A DNA stretch of 64,000 bases from Halolamina sediminis (GTDB lineage: Archaea; Halobacteriota; Halobacteria; Halobacteriales; Haloferacaceae): positions 124,001 through 188,000 of the forward strand of contig NZ_CVUA01000001.1 of the NCBI RefSeq assembly GCF_001282785.1. The letters are read 5' to 3'. Numbering within the stretch: position 1 is the stretch's first letter; each line of letters starts with the position of its first letter. The notes beneath the pieces were generated by a model, which was not told the origin of the DNA, searched no databases, and was given only the letters and a program-made list of their open reading frames with translations. This document shows positions 1 to 64,000 of the stretch, piece by piece. The position numbers and the translations under genes were made by a program.

Positions 1-848
1 ACAACGTCGAGGCCGACGCGACCGAGGCAGGCGCGGGGAAGGTTCACGTGCTCCGGCAGGCTGCCGAGCGCGTGAAGGACGTCCTCGTCGGGATGGGGTT
101 TCAGGAGATGGACGGCCCCCACGCCGACGCCGACTTCTGGATCAACGACGCGCTGTTCATGCCCCAGGACCATCCTGCACGAACGCACTGGGACCGCTTT
201 GCCCTGGACGTTGACCCCGTCGAGGACCTGCCCGAGGATCTCGTTCGCGCGGTCGAGAACGCCCACCGCGAGGGCGTCGGCTCGGATGGCGACGGCTACC
301 ACTCGCCGTGGAGTGAAGATTTCGCGCGCGAGGTCGCGCTCCGCGGGCACACGACGTCGCTCTCGATGCGGTACCTCTCCGGGGAGGCCGAGGGCGAACT
401 CGAACCGCCACAGCGCTACTTCTCGGTGCAGAAGGCGTACCGCAACGACACGATCGACGCCACGCACCTGCTGGAGTTCTTCCAGATCGAGGGCTGGGTG
501 ATGGCCGAGGAGCTCTCGGTACGCGACCTGATGGGGACGTTCGAGGAGTTCTACGCACAGTTCGGGATTACGGACGTACAGTTCAAGCCCCACTACAACC
601 CCTACACTGAGCCGAGCTTCGAACTGTTCGGCCGGCACCCCGAGACCGGCGAACTGATCGAGATCGGCAACAGCGGCATCTTCCGCGAGGAGGTCCTCTC
701 GCCGCTGGGCGTCGAGTGTGACGTGATGGCTTGGGGGCTCGCGTTGGAGCGACTGGCGATGCTGTACACCGGCGCCGACGACATCCGCGACCTGCACGGC
801 ACGCTCGCGGACCTTGAGTTCCTGCGGAACGCGGAGGTGATCTACTGA
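1..848 (+). CDS. pheS: Phenylalanine--tRNA ligase alpha subunit, C-terminal part
   Basis: The last 281 codons of the alpha subunit; the gene enters from the left edge with its frame starting at base 3, so the N-terminal tRNA-contacting region is outside the window. This is the class II catalytic subunit that charges tRNA-Phe as an (alpha-beta)2 tetramer in the cytoplasm. Motif 2 is seen as KAYRNDTIDATHLLEF and motif 3 as GLALERLAML near the C-terminus. The stop codon overlaps the pheT start as TGATG, so the two subunits are almost certainly translated from one mRNA with coupling. Confidence 0.95.
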   Translation, partial: NVEADATEAGAGKVHVLRQAAERVKDVLVGMGFQEMDGPHADADFWINDALFMPQDHPARTHWDRFALDVDPVEDLPEDLVRAVENAHREGVGSDGDGYHSPWSEDFAREVALRGHTTSLSMRYLSGEAEGELEPPQRYFSVQKAYRNDTIDATHLLEFFQIEGWVMAEELSVRDLMGTFEEFYAQFGITDVQFKPHYNPYTEPSFELFGRHPETGELIEIGNSGIFREEVLSPLGVECDVMAWGLALERLAMLYTGADDIRDLHGTLADLEFLRNAEVIY

Positions 849-2662
849 TGCCCGTCGTCGATATCGACACCGACGAACTGCGCCGACTGACCGGCCACGA
901 GGAGAAAGAGGACGACCAACTGAAGGAGGACCTGTTCGGCCTCGGCCTGGAGTTCGAGGGCGAGACCGAGGACGGCGATCTCCAGTTCGAGTTCGCGCCC
1001 GATCGGCTCGACCGGCTCTCCGTCGAGGGCGTCGCCCGGTCGCTGCGCTACCAGTACGGCGACGACCGCGGCGTGACCGTCCCGGACACCAACGATTCCG
1101 ACTGGACGATCGAGGTCGACCCCTCGGTCCCGGGCGAGCGCCCGTACGTCGCAGGCGCGGTCGCACGCGGGGTGGACTTGGACGAGGACGCGCTGGACTC
1201 GCTGATCCAGCTCCAAGAGAAGCTCCACGCGACGATGGGGCGCAAGCGCGCGAAAGGCGCGATCGGGATCCACGACCTCGCGATGCTCAAAGGCGAGCGC
1301 ATCGAGCAGCGCGAGATCGGCGAGGACAACGAGCTCGAACCGCCCGAGGACCTGACGCCCGTGGCCGGCGACGAGGGGCCGACCGACGTGGGCGGCCCGA
1401 CGATCACCTACCGCGGGATCGAGCCCGACGGCGACGAGTTCGTCCCGCTGGACGCCGACCGCGGGATGACCCCCGCCGAGGTGCTGACCGACCACTCGAC
1501 GGGCGAGGAGTACGCCGATCTCGTGAGCGAGTACGAGCGCTACCCCGCGATCTACGACGAGCTGGGGCTGTTTTCGTTCCCGCCGGTGATCAACGGGCAG
1601 CGGACCGAGGTCTCCACGGAGTCCCGGGAGCTGCTGATCGAGCTCACCGGTACCGACCAGTGGACGATCGACCGGATGCTCGCGATCATCTGCTACGCGC
1701 TGGACGCCCGCGGCGCGACCCTCGAAGACGTCGACGTGGTGTACGAGGACGGCGCCGCCGGCGAGCACGCGGGCGACCACCTCGTCCGGCCGGAGCTCGA
1801 CACCCGTGAGAAGACGGTCTCCCACGAGCAGATCGAAACCACACTCGGGATCGAACTGGAGATGGAGGAGGCCGTGGATCTATTCGAGCGTTCGGGGCTG
1901 GAGGCGACGACAAATCTGGGTGACGAGACGACGTACGAGGTCTCGATCCCGCCGTACCGGACCGACGTGCTCCACTCCATGGACCTCGTCGACGACGTGG
2001 GGCGGGCGTACGGGTTCGGCGACCTCGAACCGAAGTACCCCGACATCGGCACCATCGGCGGCCGCCACGAGCGGAGCCGACTCGAACGGGCGACCCGGAC
2101 CGCGCTCGTCGGCCTCGGGTTCGAGGACCTGCTGAACTTCCACCTCTCCTCGCCCGCGGAGAACTACGAGCGCATGAACGTCGACGAGGGGAGCGACGCG
2201 CTGGGCGGCGGCGAGGCGGTGAACGTTACCAGCGCCTACAGCGAGGACTACACTCAGCTCCGGACGTGGGCGCTCCCCTCGATCATGCACGTGCTGGAGA
2301 ACAACACCCACCGGCGCTACCCGCAGGAGCTCGCGGAGGTGGGCTTCGTCGCCGAGCGCGACGACGAGGAGAACACGGGCGTCGCGGAGCACCGCACGGT
2401 CGCGGCCGCGATCGCGCGTACGGACGCGACGTACGAGGACATCAAGGGGAAGCTGCAGGCGCTCGTCGGCGAGTTCGACGTCGATCTCGAAACACCCGGG
2501 ACGGAGCACCCCAGCTTCATCGGCGGCCGCGCGGCCGAGGTCGTGATCGACGGCGAGCACGTGGGCGTGATCGGCGAGATCCACCCGAAGGTGCTCGTCG
2601 AGCGCGATCTGGAGGTGCCGGTCGCGGCGTTCGAGTTCCGGCTGGACGCGCTCGCGGACTGA
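848..2662 (+). CDS. pheT: Phenylalanine--tRNA ligase beta subunit
   Basis: The 604-aa beta subunit of PheRS, of the short archaeal/eukaryotic type (bacterial PheT is near 800 aa). The N-terminal half carries the B3/B4-type editing region, followed by a B5-like winged segment around residues 275-345 (begins RPELDTREKTVSHEQI) and a catalytically inactive class II-like core that ends in FRLDALAD. It pairs with the alpha subunit to bind tRNA-Phe and to hydrolyse Tyr-tRNA-Phe. The start overlaps the pheS stop by one base. Nothing looks unusual for the family. Confidence 0.95.
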   Translation: MPVVDIDTDELRRLTGHEEKEDDQLKEDLFGLGLEFEGETEDGDLQFEFAPDRLDRLSVEGVARSLRYQYGDDRGVTVPDTNDSDWTIEVDPSVPGERPYVAGAVARGVDLDEDALDSLIQLQEKLHATMGRKRAKGAIGIHDLAMLKGERIEQREIGEDNELEPPEDLTPVAGDEGPTDVGGPTITYRGIEPDGDEFVPLDADRGMTPAEVLTDHSTGEEYADLVSEYERYPAIYDELGLFSFPPVINGQRTEVSTESRELLIELTGTDQWTIDRMLAIICYALDARGATLEDVDVVYEDGAAGEHAGDHLVRPELDTREKTVSHEQIETTLGIELEMEEAVDLFERSGLEATTNLGDETTYEVSIPPYRTDVLHSMDLVDDVGRAYGFGDLEPKYPDIGTIGGRHERSRLERATRTALVGLGFEDLLNFHLSSPAENYERMNVDEGSDALGGGEAVNVTSAYSEDYTQLRTWALPSIMHVLENNTHRRYPQELAEVGFVAERDDEENTGVAEHRTVAAAIARTDATYEDIKGKLQALVGEFDVDLETPGTEHPSFIGGRAAEVVIDGEHVGVIGEIHPKVLVERDLEVPVAAFEFRLDALAD

Positions 2663-2708
2663 GACTCCGTTCCAGCCCGCCCTGTGGCGCGTTTTCACAG
2701 GACCGAGC

Positions 2709-2716
2709 TATTTAAC
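2709..2716 (+). promoter_or_regulatory. Candidate TATA box of valS
   Basis: An AT-rich CTATTTAA stretch in otherwise GC-rich DNA lies about 28-35 bases upstream of the valS ATG at 2744. With archaeal spacing, transcription would begin at or a few bases before the ATG, which implies a leaderless or nearly leaderless mRNA and supports choosing that ATG over the in-frame upstream one at 2684. Confidence 0.55.
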
Positions 2717-2743
2717 AGGCGTTCACGGGAACGTTCAGCCAAC

Positions 2744-5377
2744 ATGCCCAGCGGCCCGTACGACGCCGACGTCGTCGAGGAGAAGTGGCAGGATCGGTGG
2801 CTCGAAGAGGACACCTACGCCTACCGCGAGAGCGAGGTAGACGATCCCAACACCGCCTTCGCCATCGACACGCCGCCGCCGACGGTGTCGGGCAGCCTCC
2901 ACTGGGGCCACGTGTACGGGACGGTGCTGCAGGACATCGTTGCCCGGTTCTCCCGGATGCAGGGCGAGGAGGTGTACTACCCCTTTGGCTACGACGACAA
3001 CGGAATCGCCTCCGAGCGCCTGACCGAGCGAGAACTCGACATCCAGCATCAGGATTTCTCCCGCCGGGAGTTCCAGCAGAAGTGTCGGGAGGTGTGTGCG
3101 GAGTTCGAAGACGAGTTCACCGAGAACATGCAGTCCTTTGGCTTCTCGATCGACTGGGACAACACCTACCGGACGATCGAGCCACAGGTCCAGCGGGTCT
3201 CCCAGCTCTCCTTCGTCGATCTCTACGAGCAGGGGAAGGAGTACCGCCAGCGTGCGCCGGCGATCTGGTGTCCGGAGTGTGAGACGGCGATCTCGCAGGT
3301 CGAGACCGAGGACGACGAACAGGACAGCCACTTCCACGACATCGCGTTCGACGTGGTCGACACCGAATCCGCGGGTCAGGAGGAGTTCACGATCTCGACG
3401 ACGCGGCCCGAGCTGCTTCCCGCGTGTGTCGCGGTGTTCGTCCACCCCGACGACGAGGAGAACCAGAACCTCGTCGGCGAGGAGGCGCGAATCCCGCTGT
3501 TCGGCCACGAGGTGCCGATCATCGCCGACGAGCGTGTCGACATGGAGACCGGCTCGGGGATCGTGATGTCCTGTACGTTCGGCGACCAGACCGACATCGA
3601 GTGGTACCAAGCCCACGATCTGGACCTCCGGGTCGCGATCGACGAGTCCGGCCACATGACCGACGTGGCCGGCGAGTACGAGGGGATGGCCGCCGCCGAC
3701 GCCGGGGAGGCGATCGTCTCCGATCTCGAGGACGCCGGCGCGCTGCTGGACCGCCGGGCGATCACTCACACCGTCAACGTCCACGAGCGCTGTGGCACGG
3801 GCGTCGAGTTCCTCGTCGCCGACCAGTGGTACGTCGAACTGCTCGACAGCACCGACGAGTATCTCGAAGCCGGCCGCGAGATGGACTGGTTCCCCGAGAA
3901 GATGTTCTCGCGGTACAAACACTGGATCGAGGGGCTGCAGTGGGACTGGTGTATCTCCCGACAGCGCTCCTCGGGGATTCCCTTCCCAGTCTGGTACTGC
4001 GAGCAGTGCGACGAGGAGATCATCGCCGACAAGGCCGACCTGCCGGTCGATCCCCTCTCGGACGAGCCGCCGGTCGACGCCTGCCCCGAGTGTGGCCACG
4101 ACGAGTTCGTCCCCGAAGACGACGTGTTCGACACGTGGGCGACCTCCAGCCTGACGCCGCTGATCAACGCCGGCTGGGACTGGGACGAGGAGCAGGGGGA
4201 GTTCACGATGGACAACCCCGAGCTGTTCCCGATGGACCTGCGCCCGCAGGGCCACGACATCATCAGCTTCTGGCTGTTCCACACCGTGGTGAAATGCTAC
4301 GAGCACACCGGCGAGGTGCCGTTCGAGTCGGTGATGATCAACGGGATGGTGCTCGACGAGAACCGCCAGAAGATGTCCAAGTCCAAGGGCAACGTCGTCA
4401 GCCCCCAGGAGGTCAAATCGCAGTTCCCCGTCGACGCCGCCCGGTTCTGGGCCGCGGGGAGCTCGATCGGCGACGACCTCCCCTACCAGGAGAAGGGGCT
4501 GCGCGCCGGCGAGAAGCTGCTCCAGAAGCTCTGGAACGCTTCGAAGCTGGTCGACTCGCTGACGCCCGAGAGCGTGCCCGAGATCGACGAGTCCGAGCTC
4601 TCGGCGCTGGACCGCTGGCTGCTGGCGGAACTCGACGGTGAGGCCGAGTTCGTGAAGGAGAAGCTGGAGAACCGCGAGTTCTCGAAGGCGCGGGACAGCC
4701 TCCGGAGCTTCTTCTGGGGGACGTTCTGTGACGACTACCTCGAGATCGCGAAACAGCGCGTCCGCGAGGAGGATGACGAGTCGGCGACCTACACGCTGAC
4801 GGTCGCCCACAGGCGGTTCCTGAAGCTGTTCGCGCCGATACTCGCCCATATCTCCGAGGAGATCTGGCAAGAAATGTACGCTGGGGGAGAGGAGTTCGAC
4901 AGCATCCACCGTACCGCGTGGCCCGAACCCACGGGGATCGAGGCCGACCACGAGGCCGGCGAGACGGCGATGGCGGTCGTGGGCGCGCTCCGACGCTACA
5001 AGAGCGAGCGCCAGCTCCCGCTGAACGCCGAACTCGACACGGTGTCGGTGTACGGCGGGATCGGCGGCTTCGAGCGTGACATCCGGAACGTGATGCACGT
5101 CGACACGCTCGAGACGCTCGACGCCGAACCCGAGATCGAGTCGGTCGTCACCGGAATCGACCTCGATTACTCGGTCGTCGGCCCGGAGTACGGCGCCGAC
5201 GTGCCGGACATCGAGGCCGGGATCGAGAGCGGCGACTACGAGATCGACGGTGAGACGCTCGTGGTCGCGGGCCACGAACTCGCCGCCGAGGCGTTCACCG
5301 TCGAGCGCGAGCGGCAGTTCACCGGCGAGGGCGAGATGCTCGAAGCCGACGGCGCGCTCGTGATCGTGCAGGCGTAG
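2744..5377 (+). CDS. valS: Valine--tRNA ligase
   Basis: An 877-aa class I synthetase that attaches valine to tRNA-Val. The HIGH signature appears as HWGH at residues 53-56 after TPPPTVSGSL, and KMSKS is at 543-547. An inserted CP1 editing domain (begins ISTTRPELLPACVAVF) hydrolyses mischarged Thr-tRNA. CxxC pairs (CPECETA, CEQCDEE, CPECGHDEF) suggest zinc knuckles. The anticodon-binding region follows KMSKS, and the C-terminus ends EMLEADGALVIVQA. The start at 2744 is preferred because of the TATA box 30 bases upstream and because homologues begin near MPSGPYDADVVE. It may be its own transcription unit downstream of pheST. Confidence 0.95.
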   Translation: MPSGPYDADVVEEKWQDRWLEEDTYAYRESEVDDPNTAFAIDTPPPTVSGSLHWGHVYGTVLQDIVARFSRMQGEEVYYPFGYDDNGIASERLTERELDIQHQDFSRREFQQKCREVCAEFEDEFTENMQSFGFSIDWDNTYRTIEPQVQRVSQLSFVDLYEQGKEYRQRAPAIWCPECETAISQVETEDDEQDSHFHDIAFDVVDTESAGQEEFTISTTRPELLPACVAVFVHPDDEENQNLVGEEARIPLFGHEVPIIADERVDMETGSGIVMSCTFGDQTDIEWYQAHDLDLRVAIDESGHMTDVAGEYEGMAAADAGEAIVSDLEDAGALLDRRAITHTVNVHERCGTGVEFLVADQWYVELLDSTDEYLEAGREMDWFPEKMFSRYKHWIEGLQWDWCISRQRSSGIPFPVWYCEQCDEEIIADKADLPVDPLSDEPPVDACPECGHDEFVPEDDVFDTWATSSLTPLINAGWDWDEEQGEFTMDNPELFPMDLRPQGHDIISFWLFHTVVKCYEHTGEVPFESVMINGMVLDENRQKMSKSKGNVVSPQEVKSQFPVDAARFWAAGSSIGDDLPYQEKGLRAGEKLLQKLWNASKLVDSLTPESVPEIDESELSALDRWLLAELDGEAEFVKEKLENREFSKARDSLRSFFWGTFCDDYLEIAKQRVREEDDESATYTLTVAHRRFLKLFAPILAHISEEIWQEMYAGGEEFDSIHRTAWPEPTGIEADHEAGETAMAVVGALRRYKSERQLPLNAELDTVSVYGGIGGFERDIRNVMHVDTLETLDAEPEIESVVTGIDLDYSVVGPEYGADVPDIEAGIESGDYEIDGETLVVAGHELAAEAFTVERERQFTGEGEMLEADGALVIVQA

Positions 5378-5448
5378 GCCTCATCTCGAATTTCGAACAG
5401 TAACGCGCTGCTGGGAACGGTTTTCTCCCTGCCGGCACACCGATCCGT

Positions 5449-6213
5449 ATGGTCGGAAACGACACGACCGAACCCGAGGCGGAGCAGCAGGCACGGCACT
5501 GGTGGGACGCGTGGGCCGAGACGTTCCAGGAAGCGGGCGGCCACTCGATCGCCGTCGCCTTCGGCCCTGGCGCACCGGAGGGCGACGATCTGGGACTGCT
5601 CGGCGACGTCTCGGGCGTCGACGCCGTCGAACTGGGCTGTGGCGGTGCGCAGTTCGGGATCGCCCTCGCTCAGCAGGGGGCGAACGTGACCGGCGTCGAC
5701 ATCTCCGCGGAACAGCTCGACTACGCCCACGACCTCGCGGCCGAACACGGCGTCGATGTCGACTTTCTCCACTGTAGCGTCACCGACCTCTCCGGAGTCG
5801 CCGACGACTCGTTCGACCTCGCGTTCTCGGCTTTTGCGTTCATGTGGGTCGAGAACCTCCAGGCGTGTTTCGCTGAGGCCCACCGCGTCCTGCGGGACGG
5901 CGGGGGCCTCGTCTTCAGCGTCGATCACCCGTTCTACAAGATGCTCGACCCGGAGTCGGGCGATCTCGTCCGGAGCTACTTCAGCGGCGAGCCAAAGCGA
6001 GCCTACAGCGAGTCACTGGACGCCGAGATGGTCGTCCATCGGCGCCCGGTGAGTGAGATCGTCAACGGGCTGATCGAGGCCGGATTCACCATCGAGCGCC
6101 TCGAAGAACCGGGCTACGATGACCCGGACGCGTACGAGGCGGACTTCGGGAGCTTCGACCCCGAACTGATGGCGGACGTGCCACCGACGCTCGTCGTCGC
6201 GGCCGAAGCATAA
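5449..6213 (+). CDS. SAM-dependent class I methyltransferase
   Basis: A 254-aa Rossmann-fold methyltransferase of the Methyltransf_11/UbiE type. Motif I reads VELGCGGAQFGIALAQQG near residues 60-77, followed by the acidic post-I segment GVDISAEQLDYA and a motif IV region DLAFSAFAFMWV. The substrate cannot be read from the sequence; a small-molecule or quinone-like target is possible but unproven. It stands alone, with 71 bases to valS and 64 bases to the next gene, all on the plus strand. Confidence 0.8.
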   Translation: MVGNDTTEPEAEQQARHWWDAWAETFQEAGGHSIAVAFGPGAPEGDDLGLLGDVSGVDAVELGCGGAQFGIALAQQGANVTGVDISAEQLDYAHDLAAEHGVDVDFLHCSVTDLSGVADDSFDLAFSAFAFMWVENLQACFAEAHRVLRDGGGLVFSVDHPFYKMLDPESGDLVRSYFSGEPKRAYSESLDAEMVVHRRPVSEIVNGLIEAGFTIERLEEPGYDDPDAYEADFGSFDPELMADVPPTLVVAAEA

Positions 6214-6277
6214 CGTGGCCCGGAATCGACGCCGCGACACCGCAACCGATAGGGCGCCAGCCGCCACGCGCTCGGGT

Positions 6278-7153
6278 ATGAGCGACGGGACGCGCGTCGA
6301 ACGACGCTCCCCCGACGAGCTGTTCGGCCTCCTTGCGGACGGGACGCGGATGGCAATCGTGCAGGCGCTCGGGGAGGCGCCGGGGCCGCTCAGTTTCTCG
6401 GCGCTGCGTGAGCGTGTCGGCGTCGCCGACAGCGGGAACTTCAACTACCACCTCGACCGCCTCGTTGGCGTACTCGTCGCGGACGTCGACGACGGGTACG
6501 AACTCACCCACAGCGGTGCCGAACTGTTCGGTTCCGTGCTGGCAGGGACGTACACTGCCGACGCCGCGGTCGACGCGGTCGCTCCCGACTGGGACTGCCA
6601 GCTCTGTGGCGGAGAGATGGTCGTCGACTACGCCGACGAGCGAGCGCGCTTCCGGTGTCGCGACTGCGACGAGGGAGCGCGGTTCTCGTTTCCGCCCGGG
6701 AGCGTCGAGCAGTTCGAGCGGTCGGAACTCCCCGCGGCGTTCGCACGCTGGTGGCACGGGACGGTTACCCGGCTCGTGGACGGCTTCTGCCCGATCTGTG
6801 CGGGGCGGCTCGACCGCTCGCTGGCCAGTCCACCCACGGACGAGGGGGGCGAACGCCCCGAAGTGGTCCGGTTCGACTGTCGTCGATGTGGCGAGACGGC
6901 CCGGGTGTCGGCGTCGACGCTGGCGACGTTTCAGCCGGTCGTCGAGGGGTTCCTCGCCGAACACGGGTTCGACCTTCGGACTCGCCACCCGTCGCAGATC
7001 TGGGCCGAACTGAACGACTGGGAGACGACGGTCCGCTCGGCGTCACCCCGCCGGCTTACCGTGCGGTTCGGTCACGGCGGAGAGACAGTCGTTGTGGATA
7101 TCGACGAGAACGCGGCCGTCGACACGGTGGAGCGACGGCCGAATGAGTCATAG
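6278..7153 (+). CDS. Winged-HTH regulator with two zinc ribbons
   Basis: A 291-aa protein with an ArsR-like winged helix at residues 10-85 (LFGLLADGTRMAIVQAL, then SGNFNYHLDRLVG as recognition region). Two treble-clef or ribbon-like cysteine clusters follow: CQLCGGE with CRDC, and CPICAGR with CRRCGE. It is presumably a DNA-binding regulator whose C-terminal half senses metal or stabilises dimers; no target is evident. The ATG at 6278 is chosen because the HTH begins directly after it; an in-frame ATG at 6215 would add 21 residues of poor quality. Its last 6 bases overlap the end of the convergent pyrD gene. Confidence 0.8.
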   Translation: MSDGTRVERRSPDELFGLLADGTRMAIVQALGEAPGPLSFSALRERVGVADSGNFNYHLDRLVGVLVADVDDGYELTHSGAELFGSVLAGTYTADAAVDAVAPDWDCQLCGGEMVVDYADERARFRCRDCDEGARFSFPPGSVEQFERSELPAAFARWWHGTVTRLVDGFCPICAGRLDRSLASPPTDEGGERPEVVRFDCRRCGETARVSASTLATFQPVVEGFLAEHGFDLRTRHPSQIWAELNDWETTVRSASPRRLTVRFGHGGETVVVDIDENAAVDTVERRPNES

Positions 7154-8203
7154 ATCGGCGCCGACGGCCTCGGAGACGTGGTCGAACCCGTCGCGATCGA
7201 GCAGTTCGAGCAGCCCCTCGTTGATGTCGCGGGCGAGGGAGGGGCCTTCGTAGACGAGGCCGGTGTATAGCTGGACCACGCTCGCGCCCGCGCGGAGCTT
7301 CCGGTAGGCCCCCTCGGCGTCGCTCACACCGCCGACGCCGACGACGGGGACGCCGGTGCGCTCGGCGACGAAGCCGACGAGCCCCGTGGAGCGCTCCTCG
7401 ATCGGGTCGCCCGAGAGCCCGCCCGGCTCGGCCCTGTTGGGCGATCCGAGGCTCTCGGGGCGTTCGGTCGTGGTGTTCGCGACGACGACGCCGTCGAGGT
7501 CCTTCTCGGCGACGACGTCGAGGGACTCCTCGATCGCCGGGCCGGGGAGGTCCGGCGAAATCTTGACGAGGAGCGGGGCCGCACCCGCCTCCTGGAGTTC
7601 GTCGACGATGGCTTCCAGCGCGTCGCGGTTCTGGAGCGAGCGCAGCCCGGGGGTGTTGGGGCTGGAGACGTTGATGACGAAGTAGTCCGCCGCGTCCGCG
7701 ACCCGCTCGTAGGTGTAGCGGTAGTCCGCGGGCGCGTCCGCGAGGGGGGTGGATTTCGACTTGCCGAGGTTGACGCCGACCGGGACGTCGGGGAGCGCGG
7801 TGTCGTCGAGGCGTGCGCCGACCGCGTCCGCGCCCTCGTTGTTGAACCCCATCCGGTTGATCAGCGCGCTGTCGGGCCGCAGGCGGAACATCCGCGGACG
7901 AGGGTTGCCAGTCTGTGCCTCCGCAGTGACCCCGCCGACTTCGACGTGGCCGAAGCCGATCGCCGCGAGCGCACGCGGGAGGCGGGCGTTCTTGTCGAAG
8001 CCGGCGGCGACACCGACGGGGTTGGGGAACCGGAGGCCGAACGCTTCAGTCGCGAGTCGGTCGTCGTCGACGGCGTAGCGGTCCCGGAGCAGCCCCTCGG
8101 CGGGGGTGTTCTGGACGGCTTCGAGCCCGCGGCTGACGAGCGTGTGGGCGGTCTCGGGTGGCAGCGAGAACAGGAGCGGTTTGACGGCGTCGTAGGGGTC
8201 CAT
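7148..8203 (-). CDS. pyrD: Dihydroorotate dehydrogenase (class 2, quinone-dependent)
   Basis: A 351-aa flavoprotein that oxidises dihydroorotate to orotate in pyrimidine synthesis. Class 2 features are the N-terminal extension (MDPYDAVKPLLFSLPPETAH), GVAAGFDKNARLP for FMN contact, the catalytic serine motif NVSSPNTPGLRSLQ and LVKISPDL. Class 2 enzymes sit on the inner membrane face and pass electrons to quinone. It lies 8 bases downstream of a small AbrB-like gene on the same strand, so the two are probably cotranscribed. Confidence 0.93.
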   Translation of the reverse strand: MDPYDAVKPLLFSLPPETAHTLVSRGLEAVQNTPAEGLLRDRYAVDDDRLATEAFGLRFPNPVGVAAGFDKNARLPRALAAIGFGHVEVGGVTAEAQTGNPRPRMFRLRPDSALINRMGFNNEGADAVGARLDDTALPDVPVGVNLGKSKSTPLADAPADYRYTYERVADAADYFVINVSSPNTPGLRSLQNRDALEAIVDELQEAGAAPLLVKISPDLPGPAIEESLDVVAEKDLDGVVVANTTTERPESLGSPNRAEPGGLSGDPIEERSTGLVGFVAERTGVPVVGVGGVSDAEGAYRKLRAGASVVQLYTGLVYEGPSLARDINEGLLELLDRDGFDHVSEAVGADL

Positions 8204-8210
8204 CTGGTCC

Positions 8211-8408
8211 TCAGAAGTCGTGTTCCACGTCCTCGGCGTCGGCGGACTGGATGATGATCTTCCCGTCGCGGACGCGCACGAACACCTCCTCGCCGATCTC
8301 CATGCCGGCGACTTCGAGCTCGTCCTCGTGGAGGTTCACGTGGACGTTGTGGTACTCGCCGTTCTCGTCTTTGGCCCCGCTCGGGCTGAGCTTCTTCTTG
8401 CGGACCAT
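8211..8408 (-). CDS. Small AbrB/SpoVT-like protein
   Basis: A 65-aa acidic protein with a basic N-terminus (MVRKKKLSPSGAK) and the swapped-hairpin pattern VHVNLHEDELEVAGMEIGEEVFVRVRDGKIIIQ that resembles AbrB/MazE-type DNA-binding domains. It sits directly upstream of pyrD with an 8-base gap. No toxin partner is present, so an antitoxin role is unlikely; it may be a small regulator. The assignment rests on the hairpin pattern only. Confidence 0.7.
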   Translation of the reverse strand: MVRKKKLSPSGAKDENGEYHNVHVNLHEDELEVAGMEIGEEVFVRVRDGKIIIQSADAEDVEHDF

Positions 8409-8571
8409 CTGGTCTATCTATCCCCGTTTGGCTTCAGCCGATACTAAAGTGTTGTCTCCGCGTGCGGCGCGCCCGAGCCTCTGTCGGGTGGATTCTAGAT
8501 TATTTTCACGATTTTATAGTTGTTATGAATTTGCCCGTATATAAATAGTTCGGTCAGACCAGTCGTTTGCC

Positions 8572-8589
8572 CCGATATTTTTATATCGG
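8572..8589. promoter_or_regulatory. Palindrome over the MC1 gene TATA box
   Basis: A perfect inverted repeat with 7-bp arms, CCGATAT and ATATCGG, separated by TTTT. The TTTTTATAT run inside it is the best TATA candidate for the MC1 gene, ending 31 bases before its ATG. A symmetric site that covers the TATA box is a natural place for a repressor, or for MC1 itself, to block TBP. Confidence 0.5.
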
Positions 8590-8620
8590 ACCCTGTGCAC
8601 CACTCCCATGGAGAGAAACC

Positions 8621-8926
8621 ATGGTACGAGAAGACGGTAAGCGGAACTTCGCGCTCCGAGAAGAGGACGGCGAGGACAGCGTGTTCTCGGGCAACACGCC
8701 GCGGCAGGCGGCGCTGAAGGCGGCTCGACGGCTCGAGCCCGACGACTCCGAGGACGACGCCGATCGAGTCCCGATCGAGCTCCGGGAGAAGGGGACCGAC
8801 AAAGTCCACATCTACGAGGGCTGGGCGTGGGAGGAGGAAGCCCCCGAGAACAAGCCCGACTGGATGCCCGAGGTCATCACCGAGGCCAACGTCTCCAAGC
8901 AGGGGATCGAGCACCTCGACGAGTAG
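8621..8926 (+). CDS. Non-histone chromosomal protein MC1
   Basis: A 101-aa monomeric DNA-bending chromosomal protein. Family marks are KRNFALREEDGEDSVFSG, TPRQAALKAARRL, ELREKGTDKVHIYEGW and NKPDWMPEVITEANV. MC1 binds and kinks DNA and is a main architectural protein in haloarchaea, where it can outweigh histones. The ATG at 8621 has a GGAG Shine-Dalgarno-like sequence 7 bases upstream; an upstream in-frame ATG at 8567 would add sequence without family similarity and lies before the TATA candidate. Confidence 0.93.
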   Translation: MVREDGKRNFALREEDGEDSVFSGNTPRQAALKAARRLEPDDSEDDADRVPIELREKGTDKVHIYEGWAWEEEAPENKPDWMPEVITEANVSKQGIEHLDE

Positions 8927-9125
8927 CTCCCGAGCGTCGTTCCCGACAGGCGTATCAGTTCCCGCGTCGCAACGACCCGACGCGCGGTACCACGCGGCTC
9001 GACTCCGTGCGAGCGCGGGATGAGCGGCCGCCCTCCTGCCGCGCGATACTTTCTCCGGTAGCCACGACGTCCGTCTCCCCGTGTGAGTACGACCCGCGTG
9101 AAACCGCATGACGTGGCGTCGATAC

Positions 9126-9141
9126 TCCGACGGGGTTAAGT
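9126..9141 (+). promoter_or_regulatory. rrn promoter repeat 1
   Basis: TCCGACGGGGTTAAGT, sharing TCCGACG-N3-TTAAGT with the second site. The TTAAG core with an upstream CGACG matches the type of element used as TATA/BRE in haloarchaeal rRNA promoters. Confidence 0.65.
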
Positions 9142-9229
9142 ACTCGCCACCCATCGAATGAAATGCGAAGGTCGCCGGGGCGGTCGCCCCCGGTGACACC
9201 CGGACTCGCTCGGTGCGAGCCCGGTACGA

Positions 9230-9245
9230 TCCGACGCCCTTAAGT
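9230..9245 (+). promoter_or_regulatory. rrn promoter repeat 2
   Basis: TCCGACGCCCTTAAGT, the second copy of the promoter motif, 104 bases after the first. It is the promoter nearest to the 16S gene, leaving a leader of roughly 230 bases that includes the processing stem. Confidence 0.65.
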
Positions 9246-9373
9246 GGAAACGGGCACTCGGAAGAAATACGCAGAGGGCAGCGGGGTTCGTGCCGAGGTC
9301 GGCTCGGCGAACCGCTGTCTGCGACGGATGAGGATTCCGCCCCCCCGGTCCGCCGTAGGACGGAATCTGATGT

Positions 9374-9401
9374 GAGCTTTGGTAGTTCGGTGTCCCCCGG
9401 T
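9374..9401 (+). other. 16S processing stem, 5' strand with BHB half
   Basis: GAGCTTTGGTAGTTC at 9374-9388 pairs perfectly with 11047-11061 downstream of 16S. Inside it follow GGTG (9389-9392, pairs with CACC), the 3-base bulge TCC (9393-9395) and CCCGGT (pairs with ACCGGG). Together with the TTA bulge on the other strand this is a canonical bulge-helix-bulge cut by the tRNA splicing endonuclease. Confidence 0.85.
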
Positions 9402-9502
9402 TCGGCCGGTGGACAGCGAACGGTAACCGATACGCAATACCAGATTGGTAACGATCACATCGTGTGATCCGACCCGCCACCCACGTGCATCAGCACGTAC
9501 AC

Positions 9503-10974
<1,472 letters not shown>

Positions 10975-11025
10975 CTGACCGGGATCTGCCCTCTGGGCAG
11001 ACCCACCTTTCGCCGTTCGGTGTTT

Positions 11026-11061
11026 CCGGTTCGACCGGGCACCTTAGAACTACCAAAGCTC
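11026..11061 (+). other. 16S processing stem, 3' strand with BHB half
   Basis: CCGG (11026-11029) and ACCGGG (11034-11039) pair with the leader; CACC (11040-11043) forms the central 4-bp helix; TTA (11044-11046) is the second bulge; GAACTACCAAAGCTC (11047-11061) completes the outer stem. The tRNA-Ala gene starts five bases later. Confidence 0.85.
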
Positions 11062-11065
11062 CATA

Positions 11066-11137
11066 GGGCTCGTAGCTCAGTGGGAGAGTGCCTCCTTTGC
11101 AAGGAGGATGCCCGGGGTTCGAATCCCCGCGAGTCCA
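11066..11137 (+). tRNA. tRNA-Ala (TGC)
   Basis: A 72-nt tRNA in the 16S-23S spacer. The acceptor stem is GGGCTCG with CGAGTCC, the discriminator is A, the anticodon loop CTTTGCAA gives anticodon TGC, and the T arm carries GGTTCGAATCC. CCA is not encoded. A tRNA-Ala in this spacer is the standard archaeal arrangement. Confidence 0.97.
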
Positions 11138-11291
11138 TCTCGGATAGAAGGAAACCGTGCGGGTTATATGCCCGACGGAAGTACGATGGAATCCAGAACG
11201 ATCGATGCACCAGACCGCGAGAGCGCGTCTGGGAAGGGTCAGAGTACGCTCCCGTGACACCCACGGGACGTACGTTGACGACCGTGTGTAA

Positions 11292-11322
11292 GCGTAGTCC
11301 AGGCACCCACTGGACCCGTTCA
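11292..11322 (+). other. 23S processing stem, 5' strand with BHB half
   Basis: GCGTAGTCCAG (11292-11302) pairs with CTGGACTACGC downstream of 23S; GCAC (11303-11306) pairs with GTGC; CCA (11307-11309) is the bulge; CTGGACCCGTTCA (11310-11322) pairs with TGAACGGGTCCAG. This is a second perfect bulge-helix-bulge. CGATTACCG (11350-11358) adds a short inner stem next to the 23S 5' end. Confidence 0.85.
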
Positions 11323-11361
11323 CCCGGGTTGCAGTGGAACGACGATAGACGATTACCGACA

Positions 11362-14270
<2,909 letters not shown>

Positions 14271-14303
14271 CGGTAATCGGATATCTCTGCACTGCACCCG
14301 TTT

Positions 14304-14334
14304 TGAACGGGTCCAGGTGCGAACTGGACTACGC
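14304..14334 (+). other. 23S processing stem, 3' strand with BHB half
   Basis: TGAACGGGTCCAG (14304-14316), GTGC (14317-14320), bulge GAA (14321-14323) and CTGGACTACGC (14324-14334) form the partner strand of the 23S bulge-helix-bulge stem. Confidence 0.85.
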
Positions 14335-14354
14335 TTATTGACACGGTTCGATCA

Positions 14355-14397
14355 CACCGAGCATGGTTTGCTCGCGGTTCGATTCCGCGACTCGGCG
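14355..14397 (+). ncRNA. tRNA-like half structure in front of 5S rRNA
   Basis: Immediately before 5S the precursor can fold into an acceptor-like stem (CACCGAG 14355-14361 with CTCGGCG 14391-14397, one mismatch) stacked on a T-arm mimic with a 6-bp stem TCGCGG/CCGCGA and the 7-base loop TTCGATT. D and anticodon arms are missing. In Haloferax volcanii tRNase Z is reported to mature the 5S 5' end at such a structure; here the predicted cut falls exactly at the 5S start. An RNase Z gene is present at 52.7 kb. Confidence 0.8.
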
Positions 14398-14518
14398 TGA
14401 GACGGCCAGAGTGGTGAGGCAACACCCGTACCCATCCCGAACACGGAAGTTAAGCTCACCTACGTGTGGGCGAGTACTGGCGTGGGCGACCCGCTGGGAA
14501 AGTGCACTCGCCGTCTCT
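14398..14518 (+). rRNA. rrf: 5S ribosomal RNA
   Basis: About 121 nt, with the archaeal 5S core CCCGTACCCATCCCGAACAC and GTTAAGCTCACC, and terminal pairing AGACGGC with GCCGTCT. Ends are set by that helix and may be off by one or two bases. It is the last rRNA of the operon. Confidence 0.93.
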
Positions 14519-14649
14519 CTATTCATTGCGGTATACTTGACGTTGTGAGGGGTGAGCGAGTCGATCGCTCTCCGCTCGATCTCCGTGACACACAGCGAAA
14601 GCGCCCGATACGGTACGCTTAAACGACTGAGTGTCCAACCACCAACCGC

Positions 14650-14725
14650 GCCAAGGTGGCAGAGTTCGGCCTAACGCAGCGGCCTGCAGAGCCGCCCACC
14701 GCCGGTTCAAATCCGGCCCTTGGCT
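14650..14725 (+). tRNA. tRNA-Cys (GCA)
   Basis: A 76-nt tRNA with acceptor GCCAAGG/CCTTGGC, discriminator T as expected for cysteine tRNA, anticodon loop CTGCAGA with anticodon GCA, and T arm GGTTCAAATCC. CCA is not encoded. It lies 131 bases beyond 5S; a GCTTAAAC box about 30 bases upstream suggests that it can also be transcribed on its own. Confidence 0.95.
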
Positions 14726-14867
14726 TACTTACTGTCGACGACAAACAAGCAGCGCGAGCGACTCGACTTTCGATCGCGGGCACCGCCTCGACCTCTCCGT
14801 ATCTCGCGAGAACACCCCGAGACTGTGTCCGCATCTCCGTTCGGCGCCCCGAGTTCGAGGCTGCCGA

Positions 14868-15347
14868 CTACGAGCTGTCCCGCCCGGCCGCGTGCGCGGC
14901 GAGTAGTTCCGCGCGCTCGTGTCGTCCCAGTCGCTCGTAGGCGTCGGCCTCGTACGCAAGCGAGAGCACCGGCACCGATCGCCCGTCGAGTTCGACGAAC
15001 GTCCGGTGTGTTTCGACGTTCACCGGCGGCTCCCACGTCCCGTCGGGCCGCCGTTTCTGGACTGCGCCCATGATCTCGACCCGCAGCCCGTGCAGTTCGA
15101 GTGCGCCGAAGTAGGACGTGATCCGATCGGTCGTCGAGTGTGACACGGGATCGACGACTCGATTCTCGAACGTCTCCGCGATCGCGTACGCCCCGGGCGC
15201 GGTCGTCTGTACGTCGACGTCGTCGGGCTCGACGGGGACGCCCTGGAGCGCGAAACTGGCGCTGCCGGTGAGAGCCCACGGCACGTCGTCCACCTCAGCT
15301 GCCAGCGTTTCGATCGCGTCCCGGTACTGTGCGTCGAGGGCCGGCAC
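14868..15347 (-). CDS. Nucleotidyltransferase-fold protein
   Basis: A 159-aa protein whose N-terminal part reads WALTGSASFALQGVPVEPDDVDVQT. This is the GS-x(n)-DxD pattern of the pol-beta/AbiEii-like nucleotidyltransferase fold, used for nucleotide transfer to proteins or RNA. The substrate is unknown. The gene ends 2 bases after uspA and is probably cotranscribed with it. No HEPN or kinase partner of a toxin-antitoxin pair is seen next to it. Confidence 0.7.
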   Translation of the reverse strand: MPALDAQYRDAIETLAAEVDDVPWALTGSASFALQGVPVEPDDVDVQTTAPGAYAIAETFENRVVDPVSHSTTDRITSYFGALELHGLRVEIMGAVQKRRPDGTWEPPVNVETHRTFVELDGRSVPVLSLAYEADAYERLGRHERAELLAAHAAGRDSS

Positions 15348-15349
15348 GC

Positions 15350-15799
15350 CTACGCGTCGACCTCGGTTTTCTCCACCAGCACGGGCCGCTCCGTTAGTCG
15401 GAGCACCCGGTCGGTGACGCTGCCAAGCAGCGCGCGGTACTCGTCCGGCCGGCGTTTCGTTCCGAGCACGAGCAGGTCGGCATCGGTCTCGCCGGCGTAG
15501 TCGACGATCACGTTCGACGGGCGCCCGTGCCGGAGCGCGTCGACGCAGTCGATGCCGGCGTCGCTCGCGCGCTTCCGGATATCCGCGATCGTCTCCTCCC
15601 CGTGTTCTTCGAGTGCGTGTTCGGGGCCTTCGGCCTCGTCGACGTACTCGTCGCCGCTGTAGGCGTTGTAGACGCTCTCGTCAACCACGTACAGCACGTG
15701 GAGCTTGGCGTCGTGTGCGGCCGCGAGCTCGATCGCGTGGGATTCAGCGTCCGTGGAGGCGGCAGTTCCGTCGGTCGACAGCAGGATCCGGTCGTACAT
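15350..15799 (-). CDS. Universal stress protein UspA family
   Basis: A 149-aa single-domain Usp beginning MYDRILLSTDGTAAST and ending with the ATP-binding type motif LLVLGTKRRPDEYRALLGSVTDRVLRLTERPVLV. Usp proteins bind ATP or AMP and respond to stress; the specific role is unknown. The start at 15799 is chosen because the family begins at this beta strand; an in-frame ATG at 15832 adds a cysteine-rich tail not typical of Usp. Confidence 0.85.
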   Translation of the reverse strand: MYDRILLSTDGTAASTDAESHAIELAAAHDAKLHVLYVVDESVYNAYSGDEYVDEAEGPEHALEEHGEETIADIRKRASDAGIDCVDALRHGRPSNVIVDYAGETDADLLVLGTKRRPDEYRALLGSVTDRVLRLTERPVLVEKTEVDA

Positions 15800-15899
15800 C
15801 GTCCCGACGTTACACTGACAGCTACAAATCACCTCGGTATTGGCTCCTCTGTCTCCGAAAGAGGAACCGTTTTTACGCCGGGTCTACCACCATCAGGAC

Positions 15900-16403
15900 A
15901 TGCAACGACGCGCTGTGGCAGTCGCCGCCGCTCTCTTCCTGATCGTGGGGGCGCTGTCGCTCGGACTGGTCCTCACTTCCGAGGCACCGGCGCTCAATGC
16001 GGCGGACGATTCCGTCTACCAGGAAGGTGACGAACTCTCCGTCGGCGACCGGACGTACACCGTCGCCACGGTCGAGGCAACCGAGTCCAGCGGCGGCGGC
16101 CACGGTGGTGGCGGCGGCACGACGTACGAGGCGGTGATCGAGTGGCAGAACGAGAGCGGGGCGACCCAGAGCGCCTCGGTCGGCCAGCACGGCAACGTCA
16201 CGCTCTCGGGGGAGACGTTCTTCGCCCACTTCGAGTCGGGCGAGGAGGTCGTCATCTCCTCGAACTTCGAGACGCTTCGACAGTACAACACCGCGACCGA
16301 GCAGTACCAGGAGCACACTAACGGGCTCTGGGGCGTCAGCATCCTCACCGGCAGCACCCTGATCCTCCTGCTCGGGATGGCGTACCTCCCCTCGCGGTAC
16401 TGA
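15900..16403 (+). CDS. Membrane-anchored protein, unknown function
   Basis: A 167-aa protein with an N-terminal hydrophobic segment (residues 5-22, VAVAAALFLIVGALSLGLVL), an exported soluble middle with a glycine/histidine run (GGGHGGGGG) and a C-terminal transmembrane helix (about 140-160). Both ends anchored with a central extracytoplasmic domain is the likely topology. The ATG at 15900 follows a TTTTTACG box by about 25 bases. No family was recognised. Confidence 0.75.
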   Translation: MQRRAVAVAAALFLIVGALSLGLVLTSEAPALNAADDSVYQEGDELSVGDRTYTVATVEATESSGGGHGGGGGTTYEAVIEWQNESGATQSASVGQHGNVTLSGETFFAHFESGEEVVISSNFETLRQYNTATEQYQEHTNGLWGVSILTGSTLILLLGMAYLPSRY

Positions 16404-16415
16404 GCGGCCTCGTTT

Positions 16416-16775
16416 TCACTCCGCCGTCCCGAACAGTTCTTCGGCGAAGTAGCGGTCGTAGTGCCGCCGGCAGCCGGGGTTGAACTCCGCGCCACAGTCC
16501 GGACAGCGGTCCTCGCAGTCGACGTACTCCGCGACGGTCAGCACCGTTCCACAGACGCCACACAGCACCGCGTCGGCCTCCGCGTCGTCTCTCCCTCCGT
16601 CACCCCACCGTTCCGGCTCGTGATCGGCGGCCGCGAGGTGACACTCGTAGCACGGGTAGAACGTTTCACAGCACGGGAACCGGATCGCGATCACGTCGAG
16701 TTCGCTGTCGTAGTGGCGACACCGCGTCTCCGGGCCGACGTCGACGCCCCGGACCGTGTGACGGTGGACATCCAT
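16416..16775 (-). CDS. CHY zinc finger protein
   Basis: A 119-aa protein with the CHY-type zinc-finger pattern: CRHYDSELDVIAIRFPCCETFYPCYECH, then CGVCG and CPDCGAEFNPGC, giving enough Cys/His ligands for three zinc ions. Related domains occur in eukaryotic ubiquitin ligases (Pirh2), but the stand-alone archaeal form has no established role. It is separated by 91 bases from the ferredoxin gene on the same strand. Confidence 0.88.
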   Translation of the reverse strand: MDVHRHTVRGVDVGPETRCRHYDSELDVIAIRFPCCETFYPCYECHLAAADHEPERWGDGGRDDAEADAVLCGVCGTVLTVAEYVDCEDRCPDCGAEFNPGCRRHYDRYFAEELFGTAE

Positions 16776-16866
16776 GTGTGGCTCTCGGGCGTCCTGTCAC
16801 AAGGGCGCATCGGCACGTCGAACGCTCTCCGTGACCGGAAACTGTCGAAAAGAAATCGTGCCGCAG

Positions 16867-17451
16867 TCAGGGTGCCTCGCCCGTCTCCAGCGTGAAGTCG
16901 TCACGCGGGTAGGCGACGCAGGTCAGCGTGTAGCCGTTCTCGAGCTCCTCGTCCGAGAGCATCTCCTGATTGTCGTGCTCGACGAAGTCCTCGCTCGGGC
17001 CCTCTTGGACCTGTCCGGCACAGGACACACACTGCCCCTGCCGACAGGCGTAGGGGAGGTCGAACCCTTCCTCCTCGCCGGCGTCGAGGATGGGCTCGTT
17101 GTTCGGGAGTTCGACCGTCTCGCCCTGCTTGGTGAACTCCACTTCGAAGTACTCGACCTCGTCCTCGGGAATGGCGCCCGGCCCCGAGCCGCCGGCGTCG
17201 GTCTCACCTTCGAGCTCACCCTCCTCGGCAGCCTCGCCGCCGACCGCGGCTGCGGGCGCGCCGCCGCCGCCGATGGATCGGTTGTACGGCTCCGGGAAAT
17301 CCGTCTCGGGCACGCTCGCGGCCCGGCGTTCGAGCACCTCCTCGGAGATGTCCGGGGCGGACTCCCACTCCGTCCCGCGAACGTAGTGGAACACCGTGAC
17401 CGCCCCGCTGAGGAGGACGGCCAGCCCCAGCGCGGTCGTGTTCACAGCCAT
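16867..17451 (-). CDS. Membrane-anchored [2Fe-2S] ferredoxin
   Basis: A 194-aa protein with one N-terminal transmembrane helix (residues 4-24), a low-complexity Gly/Ala/Glu linker (about 60-95), and a plant-type ferredoxin domain whose ligands are CRQGQCVSC and a distal TCVAYP cysteine. It carries one-electron redox equivalents near the membrane; the partner is unknown. The N-terminal anchor is unlike the soluble haloarchaeal ferredoxin. Confidence 0.87.
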   Translation of the reverse strand: MAVNTTALGLAVLLSGAVTVFHYVRGTEWESAPDISEEVLERRAASVPETDFPEPYNRSIGGGGAPAAAVGGEAAEEGELEGETDAGGSGPGAIPEDEVEYFEVEFTKQGETVELPNNEPILDAGEEEGFDLPYACRQGQCVSCAGQVQEGPSEDFVEHDNQEMLSDEELENGYTLTCVAYPRDDFTLETGEAP

Positions 17452-17513
17452 ACTCGGGATTATTGGTTGCCCGGGTTAAGGTGGTTGTGATTCCGCGCGT
17501 CGGCTGCCCGCGT

Positions 17514-20468
<2,955 letters not shown>

Positions 20469-21077
20469 CTACTCTAACTCGTAGGTCGCGTCGACGCTGG
20501 CGGTGAACTCGACCTGCCCGGCCGGCACGCCGGCGCTCACCTCCGTCGCGAGCGCCTCCTCGACGATGCTGTCGAACCCCATCGACTCCTTCGTGGCGAG
20601 GCTGACGACCGACCCGAGCGTGTGGCCGTCGGCGTTCGCGACGATCTCGGCTTGCTCTCTGGCGTTCTCCGTAGCGGCGCCGAGCAGCTCTTCGCGGAGT
20701 GCTTCGCGCCGGGACTCGGTCACGCGAGGCTCCGTCCGGCTCACCGTCCCTCCGGCGGCCGCGACGGCGTTCGCCACGTCGTCGCCGGGGAGCCCGTCAC
20801 ACCGGAGTTCGACGGTCGCGCTGGCGACGTACGGGTCGTCGCAGTCGGGATCGAACAGCTCGTCGGCCGAGGTGACCGAGCGCCCGGTGACGCTGTCGGC
20901 CGCGTCGTCGACGGCGTCGGGAAGTTCCCGATCGAGCTCCGCGAGCCGGTCCTCGACCCGGCGCTGGGCGCCAGACACCGTCTCGCCGTACCCCTCGATC
21001 TCGACGACGAACACCGCGTACTCCGGCTCGGTTTCGACGGCGGCTTTCCCGGTGACTTCGACGGTCGGACTGCTCAT
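20469..21077 (-). CDS. SIMPL domain (DUF541) protein
   Basis: A 202-aa protein beginning MSSPTVEVTGKAAVETEPEYAVFVVEIEGYG, the typical SIMPL/DUF541 opening, with the later ALREELLGAATENAREQAEIVAN helix. SIMPL proteins are trimeric or oligomeric and often exported; here no signal peptide is visible, so it is probably cytoplasmic. The ATG at 21077 is chosen over 21164 because the domain begins immediately and the extra N-terminus is basic low-complexity sequence. Confidence 0.8.
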   Translation of the reverse strand: MSSPTVEVTGKAAVETEPEYAVFVVEIEGYGETVSGAQRRVEDRLAELDRELPDAVDDAADSVTGRSVTSADELFDPDCDDPYVASATVELRCDGLPGDDVANAVAAAGGTVSRTEPRVTESRREALREELLGAATENAREQAEIVANADGHTLGSVVSLATKESMGFDSIVEEALATEVSAGVPAGQVEFTASVDATYELE

Positions 21078-21123
21078 ACTCCTGTTGACGAAGCGAGCGG
21101 TATACGTTTTCGGGGCGAGACGC

Positions 21124-22035
21124 CTACTCCTCGAACTCCGCGACGCTCCCGAACTCGTCGTCACGGATCGCCGCCGCCAGCGCCCGCGTGTCTACTTCGT
21201 CGGGCATCTCCTGTGGGTACTTCTGTCGAAAGAAGCCCACGACGTTCGCCACGTCGCGTTCGAGCAGTTCGTCGGCGTTCTCGTGGTCGGTCGTGACCGC
21301 CTGCGGCCAGTCGAACACGGTGACCCCGCTCTCGGCGACGGCGACGTTGTGCTGGCTCATGTCGGCGTGGACGTACCCCGCGGCGTAGGCGTCACGGATC
21401 TCCCGCAGCAGGAGATCACAGACGCCGACGACCTGCTCGCTGGGGAGCGACGCTCGCTTGAGTTCAACGCCGTCGAACTTCTCCATCAGGATCGCGTGGC
21501 GGTTCTGGTCGACGGGCCGGGGGACGGCCACGTCGGGGTAGAGGTCGGTGAGCACCTCGTGCTCCCGCTCGGCGGCTTTCCGGGCGGTGTAGAACCACGA
21601 GACGTGGTTGCGGTCGGCGGTGTACTCCCGTTCCTTGTCGACTTTCCGGAACTCGGTGTAGCCTTCGCGGTGGAACTTCAGCGCCATCGGCTCGTAGGAC
21701 TGCACCTCGTACACGTCGCTCTCCTTGCCGACGCCGAGGGAGGCGCCCATCCCCTCGATCGTCCCGCGCTCGGAGAACGCCCGCAGCGCGAGGCAGTCGT
21801 ACCCCTCGAACGTGAGGCGGTACCCCTCGTACTGGATCGTCTTGCGCTCGATGAGTTCGCGGTCGGCACAGCGGTCGATCCGGTAGTCGACCTCTTCGGC
21901 GGTCATGTCGGCGTACTCGGGGAGCTTCTCGCGCTGGACCCACTCCGAGAAGCGCATCCCCTGTTCGAGCCCGGAGAGGAGGTAGAAGTCCTCGGGTTCG
22001 AGCTCGGCCATCACGCTCGCGACGTTGCCGACCAT
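21124..22035 (-). CDS. rio2: RIO2 family serine kinase
   Basis: A 303-aa atypical kinase of the RIO2 class, which acts in late small-subunit ribosome maturation. An N-terminal winged helix (residues 10-85) precedes the kinase domain. Visible signatures are GVGKESDVYEV (nucleotide loop), HADMSQHNV (catalytic Asp) and VFDWPQAV (metal-binding Asp). RIO1, its companion, is encoded at 45.7 kb. It starts the minus-strand run and diverges from lplA across a repeat-containing intergenic region. Confidence 0.93.
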   Translation of the reverse strand: MVGNVASVMAELEPEDFYLLSGLEQGMRFSEWVQREKLPEYADMTAEEVDYRIDRCADRELIERKTIQYEGYRLTFEGYDCLALRAFSERGTIEGMGASLGVGKESDVYEVQSYEPMALKFHREGYTEFRKVDKEREYTADRNHVSWFYTARKAAEREHEVLTDLYPDVAVPRPVDQNRHAILMEKFDGVELKRASLPSEQVVGVCDLLLREIRDAYAAGYVHADMSQHNVAVAESGVTVFDWPQAVTTDHENADELLERDVANVVGFFRQKYPQEMPDEVDTRALAAAIRDDEFGSVAEFEE

Positions 22036-22245
22036 ACTGGTCGTGGGTGATCCGTGGGAAAAAGGGTGCCGCGTTGTTCGTCTGCTTCTGTTGATTCGGT
22101 TCGGCTGTGGCTGGAGTCGGCAACACCGTGAAAGCCCCGATGCGTTCGACTCCCGCGGCTCGCTGCGGTCCTCAGTCGCTTCGCTCCCTGCGGTCCTTGC
22201 GTCGCCGGGGTTCGTCGAACACGTCGCCCCTTTCAGTCCCGCCCG

Positions 22246-22341
22246 ACCGCACAGCCCACACGCCTCCCCAGCCGACTCGCTCCCTTCGGTCGCTCGTCCC
22301 TCGCGCTCGGCTCGCGCACGGAGGCGCGAGCGCTTCGCGCC
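22246..22341 (+). repeat. Dispersed intergenic element, copy A (core)
   Basis: The 391-base gap between rio2 and lplA has no gene and holds this element. The core runs from CCGCACAGCCC to CGCTTCGCGCC and is shared with copies at 37.2 and 57.3 kb. It includes CTCCCCAGCCGACTCGCTCC and TCGTCCCTCGCGC and the hairpin CTCGCGC-ACGGAG-GCGCGAG (22311-22330). Sequence before the core (from about 22128, GTGAAAGCCCC to CCCCTTTCAGTCCC) is not found at the other two sites and may be a copy-specific left extension. It lies upstream of two divergent genes. Confidence 0.75.
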
Positions 22342-22425
22342 ACCGCAGCCGTGTCAAGGGCCGCCCCCCGCGTTGTCGGACAATCCCACCGCAACCGCTT
22401 TTCCCCTGCCCGCCCACCCGCGACC

Positions 22426-23244
22426 ATGACCGACCACGCCGACCGGGAGTGGCGGCTGATCCGCGAGGAGACCCGCCCCGGCCCGCTGCAGATGGCGCTG
22501 GACGAGGTGGCGGCCGAGACGGCCGCTGCCGGCGGCCCACGGACGGTTCGCGTCTACCGCTGGGCGCCGTCCTGCCTCTCCATGGGATACGGGCAGGACG
22601 TGGAGACGGTCGACTGGGAGCACTGCGAGGCGGCGGGTGTCGACGTGACCCGGCGGCAGACGGGCGGCGGCGGCATCTACCACGACAACGAGGGCGACAT
22701 CGCCTACTCCATCGCCGCGCCGGCCGACGAGCTCCCGGGCGAGCTGATCGAGAGCTACCACGAGCTCTGCCCGCCGATCCTCGACGCGTTCGCGCGGCTG
22801 GGCGTCGACGCCGACTTCGTCGACGAGGAGCGCCCGCCGATCTACGAGCCCGCGTGCTACCTCCGCGGGCTCCACCCCGCCCACGACGTGGTGAGCGACG
22901 GCGGCGCGGGCCGGAAGCTGGCGGGTAACGCCCAGTACCGCCGGAAGGACGCGGTGATCCAGCACGGCTCGATCACCTACGACGCCCGGCCCGAGGCCCA
23001 CCTCGCGGTGTTTTCCGACCCCGAGGTGACGCCCGAGGAGTTCTCCGAGCGCGTGGCGGGGATCACCGACCTCGTGGATGTGAGCCGTCCGGAGGTCGTC
23101 GACGCGTTCGAGACCGCGCTGCAGGAGTGGGCCGACGCCGACGAGGGGGCGTGGACCGAGGCAGAACTGGCGCGAGCAGAAGCGATCGCCGACGAAAAGT
23201 ACCGCAGCGACGCGTGGGTCCGCGAGCGCGACGCGGAGCGGTAG
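22426..23244 (+). CDS. Lipoate--protein ligase A family
   Basis: A 272-aa biotin/lipoate ligase-fold enzyme that attaches lipoate, or a related acyl group, to lysine of 2-oxoacid dehydrogenase or GCV-H domains. Seen are RRQTGGGGIYHDNEGDIAYSI (glycine loop) and GRKLAGNAQYRRKDAVIQHGS with the conserved lysine. The ATG at 22426 is the first that fits the family N-terminus; a longer reading frame runs back into the repeat and is not believable. Transcription starts between copy A of the repeat and this ATG. Confidence 0.88.
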   Translation: MTDHADREWRLIREETRPGPLQMALDEVAAETAAAGGPRTVRVYRWAPSCLSMGYGQDVETVDWEHCEAAGVDVTRRQTGGGGIYHDNEGDIAYSIAAPADELPGELIESYHELCPPILDAFARLGVDADFVDEERPPIYEPACYLRGLHPAHDVVSDGGAGRKLAGNAQYRRKDAVIQHGSITYDARPEAHLAVFSDPEVTPEEFSERVAGITDLVDVSRPEVVDAFETALQEWADADEGAWTEAELARAEAIADEKYRSDAWVRERDAER

Positions 23245-23292
23245 TCTCAGCCACCCGACTACTTTTGGTGCCGGCGATCACGCTCACGACCG

Positions 23293-24531
23293 ATGAGCGA
23301 TTCGAGCCCTCCGATCGCCGACCTGCGGGACGCCGCGGTTCCGCTGGGCGGCACCGACCCGGAAGTCACGATCGACAGCGATGCGGCCGGCGCGCTGCGG
23401 GACACGGTCGGCGACGCCGACCTGGTCGCGCTCGGGGAGACCTCTCACGGTGCACGGGCACAGTTCCGACTCAAACACCGCTTGATCCGGTTTCTGGTCG
23501 AGGAGGCGGGGGTCCGCACGTTCGCGCTGGAGGAGGACTTCAACTGGGTCCGCCGGATCGACGACTACGTCGCCGAGGGCGAGGGCGACGTCGAGACGCT
23601 GCTGCTGCACGCTCGGATCAACTGGCCCTGGAAAACCGCGGAACTCGTCGACCTGTTCGACTGGATGCGCGCCTTCAACGAGGGTCGCCCCGCCGACGAC
23701 CGGCTCCGGGTGTACGGCTTCGACACCAGTTCGTTCGAGCGCGTCGCCGACGCCCTCTCGACCTTTTTCGACACCGTCGACGCCGAGGTGCCCGACGTTC
23801 GCGATCGTCTCGATGCGCTCGCCGGCGAGGACGAGGGGGCCGCGACCGACGCAGCGTCGTGGCTGGTCGACGCGCTCCCGCCGCTGTTCGAGGAGCACGA
23901 GGCGTGGGAAGCGCGCTGCTCCAGCCGAGCCTTGGCGTTTGCCCGCTGGCAGTCGACGCTGCTCGAACAGGCACTCGCGCTCGCGGACCGCAACGGCCCC
24001 GGCGGCTTCGGGCGCCGTGACGAGGCGATGGCCGCGAACGCCTCGTGGATCGTCGACGATGCCGGCGCGGATCGGGCGGTGCTCTGGGCGCACAACGTCC
24101 ACCTCGCCCGCGGCGAGCTCGACGACGAGCTGTTGGGGGCCGCCGGTCGGACGATGGGCGACCGGCTCGCGGCACGCCACGGCGACGACTACGTCCCGAT
24201 CGGCGTCGGCCTCGGCGGCGGCGAGTACCTCGCGATGGACGCGGCGACGATGGGGCCGGCGACGCCGACGGTCCCGGAGCCGCCGGCCGGGTCGATCCCG
24301 GACGCCTTCTCGCGGCTCGAGGCCGAGACGCCGTTCGTCCCGGCCGCGGCGCTTCACGGGCGGGAGTCGATCGCCGACTGGCTCGACGCCGAGCCCCGAC
24401 GGCACCGCATCAGCGGAATGGTCGAGGACGGCGAGTCGCTGACGTACGTCGCGTCGGACCTCACGGAGTTCGACGGCTTCGCGTTCGTCCGGACGACAGG
24501 CCCGACCCGCCACCTCGGGCTGGACGACTGA
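23293..24531 (+). CDS. Erythromycin esterase-like protein
   Basis: A 412-aa EreA/ChaN-type hydrolase. Family motifs are [22 protein letters not shown] with the GExSHG loop, [10 protein letters not shown] and [12 protein letters not shown] with a conserved His. Bacterial EreA opens the macrolide lactone ring; macrolides act poorly on archaeal ribosomes, so the physiological substrate is probably another lactone or ester. It lies 48 bases after lplA on the same strand and may be cotranscribed. Confidence 0.87.
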
Positions 24532-24661
24532 GTTCAGAACTAGCGGTTTTGCCCCCACTGACAGGCCGTCCGGTCGCGATACACCCTCGCCTCGGCGGTC
24601 AGGAGACGAGGAGTTCCCCCGCCTTCGAACCGCTTTTGCCGGTCGCTTGCGCAGTCGAACC

Positions 24662-25492
24662 ATGCTCAAGATCGGCGCGCACGTCTCCATCGCCGGGGGC
24701 GTCGACAACGCTGTCGAGCGACAGGTCGAGATCGACGGCAACTGCGGGCAGGTGTTCACCCACTCGCCGCAGGTCTGGGACCACGGCAGCATCGAGGACG
24801 AGGAGGCCGAACGGTTCCGCGGGGGGACCGAGGAGGAGCTCGCCGGTCCGTGGGTGATCCACTCCTCCTACCTCGTGAACCTCTGTACGCCGAAGGAGGA
24901 CCTCCGGGAGAAGAGTCGCGACTCGATGCAGCAGGAGGTCGACGCGGCCGCGAAGCTCGACATCGAGTACGTGAACGTCCACCTCGGCGCCCACACCGGC
25001 GCGGGCGTCGAGGGCGGCATCGAGAACGCCGCGAACGTGATCGACAGCCTCGACGTGCCCGACGGCGTCACCGTCTTGGTCGAGAGCGACGCGGGCAGCG
25101 GCACCAAGCTCGGCGGCCAGTTCGAGCACCTCGCGAGCGTCATCGACCAGACCGACGAGGAGATCGGCGTCTGTCTCGACACCGCCCACATGTTCGCGGC
25201 GGGCTACGACCTCTCGACGCCCGAGGCCGTCGACGAGACGGTCGCGGCGTTCGACGACGTGGTGGGCACCGAGTACCTCCACTGCATCCACCTCAACGAC
25301 TCCAAACACGAGTGCGGGACCAACAAGGACGAACACGCCCACATCGGCGACGGCCACATCGGCGACGACGGGATGGCCCGGATACTCAACCACCCCGAGT
25401 GGCGCGACCAGCCGTTCGTGCTGGAGACGCCGACCGAGGACGGCCGCAGCTTCGCGTGGAACGTCGAGCACGTCCGCGAGCTGCGGGAGTAG
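24662..25492 (+). CDS. nfo: Endonuclease IV (AP endonuclease)
   Basis: A 276-aa TIM-barrel zinc enzyme that cuts 5' of abasic sites in base-excision repair. Metal ligands and motifs run in order: [85 protein letters not shown] and [11 protein letters not shown]. The ATG at 24662 fits the family start MLKIGAHVS. Promoter-like sequence (GGTTTTGCC) is about 100 bases upstream. Confidence 0.95.
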
Positions 25493-25559
25493 GTGTCACG
25501 CAGCAAGTAACACATATACGTCTCTGCCGACTCGCTCTTCCCATGTATCGGAGGCGGCG

Positions 25560-27533
25560 ATGACGGAGGACGCCGTGTCGTTTTCGTTCTCGGACGGCGA
25601 GCTGACGGTCTGTGACGAGGCCGGCGGCGGCGAGATGGCCCTCTCCGTCGACGGCGACGCGTCCCCGATGCCCGCGACCGACGCGTGGTTCGACGTGCCG
25701 GTCGACGACGCGGTGGGTCTGGAGACCTCGTCGATCGAACTCTACGATACTGCCGCCGAGATCCGCCGTCCCGATGGCGAGCACTACGGAGGGGTCACTG
25801 ATGGCGAGTTCACGATTGTCGGCGGGACGTACATCGACGTCTCGGCCGTGCTCAAACTCCTGGTTTACGTCGACGGCGAGATGACCGGGCGGCTGACCGG
25901 CAGTAGCGAGAACCCCGATTCGTTACTTCTGACTGCCGAGGAGCCGACGCGAGTCGTCGTCGGTGCCCGGTCGTTCCACGAAGACCCCGTCGCGACGATG
26001 ACGGTGACCGAGGATCCCGAGGACTTGATGACGGCGGCGTCGTACCTCGGCTCCGCGATCAAGGAGTGGTCCGCCGAGCGCTCGTGGCCGACGCTCCGGG
26101 GCCACCCCCCAGCGATCGAACGCGGCGACGAACTGCACATTCCCGACAGCCTCTCGCGTCCCGATACGGACGTGACCGTCGCCGTCCCACGGGATATGGC
26201 GGAGATCATTCGCGTGACACCGCTCGCCCACTACTTCGGCGCCGACGTGGTGCCCGGCGATCGTGCGGAGCTCCGACTGGGAGACCAGTACGTCGAACCG
26301 CTAGGGGCGGGCACGGAACTGGAGCAGTCGGTCGACGATCTCCTCGGCCACGCGCTCGTCCTCGACAGCCTCGTCCGCATCGGCGGCTACTACTCGATAC
26401 CCCGGTACGAGTACGACGAGCTCGGGCCCGAACTCCCCTTCTACCCGCCGGAGCTGTACGACGAGCCGATCCACCGACAGCTACTCGAGTACCTCGAAGT
26501 GTCGTTCGAGACCGTCCGTCCGTACGTCCCCGACTGGCCGGCAGTCGGAACGCTCCGCCCGACGGCGAGTGACGCCGAGGCGGTACCGTATCTGCTGAAC
26601 ACGCTGGCCCGCGTCCACGTCACGGGAGACGGTATCCCCCGGACGGTTCCTGAAGCTGGGGGGCCAGTTCATCTCTCGACCAGTCCCGAGGTTCCTCGGC
26701 ACGTCGCCGCGATCCCCCCCGCGGCCCGCGAGCGCGCGAGCGCTCACGAGTACGTCCCGTCGACCGGCGCCTCGGTGCTGTTCGTCGGGAACGACCGCCC
26801 GGAACAGGATCAGTTCGCCAGGGTCGACTGGGAACGGTTCGAGATCGACGACGCCCCGACTACTGAGTACCGATCCTCGGTCACCCGAGACGAACTCCGC
26901 GCGCTGCTCCGGGAGCCGTACGCCCACGTCCACTACGGGAACGGCGTCACTGGGTCGGGGTTCGTCTGTGACGACGGCGTGCTCGCGTTCGACGAACTCC
27001 CCGACGGCACCGTCGGCTCCGTGACGTTCCAGTGGGGACAACCGTCGACGACGGAGCTCACGGGCCTGCACGACGCGGTTTCGATCGCCTGTCTCACCGA
27101 CGAGCCGCTCTCATTCGAGGCCGCACAGGAGCTCGCGGTGTACCTCGCGCTCGGTCGCTCGGTCGCGACCAGCGCCCACCTCGCCGGGGTCGACGGGGTC
27201 CGGTATCTCGGCGACCCCACGCTGCCGGTCGCACGCCGGTCCGCCGGTTACCCCCCATTTATCATCCGTATCGAGCACGTCGACTCCGACGAGTACCGCG
27301 TCTCGATCCAACTCGAAACCCGCGAGCACGACCCGATCGGCCGTGTCTCCAACCTCCGGTTCCAAAAGGCGTCGGACAGCTACCGGCTCACGGGGACCCG
27401 ACAGGAGTTCACAGAGTCACTCACTCGCGAGGAGCTGGACTCCTTCCTCGCCCACGGCGGAATCTTCCGGTTCGACTGGTGTTCGGCGGCCGAGCAGACG
27501 CCGGCCGTGCCCGACGACGTGCTCCCGCGGTAG
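25560..27533 (+). CDS. 657-aa protein with degenerate CHAT-like C-terminal domain
   Basis: No enzyme family can be assigned with certainty. The N-terminal 240 residues are beta-rich (TVCDEAGGGEMALSVDGD; SSIELYDTAAEIRRP), with TLRGHPPAIERGDELHIPDSL in the middle. From about residue 415 the protein resembles a caspase-like CHAT domain as I remember it from haloarchaeal paralogues: VLFVGND, then AHVHYGNGVTGSGFVCDDG (H458), then FEAAQELAVYLALGRSV and YLGDP. The second His of HYxGH and the Asn-Ala-Cys strand are replaced (HYGNG; VTFQWGQP at about 488-495), so protease activity is unlikely. It stands alone after nfo. Confidence 0.7.
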   Translation: MTEDAVSFSFSDGELTVCDEAGGGEMALSVDGDASPMPATDAWFDVPVDDAVGLETSSIELYDTAAEIRRPDGEHYGGVTDGEFTIVGGTYIDVSAVLKLLVYVDGEMTGRLTGSSENPDSLLLTAEEPTRVVVGARSFHEDPVATMTVTEDPEDLMTAASYLGSAIKEWSAERSWPTLRGHPPAIERGDELHIPDSLSRPDTDVTVAVPRDMAEIIRVTPLAHYFGADVVPGDRAELRLGDQYVEPLGAGTELEQSVDDLLGHALVLDSLVRIGGYYSIPRYEYDELGPELPFYPPELYDEPIHRQLLEYLEVSFETVRPYVPDWPAVGTLRPTASDAEAVPYLLNTLARVHVTGDGIPRTVPEAGGPVHLSTSPEVPRHVAAIPPAARERASAHEYVPSTGASVLFVGNDRPEQDQFARVDWERFEIDDAPTTEYRSSVTRDELRALLREPYAHVHYGNGVTGSGFVCDDGVLAFDELPDGTVGSVTFQWGQPSTTELTGLHDAVSIACLTDEPLSFEAAQELAVYLALGRSVATSAHLAGVDGVRYLGDPTLPVARRSAGYPPFIIRIEHVDSDEYRVSIQLETREHDPIGRVSNLRFQKASDSYRLTGTRQEFTESLTREELDSFLAHGGIFRFDWCSAAEQTPAVPDDVLPR

Positions 27534-27577
27534 CCCGCTTCCGAGGGAGACTTACCACGGCACGCCCAACACCGACT

Positions 27578-28429
27578 ATGCGACCGCTCCTCCTCGTCGC
27601 GCTGCTCTCGCTGGTCGTCGCGCCCGCGGCGGGCGCCGGGACTGCCGCGGCGTCGGCGCCGGCAGCCCAGACCGACACCACGCTATCGGGCACCGTCAGC
27701 TACCTGAACGGCACCGCCGTCGCGGACGCGACGGTGATCGTCGGCAGCGAGGCCCGCCTCGGTAACGCTTCCGAGGCCGAACTCCGCGAGATCGCGGCCG
27801 ACCCGCCCGACGACGTCGTCACGGCGACGACCAACGACTCCGGCGGCTACGAGCTGACCGTCCCCGGCGAAATCGACGCCGAGGTCGTCGTCGCCGTCGC
27901 CGACGGCGGCGCGAGCCCGGCCCGGAGCTACGTCGCCGGCGAGATGGATCTCACCGTCCGCACGACTGCGACGCTCTCTTTCGAGCCGGGCGAGGTGACC
28001 GCCGAGCCCGGGGAACGCGTCTACGTGCCGTTCTCACTGACCAACACCGGCGACCAGCCGGTCGAGGGGCTCTCGCTCTCGCTGACGCTGCCCCAGGGGT
28101 GGAACCACGTCTCGGCGAGCTCCGAGACTGGGACGTACCACCAGAGCAACCGCACGTTCACCTGGGGGGCCGTCGAGCCCGGAGAGAGTGTCGAGGCGGA
28201 GTTCCGGATCTTCGTCGGGCTGAACGCGATCAACGACTCGGCCCAGACGTACGAGCTCGCGTCGTTCGCCGATAGTGAGACCCACCCGATCCGGGTGCCC
28301 GCGGCGGCGGTCACCGTCCGCTACCCGACCGAGGCGACGCAGGCGGACATCCCCGGCTTCGGCTCGACGACCGCGATCGCGGCGATCGCCGCCCTCGCCG
28401 GCGCGGCCGCCCTCGCCCGGCGGGACTGA
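27578..28429 (+). CDS. Secreted PGF-CTERM surface protein
   Basis: A 283-aa exported protein: Sec-type signal peptide (MRPLLLVALLSLVVAPAAGA), a Pro/Ala linker, a carboxypeptidase-like Ig-type beta domain (LSGTVSYLNGTAVADATVIV), a CARDB/NEW3-like segment (PGERVYVPFSLTNTGDQPVEGLSLSLTLP), several N-glycosylation sequons, and a C-terminal PGFG-hydrophobic-RR tail (PGFGSTTAIAAIAALAGAAA). That tail is the PGF-CTERM sorting signal processed by archaeosortase A and lipid anchored. Its binding partner or role on the cell surface is unknown. Confidence 0.85.
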   Translation: MRPLLLVALLSLVVAPAAGAGTAAASAPAAQTDTTLSGTVSYLNGTAVADATVIVGSEARLGNASEAELREIAADPPDDVVTATTNDSGGYELTVPGEIDAEVVVAVADGGASPARSYVAGEMDLTVRTTATLSFEPGEVTAEPGERVYVPFSLTNTGDQPVEGLSLSLTLPQGWNHVSASSETGTYHQSNRTFTWGAVEPGESVEAEFRIFVGLNAINDSAQTYELASFADSETHPIRVPAAAVTVRYPTEATQADIPGFGSTTAIAAIAALAGAAALARRD

Positions 28430-28479
28430 CCGAGCGTTCGACCGACCTGCTTTTCCTCGCTCCGCTCCGACCGCTGGCC

Positions 28480-29268
28480 GTGCGGGAGTTCACCCCGGAG
28501 TATCTCGACCACACGCGCCGCGGGATGTGGGAGTCGACCGCGGCGCTCTCGCCGCTCGACCTCGGGAACCGCGAGCGCGTCCTCGACGTGGGCTGTGGCA
28601 CGGGCGAACTCGCTCGTGTGCTCGCCGCCGAGATTCCCGGCGAGGTCGTCGGCGTCGACGCCGACACGGAGCTACTGAAAGTCGCCCGCGAGCGGACCGA
28701 CATCCCGACGATCGCCGGCGACGCGACGCGGCTGCCGCTCCGTGACGACGCGGTCGACCTCGCGGTCTGTCAGGCGCTCCTGATCAACCTCCCCGACCCC
28801 GCCGCCGCAGTACGGGAGTTTTCCCGCGTCTCCTCCGACCTCGTTGCGGCGATCGAGCCGAACAACGCGGCCGTGGAGGTGTCCTCGACCGTCGACGCCG
28901 AGGAGCGACTGGAGCGGGAGGTGCGGGAGGCGTATCTCGCGGGCGTCGAGACGGACGTGGCGATGGGCGAGCGCGTGGCCGACCTGTTCGAGGACGCCGG
29001 GCTGGAGCTGGTCGACCGGCGCACGTACCGCCACGAGAAGCTGGTCGAACCCCCCTACAGCCAGCCGGCGATGGAGAGCGCCGCCCGGAAGGCCAGCGGC
29101 GCGGGGATCGCCGAACACGAGCGGGAGCTTCGCAACGCGGGTGCGGACTACGACGAGCTCCGGGCCGCGTGGCGCGAGATGGGCCGGGCCGTCGTCGACG
29201 AGATGGGGGAGAAGCAGTACCGTCGGCGTGAGGTGGTGCCGTTCGAGGTGACGGTCGGCCGGGTCTGA
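28480..29268 (+). CDS. SAM-dependent methyltransferase (GTG start)
   Basis: A 262-aa Methyltransf_11-type enzyme. Motif I is VLDVGCGTGELARVLAAEIPG at residues about 34-54, followed by GVDADTELL, DATRLPLRDDAVDLAVCQALL and a C-terminal helical cap. The start is a GTG because the family N-terminus REFTPEYLDHTRRGMW follows it; the first ATG would remove this segment. The substrate is unknown. It lies 50 bases after the surface protein gene. Confidence 0.8.
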   Translation: MREFTPEYLDHTRRGMWESTAALSPLDLGNRERVLDVGCGTGELARVLAAEIPGEVVGVDADTELLKVARERTDIPTIAGDATRLPLRDDAVDLAVCQALLINLPDPAAAVREFSRVSSDLVAAIEPNNAAVEVSSTVDAEERLEREVREAYLAGVETDVAMGERVADLFEDAGLELVDRRTYRHEKLVEPPYSQPAMESAARKASGAGIAEHERELRNAGADYDELRAAWREMGRAVVDEMGEKQYRRREVVPFEVTVGRV

Positions 29269-29316
29269 GCCGCGTCCCCGGCTATTTTCACCCATCCCGC
29301 GGAAGCTACCCTCTGA

Positions 29317-29607
29317 ATGCCCTCCCGAATCAGCGAGATCGTGTTCAGTGAACCGTCCGGACGCGTCCACTCGATCGTCATGTTCGTCAGCGCCATCTTC
29401 TTCGTCGGGTTCTACGCGTACACCCACGCCGACACCTCGGCGGAGTGGCTCCTCGTCATGGCGGCCGGGAACGTGCTCTCCGGGATCGCGGAGTCGCTCC
29501 CGGCGGACCGACGGCGCGCGGCCGGCGCCTTCCGGATCGCGGCGGTCTCGGTGCTCCTCTGTCTGTTGATCGCGATGGTGGTCGCGCCCGAGCTCGTCGT
29601 CGGGTAG
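29317..29607 (+). CDS. Small three-helix membrane protein
   Basis: A 96-aa protein with three predicted transmembrane helices (about residues 20-36, 43-60 and 73-92). No function is recognised. It is the last gene of a plus-strand run and ends 15 bases before the convergent ncsA gene. Confidence 0.7.
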   Translation: MPSRISEIVFSEPSGRVHSIVMFVSAIFFVGFYAYTHADTSAEWLLVMAAGNVLSGIAESLPADRRRAAGAFRIAAVSVLLCLLIAMVVAPELVVG

Positions 29608-29622
29608 CGCTCCACCGGCCTC

Positions 29623-30588
29623 CTACACGGCCTCCATCGACGCCAGCAGTCGACACTTCCGACAGACGTCCGCCGAGGTCGTCGACCCGCACTCCTCGCA
29701 CTCGCCCAACTCACCGTCCTCGTCGCCGCCGTACGCCTCGGCGGCCAGCTCGGCCAGCTCCTCGTACCCCGACATGATCGAGTGGCGCGTCCCGGGGTGG
29801 TTCTCCTCCAACTTCAGCAGGAGCTCCTGTATCTCCCCGCGGTACGCCTCGCTGGCGTGGGGGCACTCGGTGATGTGGGCCGGCAGGTCGTTCACGTGGG
29901 CGTACAGCGCTACCTCCTTCTCGGGGATGTCCCGCAGTGGCTTCGCCCGCGGGACGAACGAGTCGCTCTCCTCGCGGTCGTCGAAGCCACCGATCGAGGC
30001 GTCGAAGTGTTTGGCGACCTGCTTCACGTCGCCCTCGAGGAAGTTCATCAGCGCCGTCTGGGCCTCGTCGTCGAGGTTGTGCCCCGTCAGCAGCTTGTCG
30101 GCGCCCAGTTTCTCGGCGTACTCCTCCAGCAGGTCCCGCCGGAACACGCCGCAGTACGCGCAGGGGGCCATGTTCTCGGGGTCGTCCTCGACCACGTCGT
30201 CCATCCGCACCCCGAACTCCTCCTCGTAGCCGACGACCTCGTGGGCGATTTCCAGTTCCTCGGTCAGCTCCTCGCTGGCGGCGAGGGATTCGTCGCGGTA
30301 CCCCTCGATCCCCTCGTGGATCGACAGCGCAACCAGTTCGATCCGAGGGTCCTCGCCGAACGTCTCCGCGAGGATCTCCGTCAACACCACCGAGTCCTTC
30401 CCCCCGGAGAGCCCGATCACCCAGGTTTCGGGATCGTCGGGCGTCGCCTCGCGGGAAACGAGGCTGTCCTCGCGTACCCGGCGGCGGACCCGCTTCTCGA
30501 CCGACCGCGTGAAGTGTTCCTCACAGAGATGCGCCCCGGAGTAGGCGGCGTGCATCACCGCCTCGGAGCCGCAGCGGTCACAGTCCAT
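29623..30588 (-). CDS. ncsA: tRNA 2-thiolation protein NcsA
   Basis: A 321-aa TtcA/TtuA-family adenylating enzyme for 2-thiouridine at the wobble position (tRNA-Lys, Glu, Gln), with sulfur supplied by the ubiquitin-like SAMP2. Seen are the N-terminal zinc motif CDRCG with a distal CEEH, the PP-loop SGGKDS at residues 61-66, catalytic cysteines in CAYCGVFRR, and a C-terminal zinc ribbon CEECGSTTSADVCRKC. The ATG at 30588 is chosen because the zinc motif starts immediately; an upstream in-frame ATG at 30726 would overlap the copA promoter. Its E1 partner UbaA is encoded 4.6 kb away. Confidence 0.93.
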   Translation of the reverse strand: MDCDRCGSEAVMHAAYSGAHLCEEHFTRSVEKRVRRRVREDSLVSREATPDDPETWVIGLSGGKDSVVLTEILAETFGEDPRIELVALSIHEGIEGYRDESLAASEELTEELEIAHEVVGYEEEFGVRMDDVVEDDPENMAPCAYCGVFRRDLLEEYAEKLGADKLLTGHNLDDEAQTALMNFLEGDVKQVAKHFDASIGGFDDREESDSFVPRAKPLRDIPEKEVALYAHVNDLPAHITECPHASEAYRGEIQELLLKLEENHPGTRHSIMSGYEELAELAAEAYGGDEDGELGECEECGSTTSADVCRKCRLLASMEAV

Positions 30589-30800
30589 TTGCCGGCGGTA
30601 GCCGACCGCCGGGGATACGGGTTTCGCTCGGCGGGGCCGTCGCCGACTCGGCGGTCGTCCCGCCCCATCGACGCCGGACAGCGGTCCGTGGCGCGAGCGG
30701 AACCCCGATTTCGCTTTGGTTTCCAAAATCCGGGGGCCCTCTTACATTGGCTACGAAGGCGCAAACGCACTAAGTGGGGAGCCCCTATACGTAGATAGTC

Positions 30801-33440
30801 ATGGATACGCGCACAGCACAACTGAACGTCACGGGGATGTCCTGCGCCAACTGTTCGGCGACGGTTGGCGAGTCGCTGGACGAACTCGACGGCGTCGTCG
30901 AGGCGAACGTCAACTACGCCACCGACGAGGGGAGCGTCGAGTACGACCCCGCGGAGGTATCGCTCGGGGAGATCTACGACGCCGTCGAGGCGGCCGGCTA
31001 CGGCGTCGTCTCGGAGACGGCGACGATCGCCATCTCCGACATGTCGTGTGCGAACTGCGCCGAGGCCAACGAGGACGCGCTGGAGGGTGTGCCCGGCGTC
31101 GTCGACGCCGAGGTGAACTACGCGACCGACGAGGCGCAGGTCACCTACAACCCCGAGGACGCCTCGCTCGAAGCGATGTACGACGCGATCGAGGACGCGG
31201 GGTACTCGCCCGTTCGTGAGGACGGCGACGACGAGGGCGAGTCCGCCCGCGACGCCGCCCGCAACGAGGAGATCCGCAAACAGCTCCGGCTGACGCTGTT
31301 CGGCGCCGCGCTGTCGGCGCCGCTGCTGTTCTTCCTGTTCGAGCACTTCCTCTTCGACAGCTTACTCGCCGACTCCCTGTTCGGGGTGTCGCTGGAGTGG
31401 GTGATGTTCGGGCTCGCGACGCCCGTGCAGGTCGTGCTCGGCCGGCCGTTCTACAGGAACTCCTACAACGCGCTCGTCACGAACGGCCGCGCCAACATGG
31501 ACGTGCTGATCGCACTCGGCTCGTCGACGGCGTACGTCTACTCCGTCGCGGCGCTGCTTGACCTGATCGCGGGGAGCCTCTACTTCGACACCGCGGCGCT
31601 GATCCTCGTGTTCATCACGCTCGGGAACTACCTCGAAGCCCGCTCGAAAGGGCAGGCTGGCGAGGCGCTGCGGACGCTGTTGGAGATGGAGGCCGACACC
31701 GCTACGATCGTCGACGAGGACGGGAACGAGCAGGAGATCCCCCTCGAAGACGTCGAGGTGGGCGACCGCATGAAGGTCCGGCCGGGCGAGCAGATCCCCA
31801 CCGACGGCGTGGTCGTCGACGGACAATCTGCCGTCGACGAGTCGATGGTGACGGGGGAGTCCGTCCCCGTCGAGAAGACCGAGGGCGACGAGGTCGTCGG
31901 CTCGACCATCAACGAGAACGGCGTGCTGGTCGTCGAGGCAACGAAGGTCGGCGCGGACACGGCGCTCCAGCAGATCGTCCGGACGGTGAAGGAGGCCCAG
32001 TCCCGCCAGCCCGACATCCAGAACCTCGCGGACCGGATCTCCGCGTACTTCGTGCCAGCGGTGATCGGCAACGCCCTGTTCTGGGGCGCCATCTGGTACC
32101 TGTTCCCCGGGACGCTCGCGGGCCTCGTGAATGCGCTCCCGCTGTGGGGGCTGGTCGCCGGTGGCCCGGCGATCGCCGGCGGCACCGTCTCGGTGTTCGA
32201 GTTCGCGATCGTCGTGTTCGCGTCGGCGGTGCTGATCGCCTGCCCCTGTGCGCTGGGGCTCGCGACGCCCGCGGCGACGATGGTCGGGACGACGATCGGC
32301 GCCCAGAACGGCGTCCTGTTCAAGGGCGGCGACGTGCTCGAACGCGCGAAGGACGTCGACACGGTCGTCTTCGACAAGACCGGGACGCTCACCGAGGGCG
32401 AGATGGAGCTCACCGACGTGGTGGTGTTCGACGAGGCCCGAGCGGACGGCGACGCTGCGACCGACGGCGGCCAGTTGGCTGAACGCGAGCGCCTCGACGA
32501 GGACGACGTGCTCCGGCTCGCGGCGACGGCCGAGAGCGGCAGCGAGCACCCCCTGGCCCGGGCTATCGTCGACGGCGCCGAGGAACGCGGCATCGAGGTC
32601 GGCTCGCCCGAGAGCTTCGAGAACGTTCCCGGCCACGGCATCCGGGCGACGGTCGACGGTAGCGAAGTGCTGGTCGGCAACCGGAAGCTGCTCCGCGAGC
32701 ACGGCGTCGATCCCGACCCCGCCGCGGAGACGATGGAACGCCTCGAAGGGGATGGGAAGACGGCGATGCTGGTCGCGTTGCGCGGTTCGGAGCGAAGCGA
32801 GAACCGCGATGCGAGCGGCGACCAGCCGCGAGCCGAGGGCGATCTGGTCGGCGTCGTCGCCGACGCCGACACGGTGAAAGAGAGCGCGAAGTCGGCCGTG
32901 AGCCAACTTCGCGGCCGTGGCATCGACGTGATGCTGCTCACCGGCGACAACGAGCGGACCGCCCGTGCGGTCGCCGAGCAGGTGGGTATCGACCCCGACA
33001 ACGTCCGTGCGGAGGTGCTGCCCGAGGACAAGTCCGACGCCGTCGAAGCGATCCAGGAGCAGGACCGGAAGGCGATGATGGTCGGCGACGGCGTCAACGA
33101 CGCCCCCGCGCTCGCGGTCGCGTACGTCGGGACCGCGATCGGTTCGGGGACGGACGTGGCGATCGAGGCCGCCGACGTGACGCTGATGCGCGACGATCCT
33201 GTGGACGTGGTGAAGGCGATCCGCATCTCGGACGCGACGCTGCAGAAGATCAAGCAGAACCTCGTCTGGGCGCTCGGCTACAACACGGCGATGATCCCGC
33301 TGGCCTCGCTGGGGCTGCTCCAGCCGGTGCTCGCCGCGGGCGCGATGGCGATCTCCAGCGTGTCGGTACTGACGAACAGCCTGCTGTTCCGCCAGTACGA
33401 CCCCGAGGAGGACTACGAACTGCTCGGCGGGCTTCGATAG
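30801..33440 (+). CDS. copA: Copper-exporting P-type ATPase
   Basis: An 879-aa P1B ATPase that pumps Cu(I) out of the cytoplasm. Two N-terminal heavy-metal-associated domains carry GMSCANC (C15, C18) and DMSCANC (C83, C86). Membrane helices follow, with CPC at 481-483, the phosphorylated Asp in DKTGT (D525) and [11 protein letters not shown]. An in-frame low-complexity insertion (about residues 661-680) interrupts the cytoplasmic domain and is palindromic at DNA level. Upstream of the gene, TTTGG-TTT-CCAAA (30715-30727) is a possible operator and CTAAGTG a weak TATA candidate. Confidence 0.95.
32782..32829. repeat. In-frame palindromic insertion within copA
   Basis: Two adjacent hairpins lie inside the coding sequence: GCGGTTC-(12 bases)-GAACCGC at 32782-32807 and GCGGC-GACCA-GCCGC at 32815-32829. 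They encode a Ser/Arg/Glu/Asp-rich stretch ([20 protein letters not shown]) where other CopA proteins would pass directly into the [10 protein letters not shown] segment. The frame is kept, so the ATPase should still be made. Confidence 0.6.
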
Positions 33441-33485
33441 GCGGCGCCCCTCCGACGTTCCTGCGGGCGCCGACCGGACGACCGT

Positions 33486-33827
33486 CTACGCGGGAGGGTC
33501 GGCGTCGTCGCCGAACCCAGCTCCGTACGACTCGACGACCTCCGTGACGGTGACCTCGTACGCGTCGTACCACTCCGTCCATCGCTGTTTCGCGCGTTCG
33601 TGGACTGGCTCCGCGCCGAACGAACTGAGCGCGTCCAGCGACTCCCAGTAGTAGACGACGAGAACTTCCTCACTCTCGGGGGCGTGCCACGTCCGCTTGC
33701 CGAGATACCCTTCGGTATCCTCGGTGGCCGCCTGTATCGCGCCGTTCAGGCTGTGGAACTCCTCGTCGTACTCACCCGGATCGAGGCGAAACGTGACGAG
33801 ATACACTACCACGGTTCTCGCGATCAC
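33486..33827 (-). CDS. Antibiotic biosynthesis monooxygenase-like (ABM) protein
   Basis: A 113-aa ferredoxin-like ABM-fold protein (VVVYLVTFRLDPGEYDEEF, then EGYLGKRTWHAPESEEVLVVYYWESLDALSSF). Such proteins act as small monooxygenases or as stress-related heme or ligand binders; no substrate can be named. It is convergent with copA (45-base gap). Confidence 0.75.
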   Translation of the reverse strand: MIARTVVVYLVTFRLDPGEYDEEFHSLNGAIQAATEDTEGYLGKRTWHAPESEEVLVVYYWESLDALSSFGAEPVHERAKQRWTEWYDAYEVTVTEVVESYGAGFGDDADPPA

Positions 33828-33974
33828 GCGAGCAAGACGCTTTCCCTCGGCGCTGCCGGGCGCAGTCGCTCCTTGCCGTCTATGGTTTCGAAAAATTGGG
33901 CGTGTGGCCGATTCCGGCCGAAGAAGCCGCAGAAGCGTCGATTACCGCCGTCGGCCGTCGCGTTCGACGCCCGT

Positions 33975-34940
33975 TCAGGCGGCGCTGGCGGTCGGTCCCG
34001 TCTCCGCAGCCTGCAGCAGTTCCTGGTAGCGGTTCCGGATCGTGACCTCGCTCATGTCCGTCGCCGCGCTGACCTCGCTCTGGGTGAGCGCGTTGTTGGT
34101 CAGCACGCCCGCGGCGTAGATCGCGGCTGCGGCCAGCCCCACGGGCGACTTGCCCGAGTGGACGTTCTGGCGCTTGGCGGTCTCGAGCAGTTCCCGGGCG
34201 CGGCGCTCGGTCTCGTCGTCGAGTTCGAGGTCGCTCGCGAACCGCGGGAGGTACTCAAGCGGGTCCGCGGGCTGGACCTCGAGCTTCAACTCCCGCACGA
34301 TGTAGCGGTAGGCGCGCTTGAACGTCGCCTGATCGACGCGGGAGACGGCGCTCATCTCGTCGAGGCTGCGGGGGACGTTCCCCATCCGGGCCGCAGCGTG
34401 GAGGCTCGCGGTCGAGATCCCCTCGATCGAGCGGCCGGGCAGCAGGTCCTTGTCGAGCGCCTGTCGGTAGATCACCGACGCGGTCTCGCGGACGTTTTCC
34501 GGCAACCCGAGCGCGGAGGCCATGCGGTCGATCTCGCCCAGCGCCTGCTTGAGGTTGCGCTCCTTGTGGTCGCGGGTGCGGAACCGCTCGTTCCAGGTCC
34601 GCAGCCGCTGCATCTTCTCACGCTGGCTGGCCGACAGCTGGTTGCCGTAGGCGTCCTTGTTCTGCCAGCCGATGTTGGTCGACAGGCCGTCGTCGTGCAT
34701 CATCTTCGTCGTCGGCGCACCGACGCGGGACTTCTGGTCCTTCTCGCCGGCGTCGAACGCACGCCACTCGGGGCCGCGGTCGATCGCGTCTTCGTCGACG
34801 ACGAGGCCACAGTCTGCACAGACCGTCTCGGCCTGTGACTCGTCGGTCTCGAGGTTGCCACCGCACTCGGGGCAGTGGTGCTCCTGCTCGTTCTCTGCCC
34901 GCTCGGTCTCGGTTTCGCGGTGGGTCGTGTTGGTGCTCAT
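33975..34940 (-). CDS. tfb: Transcription initiation factor IIB
   Basis: A 321-aa TFB that bridges TBP-bound promoter DNA and RNA polymerase. It has an N-terminal zinc ribbon (CPECGGNLETDESQAETVCADCG), a B-finger/linker region (RGPEWRAFDAGEKDQKSRVGAP), and two cyclin repeats ending in an HTH (VSAATDMSEVTIRNRYQELL) that reads the BRE. The start at 34940 gives the usual N-terminus; an in-frame ATG at 34988 is possible because the TATA box would place the transcript start there. Haloarchaea carry several TFBs, and which one this is cannot be told. Confidence 0.93.
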   Translation of the reverse strand: MSTNTTHRETETERAENEQEHHCPECGGNLETDESQAETVCADCGLVVDEDAIDRGPEWRAFDAGEKDQKSRVGAPTTKMMHDDGLSTNIGWQNKDAYGNQLSASQREKMQRLRTWNERFRTRDHKERNLKQALGEIDRMASALGLPENVRETASVIYRQALDKDLLPGRSIEGISTASLHAAARMGNVPRSLDEMSAVSRVDQATFKRAYRYIVRELKLEVQPADPLEYLPRFASDLELDDETERRARELLETAKRQNVHSGKSPVGLAAAAIYAAGVLTNNALTQSEVSAATDMSEVTIRNRYQELLQAAETGPTASAA

Positions 34941-35010
34941 TGGATTGGAACCGAAGTGATACCCGGCTCGGTACCGGGCTGTCTTCACTCGAGGGTAGGA
35001 GAGAAAGAGA

Positions 35011-35018
35011 TATAAACC
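35011..35018 (-). promoter_or_regulatory. TATA box of tfb
   Basis: GGTTTATA on the minus strand, within the AT-rich run AAAGAGATATAAACCTTTT. Its spacing predicts transcription from about 34985, giving either a leader of about 45 bases containing a CCCGG/CCGGG hairpin (34962-34978) or a leaderless start at the alternative ATG 34988. Confidence 0.6.
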
Positions 35019-35180
35019 TTTTGCCCATCTCGAGACGGCTTCTCACCCTGCTACCGTTCGATTTCGGCATGTAGAATCGATACAGACCGACCGATAGCTT
35101 CTTACGTGGTATAACCTTGGGTAAGTCTCACACGGACGCCACGCTGGGCGGGGATTCTCGTGCCGATAACGCGGGGAGAA

Positions 35181-35996
35181 TCAGTCGCTCGCGACCTGAC
35201 AGCCGCCGTCGTAGTCGACGCCCGAGAGGGAGTCGATCCCCTCGTCGCCACAGACCGGGCAGTCGGGGTTCTCGCGGTACGGGACGGTCTCGAAGCTGAG
35301 CTCCCGGGCGTCGTAAAACAGCAGCCGGCCCGAGAGCGTGTCGCCGAGCCCGAGCAGCACCTTCACCGCCTCGGTGGCCTGCAGGCAGCCGACGGTGCCG
35401 GGCAGCACCCCCAACACGCCCGTCGTCGCACAGTCCGGCACAGTCCCGGGTTCGGGCGGTTCGGGGAACAGACAGCGGTAGCACGGCCCGTCGGGGGTGA
35501 GTGTGGTGATCTGCCCCTCGAACTTGTAGATCGCCCCGTGACAGAGCGGAACGCCCTCGATCTCACACGCGTCGTTGAGCATGTACCGCGTGGGGAAGTT
35601 ATCGGTGCAGTCGACGACCACGTCGTAGTCGGCGACGAGCTCCCGGGCCTCGTCGGGGGCGATCCGGCGCTCCATCGCGTCGACGTCGACGTCGGGGTTG
35701 AGCTCGGCGACGAACTCCGCGGCGCTCTCGGCCTTGGGTCGCCCCACGTCGGCGTCGCGGTGGATGATCTGCCGTTGGAGGTTCGAGCGCTCGACCACGT
35801 CGTCGTCGACGATGCCGAGGTGGCCCACGCCCGCGGCCGCGAGGTACTGGATCACCGGCGCGCCGAGGCCGCCGGCGCCGACGACCAGCGCGCTGCCCTC
35901 GAGCAGGCGCTTCTGCCCCTCCGGCCCCACGTCCTCGAGGATGATGTGTCGGGAGTAGCGGTCGAGTTGGGTGGCGTCGAGCGAGAGGTCGGTCAT
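35181..35996 (-). CDS. ubaA: E1-like SAMP-activating enzyme UbaA (ThiF/MoeB family)
   Basis: A 271-aa adenylyltransferase that activates ubiquitin-like SAMP proteins for protein tagging, tRNA thiolation and molybdopterin synthesis. Seen are the Rossmann ATP loop VVGAGGLGAPVIQYLAAAGVG, VVDCTDNFPTRYMLND, zinc cysteines (CYRCLF and CPVCG) and the catalytic Cys region CATTGVLGVLPGTVGCLQA. An inverted repeat GATTCTC/GAGAATC at 35153-35182 overlaps the stop and could end transcription. NcsA, which uses its product, is nearby. Confidence 0.9.
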   Translation of the reverse strand: MTDLSLDATQLDRYSRHIILEDVGPEGQKRLLEGSALVVGAGGLGAPVIQYLAAAGVGHLGIVDDDVVERSNLQRQIIHRDADVGRPKAESAAEFVAELNPDVDVDAMERRIAPDEARELVADYDVVVDCTDNFPTRYMLNDACEIEGVPLCHGAIYKFEGQITTLTPDGPCYRCLFPEPPEPGTVPDCATTGVLGVLPGTVGCLQATEAVKVLLGLGDTLSGRLLFYDARELSFETVPYRENPDCPVCGDEGIDSLSGVDYDGGCQVASD

Positions 35997-36098
35997 GGGC
36001 CGTACTGGGGCCCGGCCGGCCATAAGGTCACGGCCCGCGGCCCGCGCGATGTCTGTCGCTGCCGTAGCGCCCTTCCCGCCGGCGCCCCACGTTCCCGT

Positions 36099-37106
36099 AT
36101 GGTTACGACAGACCGCTACTTCCTCGCGGAGCGACCCGACGGTATGCCCGACGACGACACCTTCGACCGACGGACGGTCGAGCTCGGCGATCCCGCTGCC
36201 GGCGAGGTGCTCGTGAAGCTCCGCTACCTCTCGGTCGACCCGTACATGCGCGGCCGGATGGACGCCGGCGAGTCCTACGCCGAGCCGTGGGAAGTGGACG
36301 AGCCGCTCGAAGGCGCCGCAGTCGGAGAAGTCGTCGACGAGACGGGGACGGAGTTCGCGGCCGGCGACACCGTCGTCGGCAACATGTCCTGGTCGGAGTA
36401 CCACCTCGCGAACGCGGACGGCCTCCAGCGAATCGAGACCGGCGCGCTCCCGGTGTCGACCGCGCTGGGCGTGCTGGGTATGCCGGGCCGGACGGCGTAC
36501 TTCGGCACGCGCGAGGTGCTCGAACCCCGCGCCGGCGACACGGTGGTCGTCAGCGCCGCCGCCGGCGCGGTCGGCTCGGTGGTCGGCCAGCTCGCCAAGC
36601 TGCAGGGCGCCCGCGTCGTCGGCTTCGCGGGCAGCGACGAGAAGTGCGACGTCGTCGAGGAGGAGTTCGGCTTCGACGCCTGCATCAACTACAAAGCGAC
36701 CGACGACTACGTCGCGGCGCTCGCCGACGCCGCGCCGGAGGGCGTCGACGGCTACTTCGATAACGTCGGCGGCCCGATCACCGACGCCGTGTTCAGCCAC
36801 CTCAACGTCGACGCCCGCGTCGCGGTCTGTGGGCAGATCGCACTGTACAACGCCGAGGAGATGCCCACCGGGCCACGGAAGCTGGGGAAGCTGATCGAGA
36901 CGCGGGCCCGCGTGCAGGGGCTGCTCGTCCAGGACTTCGCGCCGCGGTTCGAGCAGGCGACCGCAGATCTGGCTGAGTGGGTCGCCGCCGGCGAGATCGA
37001 GTACCGCGAGACGGTGACCGAGGGGCTGGAGAACGCCCCCGACGCCTTCTTGGGGCTGTTCGAGGGCGAGAACGTCGGGAAGCAGGTGGTGAAAGTCGGG
37101 AACTAG
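36099..37106 (+). CDS. NADP-dependent medium-chain oxidoreductase (MDR)
   Basis: A 335-aa zinc-independent MDR enzyme resembling prostaglandin/2-alkenal reductases (CurA type): LRYLSVDPYMRGRM, LGMPGRTAYFG, the nucleotide loop VVVSAAAGAVGSVVGQLAKL and GVDGYFDNVGG. It probably reduces alpha,beta-unsaturated carbonyls with NADPH. It diverges from ubaA by 102 bases and faces rpl15e across a repeat-containing gap. Confidence 0.87.
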   Translation: MVTTDRYFLAERPDGMPDDDTFDRRTVELGDPAAGEVLVKLRYLSVDPYMRGRMDAGESYAEPWEVDEPLEGAAVGEVVDETGTEFAAGDTVVGNMSWSEYHLANADGLQRIETGALPVSTALGVLGMPGRTAYFGTREVLEPRAGDTVVVSAAAGAVGSVVGQLAKLQGARVVGFAGSDEKCDVVEEEFGFDACINYKATDDYVAALADAAPEGVDGYFDNVGGPITDAVFSHLNVDARVAVCGQIALYNAEEMPTGPRKLGKLIETRARVQGLLVQDFAPRFEQATADLAEWVAAGEIEYRETVTEGLENAPDAFLGLFEGENVGKQVVKVGN

Positions 37107-37150
37107 GGTGGTGTTTCGGTAGCCGTCGGCACAACGACCGCCGCAAACGC

Positions 37151-37284
37151 GACCGCGGAGTGAGCTCGACCACTTGCGACCGCACCGCCCCGCACAGCCC
37201 TCGTGCCTCCCCAGCCGACTCGCTCCCTACAGTCGCTCGTCCCTCGCGCTCGGGTCGCGCACGGAGGCGCGACCGTTTCGCGCC
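37151..37284 (+). repeat. Dispersed intergenic element, copy B
   Basis: Lies between the convergent ends of the oxidoreductase and rpl15e genes. It shares GACCGCGGAGTGAGC and the left terminal repeat GACCACTTGCGACCGCA (37168-37184) with copy C, and the core from CCGCACAGCCC to TTTCGCGCC with copies A and C. The internal hairpin is GTCGCGC-ACGGAG-GCGCGAC (37254-37273): the outer pair is changed on both strands relative to copy A. No right terminal repeat is found, so the copy is probably truncated on the right. Confidence 0.75.
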
Positions 37285-37342
37285 GACCGCACAGCAGCAG
37301 CTACTCGGTCTGCATCGAAAGAAAACGGACCGGTGATTGCTG

Positions 37343-37933
37343 TTACTTCCCGCCGCGGTCGCCCGACGCCACGCTCGGTCGGACCTTCTCCGCACCCTTG
37401 CCTCGGGTGCGCAGCCCGCGGTTGGACTTGCCGGCGTTGGTGAGGCCGCGGAACGCGCGGCCGGTCTGGGAGTCGTCGCAGATCCAGTTGAGGTCGTCGT
37501 CGTTCTGGATCGCGGCGTGTTCGGGGTCCACGAGGATCGCCTCGAACCACTTCTGGGAGCCGTCCTCACCGACCCAGTAGGAGTTCATCACGCGGAGGTT
37601 CGGGTACTTCCGGGTCGCGCGCTCCTCGGCGATCCGCTGGATCGAGGTCCGGCGGCCGAGGCGGTTGACGCCCTGGCGCTTCGAACGACGGCCGGCCTTG
37701 TGTCGGCGCTTGCGCGCGCCGCCCTTGCGGACGGCGATGCGGACGACGACGATACCCTGCTTGGCCTTGTAGCCGAGTTCGCGGGCCTTGTCCAGTCGGG
37801 TCGGGCGCTCGATGCGCTCGATGGCGCCTTCCTCGCGCCACTCCTGTTTTCGCTGCCACTGCAGCTCGGCGAGCTTGCCGTCGCCGGGCTGCTTCCACGC
37901 GTCCTTGATGTGGGAGTAGAAACTTCGTGCCAT
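37343..37933 (-). CDS. rpl15e: 50S ribosomal protein L15e
   Basis: A 196-aa archaeal/eukaryotic ribosomal protein beginning MARSFYSHIKDAWKQPGDGKL, with the basic core RKGGARKRRHKAGRRSKRQGVNRLG and C-terminal GLRTRGKGAEKVRPS. It binds 23S rRNA. The 237 bases upstream (37934-38169) hold no gene; a GGCGG/CCGCC hairpin near 37968 is the only structure I see there. Confidence 0.97.
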   Translation of the reverse strand: MARSFYSHIKDAWKQPGDGKLAELQWQRKQEWREEGAIERIERPTRLDKARELGYKAKQGIVVVRIAVRKGGARKRRHKAGRRSKRQGVNRLGRRTSIQRIAEERATRKYPNLRVMNSYWVGEDGSQKWFEAILVDPEHAAIQNDDDLNWICDDSQTGRAFRGLTNAGKSNRGLRTRGKGAEKVRPSVASGDRGGK

Positions 37934-38169
37934 GGTTCTCTGCGGGCGCTTGCGATTCAGTCGGGCAGTCGGCGGCTCCGCCGCCTTTGGAGGCGCGTCG
38001 CACCTCTTCCGACCACATTTCGTCCCGAGCTATCGGGTGCCCGCTGGCGTCCCGTCGACCAGCGAGTTACCCGTGGATATTCGGGATTCGGTGGTAAGGG
38101 TTTCGAAGCGCCCCGACTCCGGGTCTTCGGGGTCGAGCGAGAAACGCCGACCGATGCCGAGAAGCGAGT

Positions 38170-39420
38170 TTAGACGCCCGTCTCGTACCGCAGGATGCCC
38201 GCGATCCCGCCGAAGGCGTTGAGCAGCTGTTCGCCCTTCTCGAAGTCGGTACTGATGAACTTCGTTTCGGTGCCGCGCTGGTCGGCGATCTCCATCAGGT
38301 GATCGACCACGTCCTCCCGCTCCTGCACTTCCGCGGCCTCGCCGCACTCCGAGCACTCGTGGTCGGTCGTGTTGTGCCGGCGCTCGACGGTCTCGTACTC
38401 GGTGTGCCCGTTGGGACACTCGTACACCACCACGTCCTCGGTGAGATCTTCCGAGAGCAGCAGGCGGTCGACCGAGCCCATGATGAGGTTCTCCCGGGTC
38501 GGCCCGAGGCCGTAGGTCGCTTCGCCGCCGGTGTGGAGGTTCTCGAAGAACTCCTCCATCTGCTCTTTGTCCTCGACGAGCTCCTGATCGGCCAGCGCCT
38601 CCTGCCCGGCGTCGACGAGGTCGTAGAGCCCGGACTCGTCGGTGTAGGCGATGTCGAACTTCCCGAGCACCTTGTCCTGCAGCTCGTGGTGGAGGTAGTC
38701 GCCGTCGAGGAACTCGTCTTTCGTCGGCGACGGACCCCCGACGAGGATCCCGTCGAGCTCGTGCCGTTTGGGAACCATCAGGTCGTCGGCCATCTCCGCG
38801 ACCTCCTGATAGAAGTTGTCGATAGCCTCCAGTCGCAGTCGGGCGAAACGCTGGGCGGACTGACCACCTTTGCGCTGCTTGCCCGGGACCAGCGAGGACG
38901 CCGACTTGACTGGCTCGACGCGCTTGCCTTTGAGCCAGCCGACGTTGGCCTCCCGCCGGTCGAGCACGATCAGGCCGAACAGGCCGGAGTCGGCCATCAT
39001 GTGCTCCAGCGGCTCGATCAGGAAGTCCGAGTCACAGTGGTAGCGGAACGACTCGACGGGGTCCGGCGGCGACTCCAGCGTCCGGGTGATCATCTCGGTC
39101 TGGCCGCCGCCGGCGTCGATCGCGCCCGAGAAGATCACCATCCCGTTCTCCGGCGGGTAGGTGTCGTAGTAGCGCAGCCGGTCCTTGATCGACGTGAGGG
39201 CGTCCTGCACGTTCGTCCGTGTCTGCTTGGACTTGATGTTGGCCGCCTCGGAGTGCTCCTGGGTCACGTGAGCGACCACGTCGGAGATCTGGCGGTCCTC
39301 GGGAATGTAGATGGTGACGAGCTGCGTTCCTGATCCCTCGAACTCCTCCAGCTCCTCGAGCACCTTGCGGAACTCGTACTTCCGCCGGTCCTCGCTGGTC
39401 GCTTCTGCGTCGGTACTCAT
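38170..39420 (-). CDS. prf1: Peptide chain release factor aRF1
   Basis: A 416-aa archaeal class I release factor that recognises all three stop codons. The stop-reading motif NIKS is at residues 61-64, the hydrolysis motif GGQ at 185-187 (GKQRKGGQSAQRF), and a zinc ribbon with CPNGH and CSECGE lies near the C-terminus. A GTACTTACA box lies about 30 bases upstream of the ATG. Confidence 0.97.
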   Translation of the reverse strand: MSTDAEATSEDRRKYEFRKVLEELEEFEGSGTQLVTIYIPEDRQISDVVAHVTQEHSEAANIKSKQTRTNVQDALTSIKDRLRYYDTYPPENGMVIFSGAIDAGGGQTEMITRTLESPPDPVESFRYHCDSDFLIEPLEHMMADSGLFGLIVLDRREANVGWLKGKRVEPVKSASSLVPGKQRKGGQSAQRFARLRLEAIDNFYQEVAEMADDLMVPKRHELDGILVGGPSPTKDEFLDGDYLHHELQDKVLGKFDIAYTDESGLYDLVDAGQEALADQELVEDKEQMEEFFENLHTGGEATYGLGPTRENLIMGSVDRLLLSEDLTEDVVVYECPNGHTEYETVERRHNTTDHECSECGEAAEVQEREDVVDHLMEIADQRGTETKFISTDFEKGEQLLNAFGGIAGILRYETGV

Positions 39421-39542
39421 TAATGCAGGATAGGCGCTATCGCGTGTAAGTACCTGTTGACTGTTCGTGTAGCGGTTTCACACCCTGGGCGTCGACGATC
39501 GACCCGCTGAGCGGCGTCGAGACCCCCCGATGTCACCGAGCG

Positions 39543-41291
39543 TTACATCGACTCCGGCGCGGCGACGCCGAGCACGTCGAGCGCGTTCCCGACCGTGTGG
39601 GCGGCCGCAGCCACGAGTGCCAGCCGCGCGTCCCGCAGTTCCTCGCTCTCGGCTTCGAGCACCGGACACTCCCGGTAGAACGCGTTGAACCGCTCGGCGA
39701 ACGTCCGAGTGTAGGTGGCGACGCGGTGCGGTTCGAGATCCTCGGCGGCGCCCTCGACCACGGCGGGGAACCGGGCGATCGTCCGGAGGAGGTCGCGCTC
39801 CTCGGGCGTGTCGAGCAGGTCGCCGTCGACGGCGGCGGGAACCGACTCGCCGTCGAGGATCCCGCGACAGCGCGCGTGGACGTACTGGACGTACGGCGCC
39901 GACTGCGCCTCGAAGTCGAGCGCGCGCTCCCACTCGAAGGTGATCGCCTTGCTCGGCTGCTTGGCGACGATGTCGTAGCGGACGGCGCCGATTCCGACCT
40001 GTCGGGCGATGCGCTCGACGTCCTCCTCACCGAGTTCGTCCTCGCGGATGCGGTCGTCCATGCGGTCCTCGACCTCCTCGCGGGCGCGGGCGACGGCCTC
40101 GTCCAGCAGGTCATCGAGATCGACCCCTGTCCCCTCGCGGGTGCTCATCCCCTCGCCGCCGGGGAGGTTCACCCACGAGAAGAACACCTGATCCAGCTGG
40201 TCGGTGTCGTGATCGAGCAGTTCGAGCGTCTCGCGGAGCTGAGAGAACGTGAGCTTGTGGTCCTCGCCGACGACGGTGACTGCCCGGTCGTAGTTCTCGA
40301 ACTTCCACTCGTGGTGGGCGAGGTCGCGGGTGGTGTACAGCGTCGTCCCGTCCGAGCGCAGGAACACGAAGTTCTTGTCGATGCCGTGCGCGGAGAGGTC
40401 GAGCTGCCACGCCTCCTCCTCGTACTCCGCCTCCTCGAGCGCCTGCAGGCGTTCGACCACGTCGTCGGTGGCGCCGGAGCGCATGAACCGCGTCTCCTTG
40501 ACGAACTCGTCGAACTCGGCGGGCAGCCGCGAGAGCGTCTGGGTCATCCCCTCGAGCACCGTGTCGACCACCTCGCTCACGCGCTCGTACGTCTCGTCGT
40601 CGCCGTCCTCGAGCCCCTGCATGATGGACTCGATCTCCTCCTCGGCGGCCGCCGTGGCGGCCTCGTCCGCTTCCTCGAGGTAGCTGTTCCCCTTCCGGTA
40701 GTAGCGGACGAGCTCGTAGTCGGGCTTCTCGCGTTCGGGTTCGGGCAGCTCGCTCTCGTCGAACGTCTCGTACGCCCACGTGAACACCGCGACCTGCCGG
40801 CCGGCGTCGTTGACGTAGTAGTGTCGTTCGACGTCGTAGCCGGCGTAGTCGAGCGCGTTCGCGATCGCGTCGCCGATGATGGGGTTGCGCGCGCGGCCGA
40901 CGTGGACCGGGCCGGTCGGGTTCGCGGAGGTGTGTTCGACGACGACCGACTCGCCCGTCGGCGGGCGCTGGCCGTACGCCTCGTCGCCGGCGGCGGCGAG
41001 CGTGTCCTCGTAGTACGACTCGTCCGGCGCGAAGTTGAGGTACGGCCCCTGCGTCGTGATCTCGCCGACGTACTCGTACTCGTCGGGGTCGATCTCCGCG
41101 GCCACCTCGGCGGCGACCGCCGGCGGCGGCGCGCCCACCTCGCTCGCGAGCCGGAACGCGACGCTGGAGGCGAGCACCGCGTCGACGTCCGCCGGCGGCT
41201 CCTCGATCCCGAGGTCGTCGGTCGGCAGGTCGCGCGCGGCCAGCGCGGCCGCGACCGCGTCCTCGACCGCCGACCGGAACTCGATGAACAT
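39543..41291 (-). CDS. argS: Arginine--tRNA ligase
   Basis: A 582-aa class I synthetase. An N-terminal Add-1 domain ([17 protein letters not shown]) precedes the Rossmann core with [18 protein letters not shown] (HIGH variant HVGR); the DALR anticodon domain is at the C-terminus, ending [16 protein letters not shown]. The ATG at 41291 fits the family and has a TATA-like CTTTATTC on its strand 20-28 bases upstream (41312-41319). It is divergent from ribK. Confidence 0.96.
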
Positions 41292-41342
41292 GGGCGACCG
41301 TTCCGCCCGGTGAATAAAGGGGCTTCCGAACCGTTCGGCCGG

Positions 41343-41370
41343 GGGAGCGCCGATAGAGCAGCGCGCTCCC
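41343..41370. repeat. Inverted repeat between argS and ribK
   Basis: 8-bp perfect arms GGGAGCGC (41343-41350) and GCGCTCCC (41363-41370) around a 12-base loop, in the 142-base divergent intergenic region. It could be an operator or simply insulate the two promoters; no factor can be named. Confidence 0.5.
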
Positions 41371-41396
41371 GTCACGGTTCTGCACCGCACCGCATC

Positions 41397-41422
41397 CAGT
41401 ATCGTTAAGCATCTCGATACTG
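41397..41422. promoter_or_regulatory. Candidate RbkR operator at the ribK promoter
   Basis: A perfect inverted repeat with 8-bp arms, CAGTATCG and CGATACTG, separated by 10 bases that include the TTAAG TATA-like core. It ends 11 bases before the ribK ATG, so a dimer bound here would cover the TATA box and start site. The downstream gene encodes an HTH-riboflavin kinase of the RbkR type, which is known as a regulator of riboflavin genes in archaea, making autoregulation the simplest reading. Confidence 0.65.
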
Positions 41423-41433
41423 AACTTCATCCC

Positions 41434-42132
41434 ATGCAAGAGACGACTGCGGGGGTCGACGCCGCCGAGGTGGCGGCGCTGAAGGAGATCGCGCTGTCCG
41501 GCGGCGTCGACGGCGAGCGGAAGGTGTCGTGTGCGGCGTTGGGCGAGCGCCTCGACGCGTCGAGTCAGACCGCTTCGCGGCGGCTCCAGCGGCTGGAGTC
41601 GGCGAACCTGATCGAGCGGGAGGTCGTCGCGGACGGGCAGTGGATCTCGCTCACCGCCGACGGGCAGTCCCGGCTCCGCGGGGAGTACGCTGACTACCGC
41701 CGGCTGTTCGAGGACGACGCCGCACTGACGCTTTCGGGGACGGTAACCGCCGGCGCCGGCGAGGGACGACACTACATCTCGCTGTCGGGGTACAAGCGCC
41801 AGTTCGAGGAGCGACTCGGCTACGAGCCGTATCCGGGCACGCTCAACGTCGACCTCGACGAGCAGAGCACCCGGAACCGGAGCGAGCTCACGGCCGTCGA
41901 GGGCGTCCGCATCGACGAGTGGGAGGACGAGGAGCGCACGTACGGCGCCGCGACCTGCTACCCCGCGCGGCTGGACGCCGACGCCGGTAGCGTCGAGCCG
42001 GTCCACGTGATCGTCCCCGACCGCACCCACCACGACGAGGATCAGATCGAGCTCATCGCCCCCGAGATGCTCCGCGACGAGCTCGGGCTGGCCGACGGCG
42101 ACGGGGTCGCCGTGGAGATCGAGTCGGCATGA
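41434..42132 (+). CDS. ribK: CTP-dependent riboflavin kinase with HTH domain (RbkR type)
   Basis: A 232-aa two-domain protein. Residues 8-70 form a winged HTH (SCAALGERLDASSQTASRRLQRLESANLI); residues 95-230 form the archaeal cradle-loop riboflavin kinase that uses CTP to make FMN (HYISLSGYKRQFEERLGYEPYPGTLNVDL and ELIAPEMLRDELGLADGDGVAVEI). HTH-kinase fusions of this kind act as riboflavin-gene regulators. The stop overlaps the ribB start by 4 bases (ATGA), so the two genes form an operon. Confidence 0.93.
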   Translation: MQETTAGVDAAEVAALKEIALSGGVDGERKVSCAALGERLDASSQTASRRLQRLESANLIEREVVADGQWISLTADGQSRLRGEYADYRRLFEDDAALTLSGTVTAGAGEGRHYISLSGYKRQFEERLGYEPYPGTLNVDLDEQSTRNRSELTAVEGVRIDEWEDEERTYGAATCYPARLDADAGSVEPVHVIVPDRTHHDEDQIELIAPEMLRDELGLADGDGVAVEIESA

Positions 42133-42809
42133 GTTCGACGACCGACACCGTCGACAGCGTGGCGGCCGCGCGGGCCGCCTTCGCTCGCGGGGAGCCAGTG
42201 CTCGTCCACGACGCCGCCGACCGCGAGGGCGAGGTGGACATCGTCTACCCCGCGCAGGCGGTCGACGCCGAGGCGGTCCGCCGGCTGCGAAACGACGCCG
42301 GCGGGCTGATCTGTGTCGCGATCACCGACGCGGTCGCCGAGGCGTGGGGGCTGCCGTTCCTCGCGGACGCGCTCGACCACCCCGCCACCGAGGCGGCCCA
42401 TCTGGACTACGACGACCGCTCGTCGTTCTCGCTCCCGGTGAACCACCGCGAGACGTTCACGGGGATCACCGACGACGACCGCGCGCTGACGATCGGCGAA
42501 CTGGGCGCGGCCGCCGACGACGCGGCGGCGGGGGCGTTCGACGCCGACGACTTCGCCGACTCGTTCCGCTCGCCCGGTCACGTCACGCTGCTGCGTGGCG
42601 CACCGGAACTGCTCGCGGACCGGCAGGGCCACACCGAACTCGGCCTCGCGCTCGCCGCGGCCGCGGACCGCGAGCCCGCGGTGGTGGTGTGTGAGATGCT
42701 CGACGGCGAGACCGGGGCTGCGCGCACCCCTGCCGACGCACGCGCTTACGCCGAGCGCGAGGGGCTGACGTACGTCGAGGGGCGGGACCTGCTGGCCCGG
42801 CTGGACTGA
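42129..42809 (+). CDS. ribB: 3,4-dihydroxy-2-butanone 4-phosphate synthase
   Basis: A 226-aa DHBP synthase converting ribulose 5-phosphate to the four-carbon precursor of riboflavin. Active-site stretch: DREGEVDIVYPAQ with acidic metal ligands, NDAGGLICVAI, RSPGHVTLLRGAPELLADRQGHTEL and VCEMLDGETGAA. It is cotranscribed and translationally coupled with ribK. Confidence 0.95.
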   Translation: MSSTTDTVDSVAAARAAFARGEPVLVHDAADREGEVDIVYPAQAVDAEAVRRLRNDAGGLICVAITDAVAEAWGLPFLADALDHPATEAAHLDYDDRSSFSLPVNHRETFTGITDDDRALTIGELGAAADDAAAGAFDADDFADSFRSPGHVTLLRGAPELLADRQGHTELGLALAAAADREPAVVVCEMLDGETGAARTPADARAYAEREGLTYVEGRDLLARLD

Positions 42810-42858
42810 GACCGCCGTTTCTGACGATTTTAAGACCCCGCCGTCCCCACACCCAGGT

Positions 42859-43794
42859 ATGAGTGCCTTCGAGGAGATGGAGGAGGACGGAACGATCTGG
42901 ATGAACGGTGAGTACGTCGATTGGGAGGACGCCACGGTTCACGTGCTGAGCCACGCGATGCACTACGGCACGGGGATCTTCGAGGGCGTCCGCGCGTACG
43001 ACACCGAGGAGGGGACCGCTATCTTCCGCTGGGAGGAACACCTCGACCGGTTCTACAACTCCGCGAAGCCCTACGACATGGAGATCGATTTCTCCCGGGA
43101 GGAGCTCACCGAGGCGACGCTCGAAGTCATCCGGCGCAACGACCTCGACTCCGCGTACGTCCGGCCGCTCGCGTACTACGGCTACGATTCGCTGGGCGTC
43201 TCGCCCGGCGACTGCCCGACCGACGTGAGCGTCGCCGCATGGCCGTGGGGCGCCTACCTCGGCCAGGAGGCGCTCGAGAACGGCATCAAGGTGGAGGTCT
43301 CTTCCTGGCGCAAGCACGCCTCCAGCCAGGTCCCGACCAACGCGAAGACGACCGGGCTGTACGTCAACAGCATGCTGGCCGGCGAGGAGGCCCGTCGCCA
43401 CGGCGCCGAAGAGGCGATCGTCCTGAACAAGGAGGGCAACGTCGCCGAGGGGCCGGGGGAGAACATCTTCCTCGTACGCGACGACGAGCTGTACACGCCC
43501 GGCCTGAGCGAGTCGATCCTCGACGGCATCACCCGGGATACGGTGATTACGCTGGCCGAGGAGCGCGGCTACGAGGTCCACGACAACGTGAGCATCTCCC
43601 GCGGCGAGCTGCACACGGCCGACGAGCTGTTCTTCAGCGGCTCGGCTGCCGAGGTGACGCCGATCCGGCAGGTCGACAACATCGAGATCGGTGAGGGCGG
43701 CCGCGGCCCGGTGACCGAGGAGCTCCAGAGCGCCTTTTTCGATCTGGTCGAGCGCCGCACCGACGACCACGAGGAGTGGTTCACGTACGTCTAG
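42859..43794 (+). CDS. ilvE: Branched-chain amino acid aminotransferase
   Basis: A 311-aa fold-type IV PLP enzyme for the last step of Val, Leu and Ile synthesis. Seen are GTGIFEGVRAYDT, SSQVPTNAKTTGLYVNSMLA with its catalytic region, NVAEGPGENIFLV and the phosphate-binding SGSAAEVTPI. It follows ribB by 49 bases on the same strand and may share its mRNA. Confidence 0.94.
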   Translation: MSAFEEMEEDGTIWMNGEYVDWEDATVHVLSHAMHYGTGIFEGVRAYDTEEGTAIFRWEEHLDRFYNSAKPYDMEIDFSREELTEATLEVIRRNDLDSAYVRPLAYYGYDSLGVSPGDCPTDVSVAAWPWGAYLGQEALENGIKVEVSSWRKHASSQVPTNAKTTGLYVNSMLAGEEARRHGAEEAIVLNKEGNVAEGPGENIFLVRDDELYTPGLSESILDGITRDTVITLAEERGYEVHDNVSISRGELHTADELFFSGSAAEVTPIRQVDNIEIGEGGRGPVTEELQSAFFDLVERRTDDHEEWFTYV

Positions 43795-43854
43795 ATCGGC
43801 TTCCGACAGCGATCTGCGGGGCAGTCTGATTTTCCGAAAGAACCACACCGCGAC

Positions 43855-44256
43855 CTACCGGAACGACGCCAACTGCTGGCTCCGCCGGCCGATATCGAAC
43901 GGCGGATCGAGCTCGTCGACCTCCGCCAGCCGTTCCAGCGCCAGCCGAACGTCGACGCCGGCCCGCTCGGCCGCCTCACACAGCTCTTCGATCGCCGCGC
44001 GCTCCAGCGCCAGCGAGTCGAGCTTCCCCAGCGCGAGCGCGAACGCGACGCCGCCCTCTCCGGTCGGGAACGACTCGTGGATCGCCGAGAAGTCGGCGTT
44101 CTCCGGGGCGGGGGCGTCGGCCATGCCGGCCTCGCTGGCGGCGACGGTCCGCAGACAGACAGAACAGATCGCGCTCTCGGCCGCCGGTGCGTGCTCCCGG
44201 AGCGCCGCCGGGGTGGCGAAAGCGACGACGGGAGCGTCACACGCCGGACAGGACAC
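43855..44256 (-). CDS. Conserved haloarchaeal protein with CxxC pairs
   Basis: A 133-aa protein with CPACDAP at the N-terminus and CSVCLRT at about residues 31-34, giving four cysteines for one zinc, followed by an alpha-helical region (FALALGKLDSLALERAAIEELCEAAERAGVDVRLALERLAEV). No function is known to me. It lies 3 bases after atpD on the same strand, so it is the tail of that operon. Confidence 0.75.
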   Translation of the reverse strand: MSCPACDAPVVAFATPAALREHAPAAESAICSVCLRTVAASEAGMADAPAPENADFSAIHESFPTGEGGVAFALALGKLDSLALERAAIEELCEAAERAGVDVRLALERLAEVDELDPPFDIGRRSQQLASFR

Positions 44257-44259
44257 GGC

Positions 44260-44955
44260 TCAGTCGGCTTTCGGGGACGCGGTCGTCGCGCCCTCGCGCT
44301 CGTCGGCCTCGATTTCGGCCTCGTCCTCCTCCTCTTCCTTCTTGGCCTTGATCTTCTTGAGTCGGAAGATCTCCTCGCGCTCCTGCTCCTCGAGCTTCTG
44401 CTCGATGTACTCTTGGTTCTCGTACAGCTCGGGCAGGAGCTTGAACTCTAGGGCGTTCACGCGGCGCTTGGTAGTCTCGATCTCTTCGAGCATCTTCTTC
44501 ATCGCCGTCTCGACCTCGGCCGCGAGGATGATCGAGTCGATGAGCTCCTCGTACGCCTCGGCGGTCTCGTCGATGCGCGCCGAGGAGCCGATCAGCCCGT
44601 AGCCGCGCTCGTCGATCGGCTTCCGAACTTTCGAGGCCTCGATCTGGGGCACCACGACGCCCATGATGTTCTTCGACTGGGTCGTGATCTCGGGGTGCTC
44701 CTTCAGCGCGGCGGCGGCGCCGCGGACCGCCACGTCGCCCTCCATCGCCCGCGTCATGTCGAGCGTCGCCTGGGCGTCTTGGTAGTCGGCCTCGAGGTCG
44801 CTCCGGATGTCCTGGGCCTGATCCAGGATGTCCATGAACTCCATGATGAGGCCGTCACGCTTCTGCTCCAGCGTATCGTGACCCCGCTCGGAGAGTTCGA
44901 TGCGATCCTCGATCGCCATGAGGTTCTTCCGGGTCGGTTTGACGTCCTCGGCCAT
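44260..44955 (-). CDS. atpD: A/V-type ATP synthase subunit D
   Basis: A 231-aa central-stalk subunit. Typical coiled coils at both ends: [32 protein letters not shown] and [20 protein letters not shown], with an acidic C-terminal tail ([16 protein letters not shown]). It rotates inside the A3B3 head to couple proton or sodium flow to ATP synthesis. The other subunits are not in this window, so atpD is separated from, or at the end of, the main ATPase cluster. Confidence 0.95.
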
Positions 44956-45062
44956 TCTTAGGGGTCTCTTCCGGCCGAAGGTGGTTAATAGTTGTTAGTC
45001 CCGATCGCGGGCGACCGACGGCTGATCGCGACGGCCAACTGACCCGAAGAGAAACCGACGCC

Positions 45063-45605
45063 TCAGGTCCCTTCGCGGACGTTCCAGCCCTGCTGCATCT
45101 CGTTGTGCTTGCGTTCGAGGAACGAGTAGACGGCACCGTGGGGCGCGCCGTCGAGGATCATCCCGGCCGCGCGCCGGACGGCGTCGATCTCCTCGGGCTC
45201 GCCGATGATTCCCAGCGTCGAGCCGTAGATCACCACGTTCGCGCCGGTGAGCTGTTCCATCAGCTCCCGGGTCCGGCCGTCCTCGCCGATGAGTCGACCT
45301 TTCTGTCGCTGCAGGTCGTTGTCGTTTCGGGTCTGTTCGGTGAGATCGATCAGGTCGAGCCGTCGCAGATCGCTCTCCAGCAGTCCCAGCGCCGTCTCGG
45401 GCTTGAACCCGCGGCCGATCGCCTTCACGATGTCGGGCGCGGCCATCGCGTCGATGGGATCGCCGACCGTCTCGATGCCCACCGACCCGTCCTCGGAGTC
45501 GATGTCGAGGCGAACGCCGGCGCGCTCCTCGATCTCCCGCATCGTCTCACCCCCAGAGCCGATGAGGACGCCGATGCGGTCCTGTGGGACCGTTACGTGT
45601 TGCAT
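45063..45605 (-). CDS. KH-domain RNA-binding protein (Dim2/Pno1-like)
   Basis: A 180-aa protein with two KH domains: the first with IGVLIGSGGETMREIEERAG (GxxG loop GSGG), the second with GRLIGEDGRTRELMEQLTG. It resembles the archaeal relative of Pno1/Dim2, which binds the 3' end region of pre-16S rRNA and interacts with eIF2alpha or RIO proteins. The ATG at 45605 is chosen to start at MQHVTVPQDRIG. It lies 47 bases downstream of rio1 on the same strand. Confidence 0.9.
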   Translation of the reverse strand: MQHVTVPQDRIGVLIGSGGETMREIEERAGVRLDIDSEDGSVGIETVGDPIDAMAAPDIVKAIGRGFKPETALGLLESDLRRLDLIDLTEQTRNDNDLQRQKGRLIGEDGRTRELMEQLTGANVVIYGSTLGIIGEPEEIDAVRRAAGMILDGAPHGAVYSFLERKHNEMQQGWNVREGT

Positions 45606-45652
45606 GAGGCGGCTTAGCCGCTGGAGGGTTGTAAGCGTTCCTCGTCGGTCGT

Positions 45653-46531
45653 TCACGCGGCTCCGTCGGGCTCGCCCGCCGGGTCCGCGTCGGCCTCGGT
45701 GACGTACGCCTCCAGCTCGTCGCCCGTCACCTCGAGCCCCTGCCGCGAGAAGAAGGCGGCGACGTTCTCACAGTCGCGTTCGAGGAACTCCCCCGAGTTC
45801 GGGTGGTGGACGGTGACGGCCTGCCCCATGTCGATGATCACCAGTTCGCCCTCGTGGACGATCATGTTGTACTCCGAGAGGTCGCCGTGGACGAGGCCGG
45901 CGCTGTAGAGCCGGCGCATGTACTCCCGCACCACCTCGTAGGCCTGCTGGGGGTTCTCCACGTCGACCTCTGCCAGCCGCGGGGCGCGGCGCTCGTCGGC
46001 CTGCCCGACCAGCTCCATCACGAGCACGTTCCGCTGGACGGCGATCGGTTCGGGCACGCGAACGCCGGCCTTCTCGGCGCGCTTGAGGTTCGCGAACTCC
46101 TTGCGGGTCCACGCCAGCACCGTCGCCTTCTTGTTGTCCTCCAGCCCCTCGAACCGCGGGTCGCCCTCGAGGTACTCCCGCATCTGGCGGAAGTCCGAGG
46201 CGTTGATCCGGTAGATCTTGACCGCCACGTCGCCCGCCTCCCCCCGGGCCTCGTAGACGTTGGCCTCCTTCCCCGTCGACAGCGGGCCGCCGAAGGCGCC
46301 GACGTGGCCGTCCTGCACTAGCTTGTACAGCGCGCCCAGCGTGGCGTCGTCGAAGGCGCCCTGCTCGACTTTGAGGCGTTCGACGTTCTTCAGCCGCTTC
46401 CGGAACTCGTCGAACTCCCGGTCCTGGCGTCGGGCGGTGCTGTCCGCTTCGGTGTCGGCGAGCTCGATCTCCTCGAACTCGTCGCCGGGCTCCGCCATCT
46501 CCTCGTCGACGAAGCCGTAGTCCTCGCTCAT
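45653..46531 (-). CDS. rio1: RIO1 family serine kinase
   Basis: A 292-aa RIO1 kinase for small-subunit ribosome maturation. Seen are GGPLSTGKEANVYEA (flexible loop), VAVKIYRI (ATP lysine), LVHGDLSEYNMI (catalytic Asp) and VIIDMGQAV. The N-terminal 45 residues and C-terminal 20 are acidic tails. A CTTTTACGC box on the minus strand, 25-35 bases upstream, can serve as its own promoter, separate from eIF1A. Confidence 0.95.
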   Translation of the reverse strand: MSEDYGFVDEEMAEPGDEFEEIELADTEADSTARRQDREFDEFRKRLKNVERLKVEQGAFDDATLGALYKLVQDGHVGAFGGPLSTGKEANVYEARGEAGDVAVKIYRINASDFRQMREYLEGDPRFEGLEDNKKATVLAWTRKEFANLKRAEKAGVRVPEPIAVQRNVLVMELVGQADERRAPRLAEVDVENPQQAYEVVREYMRRLYSAGLVHGDLSEYNMIVHEGELVIIDMGQAVTVHHPNSGEFLERDCENVAAFFSRQGLEVTGDELEAYVTEADADPAGEPDGAA

Positions 46532-46584
46532 TCACTCGAGGTTGGGCGCCGCGGCGTAAAAGGGTGGTCCGAGCCGATCGCGTT

Positions 46585-46770
46585 GACGAGAGCCGCAGGC
46601 TCTCGTCTGCCAACCAGAAACCTCCGATTTCTGGTGACGTGGACGAGCGGCGCTCGTCCGCCAGCCAGAACGCGGCGCGTTCTGGCGACGTTGTCAGAAG
46701 CGGAGCTTCTGACTGCCAGTCGGACGTAGTCCGACGACGGCGCGCGACCTGTCGCCGGCTCCGTCCGGCG
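46585..46770. repeat. Tandem hairpin array with alternating linkers
   Basis: Six hairpins follow one another in the 283-base gap between eIF1A and rio1: H1 GACGAGAGCC/GGCTCTCGTC (46585-46607), H2 ACCAGAAA/TTTCTGGT (46613-46635), H3 GGACGAGCG/CGCTCGTCC (46641-46659), H4 GCCAGAACGCG/CGCGTTCTGGC (46664-46686), H5 GTCAGAAGC/GCTTCTGAC (46693-46713) and H6 GTCGGAC/GTCCGAC (46719-46735). All stems are perfect. Linkers alternate TGCCA, GACGT, GCCA, GACGTT, TGCCA, GACGG, so the repeat unit is two hairpins (about 51-56 bases). A weaker seventh, CGCCGG/CCGGCG, is at 46753-46770. The function is unknown. Confidence 0.8.
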
Positions 46771-46814
46771 GTCAACGAGCCCATGCCGTGATCGTGCACA
46801 CCGCTCTCGGCGAT

Positions 46815-47111
46815 TCAGACGTCCGTTTCCGTGACGTACCCGCCCTCGCGGAGCTGTTCGGCCTCGCGGTTCTCGTAACGGTGCTCGATGTCGGCTTTCT
46901 CGTCCTGCCAGTCCCACGGGCTCACGAGCACGAGGTCGTCCTCACGGATCCAGTCGCGCTTGCGCATCCGGCCGGGGATGCGGGCGGTGCGTTCTTCCCC
47001 GTCGGCACACCGGACGGTCACCCGATTCGCGCCGAGCATCTCGACTACCTCGGCGAACAGCTCGTCGTCCTCGGGGGCCCGGATCCCCTCGGGGAGGTCG
47101 TCGTTGCTCAT
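46815..47111 (-). CDS. eif1A: Translation initiation factor eIF1A
   Basis: A 98-aa OB-fold protein: [53 protein letters not shown]. It binds the A site of the small subunit during initiation. The ATG at 47111 is preferred; a GTG two codons upstream is in frame. It heads the eIF1A-rio1-KH gene order on the minus strand. Confidence 0.96.
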
Positions 47112-47254
47112 CAGCACCGGCTTGGACGGTGGGGTGGTTAAGCGCTGTGGGATTTCGGACGGCCGAGCTATCGAACGGCGATCGCTCGTGCTCCCACTTT
47201 CTCACGAAACGTGGGACCGCCGGCGTTTTCACCGCACCCCGCACACTCCCGACC

Positions 47255-47434
47255 ATGTACGACCGACTCGGTATCGGCGGTATCGCCGGCGTCGTCCTCG
47301 TCATCGCCGGGATCGCGCTCGTCGCGTGGCAGGCGCCGATCGTCGCCGCCGGCCTCGCGTTCGTCCTCGCGGGGCTGGGGCTAGTGGTCCGGGCGCTCGT
47401 CGGGAACGTGATGCGGCAGTTCGGGATGGCCTGA
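47255..47434 (+). CDS. Small two-helix membrane protein
   Basis: A 59-aa hydrophobic protein (LGIGGIAGVVLVIAGIALVAW and APIVAAGLAFVLAGLGLVVRAL), two transmembrane helices with little else. The ATG is chosen because the sequence before it overlaps the eIF1A upstream region. No function is recognised. Confidence 0.6.
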   Translation: MYDRLGIGGIAGVVLVIAGIALVAWQAPIVAAGLAFVLAGLGLVVRALVGNVMRQFGMA

Positions 47435-47446
47435 GACGCCGTCTAT

Positions 47447-47456
47447 ATAGCGCTAT
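47447..47456. promoter_or_regulatory. Palindrome upstream of the lipoprotein gene
   Basis: ATAGCGCTAT is a perfect 10-bp palindrome, followed by a further TAGCGC half at 47458-47463 and a TTTTACA TATA-like box about 27 bases before the ATG at 47496. It is a possible regulator site just upstream of BRE/TATA. Confidence 0.4.
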
Positions 47457-47495
47457 TAGCGCGTTTTACACTGCGTCGCCCGGACCACGCTGGTC

Positions 47496-47915
47496 ATGGA
47501 GCGACGTGCCCTCCTCGCGATCCTCGGTGCCGGCCTCGCCGGCACCGCCGGCTGCAGCGCCCTCGACAGCACCGAACCGGCCCACACGGTCACCGTCTAC
47601 AACGTCGACTCCGAGGTCACCCGCGAGGTGACCGTCCGGATCGAGGACGGCGCCGGCGAGACGGTGTTCGAGCGCACCGCGACGTTCGGCGCCGGGAACG
47701 AGGCCGACGAGAACGTCCCGTTTCCCGAGTCGAGCGCGCCCGAGACGGTGTTCGTGACCGTGAACGGGGCCGAGTTCGAACGTGAGTGGCCGGCGACGGA
47801 CTGCGACGGCGAGAACTGGGCCGGGATCGAGCTGCGCATCCGCGGCGGCCCGGACGAGGAGCCGTCGGTGGAGCTACAGACCCGCTGTCAGCACGTGACG
47901 ACGACCCCGCCGTAG
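47496..47915 (+). CDS. Tat-type lipoprotein, unknown function
   Basis: A 139-aa protein with a twin-arginine start and lipobox (MERRALLAILGAGLAGTAGC), so the mature form is a lipid-anchored surface protein beginning at Cys20. The rest is a small beta-sandwich-like domain (HTVTVYNVDSEVTREVTVRIEDG). No family is recognised. It is convergent with tyrS. Confidence 0.7.
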   Translation: MERRALLAILGAGLAGTAGCSALDSTEPAHTVTVYNVDSEVTREVTVRIEDGAGETVFERTATFGAGNEADENVPFPESSAPETVFVTVNGAEFEREWPATDCDGENWAGIELRIRGGPDEEPSVELQTRCQHVTTTPP

Positions 47916-47941
47916 CGTCGCCGTTCGTCTCGCGCTCCGGT

Positions 47942-48940
47942 TCAGGACCGCTGCTCCCGCAGCTTCGCCCGCCCGGGCTCGATCAGGCGGTCGAGGTACT
48001 CCGCGAGCGTCGGCTTGGCGTCGGCGGGGTGGAGTTCGCCCGACGCGAAGTCGGCCTCCAGTTCCTCGTAGCTGTCGTACTCCAGATCGCCGCCGTACTC
48101 CTCGGGGCGCTCGACGACGACTTCGTCGAACCGCGGGAACACGTGGTACTCGAAGATTTCGAGGACTGGGTTGTTGCGCTCCTCGCCCTCGTCGGTCGGT
48201 TCCGGATCGACTTCGCCGGCCGGGCAGAACGCGCCGTTGACCTTCTCCTCGATATCCTCGCGGCTGTCCTCCAGCGAGATGGAGACGCCGGTGCTGTTGG
48301 ACATCTTCCCGATCCCCGTCGAGAGCTCGGAGATCAGCGGCGTGTGCAGGCAGGTCGGCGCCTCGTAGTCGATGCTGGGCAGCGTGTCGCGAGCGAGCAT
48401 GTGCACTTTGCGCTGCTCCATCCCGCCGACCGCGAGGTCGATGTCGAGGTACTCGATGTCCAGCGCCTGCATCAGCGGGTACACCGCCTGTGAGACTGTC
48501 ACCGAGTCGCCCGAACCGATCTCACTCATCGCGCGCTCCGCCCGGGAGAGGGTCGTCTCCAGTTCGATCGCGTGGAGGTCGAGCACGTACTCCTCGTCAA
48601 ACTGGAACTCCGAGCCCAGTCGGAACTCCGTCTGCTCCTCGTCGAGCCCGTAGGCGACGAACTGCTCCTGCATCCGCTCTGCGGTGTCTCGGATCTCTTC
48701 GAACGTCCCCTTTCCGTTGAGGTAGGCGTGCACGTCCGCGAGCAGGATCACGACCTCCATCCCCGCCTCCTGTAGGTCGATCAGCTTGTTCGCGCCGAGC
48801 ATGTGCCCGATGTGGAGCACGCCCGAGGGCTCGTAGCCGACGTACGCGCGCTTGCCTTCGGGGTCGGCTGCCAGCTCCTCGACCTCCGCCTCGGTGACGA
48901 CCTCCGCGGCGTTGCGGGTGATCAGGTCGTGTGCGTCCAT
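47942..48940 (-). CDS. tyrS: Tyrosine--tRNA ligase
   Basis: A 332-aa archaeal-type TyrRS. HIGH motif in YEPSGVLHIGHMLGANKLI; the KMSKS loop is read as KMSNS in GIGKMSNSTGVSI. The short archaeal/eukaryotic form lacks the bacterial C-terminal S4 domain. It stands alone between a lipoprotein gene and mscS. Confidence 0.96.
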   Translation of the reverse strand: MDAHDLITRNAAEVVTEAEVEELAADPEGKRAYVGYEPSGVLHIGHMLGANKLIDLQEAGMEVVILLADVHAYLNGKGTFEEIRDTAERMQEQFVAYGLDEEQTEFRLGSEFQFDEEYVLDLHAIELETTLSRAERAMSEIGSGDSVTVSQAVYPLMQALDIEYLDIDLAVGGMEQRKVHMLARDTLPSIDYEAPTCLHTPLISELSTGIGKMSNSTGVSISLEDSREDIEEKVNGAFCPAGEVDPEPTDEGEERNNPVLEIFEYHVFPRFDEVVVERPEEYGGDLEYDSYEELEADFASGELHPADAKPTLAEYLDRLIEPGRAKLREQRS

Positions 48941-49057
48941 ACGTCCGAATTTCGGAGCGAGCGGTTAGGCCTTCTGGATGCGTGTGAACGCGCCGCGGGG
49001 CTGCCGACTCCGGTGGCCGGCGGTCGGGTTTTTGCCCGCGGCTGTGTACGTTCGAGT

Positions 49058-49942
49058 ATGCTCGCTCAACTCTCGCCGGACTGGCTCCGGGGCCTCCTCG
49101 CGGGGTACGGTCCGGTGGTTCGGGAGCTGTTCTGGTTCACGGTCGGCCTCGTCGTCGTCTACGTACTCGGACGGCTCCTGTTCGTGCCGGCCGTCACCCG
49201 GATCGTCAGTTCGCGGAACCGGAACAACCCCACCATCGCGTCGGCGACGAGCACCTACCTCCGGGTCGTTCTCGTCGGCTTCGCGGTGCTGACGGGGCTC
49301 GTCACCGCCGGCTACGGCAACCTCCTCTCGAACTCGGCGGTAGTCATCGCCGCCATCACGTTCGTCACCGGGATCGCCGGCCAGCAGGTGTTCGGCTCGT
49401 TGATCAGCGGGATGTTCCTCGTCGCCGATCCAGACTTCAACGTCGGTGACTGGATCGAGTGGGACGGCGGACAGGGCACCGTCGAGGCGGTCCACTTCCG
49501 GGTTACCCGTGTCCGAACACCCGACAACGGTACCATCGCGGTGCCGAACACCCAGCTCACGGGCTCCTCGCTGACCCGCCCGTTCGGCCGCGATCGCTAC
49601 CGCGTCACCGAGCAGGTGCTCGTCGCCTACGACGAAGACACCGAACACGCCCTGCTCGAACTCCGACAGACCGCCGAGGAAAACGAGGCGGTGATGGCGG
49701 AGCCGTCGCCGAACACCCGGGTGCTCGAACTCGGGCCGAACGCGATCACGCTTCAGGCCGAGTTCTGGATCGACGACCCGATGGACCGCAGCATCGTGAC
49801 GATCCGCTCGGACTTCCGTCGGCGGGTGAAGCGCCGCTTCGACGAGGAGGGGCTGACGATCGCGCCGCCGTCGGGGCAGTCGCTCTCGGGCGAAATCGCG
49901 GTGGAGAACCGCAGAAAACCGTCGACCTCCGGCGGGGACTGA
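49058..49942 (+). CDS. MscS family mechanosensitive channel
   Basis: A 294-aa small-conductance channel with three N-terminal transmembrane helices; the pore-lining helix is VVIAAITFVTGIAGQQVFGSLISG, followed by the beta domain (FNVGDWIEWDGGQGTVEAVHFRVTRVRTPDNGTIAVPN) and a C-terminal alpha-beta domain. It releases solutes on hypo-osmotic shock. The ATG at 49058 is chosen to start shortly before TM1. Confidence 0.9.
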   Translation: MLAQLSPDWLRGLLAGYGPVVRELFWFTVGLVVVYVLGRLLFVPAVTRIVSSRNRNNPTIASATSTYLRVVLVGFAVLTGLVTAGYGNLLSNSAVVIAAITFVTGIAGQQVFGSLISGMFLVADPDFNVGDWIEWDGGQGTVEAVHFRVTRVRTPDNGTIAVPNTQLTGSSLTRPFGRDRYRVTEQVLVAYDEDTEHALLELRQTAEENEAVMAEPSPNTRVLELGPNAITLQAEFWIDDPMDRSIVTIRSDFRRRVKRRFDEEGLTIAPPSGQSLSGEIAVENRRKPSTSGGD

Positions 49943-49954
49943 AACGCCTCTCCC

Positions 49955-51958
49955 CTACGCGCCCTCGCCCCCAAGCCGCTCGTCGGCGCGGTGCTCCGAG
50001 ATCACGCGGTCCATCATGCTCTCGGTCTGCTCGCGCCGACGCTGTTCGGCGCGGTCCTCCCAGTCGTCGATCGCCGACTCGACCTCCGACTCGCGGGCGA
50101 CTGCGAGCTCGTCGACCTCCTGTATCGTCACGGGGTCGGCCGGCGCGACGGGGATTTCGTGGTCGAACAGCACCGCGTCGGCCTCCTCCGAGAGGTTCCC
50201 GTTTTTGAGCACCAGCCGGGGTTCGGCCTCGGCGAGGCGCTCGGCGGTCGACGTGCCGGCACCGCTGGCGTCCCGGAGGTAGACCACGTCGCCGGCGGCG
50301 AGGCCGTACTCCTCGTCGGCGCGCTCGATCGCGTCGCGGGTGAACTGCGGGACGGTTTTCACCGCGACGAGATCGCGGTCGCCCGCCACGTCGCTGAAGT
50401 CCGAGTGATCGAGCTTCCAGAGCGTCTTCAGCCGGGCGAGTTTCTCGTGGAGCTCCTCGTTCTCGGCGATCGCTTCGTCGCGCTCGCGTTCGAGGCGTTC
50501 GGCGCGACGCTCCAGCCGGTTCACCTCGCGGCGCTCCCGGGCTTCGCGGCGCTCCTGCTTGCGGGCGTCGCTGAGTTCGCGCTCGTACTCGCGGATCTCG
50601 TTTTCCTTCTCCTCCAACTCGGCTTCGAGCTCCTCGGCGTGCTCCTTGAGCCGGCCCACCTGGGATTCGAGGTCGCGGATGCGGCGTTCCTCCTCGGTGA
50701 GATCGCGCTCCTCGTGTTCCTCTTCCGCCTCCTTGTCGCCGTCGTCGTCGGTCAGCTCCCGGAGCACCGCCTCGACGGACTCCTCGCCGGAGACGACCCG
50801 CGCGATCACCGCCTCGCGGTCGAGCTTCGGGGGCACCTTCGCGGCGATGCGCTCGAACTGGTCGGCGTGGTCGTCGACGGCGAACAGCGCCGCCGCGAGC
50901 GCGTCCCGCTCGTGGTCGTTGTCGTACTCGTGGTCGCGGGTGCGGTGGAGCTTCTCGTCGACCGGCAGGTCCGACTCCGGTGCCCAGCCCGCGGCATCGA
51001 ACGAGCGCCGGAACTTCTCGACGGTCTCGGGCATCGGCGTCACGTCTGCGGCCACGAGCATCGGCCGACCGCGTTCGATCAGCCACTCGGTTAGCTCCCC
51101 GCTGTCGCTCGTCCGTGAGGAGAACAGGTCGTGGACGGTGCCGTCGAGCCCAACCACTGCCGCGGCGGTGGTCGTCCCCGGGTCGATGCCGACGACGACG
51201 TGGTCCCGCCGCTTCACGAGCGGCTCGAACTCGATGCCATCGCGGCGTTCGCGCTCGATCTCGATCCGCACGTCGCCGTTGCGGGTCGCCGAGACGGGGA
51301 TATCCTCCGGCCGGGCCTCGACGGCGAAGACGGCGTTCGAGAGGCCGCCGTACTTCTCGGTCACCTCCTTCTCGTAGTCGAGGTTCGCGTCGTCGAGGTC
51401 CGACTCCACCTCGCGGGCGGCCTTCCGGACGTTGCCGTGGATGCGGCGGGTGAAGCGGTCCTCGCTCCACCCCCCGCCGCCGCCAGTCGAGCGGCCCCGA
51501 GAGACTTTCACCGTGGTCGTGTCGCCGAAGGCGGAGACGCGCTGGCCGACGTTGTGGTACGCCAGCCGCGCCGCCGCCTCGGCCTCCTTCATCGGTTTCT
51601 TCCCGTAGGGCACCCCGTGGCGCTGGGCGACCCGGGAGAGGGGTTCGGGCCGGTTCGCGCCGGTGACCTGTACGAGTTCCGTGCCGGCGGGAAGCGATCG
51701 GAGAAACCCCACGAGCGCGTTCTTGTCGGCCGCGAGTTCGTACATGTTGTCGACGGCCAGCCGGGTGGGCTCCTCGTTCTCGATCAGGCGGCGGAGCTTC
51801 CGGCGCGAGACGGCGTCACGCTCGACGGCGGCTTCGCCCTCGTCGCCGTCGTCCGGGCGGAGAATCACGAGCGCGTAGGTGGGCGCGTCGCCGCGGACGT
51901 CGCCGCTCTGGATGTCGACGCCGAACACCGGCCCGTCGGTGGGGCTCGGGGCGTTCAC
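49955..51958 (-). CDS. DUF460 protein with RNase H-like core and coiled coil
   Basis: A 667-aa conserved archaeal protein. The middle has an RNase H/actin-like fold start VVVGIDPGTTTAAAVVGLDG and HEYDNDHERDALAAALFAV near 360; a long coiled coil lies at about 420-540 (EEERRIRDLESQVGRLKEHAEELEAELEE). The biochemical role is not established; nuclease or nucleic-acid binding is plausible. A GATATTTACC box 23-32 bases upstream suggests its own, nearly leaderless transcript. Confidence 0.85.
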   Translation of the reverse strand: MNAPSPTDGPVFGVDIQSGDVRGDAPTYALVILRPDDGDEGEAAVERDAVSRRKLRRLIENEEPTRLAVDNMYELAADKNALVGFLRSLPAGTELVQVTGANRPEPLSRVAQRHGVPYGKKPMKEAEAAARLAYHNVGQRVSAFGDTTTVKVSRGRSTGGGGGWSEDRFTRRIHGNVRKAAREVESDLDDANLDYEKEVTEKYGGLSNAVFAVEARPEDIPVSATRNGDVRIEIERERRDGIEFEPLVKRRDHVVVGIDPGTTTAAAVVGLDGTVHDLFSSRTSDSGELTEWLIERGRPMLVAADVTPMPETVEKFRRSFDAAGWAPESDLPVDEKLHRTRDHEYDNDHERDALAAALFAVDDHADQFERIAAKVPPKLDREAVIARVVSGEESVEAVLRELTDDDGDKEAEEEHEERDLTEEERRIRDLESQVGRLKEHAEELEAELEEKENEIREYERELSDARKQERREARERREVNRLERRAERLERERDEAIAENEELHEKLARLKTLWKLDHSDFSDVAGDRDLVAVKTVPQFTRDAIERADEEYGLAAGDVVYLRDASGAGTSTAERLAEAEPRLVLKNGNLSEEADAVLFDHEIPVAPADPVTIQEVDELAVARESEVESAIDDWEDRAEQRRREQTESMMDRVISEHRADERLGGEGA

Positions 51959-52065
51959 ACCTCGACGGAGGCGGTTCTCGGGTAAATATCCGGCGCCGGG
52001 GCTACTCCGTGTCGGGGGAGGGAAGCTCCACGGTCTACTCGTCTTCGGGGACGAAACAGTCGCCG

Positions 52066-52455
52066 TCAGTACGTTTCGATCTCGACGTCGAGGCGTTCGA
52101 AGTCGGAGACGTTCCGGGTGAGGACTGGTTCGTCGACGACTGCTGCAGTCGCAGCGATGATCACGTCGCCGTCACCGACAGCGTCGCCCTCGCTCGCCAG
52201 TTCGCCCGCCATTCGCCCGGCTTTCCGCATCACGGCGGTGTCAGCAGGGTGGACCGGCTTGGAGGAGAGCACCGTTTCGACCTCTTCCCGCTCCGCTTCG
52301 GACTGCGCCGAACGGCCGATCCCGTAGTACAGTTCGAACAGGGTCATCGCCGACAGCCGTTGCTGGACGAGGTTGCGTTCCAGTTCTTCGGCCTTCTCGA
52401 CGGCCGCCTCGTCGCCGTTCATCAGGTCGATCAGGAACGCCGTATCGAGAAGCAC
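52066..52455 (-). CDS. vapC: VapC-type PIN-domain ribonuclease toxin
   Basis: A 129-aa PIN domain protein. The first acidic residue is in LLDTAFLIDLMNGD, later ones in LFELYYGIGRSA, EGDAVGDGDVIIAATA and LTRNVSDFERL, giving the usual Mg site for RNA cleavage. It starts at GTG one base after the vapB stop (TAG-C-GTG), a typical coupled toxin-antitoxin order. Known archaeal VapC enzymes cut tRNA or rRNA; the target here is unknown. Confidence 0.9.
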   Translation of the reverse strand: MLLDTAFLIDLMNGDEAAVEKAEELERNLVQQRLSAMTLFELYYGIGRSAQSEAEREEVETVLSSKPVHPADTAVMRKAGRMAGELASEGDAVGDGDVIIAATAAVVDEPVLTRNVSDFERLDVEIETY

Positions 52456-52456
52456 G

Positions 52457-52690
52457 CTACGACTCCATCTCCCCGGCGATCTCGTCGAGTTCACGCTCGC
52501 GCCGCTCCCGACGTTCCTCGACGGCGTCACGAAGGGCGTCGGCCTCCTCGTCGTCGAGGATTCCCGCAATATCGAGCAGCGACCGCTCGCCGGCGAGGCG
52601 GAGCACGACGTCGGAGAACGTCTCGTCGTCCTCCTTTCGGGCAGCGAGGCGCTCGTAGGCCTCGTCGGAGAGACGGATGCTCTTGGACAT
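52457..52690 (-). CDS. vapB: VapB-type antitoxin
   Basis: A 77-aa protein with an N-terminal ribbon-helix-helix-like region (MSKSIRLSDEAYERLAARK) for DNA binding and an acidic/basic helical tail (DAVEERRERRERELDEIAGEM) to wrap VapC. A second ATG two codons earlier (52696) sits inside the palindromic operator. It binds its own promoter in known systems. Confidence 0.88.
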   Translation of the reverse strand: MSKSIRLSDEAYERLAARKEDDETFSDVVLRLAGERSLLDIAGILDDEEADALRDAVEERRERRERELDEIAGEMES

Positions 52691-52691
52691 A

Positions 52692-52709
52692 TGCATACAG
52701 TTGTATGCA
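52692..52709. promoter_or_regulatory. vapBC operator palindrome
   Basis: A perfect inverted repeat with 7-bp arms TGCATAC and GTATGCA around AGTT. It covers the upstream ATG and the 5' end of the vapB message, where VapB or the VapBC complex would repress. Confidence 0.6.
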
Positions 52710-52733
52710 GGAGCACAAACCTCTTTCCCTGTC

Positions 52734-53666
52734 CTACTCCGAGTCGGGGAACGGGATCTCCACCGTCTGCCCGTCCTCGGCGACGAAACAGTCGCCGTCG
52801 AACGCGCCAGCCGCCTCGTGTTCGTGCTCGCGGGCGTCGCCGGGGTAGCGCGAGGAGATGTGCGTCAGCGCCAGCCGTCTGGCGCCCGCCCGGCTCGCGA
52901 TCTCGCCGGCCTCGCGGGCGGTCGCGTGGCCGGTCGAGCGCGCGCGATCGGCCATCTCGTCGTCGAACGTCGCGTCGTGGATCAGCAGGTCCGGCTCACA
53001 GGCGATCTCGACGGTCGCCTCGACGGGCCGGGTGTCGCCGGTGTACACGAGCGAGCGCCCGGGCCGCGGCTCACCGACGACCTGCTCGGGCTCGATGACG
53101 CGGCCGTCGTCGAGCTCGACCGGCTCGCCGGCGTGGAGTTTGCCGTACGCCGGCCCGGGCGGGATGTCGAGTTCCGTCTCGGCTTTCTCGCGTTTGAACC
53201 GCCCCTTGCGGTCGTCTTCGAGCAGCGCGTACCCCTGTGAGGTGGTTCGGTGTTCGGTCTCGAACGCGCGGATCTCGAACGCCTCGCCGTCGAGGGCGAC
53301 CGTCCCCGGCGTGACCTCGTTGATGCGGACCGGGAACGCGGTGTCGTGGCCGCCGGCGGTGATCAACTCCCGGAGCTTCCGTCGGGAGCCGGGGGGCGCG
53401 TGGATCGACAGCGCGTCCGTGCGGTCCTGGAAGTCCCAGGTCTGGAGCAGCCCCGGGATGCCGAGGATGTGGTCGCCGTGGAGATGCGTGAGAAAGAGGT
53501 GTTTCACGTCGAACCCCGTGTTGAACCGCATCATCTGGCGCTGGGTGCCCTCGCCGCAGTCGAAGAGGAACCGCTCACCCTCGCGGTTCACCATCACCGC
53601 GCTCGGGGCCCGCCGCGTCGTCGGCACGGCCCCGCTGGTGCCGAGGAACGTCGTCCGGAGAGTCAT
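52734..53666 (-). CDS. rnz: Ribonuclease Z (tRNase Z)
   Basis: A 310-aa short-form tRNase Z that removes tRNA 3' trailers. It has FLFDCGEGTQRQMMRF, the metal motif THLHGDH at residues 60-66, TEHRTTSQGYAL, VYTGDTRP, HDATFDDE and ALTHISSRY. In haloarchaea it is also reported to cut at the tRNA-like structure before 5S rRNA, which is present in this window. Confidence 0.96.
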   Translation of the reverse strand: MTLRTTFLGTSGAVPTTRRAPSAVMVNREGERFLFDCGEGTQRQMMRFNTGFDVKHLFLTHLHGDHILGIPGLLQTWDFQDRTDALSIHAPPGSRRKLRELITAGGHDTAFPVRINEVTPGTVALDGEAFEIRAFETEHRTTSQGYALLEDDRKGRFKREKAETELDIPPGPAYGKLHAGEPVELDDGRVIEPEQVVGEPRPGRSLVYTGDTRPVEATVEIACEPDLLIHDATFDDEMADRARSTGHATAREAGEIASRAGARRLALTHISSRYPGDAREHEHEAAGAFDGDCFVAEDGQTVEIPFPDSE

Positions 53667-53826
53667 GGCTGTGGGTGGTTCGGGCGGCGGTTTACGGCTG
53701 TCGACTCGGTGAACGCCCTCCGCCGGGGTTCCTGCCCGGTTTGCGAGCTTTATCCCACTGAAACGGCCGCCATCCGACTGAAACGCTACCGGGGGTTATC
53801 CCGCTCGAGCGAGTGGACGTAGTACA

Positions 53827-55365
53827 ATGCAACGCCAGACTGTGGCGACGGTTCTCGCTGCGGCCATGCTCCTCGTCGCGGGGTGTGGCTCCGGCGTCGC
53901 TCCGGGCGGGAGCGACGGTAGTGGGGAGGGGACGGTCAACATGTACATCAGCGACCAGAACAACGCGATAGACGACTTCGAGCACCTCAACGTCACGATC
54001 ACGGAGATCGCGGCCCACCGCGTCGACGACTCCGAGAGCGAGACCGAGGCGTCAGAGACCGCGGTCTCCGAGACAGAGGAGATCGACGCCGAGGACGACG
54101 GCTGGGTCACGCGGGACGTCGACAACGTCACCGTCGACCTGACCGAACTCCAGGGCAACAACGCCACGATGGTCGGGCAGATCGACGCGCCCAACGGGAC
54201 GTACGACAAGGTGTTCGTCCACGTTAGCGACGTGAACGGTACGCTGACGGACGGCTCCTCGACCGACGTGAAGCTGCCGAGCAGCAAGCTCCACCTCAAC
54301 GAGGAGTTCACCGTCGGCGACGGCGAGGCGATCGACTTCGTGTTCGACATCACCGTCGTGAAGCGCGGCCAGTCGGGCAGCTACAACATCCAGCCGGTCG
54401 CGAGCGAGTCCGGCCCCGATCAGGAGATCGAGGAGCGCCCCGCCGCGAAGCAGGGCGAGCGTGAGGAGTCGGACGAGGACGAGGAGGCCGAAACGGAGAC
54501 GCCGGCGACGGGGACGCCGACAGCGACGGCCCAGACGAGCGCGAGCCTCGACTTCTACGTCAGCGACGAGCGCAACGCAATCTCGAACTTCGAGCACCTC
54601 AACGTCACTATCGAGAAAGTCGGCGTCCACCGCGCCGACGACGGCGGCGAGAACGAGAGCGCGTGGGTCGAGAAGGACGTGAACAACGTTACCGTCGACC
54701 TAACCGAACTCCAAGGTGCAAACGCCTCCAAGCTCGGAACGCTCGCGGTCCAGAACGGCACCTACGACAAGACGTTCGTCCACGTCGCCGAGATCAACGG
54801 CACGCTCACGAACGGCGAGTCGACGAACGTGAAGCTCCCCAGCGAAAAGCTCCAGCTCAAGAAGGAGTTCACCGTCGGCGACGGTGAGGCGATCGACTTC
54901 GTGTTCGACATCACCGTGTTCGAGGCGGGCAACTCCGGGAAGTACATCCTCAAGCCCGTCGTGGGCGAGTCCGGTACGGGCGATCAGGTCGAGATCGAGG
55001 AGCGGGACGATCGCTCCGAGGCGGCTGAGGCAAACGAGGCTGACGACGACGAGGCCGAGCAGCCCCTCGAACTCTCCCTCGACGGCAACGCGACCGCCGG
55101 CGAGAACGTGACCGTGACGGTCACCCAGAACGGCAGCGCCGTCGCCGGCGCCGCCGTGACGGCAAACGGCGACGAAGTCGGGGAAACCGGCGAGAACGGC
55201 ACGGTCGTCGTGGCCGTGCCCGCCGACGCCGAGGAGCTCGAACTCGAAGCCGAACGCGACGAGGCCGAGGGTGAACTCGAAGTCGCCGTCGAGCAGTCCG
55301 GCGACGACGGGACCCCGACCGAGAACGGCACCGAGTCGTCCGACCTCGCCGCTCCCGTTTTCTAA
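53827..55365 (+). CDS. Lipoprotein with two DUF4382 domains
   Basis: A 512-aa surface lipoprotein: signal peptide with lipobox (AAMLLVAGC), DUF4382 copy 1 (about residues 35-195), an acidic and Thr-rich linker (200-238), DUF4382 copy 2 (239-385), and a C-terminal carboxypeptidase-like Ig domain (ENVTVTVTQNGSAVAGAAVTANG). Many NxS/T sites suggest glycosylation. The two domains are paralogous; a 56-base stretch is almost identical at DNA level. Direct repeats ACTGAAACG lie 50-80 bases upstream. Function unknown. Confidence 0.85.
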   Translation: MQRQTVATVLAAAMLLVAGCGSGVAPGGSDGSGEGTVNMYISDQNNAIDDFEHLNVTITEIAAHRVDDSESETEASETAVSETEEIDAEDDGWVTRDVDNVTVDLTELQGNNATMVGQIDAPNGTYDKVFVHVSDVNGTLTDGSSTDVKLPSSKLHLNEEFTVGDGEAIDFVFDITVVKRGQSGSYNIQPVASESGPDQEIEERPAAKQGEREESDEDEEAETETPATGTPTATAQTSASLDFYVSDERNAISNFEHLNVTIEKVGVHRADDGGENESAWVEKDVNNVTVDLTELQGANASKLGTLAVQNGTYDKTFVHVAEINGTLTNGESTNVKLPSEKLQLKKEFTVGDGEAIDFVFDITVFEAGNSGKYILKPVVGESGTGDQVEIEERDDRSEAAEANEADDDEAEQPLELSLDGNATAGENVTVTVTQNGSAVAGAAVTANGDEVGETGENGTVVVAVPADAEELELEAERDEAEGELEVAVEQSGDDGTPTENGTESSDLAAPVF

Positions 55366-55478
55366 TCACCGCGACCGCGCGGTTTTGCCCCTTCTTTCGA
55401 GCGTTCACGTCGGTAGCGACGGCGCCAGCGTCGCCCGGACCGGGGAGTTCTTACCGTCCGACGGGCTATCCCGATCCG

Positions 55479-56501
55479 ATGGAGAAGCCGCTCTGGACCG
55501 AGCGCCACGCGCCCGCGATCGCGGACCTGCCACAGGCCGAGACCCGCGAACGCCTCCGGCGGGCCGTCGACGAGCCGATGAACCTCGTCGTCCAGGGGCC
55601 GCCGGGCGCGGGCAAGACTGCCGCCGTCCGGGCGCTGGCCCGCGAGGCGCACGAGGACTACGAGAACGATCTCGTGGAGATCAACGTCGCGGACTTCTTC
55701 GATCGCACGAAGAAGGAGATCCGGGAGGACCCCCGCTTCGCGCAGTTCCTCGAGGGGCGGAGCCGGATGGCCAAGCGGGACATGATCAACCGCGTGCTCA
55801 AAGAATCCGCGAGCTACGCGCCGGTCTCGGGGCAGTTCAAGACGATCCTGCTCGACAACGCCGAGGCGATCCGCGAGGACTTCCAGCAGGCGCTGCGCCG
55901 GGTGATGGAGCAACACCACCGTACCACGCAGTTCGTGATCGCGACCCGCCAGCCCTCGAAGCTGATCGCGCCGATCCGGTCGCGGTGTTTCCCGGTGCCC
56001 GTCCGGGCCCCCAGTCACGACGAGATCGAGGCCGTGCTCGCCGAGATCCTCGACGCCGAGGCCGTCGAGTACGACGACGACGGGCTGGAGTTCGTCGCGG
56101 GCTACGCCGACGGCGACCTGCGGAAGGCGGTACTGGGCGCTCAGACGGCCGCCGCCCAGCACGACGAGGTGACGATGCAGGCGGCCTACGAGGTGCTCGA
56201 CGACGTGGGCCACGACGACGAGCTCGCGTCGGCGCTCTCGGCGGCCGCGACGGGCGACTTCTCGACGGCGCGTTCGACCGTCGACGACCTGCTCGACGAG
56301 GGGTACGACGGCGAGGAACTGCTGCAGGAGCTGCTGCGGGTCGCCCGCAGCGAGTACTCGGGGGAGAAGCTCGCCCGACTCTACCGGCTCGCCGGCGAGG
56401 CCGACGCCGACCTGATCGAGGGGAGCGACGACACGATCCACCTCACCCACCTGCTGAGTTCGTGGGCCGCGGGCCGCGAGCGGCTGCGGGGGGAGGCCTG
56501 A
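55479..56501 (+). CDS. rfcC: Replication factor C small subunit paralogue (RfcC)
   Basis: A 340-aa AAA+ clamp-loader subunit. Walker A GPPGAGKT is at residues 40-47; Walker B reads ILLDNAEA (D126, N127, E129) instead of the usual DEAD-like box; the trans-acting arginine motif SRC is at 168-170; a C-terminal collar domain follows. Its sequence differs from the main RfcA small subunit, consistent with the third RFC subunit known in haloarchaea. It is translationally coupled to asd by TGATG. Confidence 0.88.
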   Translation: MEKPLWTERHAPAIADLPQAETRERLRRAVDEPMNLVVQGPPGAGKTAAVRALAREAHEDYENDLVEINVADFFDRTKKEIREDPRFAQFLEGRSRMAKRDMINRVLKESASYAPVSGQFKTILLDNAEAIREDFQQALRRVMEQHHRTTQFVIATRQPSKLIAPIRSRCFPVPVRAPSHDEIEAVLAEILDAEAVEYDDDGLEFVAGYADGDLRKAVLGAQTAAAQHDEVTMQAAYEVLDDVGHDDELASALSAAATGDFSTARSTVDDLLDEGYDGEELLQELLRVARSEYSGEKLARLYRLAGEADADLIEGSDDTIHLTHLLSSWAAGRERLRGEA

Positions 56502-57112
56502 TGGCGCTGCCCCGCCCGTCGCTCGCCCCCGGCGCGCTCCGGTACGGGCTGCCGCCGCTTTTCGCCGGCTTCGTGCTGACGCCGGTCTCGGGGCCGATCG
56601 GTCTCGGGCTGGTCGCGCTGGGGATGGCGGCGGTCCTGTTCCACCGCGACCCCGAGCGCGAGCCGCCCGAATCGGGGTTCGTCGCGCCCGCCGACGGCAG
56701 CGTCTCGGTGATCCGCGAGGAGGAGGGCCGCATCCGCGTCGGCGTGTTCATGAACGTCACCGACGTGCACGTGAACCGCGCGCCCGCCGACGGCACCGTC
56801 GAGTCGGTGACCCACCGTCCCGGCGCGAACAAGCCGGCGTTCTCGAAGGAGTCCGACCGGAACGAGCGCGTCGAGATCGACTGCGGGGAGTACGAACTCT
56901 CGCTGATCGCGGGCTGGTTCGCCCGGCGAATTCATCCGTACGTGGCGGAGGGTGATTCGGTCGAACGCGGGGAGAAGGTCGGCCACATCAGCTTCGGCAG
57001 TCGCGTCGACGTGCTGCTGCCCGAACGAGTGGAGTTCGCGGATCTGCGCGTGAAGGAGGGGGAGGATGTGACTGCGGGGGAGACCGTGGTTGCGGTGGAT
57101 CCCGGGGAGTAG
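56501..57112 (+). CDS. asd: Archaeal-type phosphatidylserine decarboxylase
   Basis: A 203-aa pyruvoyl-dependent enzyme making phosphatidylethanolamine-type archaeal lipid. Two N-terminal membrane helices are followed by APADGSVSVIREEEGRIRVGVFMNVTDVHVNRAP and the self-cleaving motif SFGSRVDVLLPE, where Ser becomes the pyruvoyl group. The ATG overlaps the rfcC stop. Confidence 0.9.
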   Translation: MALPRPSLAPGALRYGLPPLFAGFVLTPVSGPIGLGLVALGMAAVLFHRDPEREPPESGFVAPADGSVSVIREEEGRIRVGVFMNVTDVHVNRAPADGTVESVTHRPGANKPAFSKESDRNERVEIDCGEYELSLIAGWFARRIHPYVAEGDSVERGEKVGHISFGSRVDVLLPERVEFADLRVKEGEDVTAGETVVAVDPGE

Positions 57113-57230
57113 GCTGTTCGGCGTTTCTGTTCGGTCGATTCACCCGAAATATCGGGGTTCGCGTTTGGACAACGAAGTTCGTACCTGAACGTGCTTGAGA
57201 GCGGGGAGTTCCCGTTCTGACCGCGAACAG

Positions 57231-57499
57231 GACCGCGGAGTGAGCATGACCACTTGTGACCGCATCGCCCCGCACAGCCCACAGACCTCCCCACCCGACT
57301 CCTTCCTTCGTTTCACTCAGTCAGTCGTCCCTCGCGCCCGCTCGTCCACGGAGGGACTCGCGCTTCGCGCCGACAGCGACCGCGGTGCGCTGGCGGTGGA
57401 CGCCTCGCGCTCGCCAGCGGTCGGCGAGCGCGGGGGGAGGGGTGGGGACTCGGTGCTGTGCCGGGCCTCGTGCCCGGCACCCTGCGGTCGCAAGTGGTC
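57231..57499 (+). mobile_element. Dispersed intergenic element, copy C, with terminal inverted repeats
   Basis: Occupies most of the 494-base gap between the convergent asd and trmG10 genes. It has the left terminal repeat GACCACTTGTGACCGCA (57248-57264) and right repeat TGCGGTCGCAAGTGGTC (57483-57499), which are inverted with one mismatch. The shared core is 57270-57371, with the hairpin GTCC-ACGGAG-GGAC (57344-57357). Two more hairpins follow: CGCTGGCG/CGCCAGCG (57388-57419) and GTGCCGGGC/GCCCGGCAC (57458-57480). It contains no gene. It resembles a MITE or other non-autonomous element, but no target-site duplication was established. The rest of the gap shows nothing notable. Confidence 0.6.
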
Positions 57500-57606
57500 G
57501 ACGAACGAGCTGCTGTCGCGGTAGCAGCGGTCGCTGTTCGATCAGCCAACGGCAGAGACAACCCGCCTTGATTTCGACTCGAAAAACCTCCCCTTGCTCT
57601 CTCGGT

Positions 57607-58671
57607 CTACTGATCGTCCGGCTGCTTCTCCAGCACGTGGACGTGCCGCGTCAGCGACCGATGGACCCGGCGCTCGAAACGGTCCGTGACCCGCCAGTCC
57701 GTCCCCGAGACCGCCTCGCGCCAGTCCCGGTCGGCCATCAGCACGCAGGTCGCACTGTCGACACTCACTCGCGCCGCCTCCGACAGCGCACCCGCCACGA
57801 GGTCTTCCAACCGATGCGTCGCGATCTTCGACTGCCGGCCGTACGGCGCGTCGAACGCCACGCCGTCGACGGTTCCGTCCCGCAGCGCGAGCGCGGTCGC
57901 GTCCGCTCGCGCGACCGCCGAATCGACACCCTCGACCAGCGCGTCGAGGTTCTCCCGCGTGCCCCGGACCATCTTCCACTGCGCGTCGGTTCCCACCAGA
58001 TCGGCGCCGACGAGCCCGGCTTCGATCAACAGCCCGCCGGTGCCGCACATGGGGTCCAGGATCCGCCGGCCGGGCGCCGCGCCGGCGATGTTCGCGAGCG
58101 CCCGGGCGTCCATCGGCGCCATGCTCCCGGGCTGGAAGAACGGGCGATCCGTGGGCTGGCGATCGCCGAAGTCGCGCTCGGACTCGCAGTCGAGCCAGCC
58201 GAGCACGCAGACCCCCTCGTTGGCGGGGATCTGCCCCTGCTCGGCGGCCGCGGCGTCGCTGTCCGGGTCCGCCAGCCCGTCCTCGGCGGAGAACAGCGCC
58301 CGCAGCTCGTGGTCCGGATCGTCGAGGTCGACCTCGAACCCGCGATCGACGAGCACGCCGCCGAGGCGGCGCTCCGCGGCCGCGGTGCTCACACCAGTGA
58401 GCCCGCGCACGTCGCGGGCACGGACCGCGACGCTACCCTCGCGGTCGATGGTCGCGGCCTCCAGCGCGACCGCGGCGGCGTCGATCCCCGCCTCCGTCCG
58501 GGCGACCAACTCGTCGGCGGCGTGGGTGTACGCCAGCCCGCGGAGGCGGTCGCGGTCGACGTGGCCGGCGCGGGCGAGCCCGGGCGCGAGGATCTCGACG
58601 CCCGCCGCCGCGGCTTCGGCCTCCCGGGCCGCGAACGCGTCGTCCTCGCCAGCCAGTTCGAGACAGTACAC
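57607..58671 (-). CDS. trmG10: tRNA (guanine(10)-N2)-dimethyltransferase
   Basis: A 354-aa enzyme with an N-terminal THUMP domain and a C-terminal Rossmann methyltransferase (ILDPMCGTGGLLIEAGLVGADLVG; AFDAPYGRQSK as the N/D-PPY motif). It methylates G10 of tRNAs. A GTG start at 58671 is preferred because VYCLELAGEDDAFA matches the family N-terminus; an in-frame ATG at 58752 would add 27 low-complexity residues and nearly touch the divergent gene. Confidence 0.88.
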   Translation of the reverse strand: MYCLELAGEDDAFAAREAEAAAAGVEILAPGLARAGHVDRDRLRGLAYTHAADELVARTEAGIDAAAVALEAATIDREGSVAVRARDVRGLTGVSTAAAERRLGGVLVDRGFEVDLDDPDHELRALFSAEDGLADPDSDAAAAEQGQIPANEGVCVLGWLDCESERDFGDRQPTDRPFFQPGSMAPMDARALANIAGAAPGRRILDPMCGTGGLLIEAGLVGADLVGTDAQWKMVRGTRENLDALVEGVDSAVARADATALALRDGTVDGVAFDAPYGRQSKIATHRLEDLVAGALSEAARVSVDSATCVLMADRDWREAVSGTDWRVTDRFERRVHRSLTRHVHVLEKQPDDQ

Positions 58672-58756
58672 GCCCGTGGGTGGGTCGGGGGTGGGAAAGA
58701 GACTGGCGTTCCCGCGGGCAGCCGGGTTTTTGCCTCGGGTCGTCGACGCCACCCCT

Positions 58757-58951
58757 ATGGAGAGATCTCCCTCGCTCGAAGCTCACCTCCGATCGCTCCG
58801 CTCGGTGATCGCCGCGCTCGTCTTCGCGGTCGTGGCGGCGCCCCATCTCGACGCCGGCTTCGCGGTGGCGTTCCTCGTGATCGCTGTATTGCTCGTCGTC
58901 TACTCGTTCGTCCCGACAGCGCGGATCGCGTTCGGTGGACCGGCGGAGTAG
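58757..58951 (+). CDS. Small two-helix membrane protein
   Basis: A 64-aa protein with helices LRSVIAALVFAVVAAPHL and AGFAVAFLVIAVLLVVYSFV. It is divergent from trmG10 and no function is recognised. Confidence 0.6.
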   Translation: MERSPSLEAHLRSLRSVIAALVFAVVAAPHLDAGFAVAFLVIAVLLVVYSFVPTARIAFGGPAE

Positions 58952-59017
58952 GCGGGACTGCCAGCCAGCCCGCCGTCGGCGCCCCCGCTCCGGATTCCGA
59001 CCTGCCGAACCCACCAA

Positions 59018-59026
59018 CCTATTTAA
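59018..59026 (+). promoter_or_regulatory. TATA box of tbp
   Basis: TATTTAAAC, followed 25-33 bases later by the tbp ATG, so the message should be nearly leaderless. A second AT-rich TTAAAG lies next to the start codon. Confidence 0.6.
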
Positions 59027-59050
59027 ACCTCACCGTCGACCCTTAAAGCG

Positions 59051-59611
59051 ATGACCGATCCCAAGGAGACGATCACCATCGAGAACGTCGTTGCCTCGAC
59101 GGGCATCGGCCAGGAGCTCGATCTCCAGAGTGTCGCCATGGATCTGGAGGGCGCCGACTACGACCCCGAGCAGTTCCCCGGGCTGGTCTACCGCACGCAG
59201 GAGCCCAAATCCGCCGCGCTGATCTTCCGTTCGGGGAAGATCGTCTGCACCGGCGCGAAGTCGACCGACGACGTCCACGAGAGCCTCCACATCGTCTTCG
59301 AGAAGCTCCGAGAGCTGAGCATCCCGATCGAGGACGACCCGGAGATCACCGTCCAGAACATCGTCACCAGCGCCGACCTCGGCGAGAGCCTGAACCTCAA
59401 CGCCATCGCGATCGGGCTCGGCCTGGAGAGCATCGAGTACGAGCCCGAGCAGTTCCCCGGGCTGGTCTACCGGCTGGAGGAGCCCGACGTGGTCGCGCTG
59501 CTGTTCGGCTCCGGCAAGCTCGTCATCACGGGCGGGAAGCAGCCCGCCGACGCCGCCGAGGCCGTCGACGTGATCACCGAACGGCTCGACGAACTCGGCC
59601 TGCTGGACTGA
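59051..59611 (+). CDS. tbp: TATA-box-binding protein
   Basis: A 186-aa saddle-shaped general transcription factor made of two direct repeats: ENVVASTGIGQELDLQSVAM and QNIVTSADLGESLNLNAIAI, each containing EQFPGLVYR and SGKI/LV. It binds TATA boxes with TFB. The two halves share a 29-base identical DNA stretch around the EQFPGLVYR codons. Haloarchaea often have several TBPs; this looks like the main, TbpE-like form. Confidence 0.96.
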   Translation: MTDPKETITIENVVASTGIGQELDLQSVAMDLEGADYDPEQFPGLVYRTQEPKSAALIFRSGKIVCTGAKSTDDVHESLHIVFEKLRELSIPIEDDPEITVQNIVTSADLGESLNLNAIAIGLGLESIEYEPEQFPGLVYRLEEPDVVALLFGSGKLVITGGKQPADAAEAVDVITERLDELGLLD

Positions 59612-59616
59612 CAGCC

Positions 59617-60018
59617 GTGGTCTCCTTGGCCGCCGTTTCCCAGTCAGCCACGTTGCAGGCAGCACCGATCGGGGGGTCGACCGTCTCGGTGATCGCGACG
59701 TGGCTCCTGTTCTCCGCGTTCCTCTCCCTCACCGCGTTCATCGCCGCCCGCAACCTGCTCGGCGACGTGTCGCTGCGCCCGCACGCGCTCGTCGGGCCGC
59801 CGATCGCCGCGATCGCCTTCCTCGCGGCGACGTTCGAGTTCTCGCCGCTGCTCGCGCTCGTGGCCGCCCTCGGCGTCGACGCCGCCGTCTTCCGCTACAT
59901 CCACGGGCTGAACCGCCGGCTGCTCGCGGGCGTCGTCGTCATCCACTTCACGGTGAGCGTCATCCTCGGCGCGATTCTGTTCAGCCTGATCGCGCTGATC
60001 GGCTCGGCGCCGGTGTAG
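59617..60018 (+). CDS. Four-helix membrane protein (GTG start)
   Basis: A 133-aa protein with about four transmembrane helices (VIATWLLFSAFLSLTAFIAA; ALVGPPIAAIAFLAATF; LLALVAALGVDAAVF; VVVIHFTVSVILGAILFSLI). It starts 5 bases after tbp, so it is probably cotranscribed with it. No function is recognised. Confidence 0.7.
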   Translation: MVSLAAVSQSATLQAAPIGGSTVSVIATWLLFSAFLSLTAFIAARNLLGDVSLRPHALVGPPIAAIAFLAATFEFSPLLALVAALGVDAAVFRYIHGLNRRLLAGVVVIHFTVSVILGAILFSLIALIGSAPV

Positions 60019-60079
60019 CGCGGGGCCGTCCTCGCCGTGGAACGACGGCTTAACGCCCCCGCCCCCGCCACTGCCGTAC

Positions 60080-61381
60080 ATGAATACGCTCCGTATCGCG
60101 AACGGTCGCGTGCTCCGTCCCGACCACTCGATCGTCGAGGCCGACGTGCTGATCGACCAGTCGACGGGCGACATCGAACGTGTCGCCGCCCCCGAGGAGA
60201 TCGACGCCGCGGCGGACGAGACGCTCGACGCCGACGGCGGGCTCGTCGTCCCCGGCATCGTCAACGCCCACGGCCACGCCCCGATGACGCTGCTCCGGGG
60301 GTACGCCGACGACAAACCGCTCGACGCGTGGCTCCAAGAGGACATCTGGCCCGCGGAGGGCGAGCTCACGGCCGAGGACATCCGGGCCGGCACCGAGCTC
60401 GCGGCGGTCGAGATGATCCGCACGGGGACGACCGGTTTCGTCGACATGTACTTCGAAGAGCCCCACGTCGCCGGCGTGGTTGAGGCGGCCGGACTGCGTG
60501 CCCTACTGGGCCACGGCTTCGTCTCCGTCGGGAAGTCGGAGACCGACGCCCGCGAGGACATGGAGAAGAGCGTCAACTTCGCCGACCAGTACGACGGGCT
60601 CGCCGGCGGCCGCATCTCGACGGCAGTGAAGCCCCACTCCCTGACGACCGTGAATGAGGCGCTGCTGCGCGAGGCTGTCGAGCGCGCCCGCGAGGCGGAC
60701 CTCCCGGTCCACATCCACGCCAACGAGACCGTCGAGGAGGTCGAGCCGATCGTCGACGAGCGCGGCGTTCGCCCGCTTTCCTACGCCGCGGACGTGGGGC
60801 TGCTCGCGGACGGCGACTTCCTCGCCCACTGCGTCCACGTCGACGACGAGGAGATCGAGATCCTCGCCGACTCGGACGCGGCGGTGGTCCACTGCCCCGC
60901 ATCGAACGCCAAACTGGCCTCCGGGATCGCGCCGGTCGCCGAGATGCTCGAGGCGGGCGTCACGGTCGGGCTCGGCACCGACGGTGCCGCCTCGAACAAC
61001 GACCTCGACATGTTCGACGAGATCCGCGACGCCGCGATGCTCGGGAAACTCGGCGCCGACGACGCCGCCGCGGTGCCGGCCAGCGCAGCCGTCCGGATGG
61101 CGACCGAGGGGTCTGCCGCGGCGCTCGGCTTCGACTCCGGCCGGATCGAGGCGGGCGCGAACGCGGACCTCGCGGTCGTCGATCTCGACGCAGCGCACCT
61201 GACGCCCGAGCACGATCTGGTGAGCCACCTCGCGTACGCGACGAGCGGGCAGGACGTACGCCACACCGTCTGTGACGGGCAGGTGCTGATGGAAGACCGC
61301 GAGGTACAGACGCTGGACGTCGACGCCGTGCGGGAGCGCGCGCAGGAACGGGCCGACGAACTGGTGGCGCGAGTCGAGTAG
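60080..61381 (+). CDS. mtaD: Amidohydrolase, MTA/SAH deaminase type
   Basis: A 433-aa cytosine/adenosine deaminase-family TIM barrel. Zinc ligands in GIVNAHGHAPMTLLRGY, HIHANETVEEVEP, LAHCVHVDDEEI and GLGTDGAASNNDLDMFDEI. The family deaminates 5'-methylthioadenosine and S-adenosylhomocysteine to inosyl products. The neighbour AhcY (2 kb away) also handles SAH, which supports the assignment, though guanine or other amidohydrolase activity cannot be excluded. It ends 2 bases from the convergent pit gene. Confidence 0.85.
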   Translation: MNTLRIANGRVLRPDHSIVEADVLIDQSTGDIERVAAPEEIDAAADETLDADGGLVVPGIVNAHGHAPMTLLRGYADDKPLDAWLQEDIWPAEGELTAEDIRAGTELAAVEMIRTGTTGFVDMYFEEPHVAGVVEAAGLRALLGHGFVSVGKSETDAREDMEKSVNFADQYDGLAGGRISTAVKPHSLTTVNEALLREAVERAREADLPVHIHANETVEEVEPIVDERGVRPLSYAADVGLLADGDFLAHCVHVDDEEIEILADSDAAVVHCPASNAKLASGIAPVAEMLEAGVTVGLGTDGAASNNDLDMFDEIRDAAMLGKLGADDAAAVPASAAVRMATEGSAAALGFDSGRIEAGANADLAVVDLDAAHLTPEHDLVSHLAYATSGQDVRHTVCDGQVLMEDREVQTLDVDAVRERAQERADELVARVE

Positions 61382-61383
61382 GG

Positions 61384-62622
61384 TTACAGCAGCAGCGAGA
61401 ACAGCGCGTAGGAACAGACGACGGCGATCGTCGGCGTGAGCACCCAGAGCACCGCGATCCGCCCCGCGGCGGTGGCGTCGAACAGGCTCTCCTTGCTCTG
61501 TGGCCGCGCTCGCTCGTCGCCGATGCTCGGCACCGCCGGCGGCGACTCCGGCTCCACGGCCTCCCCTTCCGCGATGTCGCCGACGGTCGGGCTCGCGGGC
61601 TCGTCCCGCTCTTCCGGTGTGAGCGCGCCGGTCGAGAGCTCCGATCCCATCTTCGTCTCGGGCGAGGGTTTCGCCAGCTCCGCGAGCGTCGCCGCCCGGC
61701 TGGCCCGCCCCCAGCCGAGGCCGATGATGCAGCAGGTGGTGCTGACCGCGAGGCTCGCGGGGATGCCGAGATACGACAACACGGTGATGATGGTGCCGCC
61801 GACGACGGAGACGATCAGCGCCGCGAGGATCGGCAGCTCGGTGATGTCGTCGCCGACGGTGTCGAGCGTTCGGCGGGCGATGGTGAACGAGCCGAGCGCG
61901 AACGCTCCCACCGCGAGCAGTACGCCCTGATCGACGGTCAGCGTGCCGTTGGCGCCGACTAAGGGTGCGACGGCGTTGGCGGCGTTGGAGGCGCCCGCCG
62001 AGAACGCCATGTAGCAGGCGATCAGGACGACCAGCGCCGAACCGACCAGATCCCGCGGGGTCGCGTTCCGGTTCACGCGCGGCTTCGGAATCCGCCCCGA
62101 GCGGTCGAGTTGGAGCAGGTGGAGCTCCAGCCGCGTGAACGCGAACCGGCCGTCGAGATACGGGTAGACGTAGCGGCCGATGACGGCGCCGCTGGCGAAG
62201 CCGACGACCGGCGCGACGATCCACGCCGAGACGATGACGAACATCAGCGCCCCGTTCAGCGTCCCCGTCGCCAGCCCCAGCCCGACGATGGCGCTGACGG
62301 CGGTCATCGACGTCGAGGCCGGGACGCCGTAGAGGTTCGAGATCAGCAGCGAGAGCCCCGTGAAAAAGAGCACGCCGACGCTCGCCTCCGGCGAGAACTG
62401 CGCTGCGGGGACGATGCTGCTGCTCATCGTGTCGATCACGTTCCGCCCGACGGTCCAGGCGCCGAGCAGCGCGAAGCCGGTGAACAGTACCCCTGCGGTG
62501 ACTTTCCGGACGAGTCGGCCGCCGACCGCCGGGCCGAACGCGACCCCGGTCGAGGAACCGCCGATGTTGTAGCCGACGAACACCGCGACGAGTATCCCGA
62601 GGACGGCGAGCACCGTAACCAT
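61384..62622 (-). CDS. Inorganic phosphate transporter (PiT family)
   Basis: A 412-aa low-affinity phosphate permease with the duplicated PiT motif (GGSSTGVAFGPAVGGR; GASNAANAVAPLVGA) and about ten transmembrane helices. Between the last two helices is a cytoplasmic acidic and Pro-rich loop (about residues 310-385). A TATA-like GTATTTT lies 26-32 bases upstream of the ATG. It is divergent from ahcY across 226 bases, which contain a CCACC/GGTGG hairpin (62733-62750) and no gene. Confidence 0.9.
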   Translation of the reverse strand: MVTVLAVLGILVAVFVGYNIGGSSTGVAFGPAVGGRLVRKVTAGVLFTGFALLGAWTVGRNVIDTMSSSIVPAAQFSPEASVGVLFFTGLSLLISNLYGVPASTSMTAVSAIVGLGLATGTLNGALMFVIVSAWIVAPVVGFASGAVIGRYVYPYLDGRFAFTRLELHLLQLDRSGRIPKPRVNRNATPRDLVGSALVVLIACYMAFSAGASNAANAVAPLVGANGTLTVDQGVLLAVGAFALGSFTIARRTLDTVGDDITELPILAALIVSVVGGTIITVLSYLGIPASLAVSTTCCIIGLGWGRASRAATLAELAKPSPETKMGSELSTGALTPEERDEPASPTVGDIAEGEAVEPESPPAVPSIGDERARPQSKESLFDATAAGRIAVLWVLTPTIAVVCSYALFSLLL

Positions 62623-62848
62623 GTCCGGGTGTTCTGTGTCGAGGCGGAAAATACGAGGGGAGTGATACGCCGCTCGAGCTGTTTTGACGAACCGAGTGAA
62701 CGATGTAGTTCCGTTTGACGGCGAGTGCGGGGCCACCTTCGGAGTGGTGGGACTGAACGCCGCCGCACCGTCCCTTCGGCGCGCCCGGGTGACCGTTCCC
62801 GGACGCCCCTTCGACACGGTTTTGCCCACACCACCAGAACCCACAGCC

Positions 62849-64000
62849 ATGAGTTCCTACGAGCGCGTCACCGCGCACGTCGACGACCCCGAGGCGCTCC
62901 GCGAGGAGGGCCGCCGGAAGATGGACTGGGCGCTCCAGCACATGCCCATCTGCCAGTCGCTCCGCGAGGATTTCGAGGCGGAGAAACCCCTCGCCGGCGA
63001 GACGATCGGGATGGCGATGCACGTCGAGGCCAAGACGGCGATCCTCGTCGAGACGCTCGCCCTCGGCGGCGCCGAAGTAGCGGTCACGGGCTGCAACCCC
63101 CTCTCGACTCACGACGACGTGAGCGTCGCGCTGGACGACGTGGCGAACGTCACCTCCTACGCCGTCCGCGGCGTCGACGACGAGGAGTACTACGCCGCCA
63201 TCGAGTCCGTCATCGACCACGAGCCGACGATCACGGTCGACGACGGTGCGGACATGGTGTTCCGCATCCACCAAGAGCACCCCGAGCTGATCGACTCCAT
63301 CGTCGGCGGCGCCGAGGAGACGACCACCGGCGTCCACCGACTGCGCGCGATGGACGACGACGGCGAGCTGAACTACCCGATGTTCGCGGTGAACGACACG
63401 CCGATGAAGCGCCTGTTCGACAACGTCCACGGCACGGGCGAGTCGGCGCTGTCGGCGATCGCGATGACCACGAACCTCTCGTGGGCCGGCAAGACCGTCG
63501 TCGTCGCCGGCTACGGCTACTGCGGCAAGGGCGTGGCCTCGAAGGCGGCCGGGCAGGACGCCAACGTCGTCGTCTGTGAGGTCGAACCGCGCAAGGCGCT
63601 AGAAGCGCACATGGAGGGGTACGACGTGCTCCCGATGGCCGAGGCCGCGAAGGAGGGCGACGTGTTCGTCACCACCACCGGGAACAAGGACGTGATCACC
63701 CGCGAGCACTTCGAGCAGATGCAGGACGGCGTCCTGCTGGCCAACGCCGGCCACTTCGACGTGGAGATCAACCTCGATCACCTCGACGACCTCGCGGTCG
63801 ACCGCTACGAGGCCCGCGACGGCGTCGAGTCCTTCGAGATGGCCGACGGCCGTCGGCTGAACGTGCTCGCCGAGGGCCGACTCGTGAACCTCGCCGCGCC
63901 GGTCGGGCTGGGCCACCCGGTCGAAGTGATGGACCAGTCTTTCGGGATTCAGGCGGTCTGTGTCCGAGAGATCGTCGAGAACGGCGACAGCTACGAGGCT
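62849..64000 (+). CDS. ahcY: Adenosylhomocysteinase, N-terminal part
   Basis: The first 384 codons; the gene runs off the right edge. The enzyme hydrolyses S-adenosylhomocysteine to adenosine and homocysteine with bound NAD. Visible are [52 protein letters not shown] (NAD loop) and [15 protein letters not shown]. The start ATG matches the family N-terminus. A GACGGTTTTGCC stretch about 35 bases upstream may be promoter sequence. Confidence 0.95.

Follow-up and report, generated by a model that had tools for sequence, protein, structure and literature searches.

An array of six stem-loops lying in a row between the minus-strand genes rio1 and eIF1A of Halolamina sediminis is very probably a tandem cluster of a dispersed miniature haloarchaeal insertion element, namely a head-to-head doublet of CGTC-tagged REP-like palindromes joined by NGCCA. 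The identity of the doublets as a dispersed, inserted family was well supported, and an inserted element was indicated by clean insertion at CG-containing sites in dapA and uvrC and by an insert in dapF. Mobility was deduced from the comparison of genomes; transposition itself was not seen directly.

Structure of the array

In the window (the whole analyzed stretch of 64,000 nucleotides), positions 46581 to 46739 consisted of a two-hairpin unit, CGTY-(hairpin A)-NGCCA-(hairpin B)-GACG, repeated head to tail to give three tandem copies, with a CG in common between adjacent units (Table 1). Across the six hairpins, the linkers followed in the order TGCCA, GACGT, CGCCA, GACGTT, TGCCA, and GACG. 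The folding energy of the array was -126.3 kcal/mol (z = -6.14 vs. dinucleotide shuffles), which was equaled by none of 200 shuffles. The six-hairpin array described in the original prediction, in which GCCA linkers alternate with GACG(T) linkers, was thus confirmed by sequence and folding. Its statement that all six hairpins were perfect held for five of them (stems of 10, 8, 10, 9, and 7 bp), while the second formed 8 bp and contained one C.A mismatch if drawn longer. Unit 3 belonged to a short-stem subfamily, resembling the intragenic 47-nt copies described below. An Rfam search of the array gave no family matches. The array was neither a CRISPR nor an integron attC, as originally stated, since identical repeats with unique spacers and attC core sites were absent from the sequence.

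A second array was identified elsewhere in the same genome (G000:C1:2255827-2256009, locus L038), with 89% identity over 150 bp to the array of the window, which suggests that whole arrays are copied too. The palindromic repeat of another family that is listed in Table 1 had the pattern CACGGCGCGYGACC-(variable hairpin)-ACGGAGCCnATGCCGTG, in which the inner stem was swapped per copy and tandem copies were spaced by approximately 70 bp.

Table 1. Components of the array and neighboring features (window coordinates).
Feature	Position	Strand	Length (nt)	Description
rio1 kinase gene	45653..46531	-		Downstream neighbor of array
Unit 1	46581..46639	+	59	CGTT start, GACG end; covariance model 83.2 bits
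Unit 1, hairpin A	46585..46607			10 bp
Unit 1, linker	46608..46612			TGCCA
Unit 1, hairpin B	46613..46635			8 bp
Unit 2	46638..46690	+	53	CG in common with unit 1; covariance model 59 bits
Unit 2, hairpin A				GGACGAGC/GCTCGTCC
Unit 2, linker				CGCCA
Unit 2, hairpin B				GCCAGAACGC/GCGTTCTGGC; GACG end
Unit 3	46689..46739	+	51	CG in common with unit 2; 36.6 and 28.1 bits
Unit 3, hairpin A				GTCAGAAGC/GCTTCTGAC
Unit 3, linker				TGCCA
Unit 3, hairpin B				GTCGGAC/GTCCGAC; GACG end
Second palindromic repeat family, one copy	46737..46790	+		Unrelated to doublet
Second family, outer stem	46737..46741 / 46785..46789			ACGGC / GCCGT
Second family, inner variable hairpin	46753..46758 / 46765..46770			CGCCGG / CCGGCG
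eIF1A gene	46815..47117	-		Upstream neighbor of array, same strand as rio1; orthologues found

Copy number and covariation

When a 231-bp segment was compared with its own genome by BLAST, 40 places were found, mostly spanning exactly hairpin 1, the linker, and hairpin 2. Alignment of 18 own-genome matches yielded a unit of 57–59 nt, composed of CGTY, hairpin A (10 bp), NGCCA, hairpin B (10 bp), and GACG. Approximately 50 distinct units were present in the genome according to the covariance model, which often matches one copy on both strands, so that raw match counts exceed true copy counts.

In the alignment of 18 sequences, which was built without fitting to structure, 98.1% of cells were paired and 46 double-sided changes were found, with nine pairs showing such changes; the observed covariation score was reached in 0 of 500 shuffles. 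An alignment fitted to the model, with 90 distinct sequences drawn from the own window, two copy-rich congeners, and other genera, showed 229 stem cells changed on both sides vs. 11 changed on one side. Stem changes were therefore almost all two-sided, and perfect DNA palindromes are maintained. G-U intermediates were rare in this alignment, which fits a DNA palindrome better than an RNA stem. These data agreed with the earlier proposals that structure, not sequence, is kept and that palindromes are added as modules.

The units were 47–59 bp long. Among 113 units, the right tag was GACG (CGTC when read from the opposite strand) in 105, and the left tag was CGTT in 63 and CGTC in 42. NGCCA directly followed hairpin A in nearly all units; seen from hairpin B, this linker reads TGGCN. 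Stems were 7–10 bp long and loops usually 3 nt, hairpin A beginning with G-C and hairpin B with A-T. Many intergenic copies (L008, L010, L012, L080, L090, and others) were embedded in a longer composite repeat, gtggacgcctcgcggc ... gccgcggggggaggggtgggga.

The eIF1A-rio1 gap in congeners

The same gap measured 68 and 78 bp in two congeners (G001 and G004, respectively) and contained no hairpin array. In three others (G002, G003, and G005), it was occupied by copies of the second palindromic family in tandem, and in G006 by this family together with doublet-like hairpins. The variation of repeats in this gap by presence and absence speaks against the array having been conserved as an RNA or for its structure, and the array is most likely a tolerated insertion without conserved function. 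The originally suggested RNA or chromosome-structure role tied to this place was not supported, given the two array-free gaps and the many units elsewhere in the genome. The original prediction had also named as contrary evidence relatives lacking hairpins in this gap combined with the lack of other copies, or translation as a real protein repeat: relatives without the array do exist, but so do numerous other copies, and some copies elsewhere are translated in real proteins.

Copies inside genes and empty sites

A 57-bp insert corresponding to 19 residues was found in DapA (peptide VAENQRFSAANQ) of the own genome (G000) and G003, while the otherwise aligned site was empty in G001, G004, G005, and G006. 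UvrC of the own genome (peptide VAERSSAASQ) contained a 45-bp insert of 15 residues, and the site was empty in the three congeners aligned (G004, G005, and G006). In both genes, the insert length equaled the unit length minus 2, indicating that a CG was common to unit and target; no unambiguous target duplication beyond this CG was detected at the empty sites. DapF of the own genome had an insert of approximately 51 bases (approximately 17 residues) that was absent in G003, G004, G005, and G006, and a different, possibly eroded, insert was present at the same place in G001.

Further intragenic copies were identified in two S9 peptidases, an MFS transporter, a histidine kinase, a glyoxalase-like protein (assigned by sequence inspection), and TnpB; the empty-site comparison covered DapA, UvrC, and DapF. 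Frame-keeping lengths were observed in 11 of 11 intragenic copies vs. 71 of 102 other copies (Fisher p = 0.033), the intragenic set having been obtained by loosening a strict coding-score cut-off that gave 4. All eleven had a single orientation and a single reading frame, although opposite-strand frames were open equally often. The retained frame and the uniform orientation fit selection for a polar loop. In addition, doublets terminated dnaK (L059, 1443-1508) and a Hef-like nuclease gene (L077, 1495-1553), supplying the stop codon.

In the histidine kinase (L071, 1544-1591), a 47-nt copy was located in the N-box (NAVEHG-STGNQTQSGD-AVEHG), with the target nearly duplicated at the flank. In TnpB of two genomes (L072, 1515-1571; L312, 1204-1251), in-frame hairpin inserts were positioned just ahead of the RuvC-I motif (GVD). 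TnpB copies of G010, probably Haloquadratum, were in the opposite reading orientation by inspection. Several tnpB C-termini in L056 and L317-L321, also probably Haloquadratum, carried doublets at one site in the opposite orientation, and these may overlap published SMR-A insertions.

Flank complementarity of at least 8 was found at 11 of 113 loci vs. 7.0 in shuffles. Flanking palindromes as a general target of the doublets were therefore unsupported by this test, though single IS605 cases look so. Similarity of the flanks to the 5' end of the element was 6.1 of 12 vs. 5.3 of 12 in shuffles, and right flanks resembled that end in several genes, a weak indication that an element arm duplicates the target.

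Distribution among genomes

Units were abundant within the genus and scattered through the family and order. Two congeners gave 86 and 67 covariance-model matches with both strands counted, corresponding to about as many units as in the own genome. Outside the order, the covariance model found no units in the genomes sampled from the phylum. When 84,980 genomes were scanned with a strict pattern, 52 stretches were detected, all with haloarchaeal titles except one from an unclassified euryarchaeal MAG; the haloarchaeal ones came from Halolamina, Halorubrum, Haloferax, Halogeometricum, Haladaptatus, and Natrinema, among others. A plasmid of Haloferax mediterranei matched across 110 bp of the array. 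The viral contigs searched contained no match.

Association with IS200/IS605 genes

Doublets were located approximately 100 bp upstream of tnpA in G034, G016, G020, and G026, and in G033 they flanked tnpA on either side and also occurred within tnpB; doublets abutting tnpA were seen among these five genomes as well. The same sequence, ATACAGCG, adjoined the doublets near tnpA of G034, G020, and G016. G026 had no more than two strong doublets, and neither was farther than 1.3 kb from the two tnpA genes of that genome. Overall, five genera had doublets within or adjacent to IS605 genes, and doublets were found at ordinary loci too. The proximity of doublets to tnpA was judged to be far above chance, for a set of tnpA regions selected in part after a neighboring doublet had already been noticed.

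Doublet copy number did not track the number of tnpA genes. Y1 transposases were not detected in some copy-rich genomes (for example, G011, G012, and G018), and in the own genome they were only broken or partial, which makes present-day activity there doubtful. Because doublets often occur next to IS200/IS605 tnpA genes, the leading candidate mobilizer was an HUH transposase supplied in trans, either TnpA of IS200/IS605 or a related enzyme; this is a plausible but tentative assignment, and the weakest step of the interpretation.

Proposed mechanism and alternative explanations

According to the proposed mechanism, the unit would move as single-stranded DNA, the hairpins being recognized by an HUH transposase in trans. 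Since the motif used as an insertion site also forms the end of the unit, new copies would be added at the ends of old ones and arrays would arise. The stems would stay perfect since the DNA hairpin itself would be the recognized or copied form, and inside genes, the survivors would be only those copies adding a short polar in-frame loop.

Spread without any transposase, through replication template switching, slippage, or hairpin-templated gene conversion, would also keep palindromes perfect. The near absence of one-sided stem changes, the CG in common between tandem units, right flanks resembling the 5' end of the element in several genes, and the absence of intact Y1 transposases from the own genome are all consistent with it. 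However, the flank similarity was weak overall, and a transposition-like step is needed to explain single copies that are dispersed, with clean junctions, among unrelated genes and genera, so that this explanation is rather unlikely. The doublet could also be a terminal-only IS605-type relic, an ultra-short PATE in which left-end and right-end palindromes were fused after deletion of the core. A 52-bp terminal-only PATE of Haloquadratum, made by core deletion, may move (PMC3119063), and the size, the two palindromes, and the proximity to IS605 genes agree with such an origin. However, no IS605 copy was found to be flanked by hairpins A and B at opposite ends, and doublets near IS605 sit as insertions do, within its left-end region, within tnpB, or where tnpA meets tnpB; we regard the relic origin as unlikely.

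If the array acted as a structured RNA or as a transcription terminator between eIF1A and rio1, this would account for strong hairpins downstream of eIF1A on the same strand. Such a role was considered very improbable, as the terminator scan found no T-run pattern, and neither the hairpin-free gaps of two congeners, the missing Rfam match, the few G-U intermediates, nor the copies within coding regions fit such a function. A translated protein repeat, or palindromes arising by chance, can be practically dismissed: overlapping ORFs are present at the array and intragenic copies elsewhere are translated, but the flanks of the array in the gap do not code in a frame through it, and chance is excluded by dispersed covarying copies.

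Beyond the preferred reading of the array as clustered insertion elements, we more tentatively propose that haloarchaea may have their own class of ultra-short single-stranded DNA insertion elements with a putative mobilizer, whose palindromes would be kept perfect via hairpin-templated copying and which would repeatedly add in-frame loops to conserved proteins (DapA, DapF, UvrC, S9 peptidases, transporters, and TnpB).

The doublets extend REP/RPE-type palindromic doublets, hitherto described in bacteria, to an archaeal class, and they bring in-frame inserts in conserved genes together with clean empty sites in sister species. They also explain odd insertions of 15–19 residues in haloarchaeal proteins. 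Two long-standing questions thereby become testable in genetically tractable archaea: which agent mobilizes CGTC-type REPs that lack a transposase, and whether selection or the copying mechanism preserves their hairpins.

Comparison with known systems

REP-like sequences have been reported in archaea generally, in a source that does not mention haloarchaea (PMC12306157). No earlier description of haloarchaeal REPs was found in the open-access literature, a scope that leaves out most subscription papers.

The original prediction held that no known element is so organized, but REP doublets and BIMEs show alternating linkers between oppositely oriented palindromes. Inverted-palindrome doublets, tandem mosaics with alternating linkers, and supposed HUH-mediated single-stranded DNA transposition are features in common with the REP/BIME/REPIN group, and BIME-type mosaics explain the alternating linkers of the array. 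Unlike these GTAG-tagged, RAYT-mobilized elements, none of the 113 units had a GTAG tag, and no doublet-flanked RAYT gene was demonstrated. The doublets also differed from MITEs, which have transposon terminal inverted repeats and a target duplication, in that their ends were only CGTY/GACG and no duplication beyond CG was seen at the empty sites.

SMR-A elements of Haloquadratum are approximately 110 bp long, carry inverted terminal repeats, and have IS605/PATE palindromes as their main insertion sites (PMC3119063). Like SMR-A and PATEs, the doublets are haloarchaeal, transposase-free, and without clear target duplication, and they enter IS605-type transposons (PMC3119063); compared by description rather than by sequence, they differ from SMR-A in being only 47–59 bp and in also entering many ordinary loci. 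As in Rickettsia palindromic elements of the RPE-1 type, palindromes were inserted in frame in genes for conserved proteins, but the haloarchaeal doublets are smaller, archaeal, and composed of two fixed hairpins.

The CGTC/GACG ends, which also speak against the lack of a known counterpart, match the CGTC-tagged REPs of bacteria. These comprise CGTC-1 to CGTC-4, including Neisseria dRS3 and Rickettsia RPE-4/RPE-6 (Di Nocera, 2013; PMC3733652), are known from five bacterial phyla, and are said to have no dedicated transposase (PMC3733652). They are defined by an unpaired tag CGTC (or TGTC/CCTC), a stem of 8–9 bp starting with A/T pairs, a loop of 4–5 nt, and a short unpaired CCA-type tail (PMC3733652). 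The haloarchaeal palindromes likewise had an unpaired CGTC tag at one end, in full in hairpin B and as CGTY in hairpin A, and possibly a CCA-type tail at the other. Further common features were the occurrence mostly as head-to-head dimers with tags outward (a pairing built into the model-found units, as the model requires both hairpins), many dispersed copies, complementary variants of the stems, and intragenic copies in frame, some of them in DNA-repair genes; no transposase dedicated to them was found. In contrast, the two partners of the haloarchaeal doublet differ from each other, with one 5-nt linker in common, hairpin A has no A/T-rich stem start, the left tag is more often CGTT than CGTC, and loops of 3 nt and stems of up to 10 bp fall outside the definition. 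Because stem start and loop length differ, the doublet is probably best regarded as a variant working like CGTC-tagged REPs rather than as a proven member of this group, and the likeness may have arisen by convergence.

Follow-up and report, generated by a model that had tools for sequence, protein, structure and literature searches.

Multi-hairpin cassettes with inverted ends in Halolamina sediminis: a repeat family with inherited sites and probably exchanged contents

The window analysed here is a stretch of 64,000 nucleotides from the Halolamina sediminis chromosome (2.84 Mb), covering positions 124001-188000 of its single contig of 2,835,858 bases. It holds an rRNA operon with tRNA-Ala and tRNA-Cys (9503-14725), an Rfam match to the eL15-Euryarchaeota ribosomal protein leader (37949-38037, minus strand), and three intergenic copies of a repeat, referred to as copies A, B and C. 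Convergent genes border copies B and C and divergent genes border copy A, as a sequence-only reading of this DNA had stated. That reading had described copy C as a gene-less, MITE-like element starting at 57231, with 17-bp inverted ends of one mismatch and three internal hairpins. Copy C indeed contains no gene and has such ends, complementary at 16 of 17 positions: the left end GACCACTTGTGACCGCA at 57248-57264 on the plus strand and the right end TGCGGTCGCAAGTGGTC at 57483-57499 on the minus strand. The copy therefore spans 57248-57499, the proposed start lay 17 nt too far to the left, and the internal hairpins number at least five rather than three.

The cassette is ordered as left end, CGCCCCGCACAGCCC, CCTCCCCAGCC, hairpin A, CCTCGCGC, hairpins B and C, GCGGTGGACGCC, hairpin D, a G-rich run, hairpin E and right end. 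In copy C, a CCTCCCCA-C-C stretch (57286-57296, plus strand) that is conserved class-wide precedes hairpin A (57297-57329, assigned to the minus strand), in which short helices alternate with T/C mismatches on the plus strand, that is, tandem G.A on the minus strand. The conserved linker CCTCGCGC (57330-57337, plus strand) leads from hairpin A to hairpin B (57333-57370), whose inner stem GTCC-ACGGAG-GGAC lies at 57344-57357. Then follow hairpin C (57379-57397), hairpin D (57406-57432), which in other copies is the slot for an optional two-hairpin insert, the conserved G-rich run GGGGGGAGGGGTGGGGA (57432-57448, plus strand), and the covarying 8-bp hairpin E (57459-57479). Folded as single-stranded DNA, copy C is better than its shuffles on both strands (z = -5.2 for the complement and -5.6 for the given strand).

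Both ends are present only in copy C among the three window copies. Copy B (37168-37290, plus strand) starts with the left end of copy C at 37168 and carries the core with hairpins A and B, is cut off past hairpin B and lacks the right part with the right end. Its shared site in G006, the genome that forms the closest pair with H. sediminis by flank similarity, is also truncated there. Copy B was considered as a frozen control and set aside as a single case (n = 1); among the H. sediminis copies it is the second-ranked match to the G006 sequence of its site. Copy A (22250-22346, plus strand) has the core with hairpins A and B, so that a left end and core common to all three copies, as had been proposed, holds for copy B and for copy A only as to the core. 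The core of copy A is joined to a distinct repeat, TGAAAGCCCC...CCCCTTTCAGTCCCGCCC, annotated at 22129-22244 on the plus strand as TGAAAGCCCC...GCCCCTTTCAGTCCCGCCC. This hairpin repeat (TGAAAGCCCC...GCCCCTTTCAGTCCCRCC; L022, L027, L080-L086) also stands directly upstream of the element core in several other haloarchaea. Outside the ends, recurrent flanks of two types are found: beside copy C, the left outer flank (57219-57245, plus strand) is of the GACCGCG...GGAGTGAGC type and the right one (57500-57540, minus strand) of the CAGCAGCTCG type, both of which recur beside other copies, the latter often as inward-pointing 39-bp tandem units. Degenerate tandem units of 39 bp (and of other lengths), pointing inward, flank many copies, for example L002, L019 and L024. 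We considered counting the 39-bp units within the element itself and classed them as flank, because the pattern used detected none in the window.

The expectation that three copies in the window imply many in the genome is confirmed, with tens of copies and aligned edges. A 123-base query gave at least 44 matches in the H. sediminis genome (best 40 of 105 candidates scored). The 17-bp end motif with at most one mismatch occurs 41 + 35 times against 0 + 0 in the control, and its 15-bp form with at most two mismatches 60 + 58 times against 21 + 17 in the reversed control; with at most one mismatch, the 17-bp motif is found 113 times in G006 (control 0) and 1 to 26 times in five other congeners. 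We delimited 51 complete copies of 243-464 nt, after 8 of 55 automatic end pairings had been dropped as spurious or superseded, three right ends set by hand and one copy appended. Together with truncated and chimeric copies, the family comprises about 60 non-coding cassettes. The complete copies form a mosaic in which three kinds of plug-in insert occur. In 14 of 51 copies a forked pair separates hairpin A from hairpin B, in 14 of 51 loop B holds a hairpin pair, and 18 of 51 have a two-hairpin module, its arms flanking TGCCAA, which sits within D or E and may point either way.

Hairpin A consists of two- or three-base-pair helices spaced by T/C mismatches. Over 71 copies in two genomes (56 distinct sequences), its cells on the given strand comprise 532 Watson-Crick pairs, 307 T.C, 4 G.T or A.C, 5 others and no G.A, and on the complement the T.C cells read as tandem G.A pairs. 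The 166 helix dinucleotides are RY 108, YY 50, RR 8 and YR 0. On the complement strand, 44 of 49 triloops have the form GNA and none of 21 tetraloops is GNRA, with one hairpin unparsed; GNA loops are exceptionally stable in DNA. The same architecture is seen in other genera, where 31 loci together yield 192 paired cells and 127 with T/C; five of these loci gave no parsable hairpin, and some are places fetched twice. A formal covariation test, run on hairpin A only, used 24 distinct members of 33 nt: 94.0% of cells are paired against 73.8% in shuffles, double-change cells number 51 against 18.5, and the covariation score is 0.599 against 0.227. None of 500 shuffles was as high in any of these three measures, and slid structures collapse; two of the five measures are not above the shuffles (pairs with a double change, 7 vs. 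5.5; further pair types, 11 vs. 12.2). The internal hairpins covary, and the left and right ends vary independently of each other. The inverted ends were considered as a structural stem, and this role was rejected because, at end positions 2 and 10, the base on the left does not constrain the base on the right.

The mismatches bear on which strand folds. At interior stem positions of the given strand, A.C mismatches outnumber G.T by 15 to 3 (P = 0.0075, for distinct segments that are not independent), a count that leaves aside the outermost position of hairpin D, whose 49 T.G cells on the given strand speak against the complement, and the RNA folding energy is lower on the complement in 43 of 51 copies. 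From these features and from the G.A pairs and GNA loops of hairpin A, we infer that the complement strand folds as single-stranded DNA. The same asymmetry and folding energies, as well as the strong covariation of hairpin A, would also be expected of a structured RNA family with a transcribed complement strand, either as independent small RNAs or as 3'-UTR elements, and most copies do lie downstream of genes. We consider this explanation distinctly unlikely: GNRA is absent from the 21 tetraloops, no copy has an Rfam match at gathering thresholds, so that the family carries covarying structure in hairpin A with no match to a described family, copies are flipped at shared sites (see below), and the orientation relative to genes is balanced. 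In tandem contexts, 14 copies run with the genes and 14 against them, which suggests that the element rather than the neighbouring gene determines the strand; an orientation-specific UTR role was rejected on this count.

The gene context of the 51 complete copies is 20 convergent, 28 tandem and 3 divergent, compared with 12, 30 and 12 among the 54 gene pairs of the window; the gene caller used is crude and over-extends starts, which gives negative distances for some copies. This distribution, the conserved positions of the copies and their class-wide presence are what one would expect of cis-acting DNA architecture or transcription-boundary elements, that is, cruciforms or protein-binding sites at gene 3' ends that have a host function and are homogenised by gene conversion. 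Such a role appears improbable, since the element is absent from copy C's gene pair in five congeners and is hence dispensable there, and since a symmetric cruciform would not be expected to show the strand asymmetry.

At copy C's site, empty sites in relatives, which the sequence-only reading had suggested looking for, are indeed present in five of six congeners. In these five genomes (G001-G005), the two genes lie side by side, with their matched flanks 11-26 nt apart, and the site is filled in H. sediminis and G006 by a block of about 500 nt that includes the element. The simpler reading is that copy C was inserted in the common ancestor of H. sediminis and G006; loss of the element in G001-G005 is possible. 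A second candidate for a clean empty site, L104, is filled in G006 and matches an H. sediminis locus without the element; it was set aside, and it defines no boundary because the gene content there differs too.

Terminal inverted repeats, short length, lack of a transposase gene and this insertion polymorphism (G001-G005 empty, G006 filled) are shared with MITEs, and ends in common with an autonomous transposon were not seen among the fetched loci and the listed motif places. No end pair 0.5-6 kb apart, with at most two mismatches in each end, was found in 175 fetched sequences, so that the transposase with matching ends that the sequence-only reading had suggested looking for did not appear among them, and no autonomous partner is evident among the end-motif places listed. 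A Y1 transposase locus in H. sediminis is in two pieces with an internal stop (G000:C1:2716873-2717231; L094, L096), with a further fragment at 2554893-2555084 (L095); no intact Y1 transposase was found in this genome, the nearest delimited element lies about 17 kb away from the broken locus, and the fragment does not adjoin a delimited copy either. The target-site duplications that had been looked for are not recognisable, in flanks that are repetitive and often differ between H. sediminis and G006 and in empty sites of only 11-26 nt.

To what extent the copies are inherited can be seen from G006. The G006 copies were picked with an insert-free query and 40 of 219 candidates were scored, which biases the insert frequencies in G006. 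Among these 40 copies, 22 have both flanks in one copy-bearing H. sediminis locus, 4 have one flank, 3 have flanks in two H. sediminis loci and 11 have none. The end pair is present in 35 of the 40 fetched copies, and 21 of these have usable H. sediminis partners. Positions are kept in the sister genome, and the identity of orthologs is lost inside the cassette. The ortholog is the best-scoring H. sediminis match for only 1 of 21 shared copies, and its mean identity rank is 21 of 51 compared with 26 expected (n = 21, KS P = 0.28), a difference that may be residual memory. It is different in the outer flanks, where ranks at 42 ends depart from uniform (KS P = 1.3×10−8 and 1.7×10−8 for two stretches) and the true partner ranks first in 10 and 7 of the 42 ends, respectively. 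The junction beside the ends keeps some positional memory (KS P = 0.0002), and the end motif keeps none (KS P = 0.23), which is weak evidence because the motif is so conserved.

Contents also differ in kind and direction. Five of the 21 shared copies are flipped relative to their flanks, with two further split-site comparisons unflipped, and inserts of the same kind are common to both genomes at none of the 21 sites. Linkage between the hairpin slots is absent in 8 of 9 tests, the remaining one giving P = 0.035 (A-D, H. sediminis). Exact tracts of at least 50 nt join 60 of 1275 copy pairs within H. sediminis and 15 of 595 within G006 vs. 16 of 1785 between the genomes, and the longest, of 120 nt, is between copies 2 Mb apart. 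Hairpin alleles at the 21 shared sites match no more often than shuffled ones, which would also be found if the apparent covariation came from templated quasi-palindrome correction during replication, a process known in general, rather than from selection. This origin is extremely improbable here: such correction should perfect the stems, and the T/C mismatches persist in regular spacing over the 71 hairpins with 56 distinct sequences, and in other genera too. In the rearrangements between the two genomes (REARRANGEMENTS), breakpoints fall at element copies. The G006 loci L119 and L130 reciprocally join flanks of the H. sediminis copies 1947869 and 2002974, as after an inversion, L124 joins flanks of two H. 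sediminis loci, and L109 and L126 split the H. sediminis site 2125482; all these arrangements fit recombination between copies.

Inherited sites, memory-less contents and flips together point to a REP/MITE-like family whose contents are exchanged within the genome. We regard it as reasonably probable that this is an end-bounded multi-hairpin cassette family with past transposition, in which content was later overwritten by ectopic exchange and hairpins have been selected for single-strand folding. The copies would once have been inserted via transposition, probably as single-stranded DNA, by an enzyme that is gone or unrecognised. Later, the cassette at an inherited site would have been overwritten from end to end, and sometimes reversed, by ectopic gene conversion or recombination, for which the identical inverted ends would provide homology with other copies on both sides. 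The hairpins would be under selection because the complement strand, with its tandem G.A pairs and GNA loops, must fold single-stranded. Two observations sit uneasily with the exchange: the outer part of the inserted block, more than 100 nt on each side at copy C, is unaccounted for, and the memory at the junction implies either incomplete exchange or a different boundary. If compensatory mutation were fast, memory could be lost with no exchange at all, but the flips and insert differences would be left unexplained. A conceivable though doubtful alternative is that the sites are permanent docks, where a host- or element-encoded activity recognising the inverted ends would keep replacing a folded single-stranded cassette in either orientation, so that the hairpins of a genome would evolve as one shuffled pool and not separately at each site. 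This system would rest on an unusual hairpin, specific to one strand, in which short helices and tandem G.A pairs alternate.

The MITE-like nature proposed in the sequence-only reading stands as to the short, gene-less cassettes, inverted ends and empty sites; the content of shared sites is unlike a static transposon insertion. In an ordinary MITE of a DDE transposase, the 17-bp ends would be transposase sites and the differences at shared sites would come from repeated loss and re-insertion. Nearly invariant ends that do not behave as a paired stem, the empty sites, the absence of coding sequence, and an end motif abundant in G000 (H. sediminis) and G006 and rarer in other congeners agree with this. 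We nevertheless find it unlikely, as no longer element with these ends appears in the 175 fetched sequences or among the motif places listed, no target duplication is seen, the class-wide conservation of the core does not extend to these ends, and at many shared sites inheritance of the outer flanks reaches close to the ends, a pattern that precise re-insertion would have to mimic. Haloarchaeal MITEs likewise are short and non-coding, with inverted ends and empty sites, but for the cassettes no partner transposon and no target duplication was found, and membership in the MITEs in the strict sense is unproven.

The exchanged-cassette family also resembles other known repeats. REPINs and BIMEs, bacterial REP pairs mobilised by RAYT, are likewise extragenic, high-copy, hairpin-forming or palindromic and mosaic, and form long-lived populations; according to PMC3733652, they bear a GTAG or CGTC tag beside the hairpin. 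Unlike them, the cassettes are larger (243-464 nt), have five hairpin slots and 17-bp inverted ends, build hairpin A on tandem G.A, exchange contents at fixed sites and have no intact or linked RAYT/Y1 transposase in the H. sediminis genome. The SMRs of Haloquadratum walsbyi, as described in PMC3119063, are transposase-free, have inverted ends with no relation to transposons known from that organism, show no target duplication and have no known mode of mobilisation; they range from about 80 to 110 bp, and SMR-A, of about 110 bp, targets PATE/IS605 palindromes. The cassettes share with SMRs the haloarchaeal host, the lack of a transposase and the lack of a detected target duplication, and differ from these 80-110-bp repeats in their 243-464 nt and their location between host genes. 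Membership in the REPINs/BIMEs and in the SMRs fails in each case on a tested feature.

Relatives of the element do occur in other haloarchaea; the sequence-only reading had mentioned similar blocks in Halorubrum-like genomes. In the named collection, from which records very near the window may be omitted, exact matches to a 22-base left-end pattern are confined to Halolamina rubra, H. pelagica and H. salifodinae. The element query matched in 145 of 292 sampled Halobacteria genomes and 48 of 77 genera (best two candidates per genome scored), and matches outside Halolamina are mainly to the left half of the cassette. A covariance model of the core, including hairpin A, found it in 85 of 145 genomes and 35 of 58 genera, with at least 37 matches in several genomes. 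Loci examined outside Halolamina have the core without the Halolamina ends, often after the CCCCTTTCAGTCC repeat. The cassette is best explained as an elaboration, within Halolamina, of a hairpin core that occurs widely in Halobacteria. The core was detected in more than half of the Halobacteria genomes searched with the model, and no description of it or of the cassette family was found in the literature listings and abstract openings covered or in passages of PMC2841640, PMC3119063, PMC8049555 and PMC3733652. Breakpoints of rearrangements between the sister genomes are located at copies of the element, and the hairpin architecture makes a testable prediction of which strand folds. Moreover, a repeat whose insertion site is inherited but whose content is not offers a natural case in which exchange among dispersed repeats can be measured apart from transposition.
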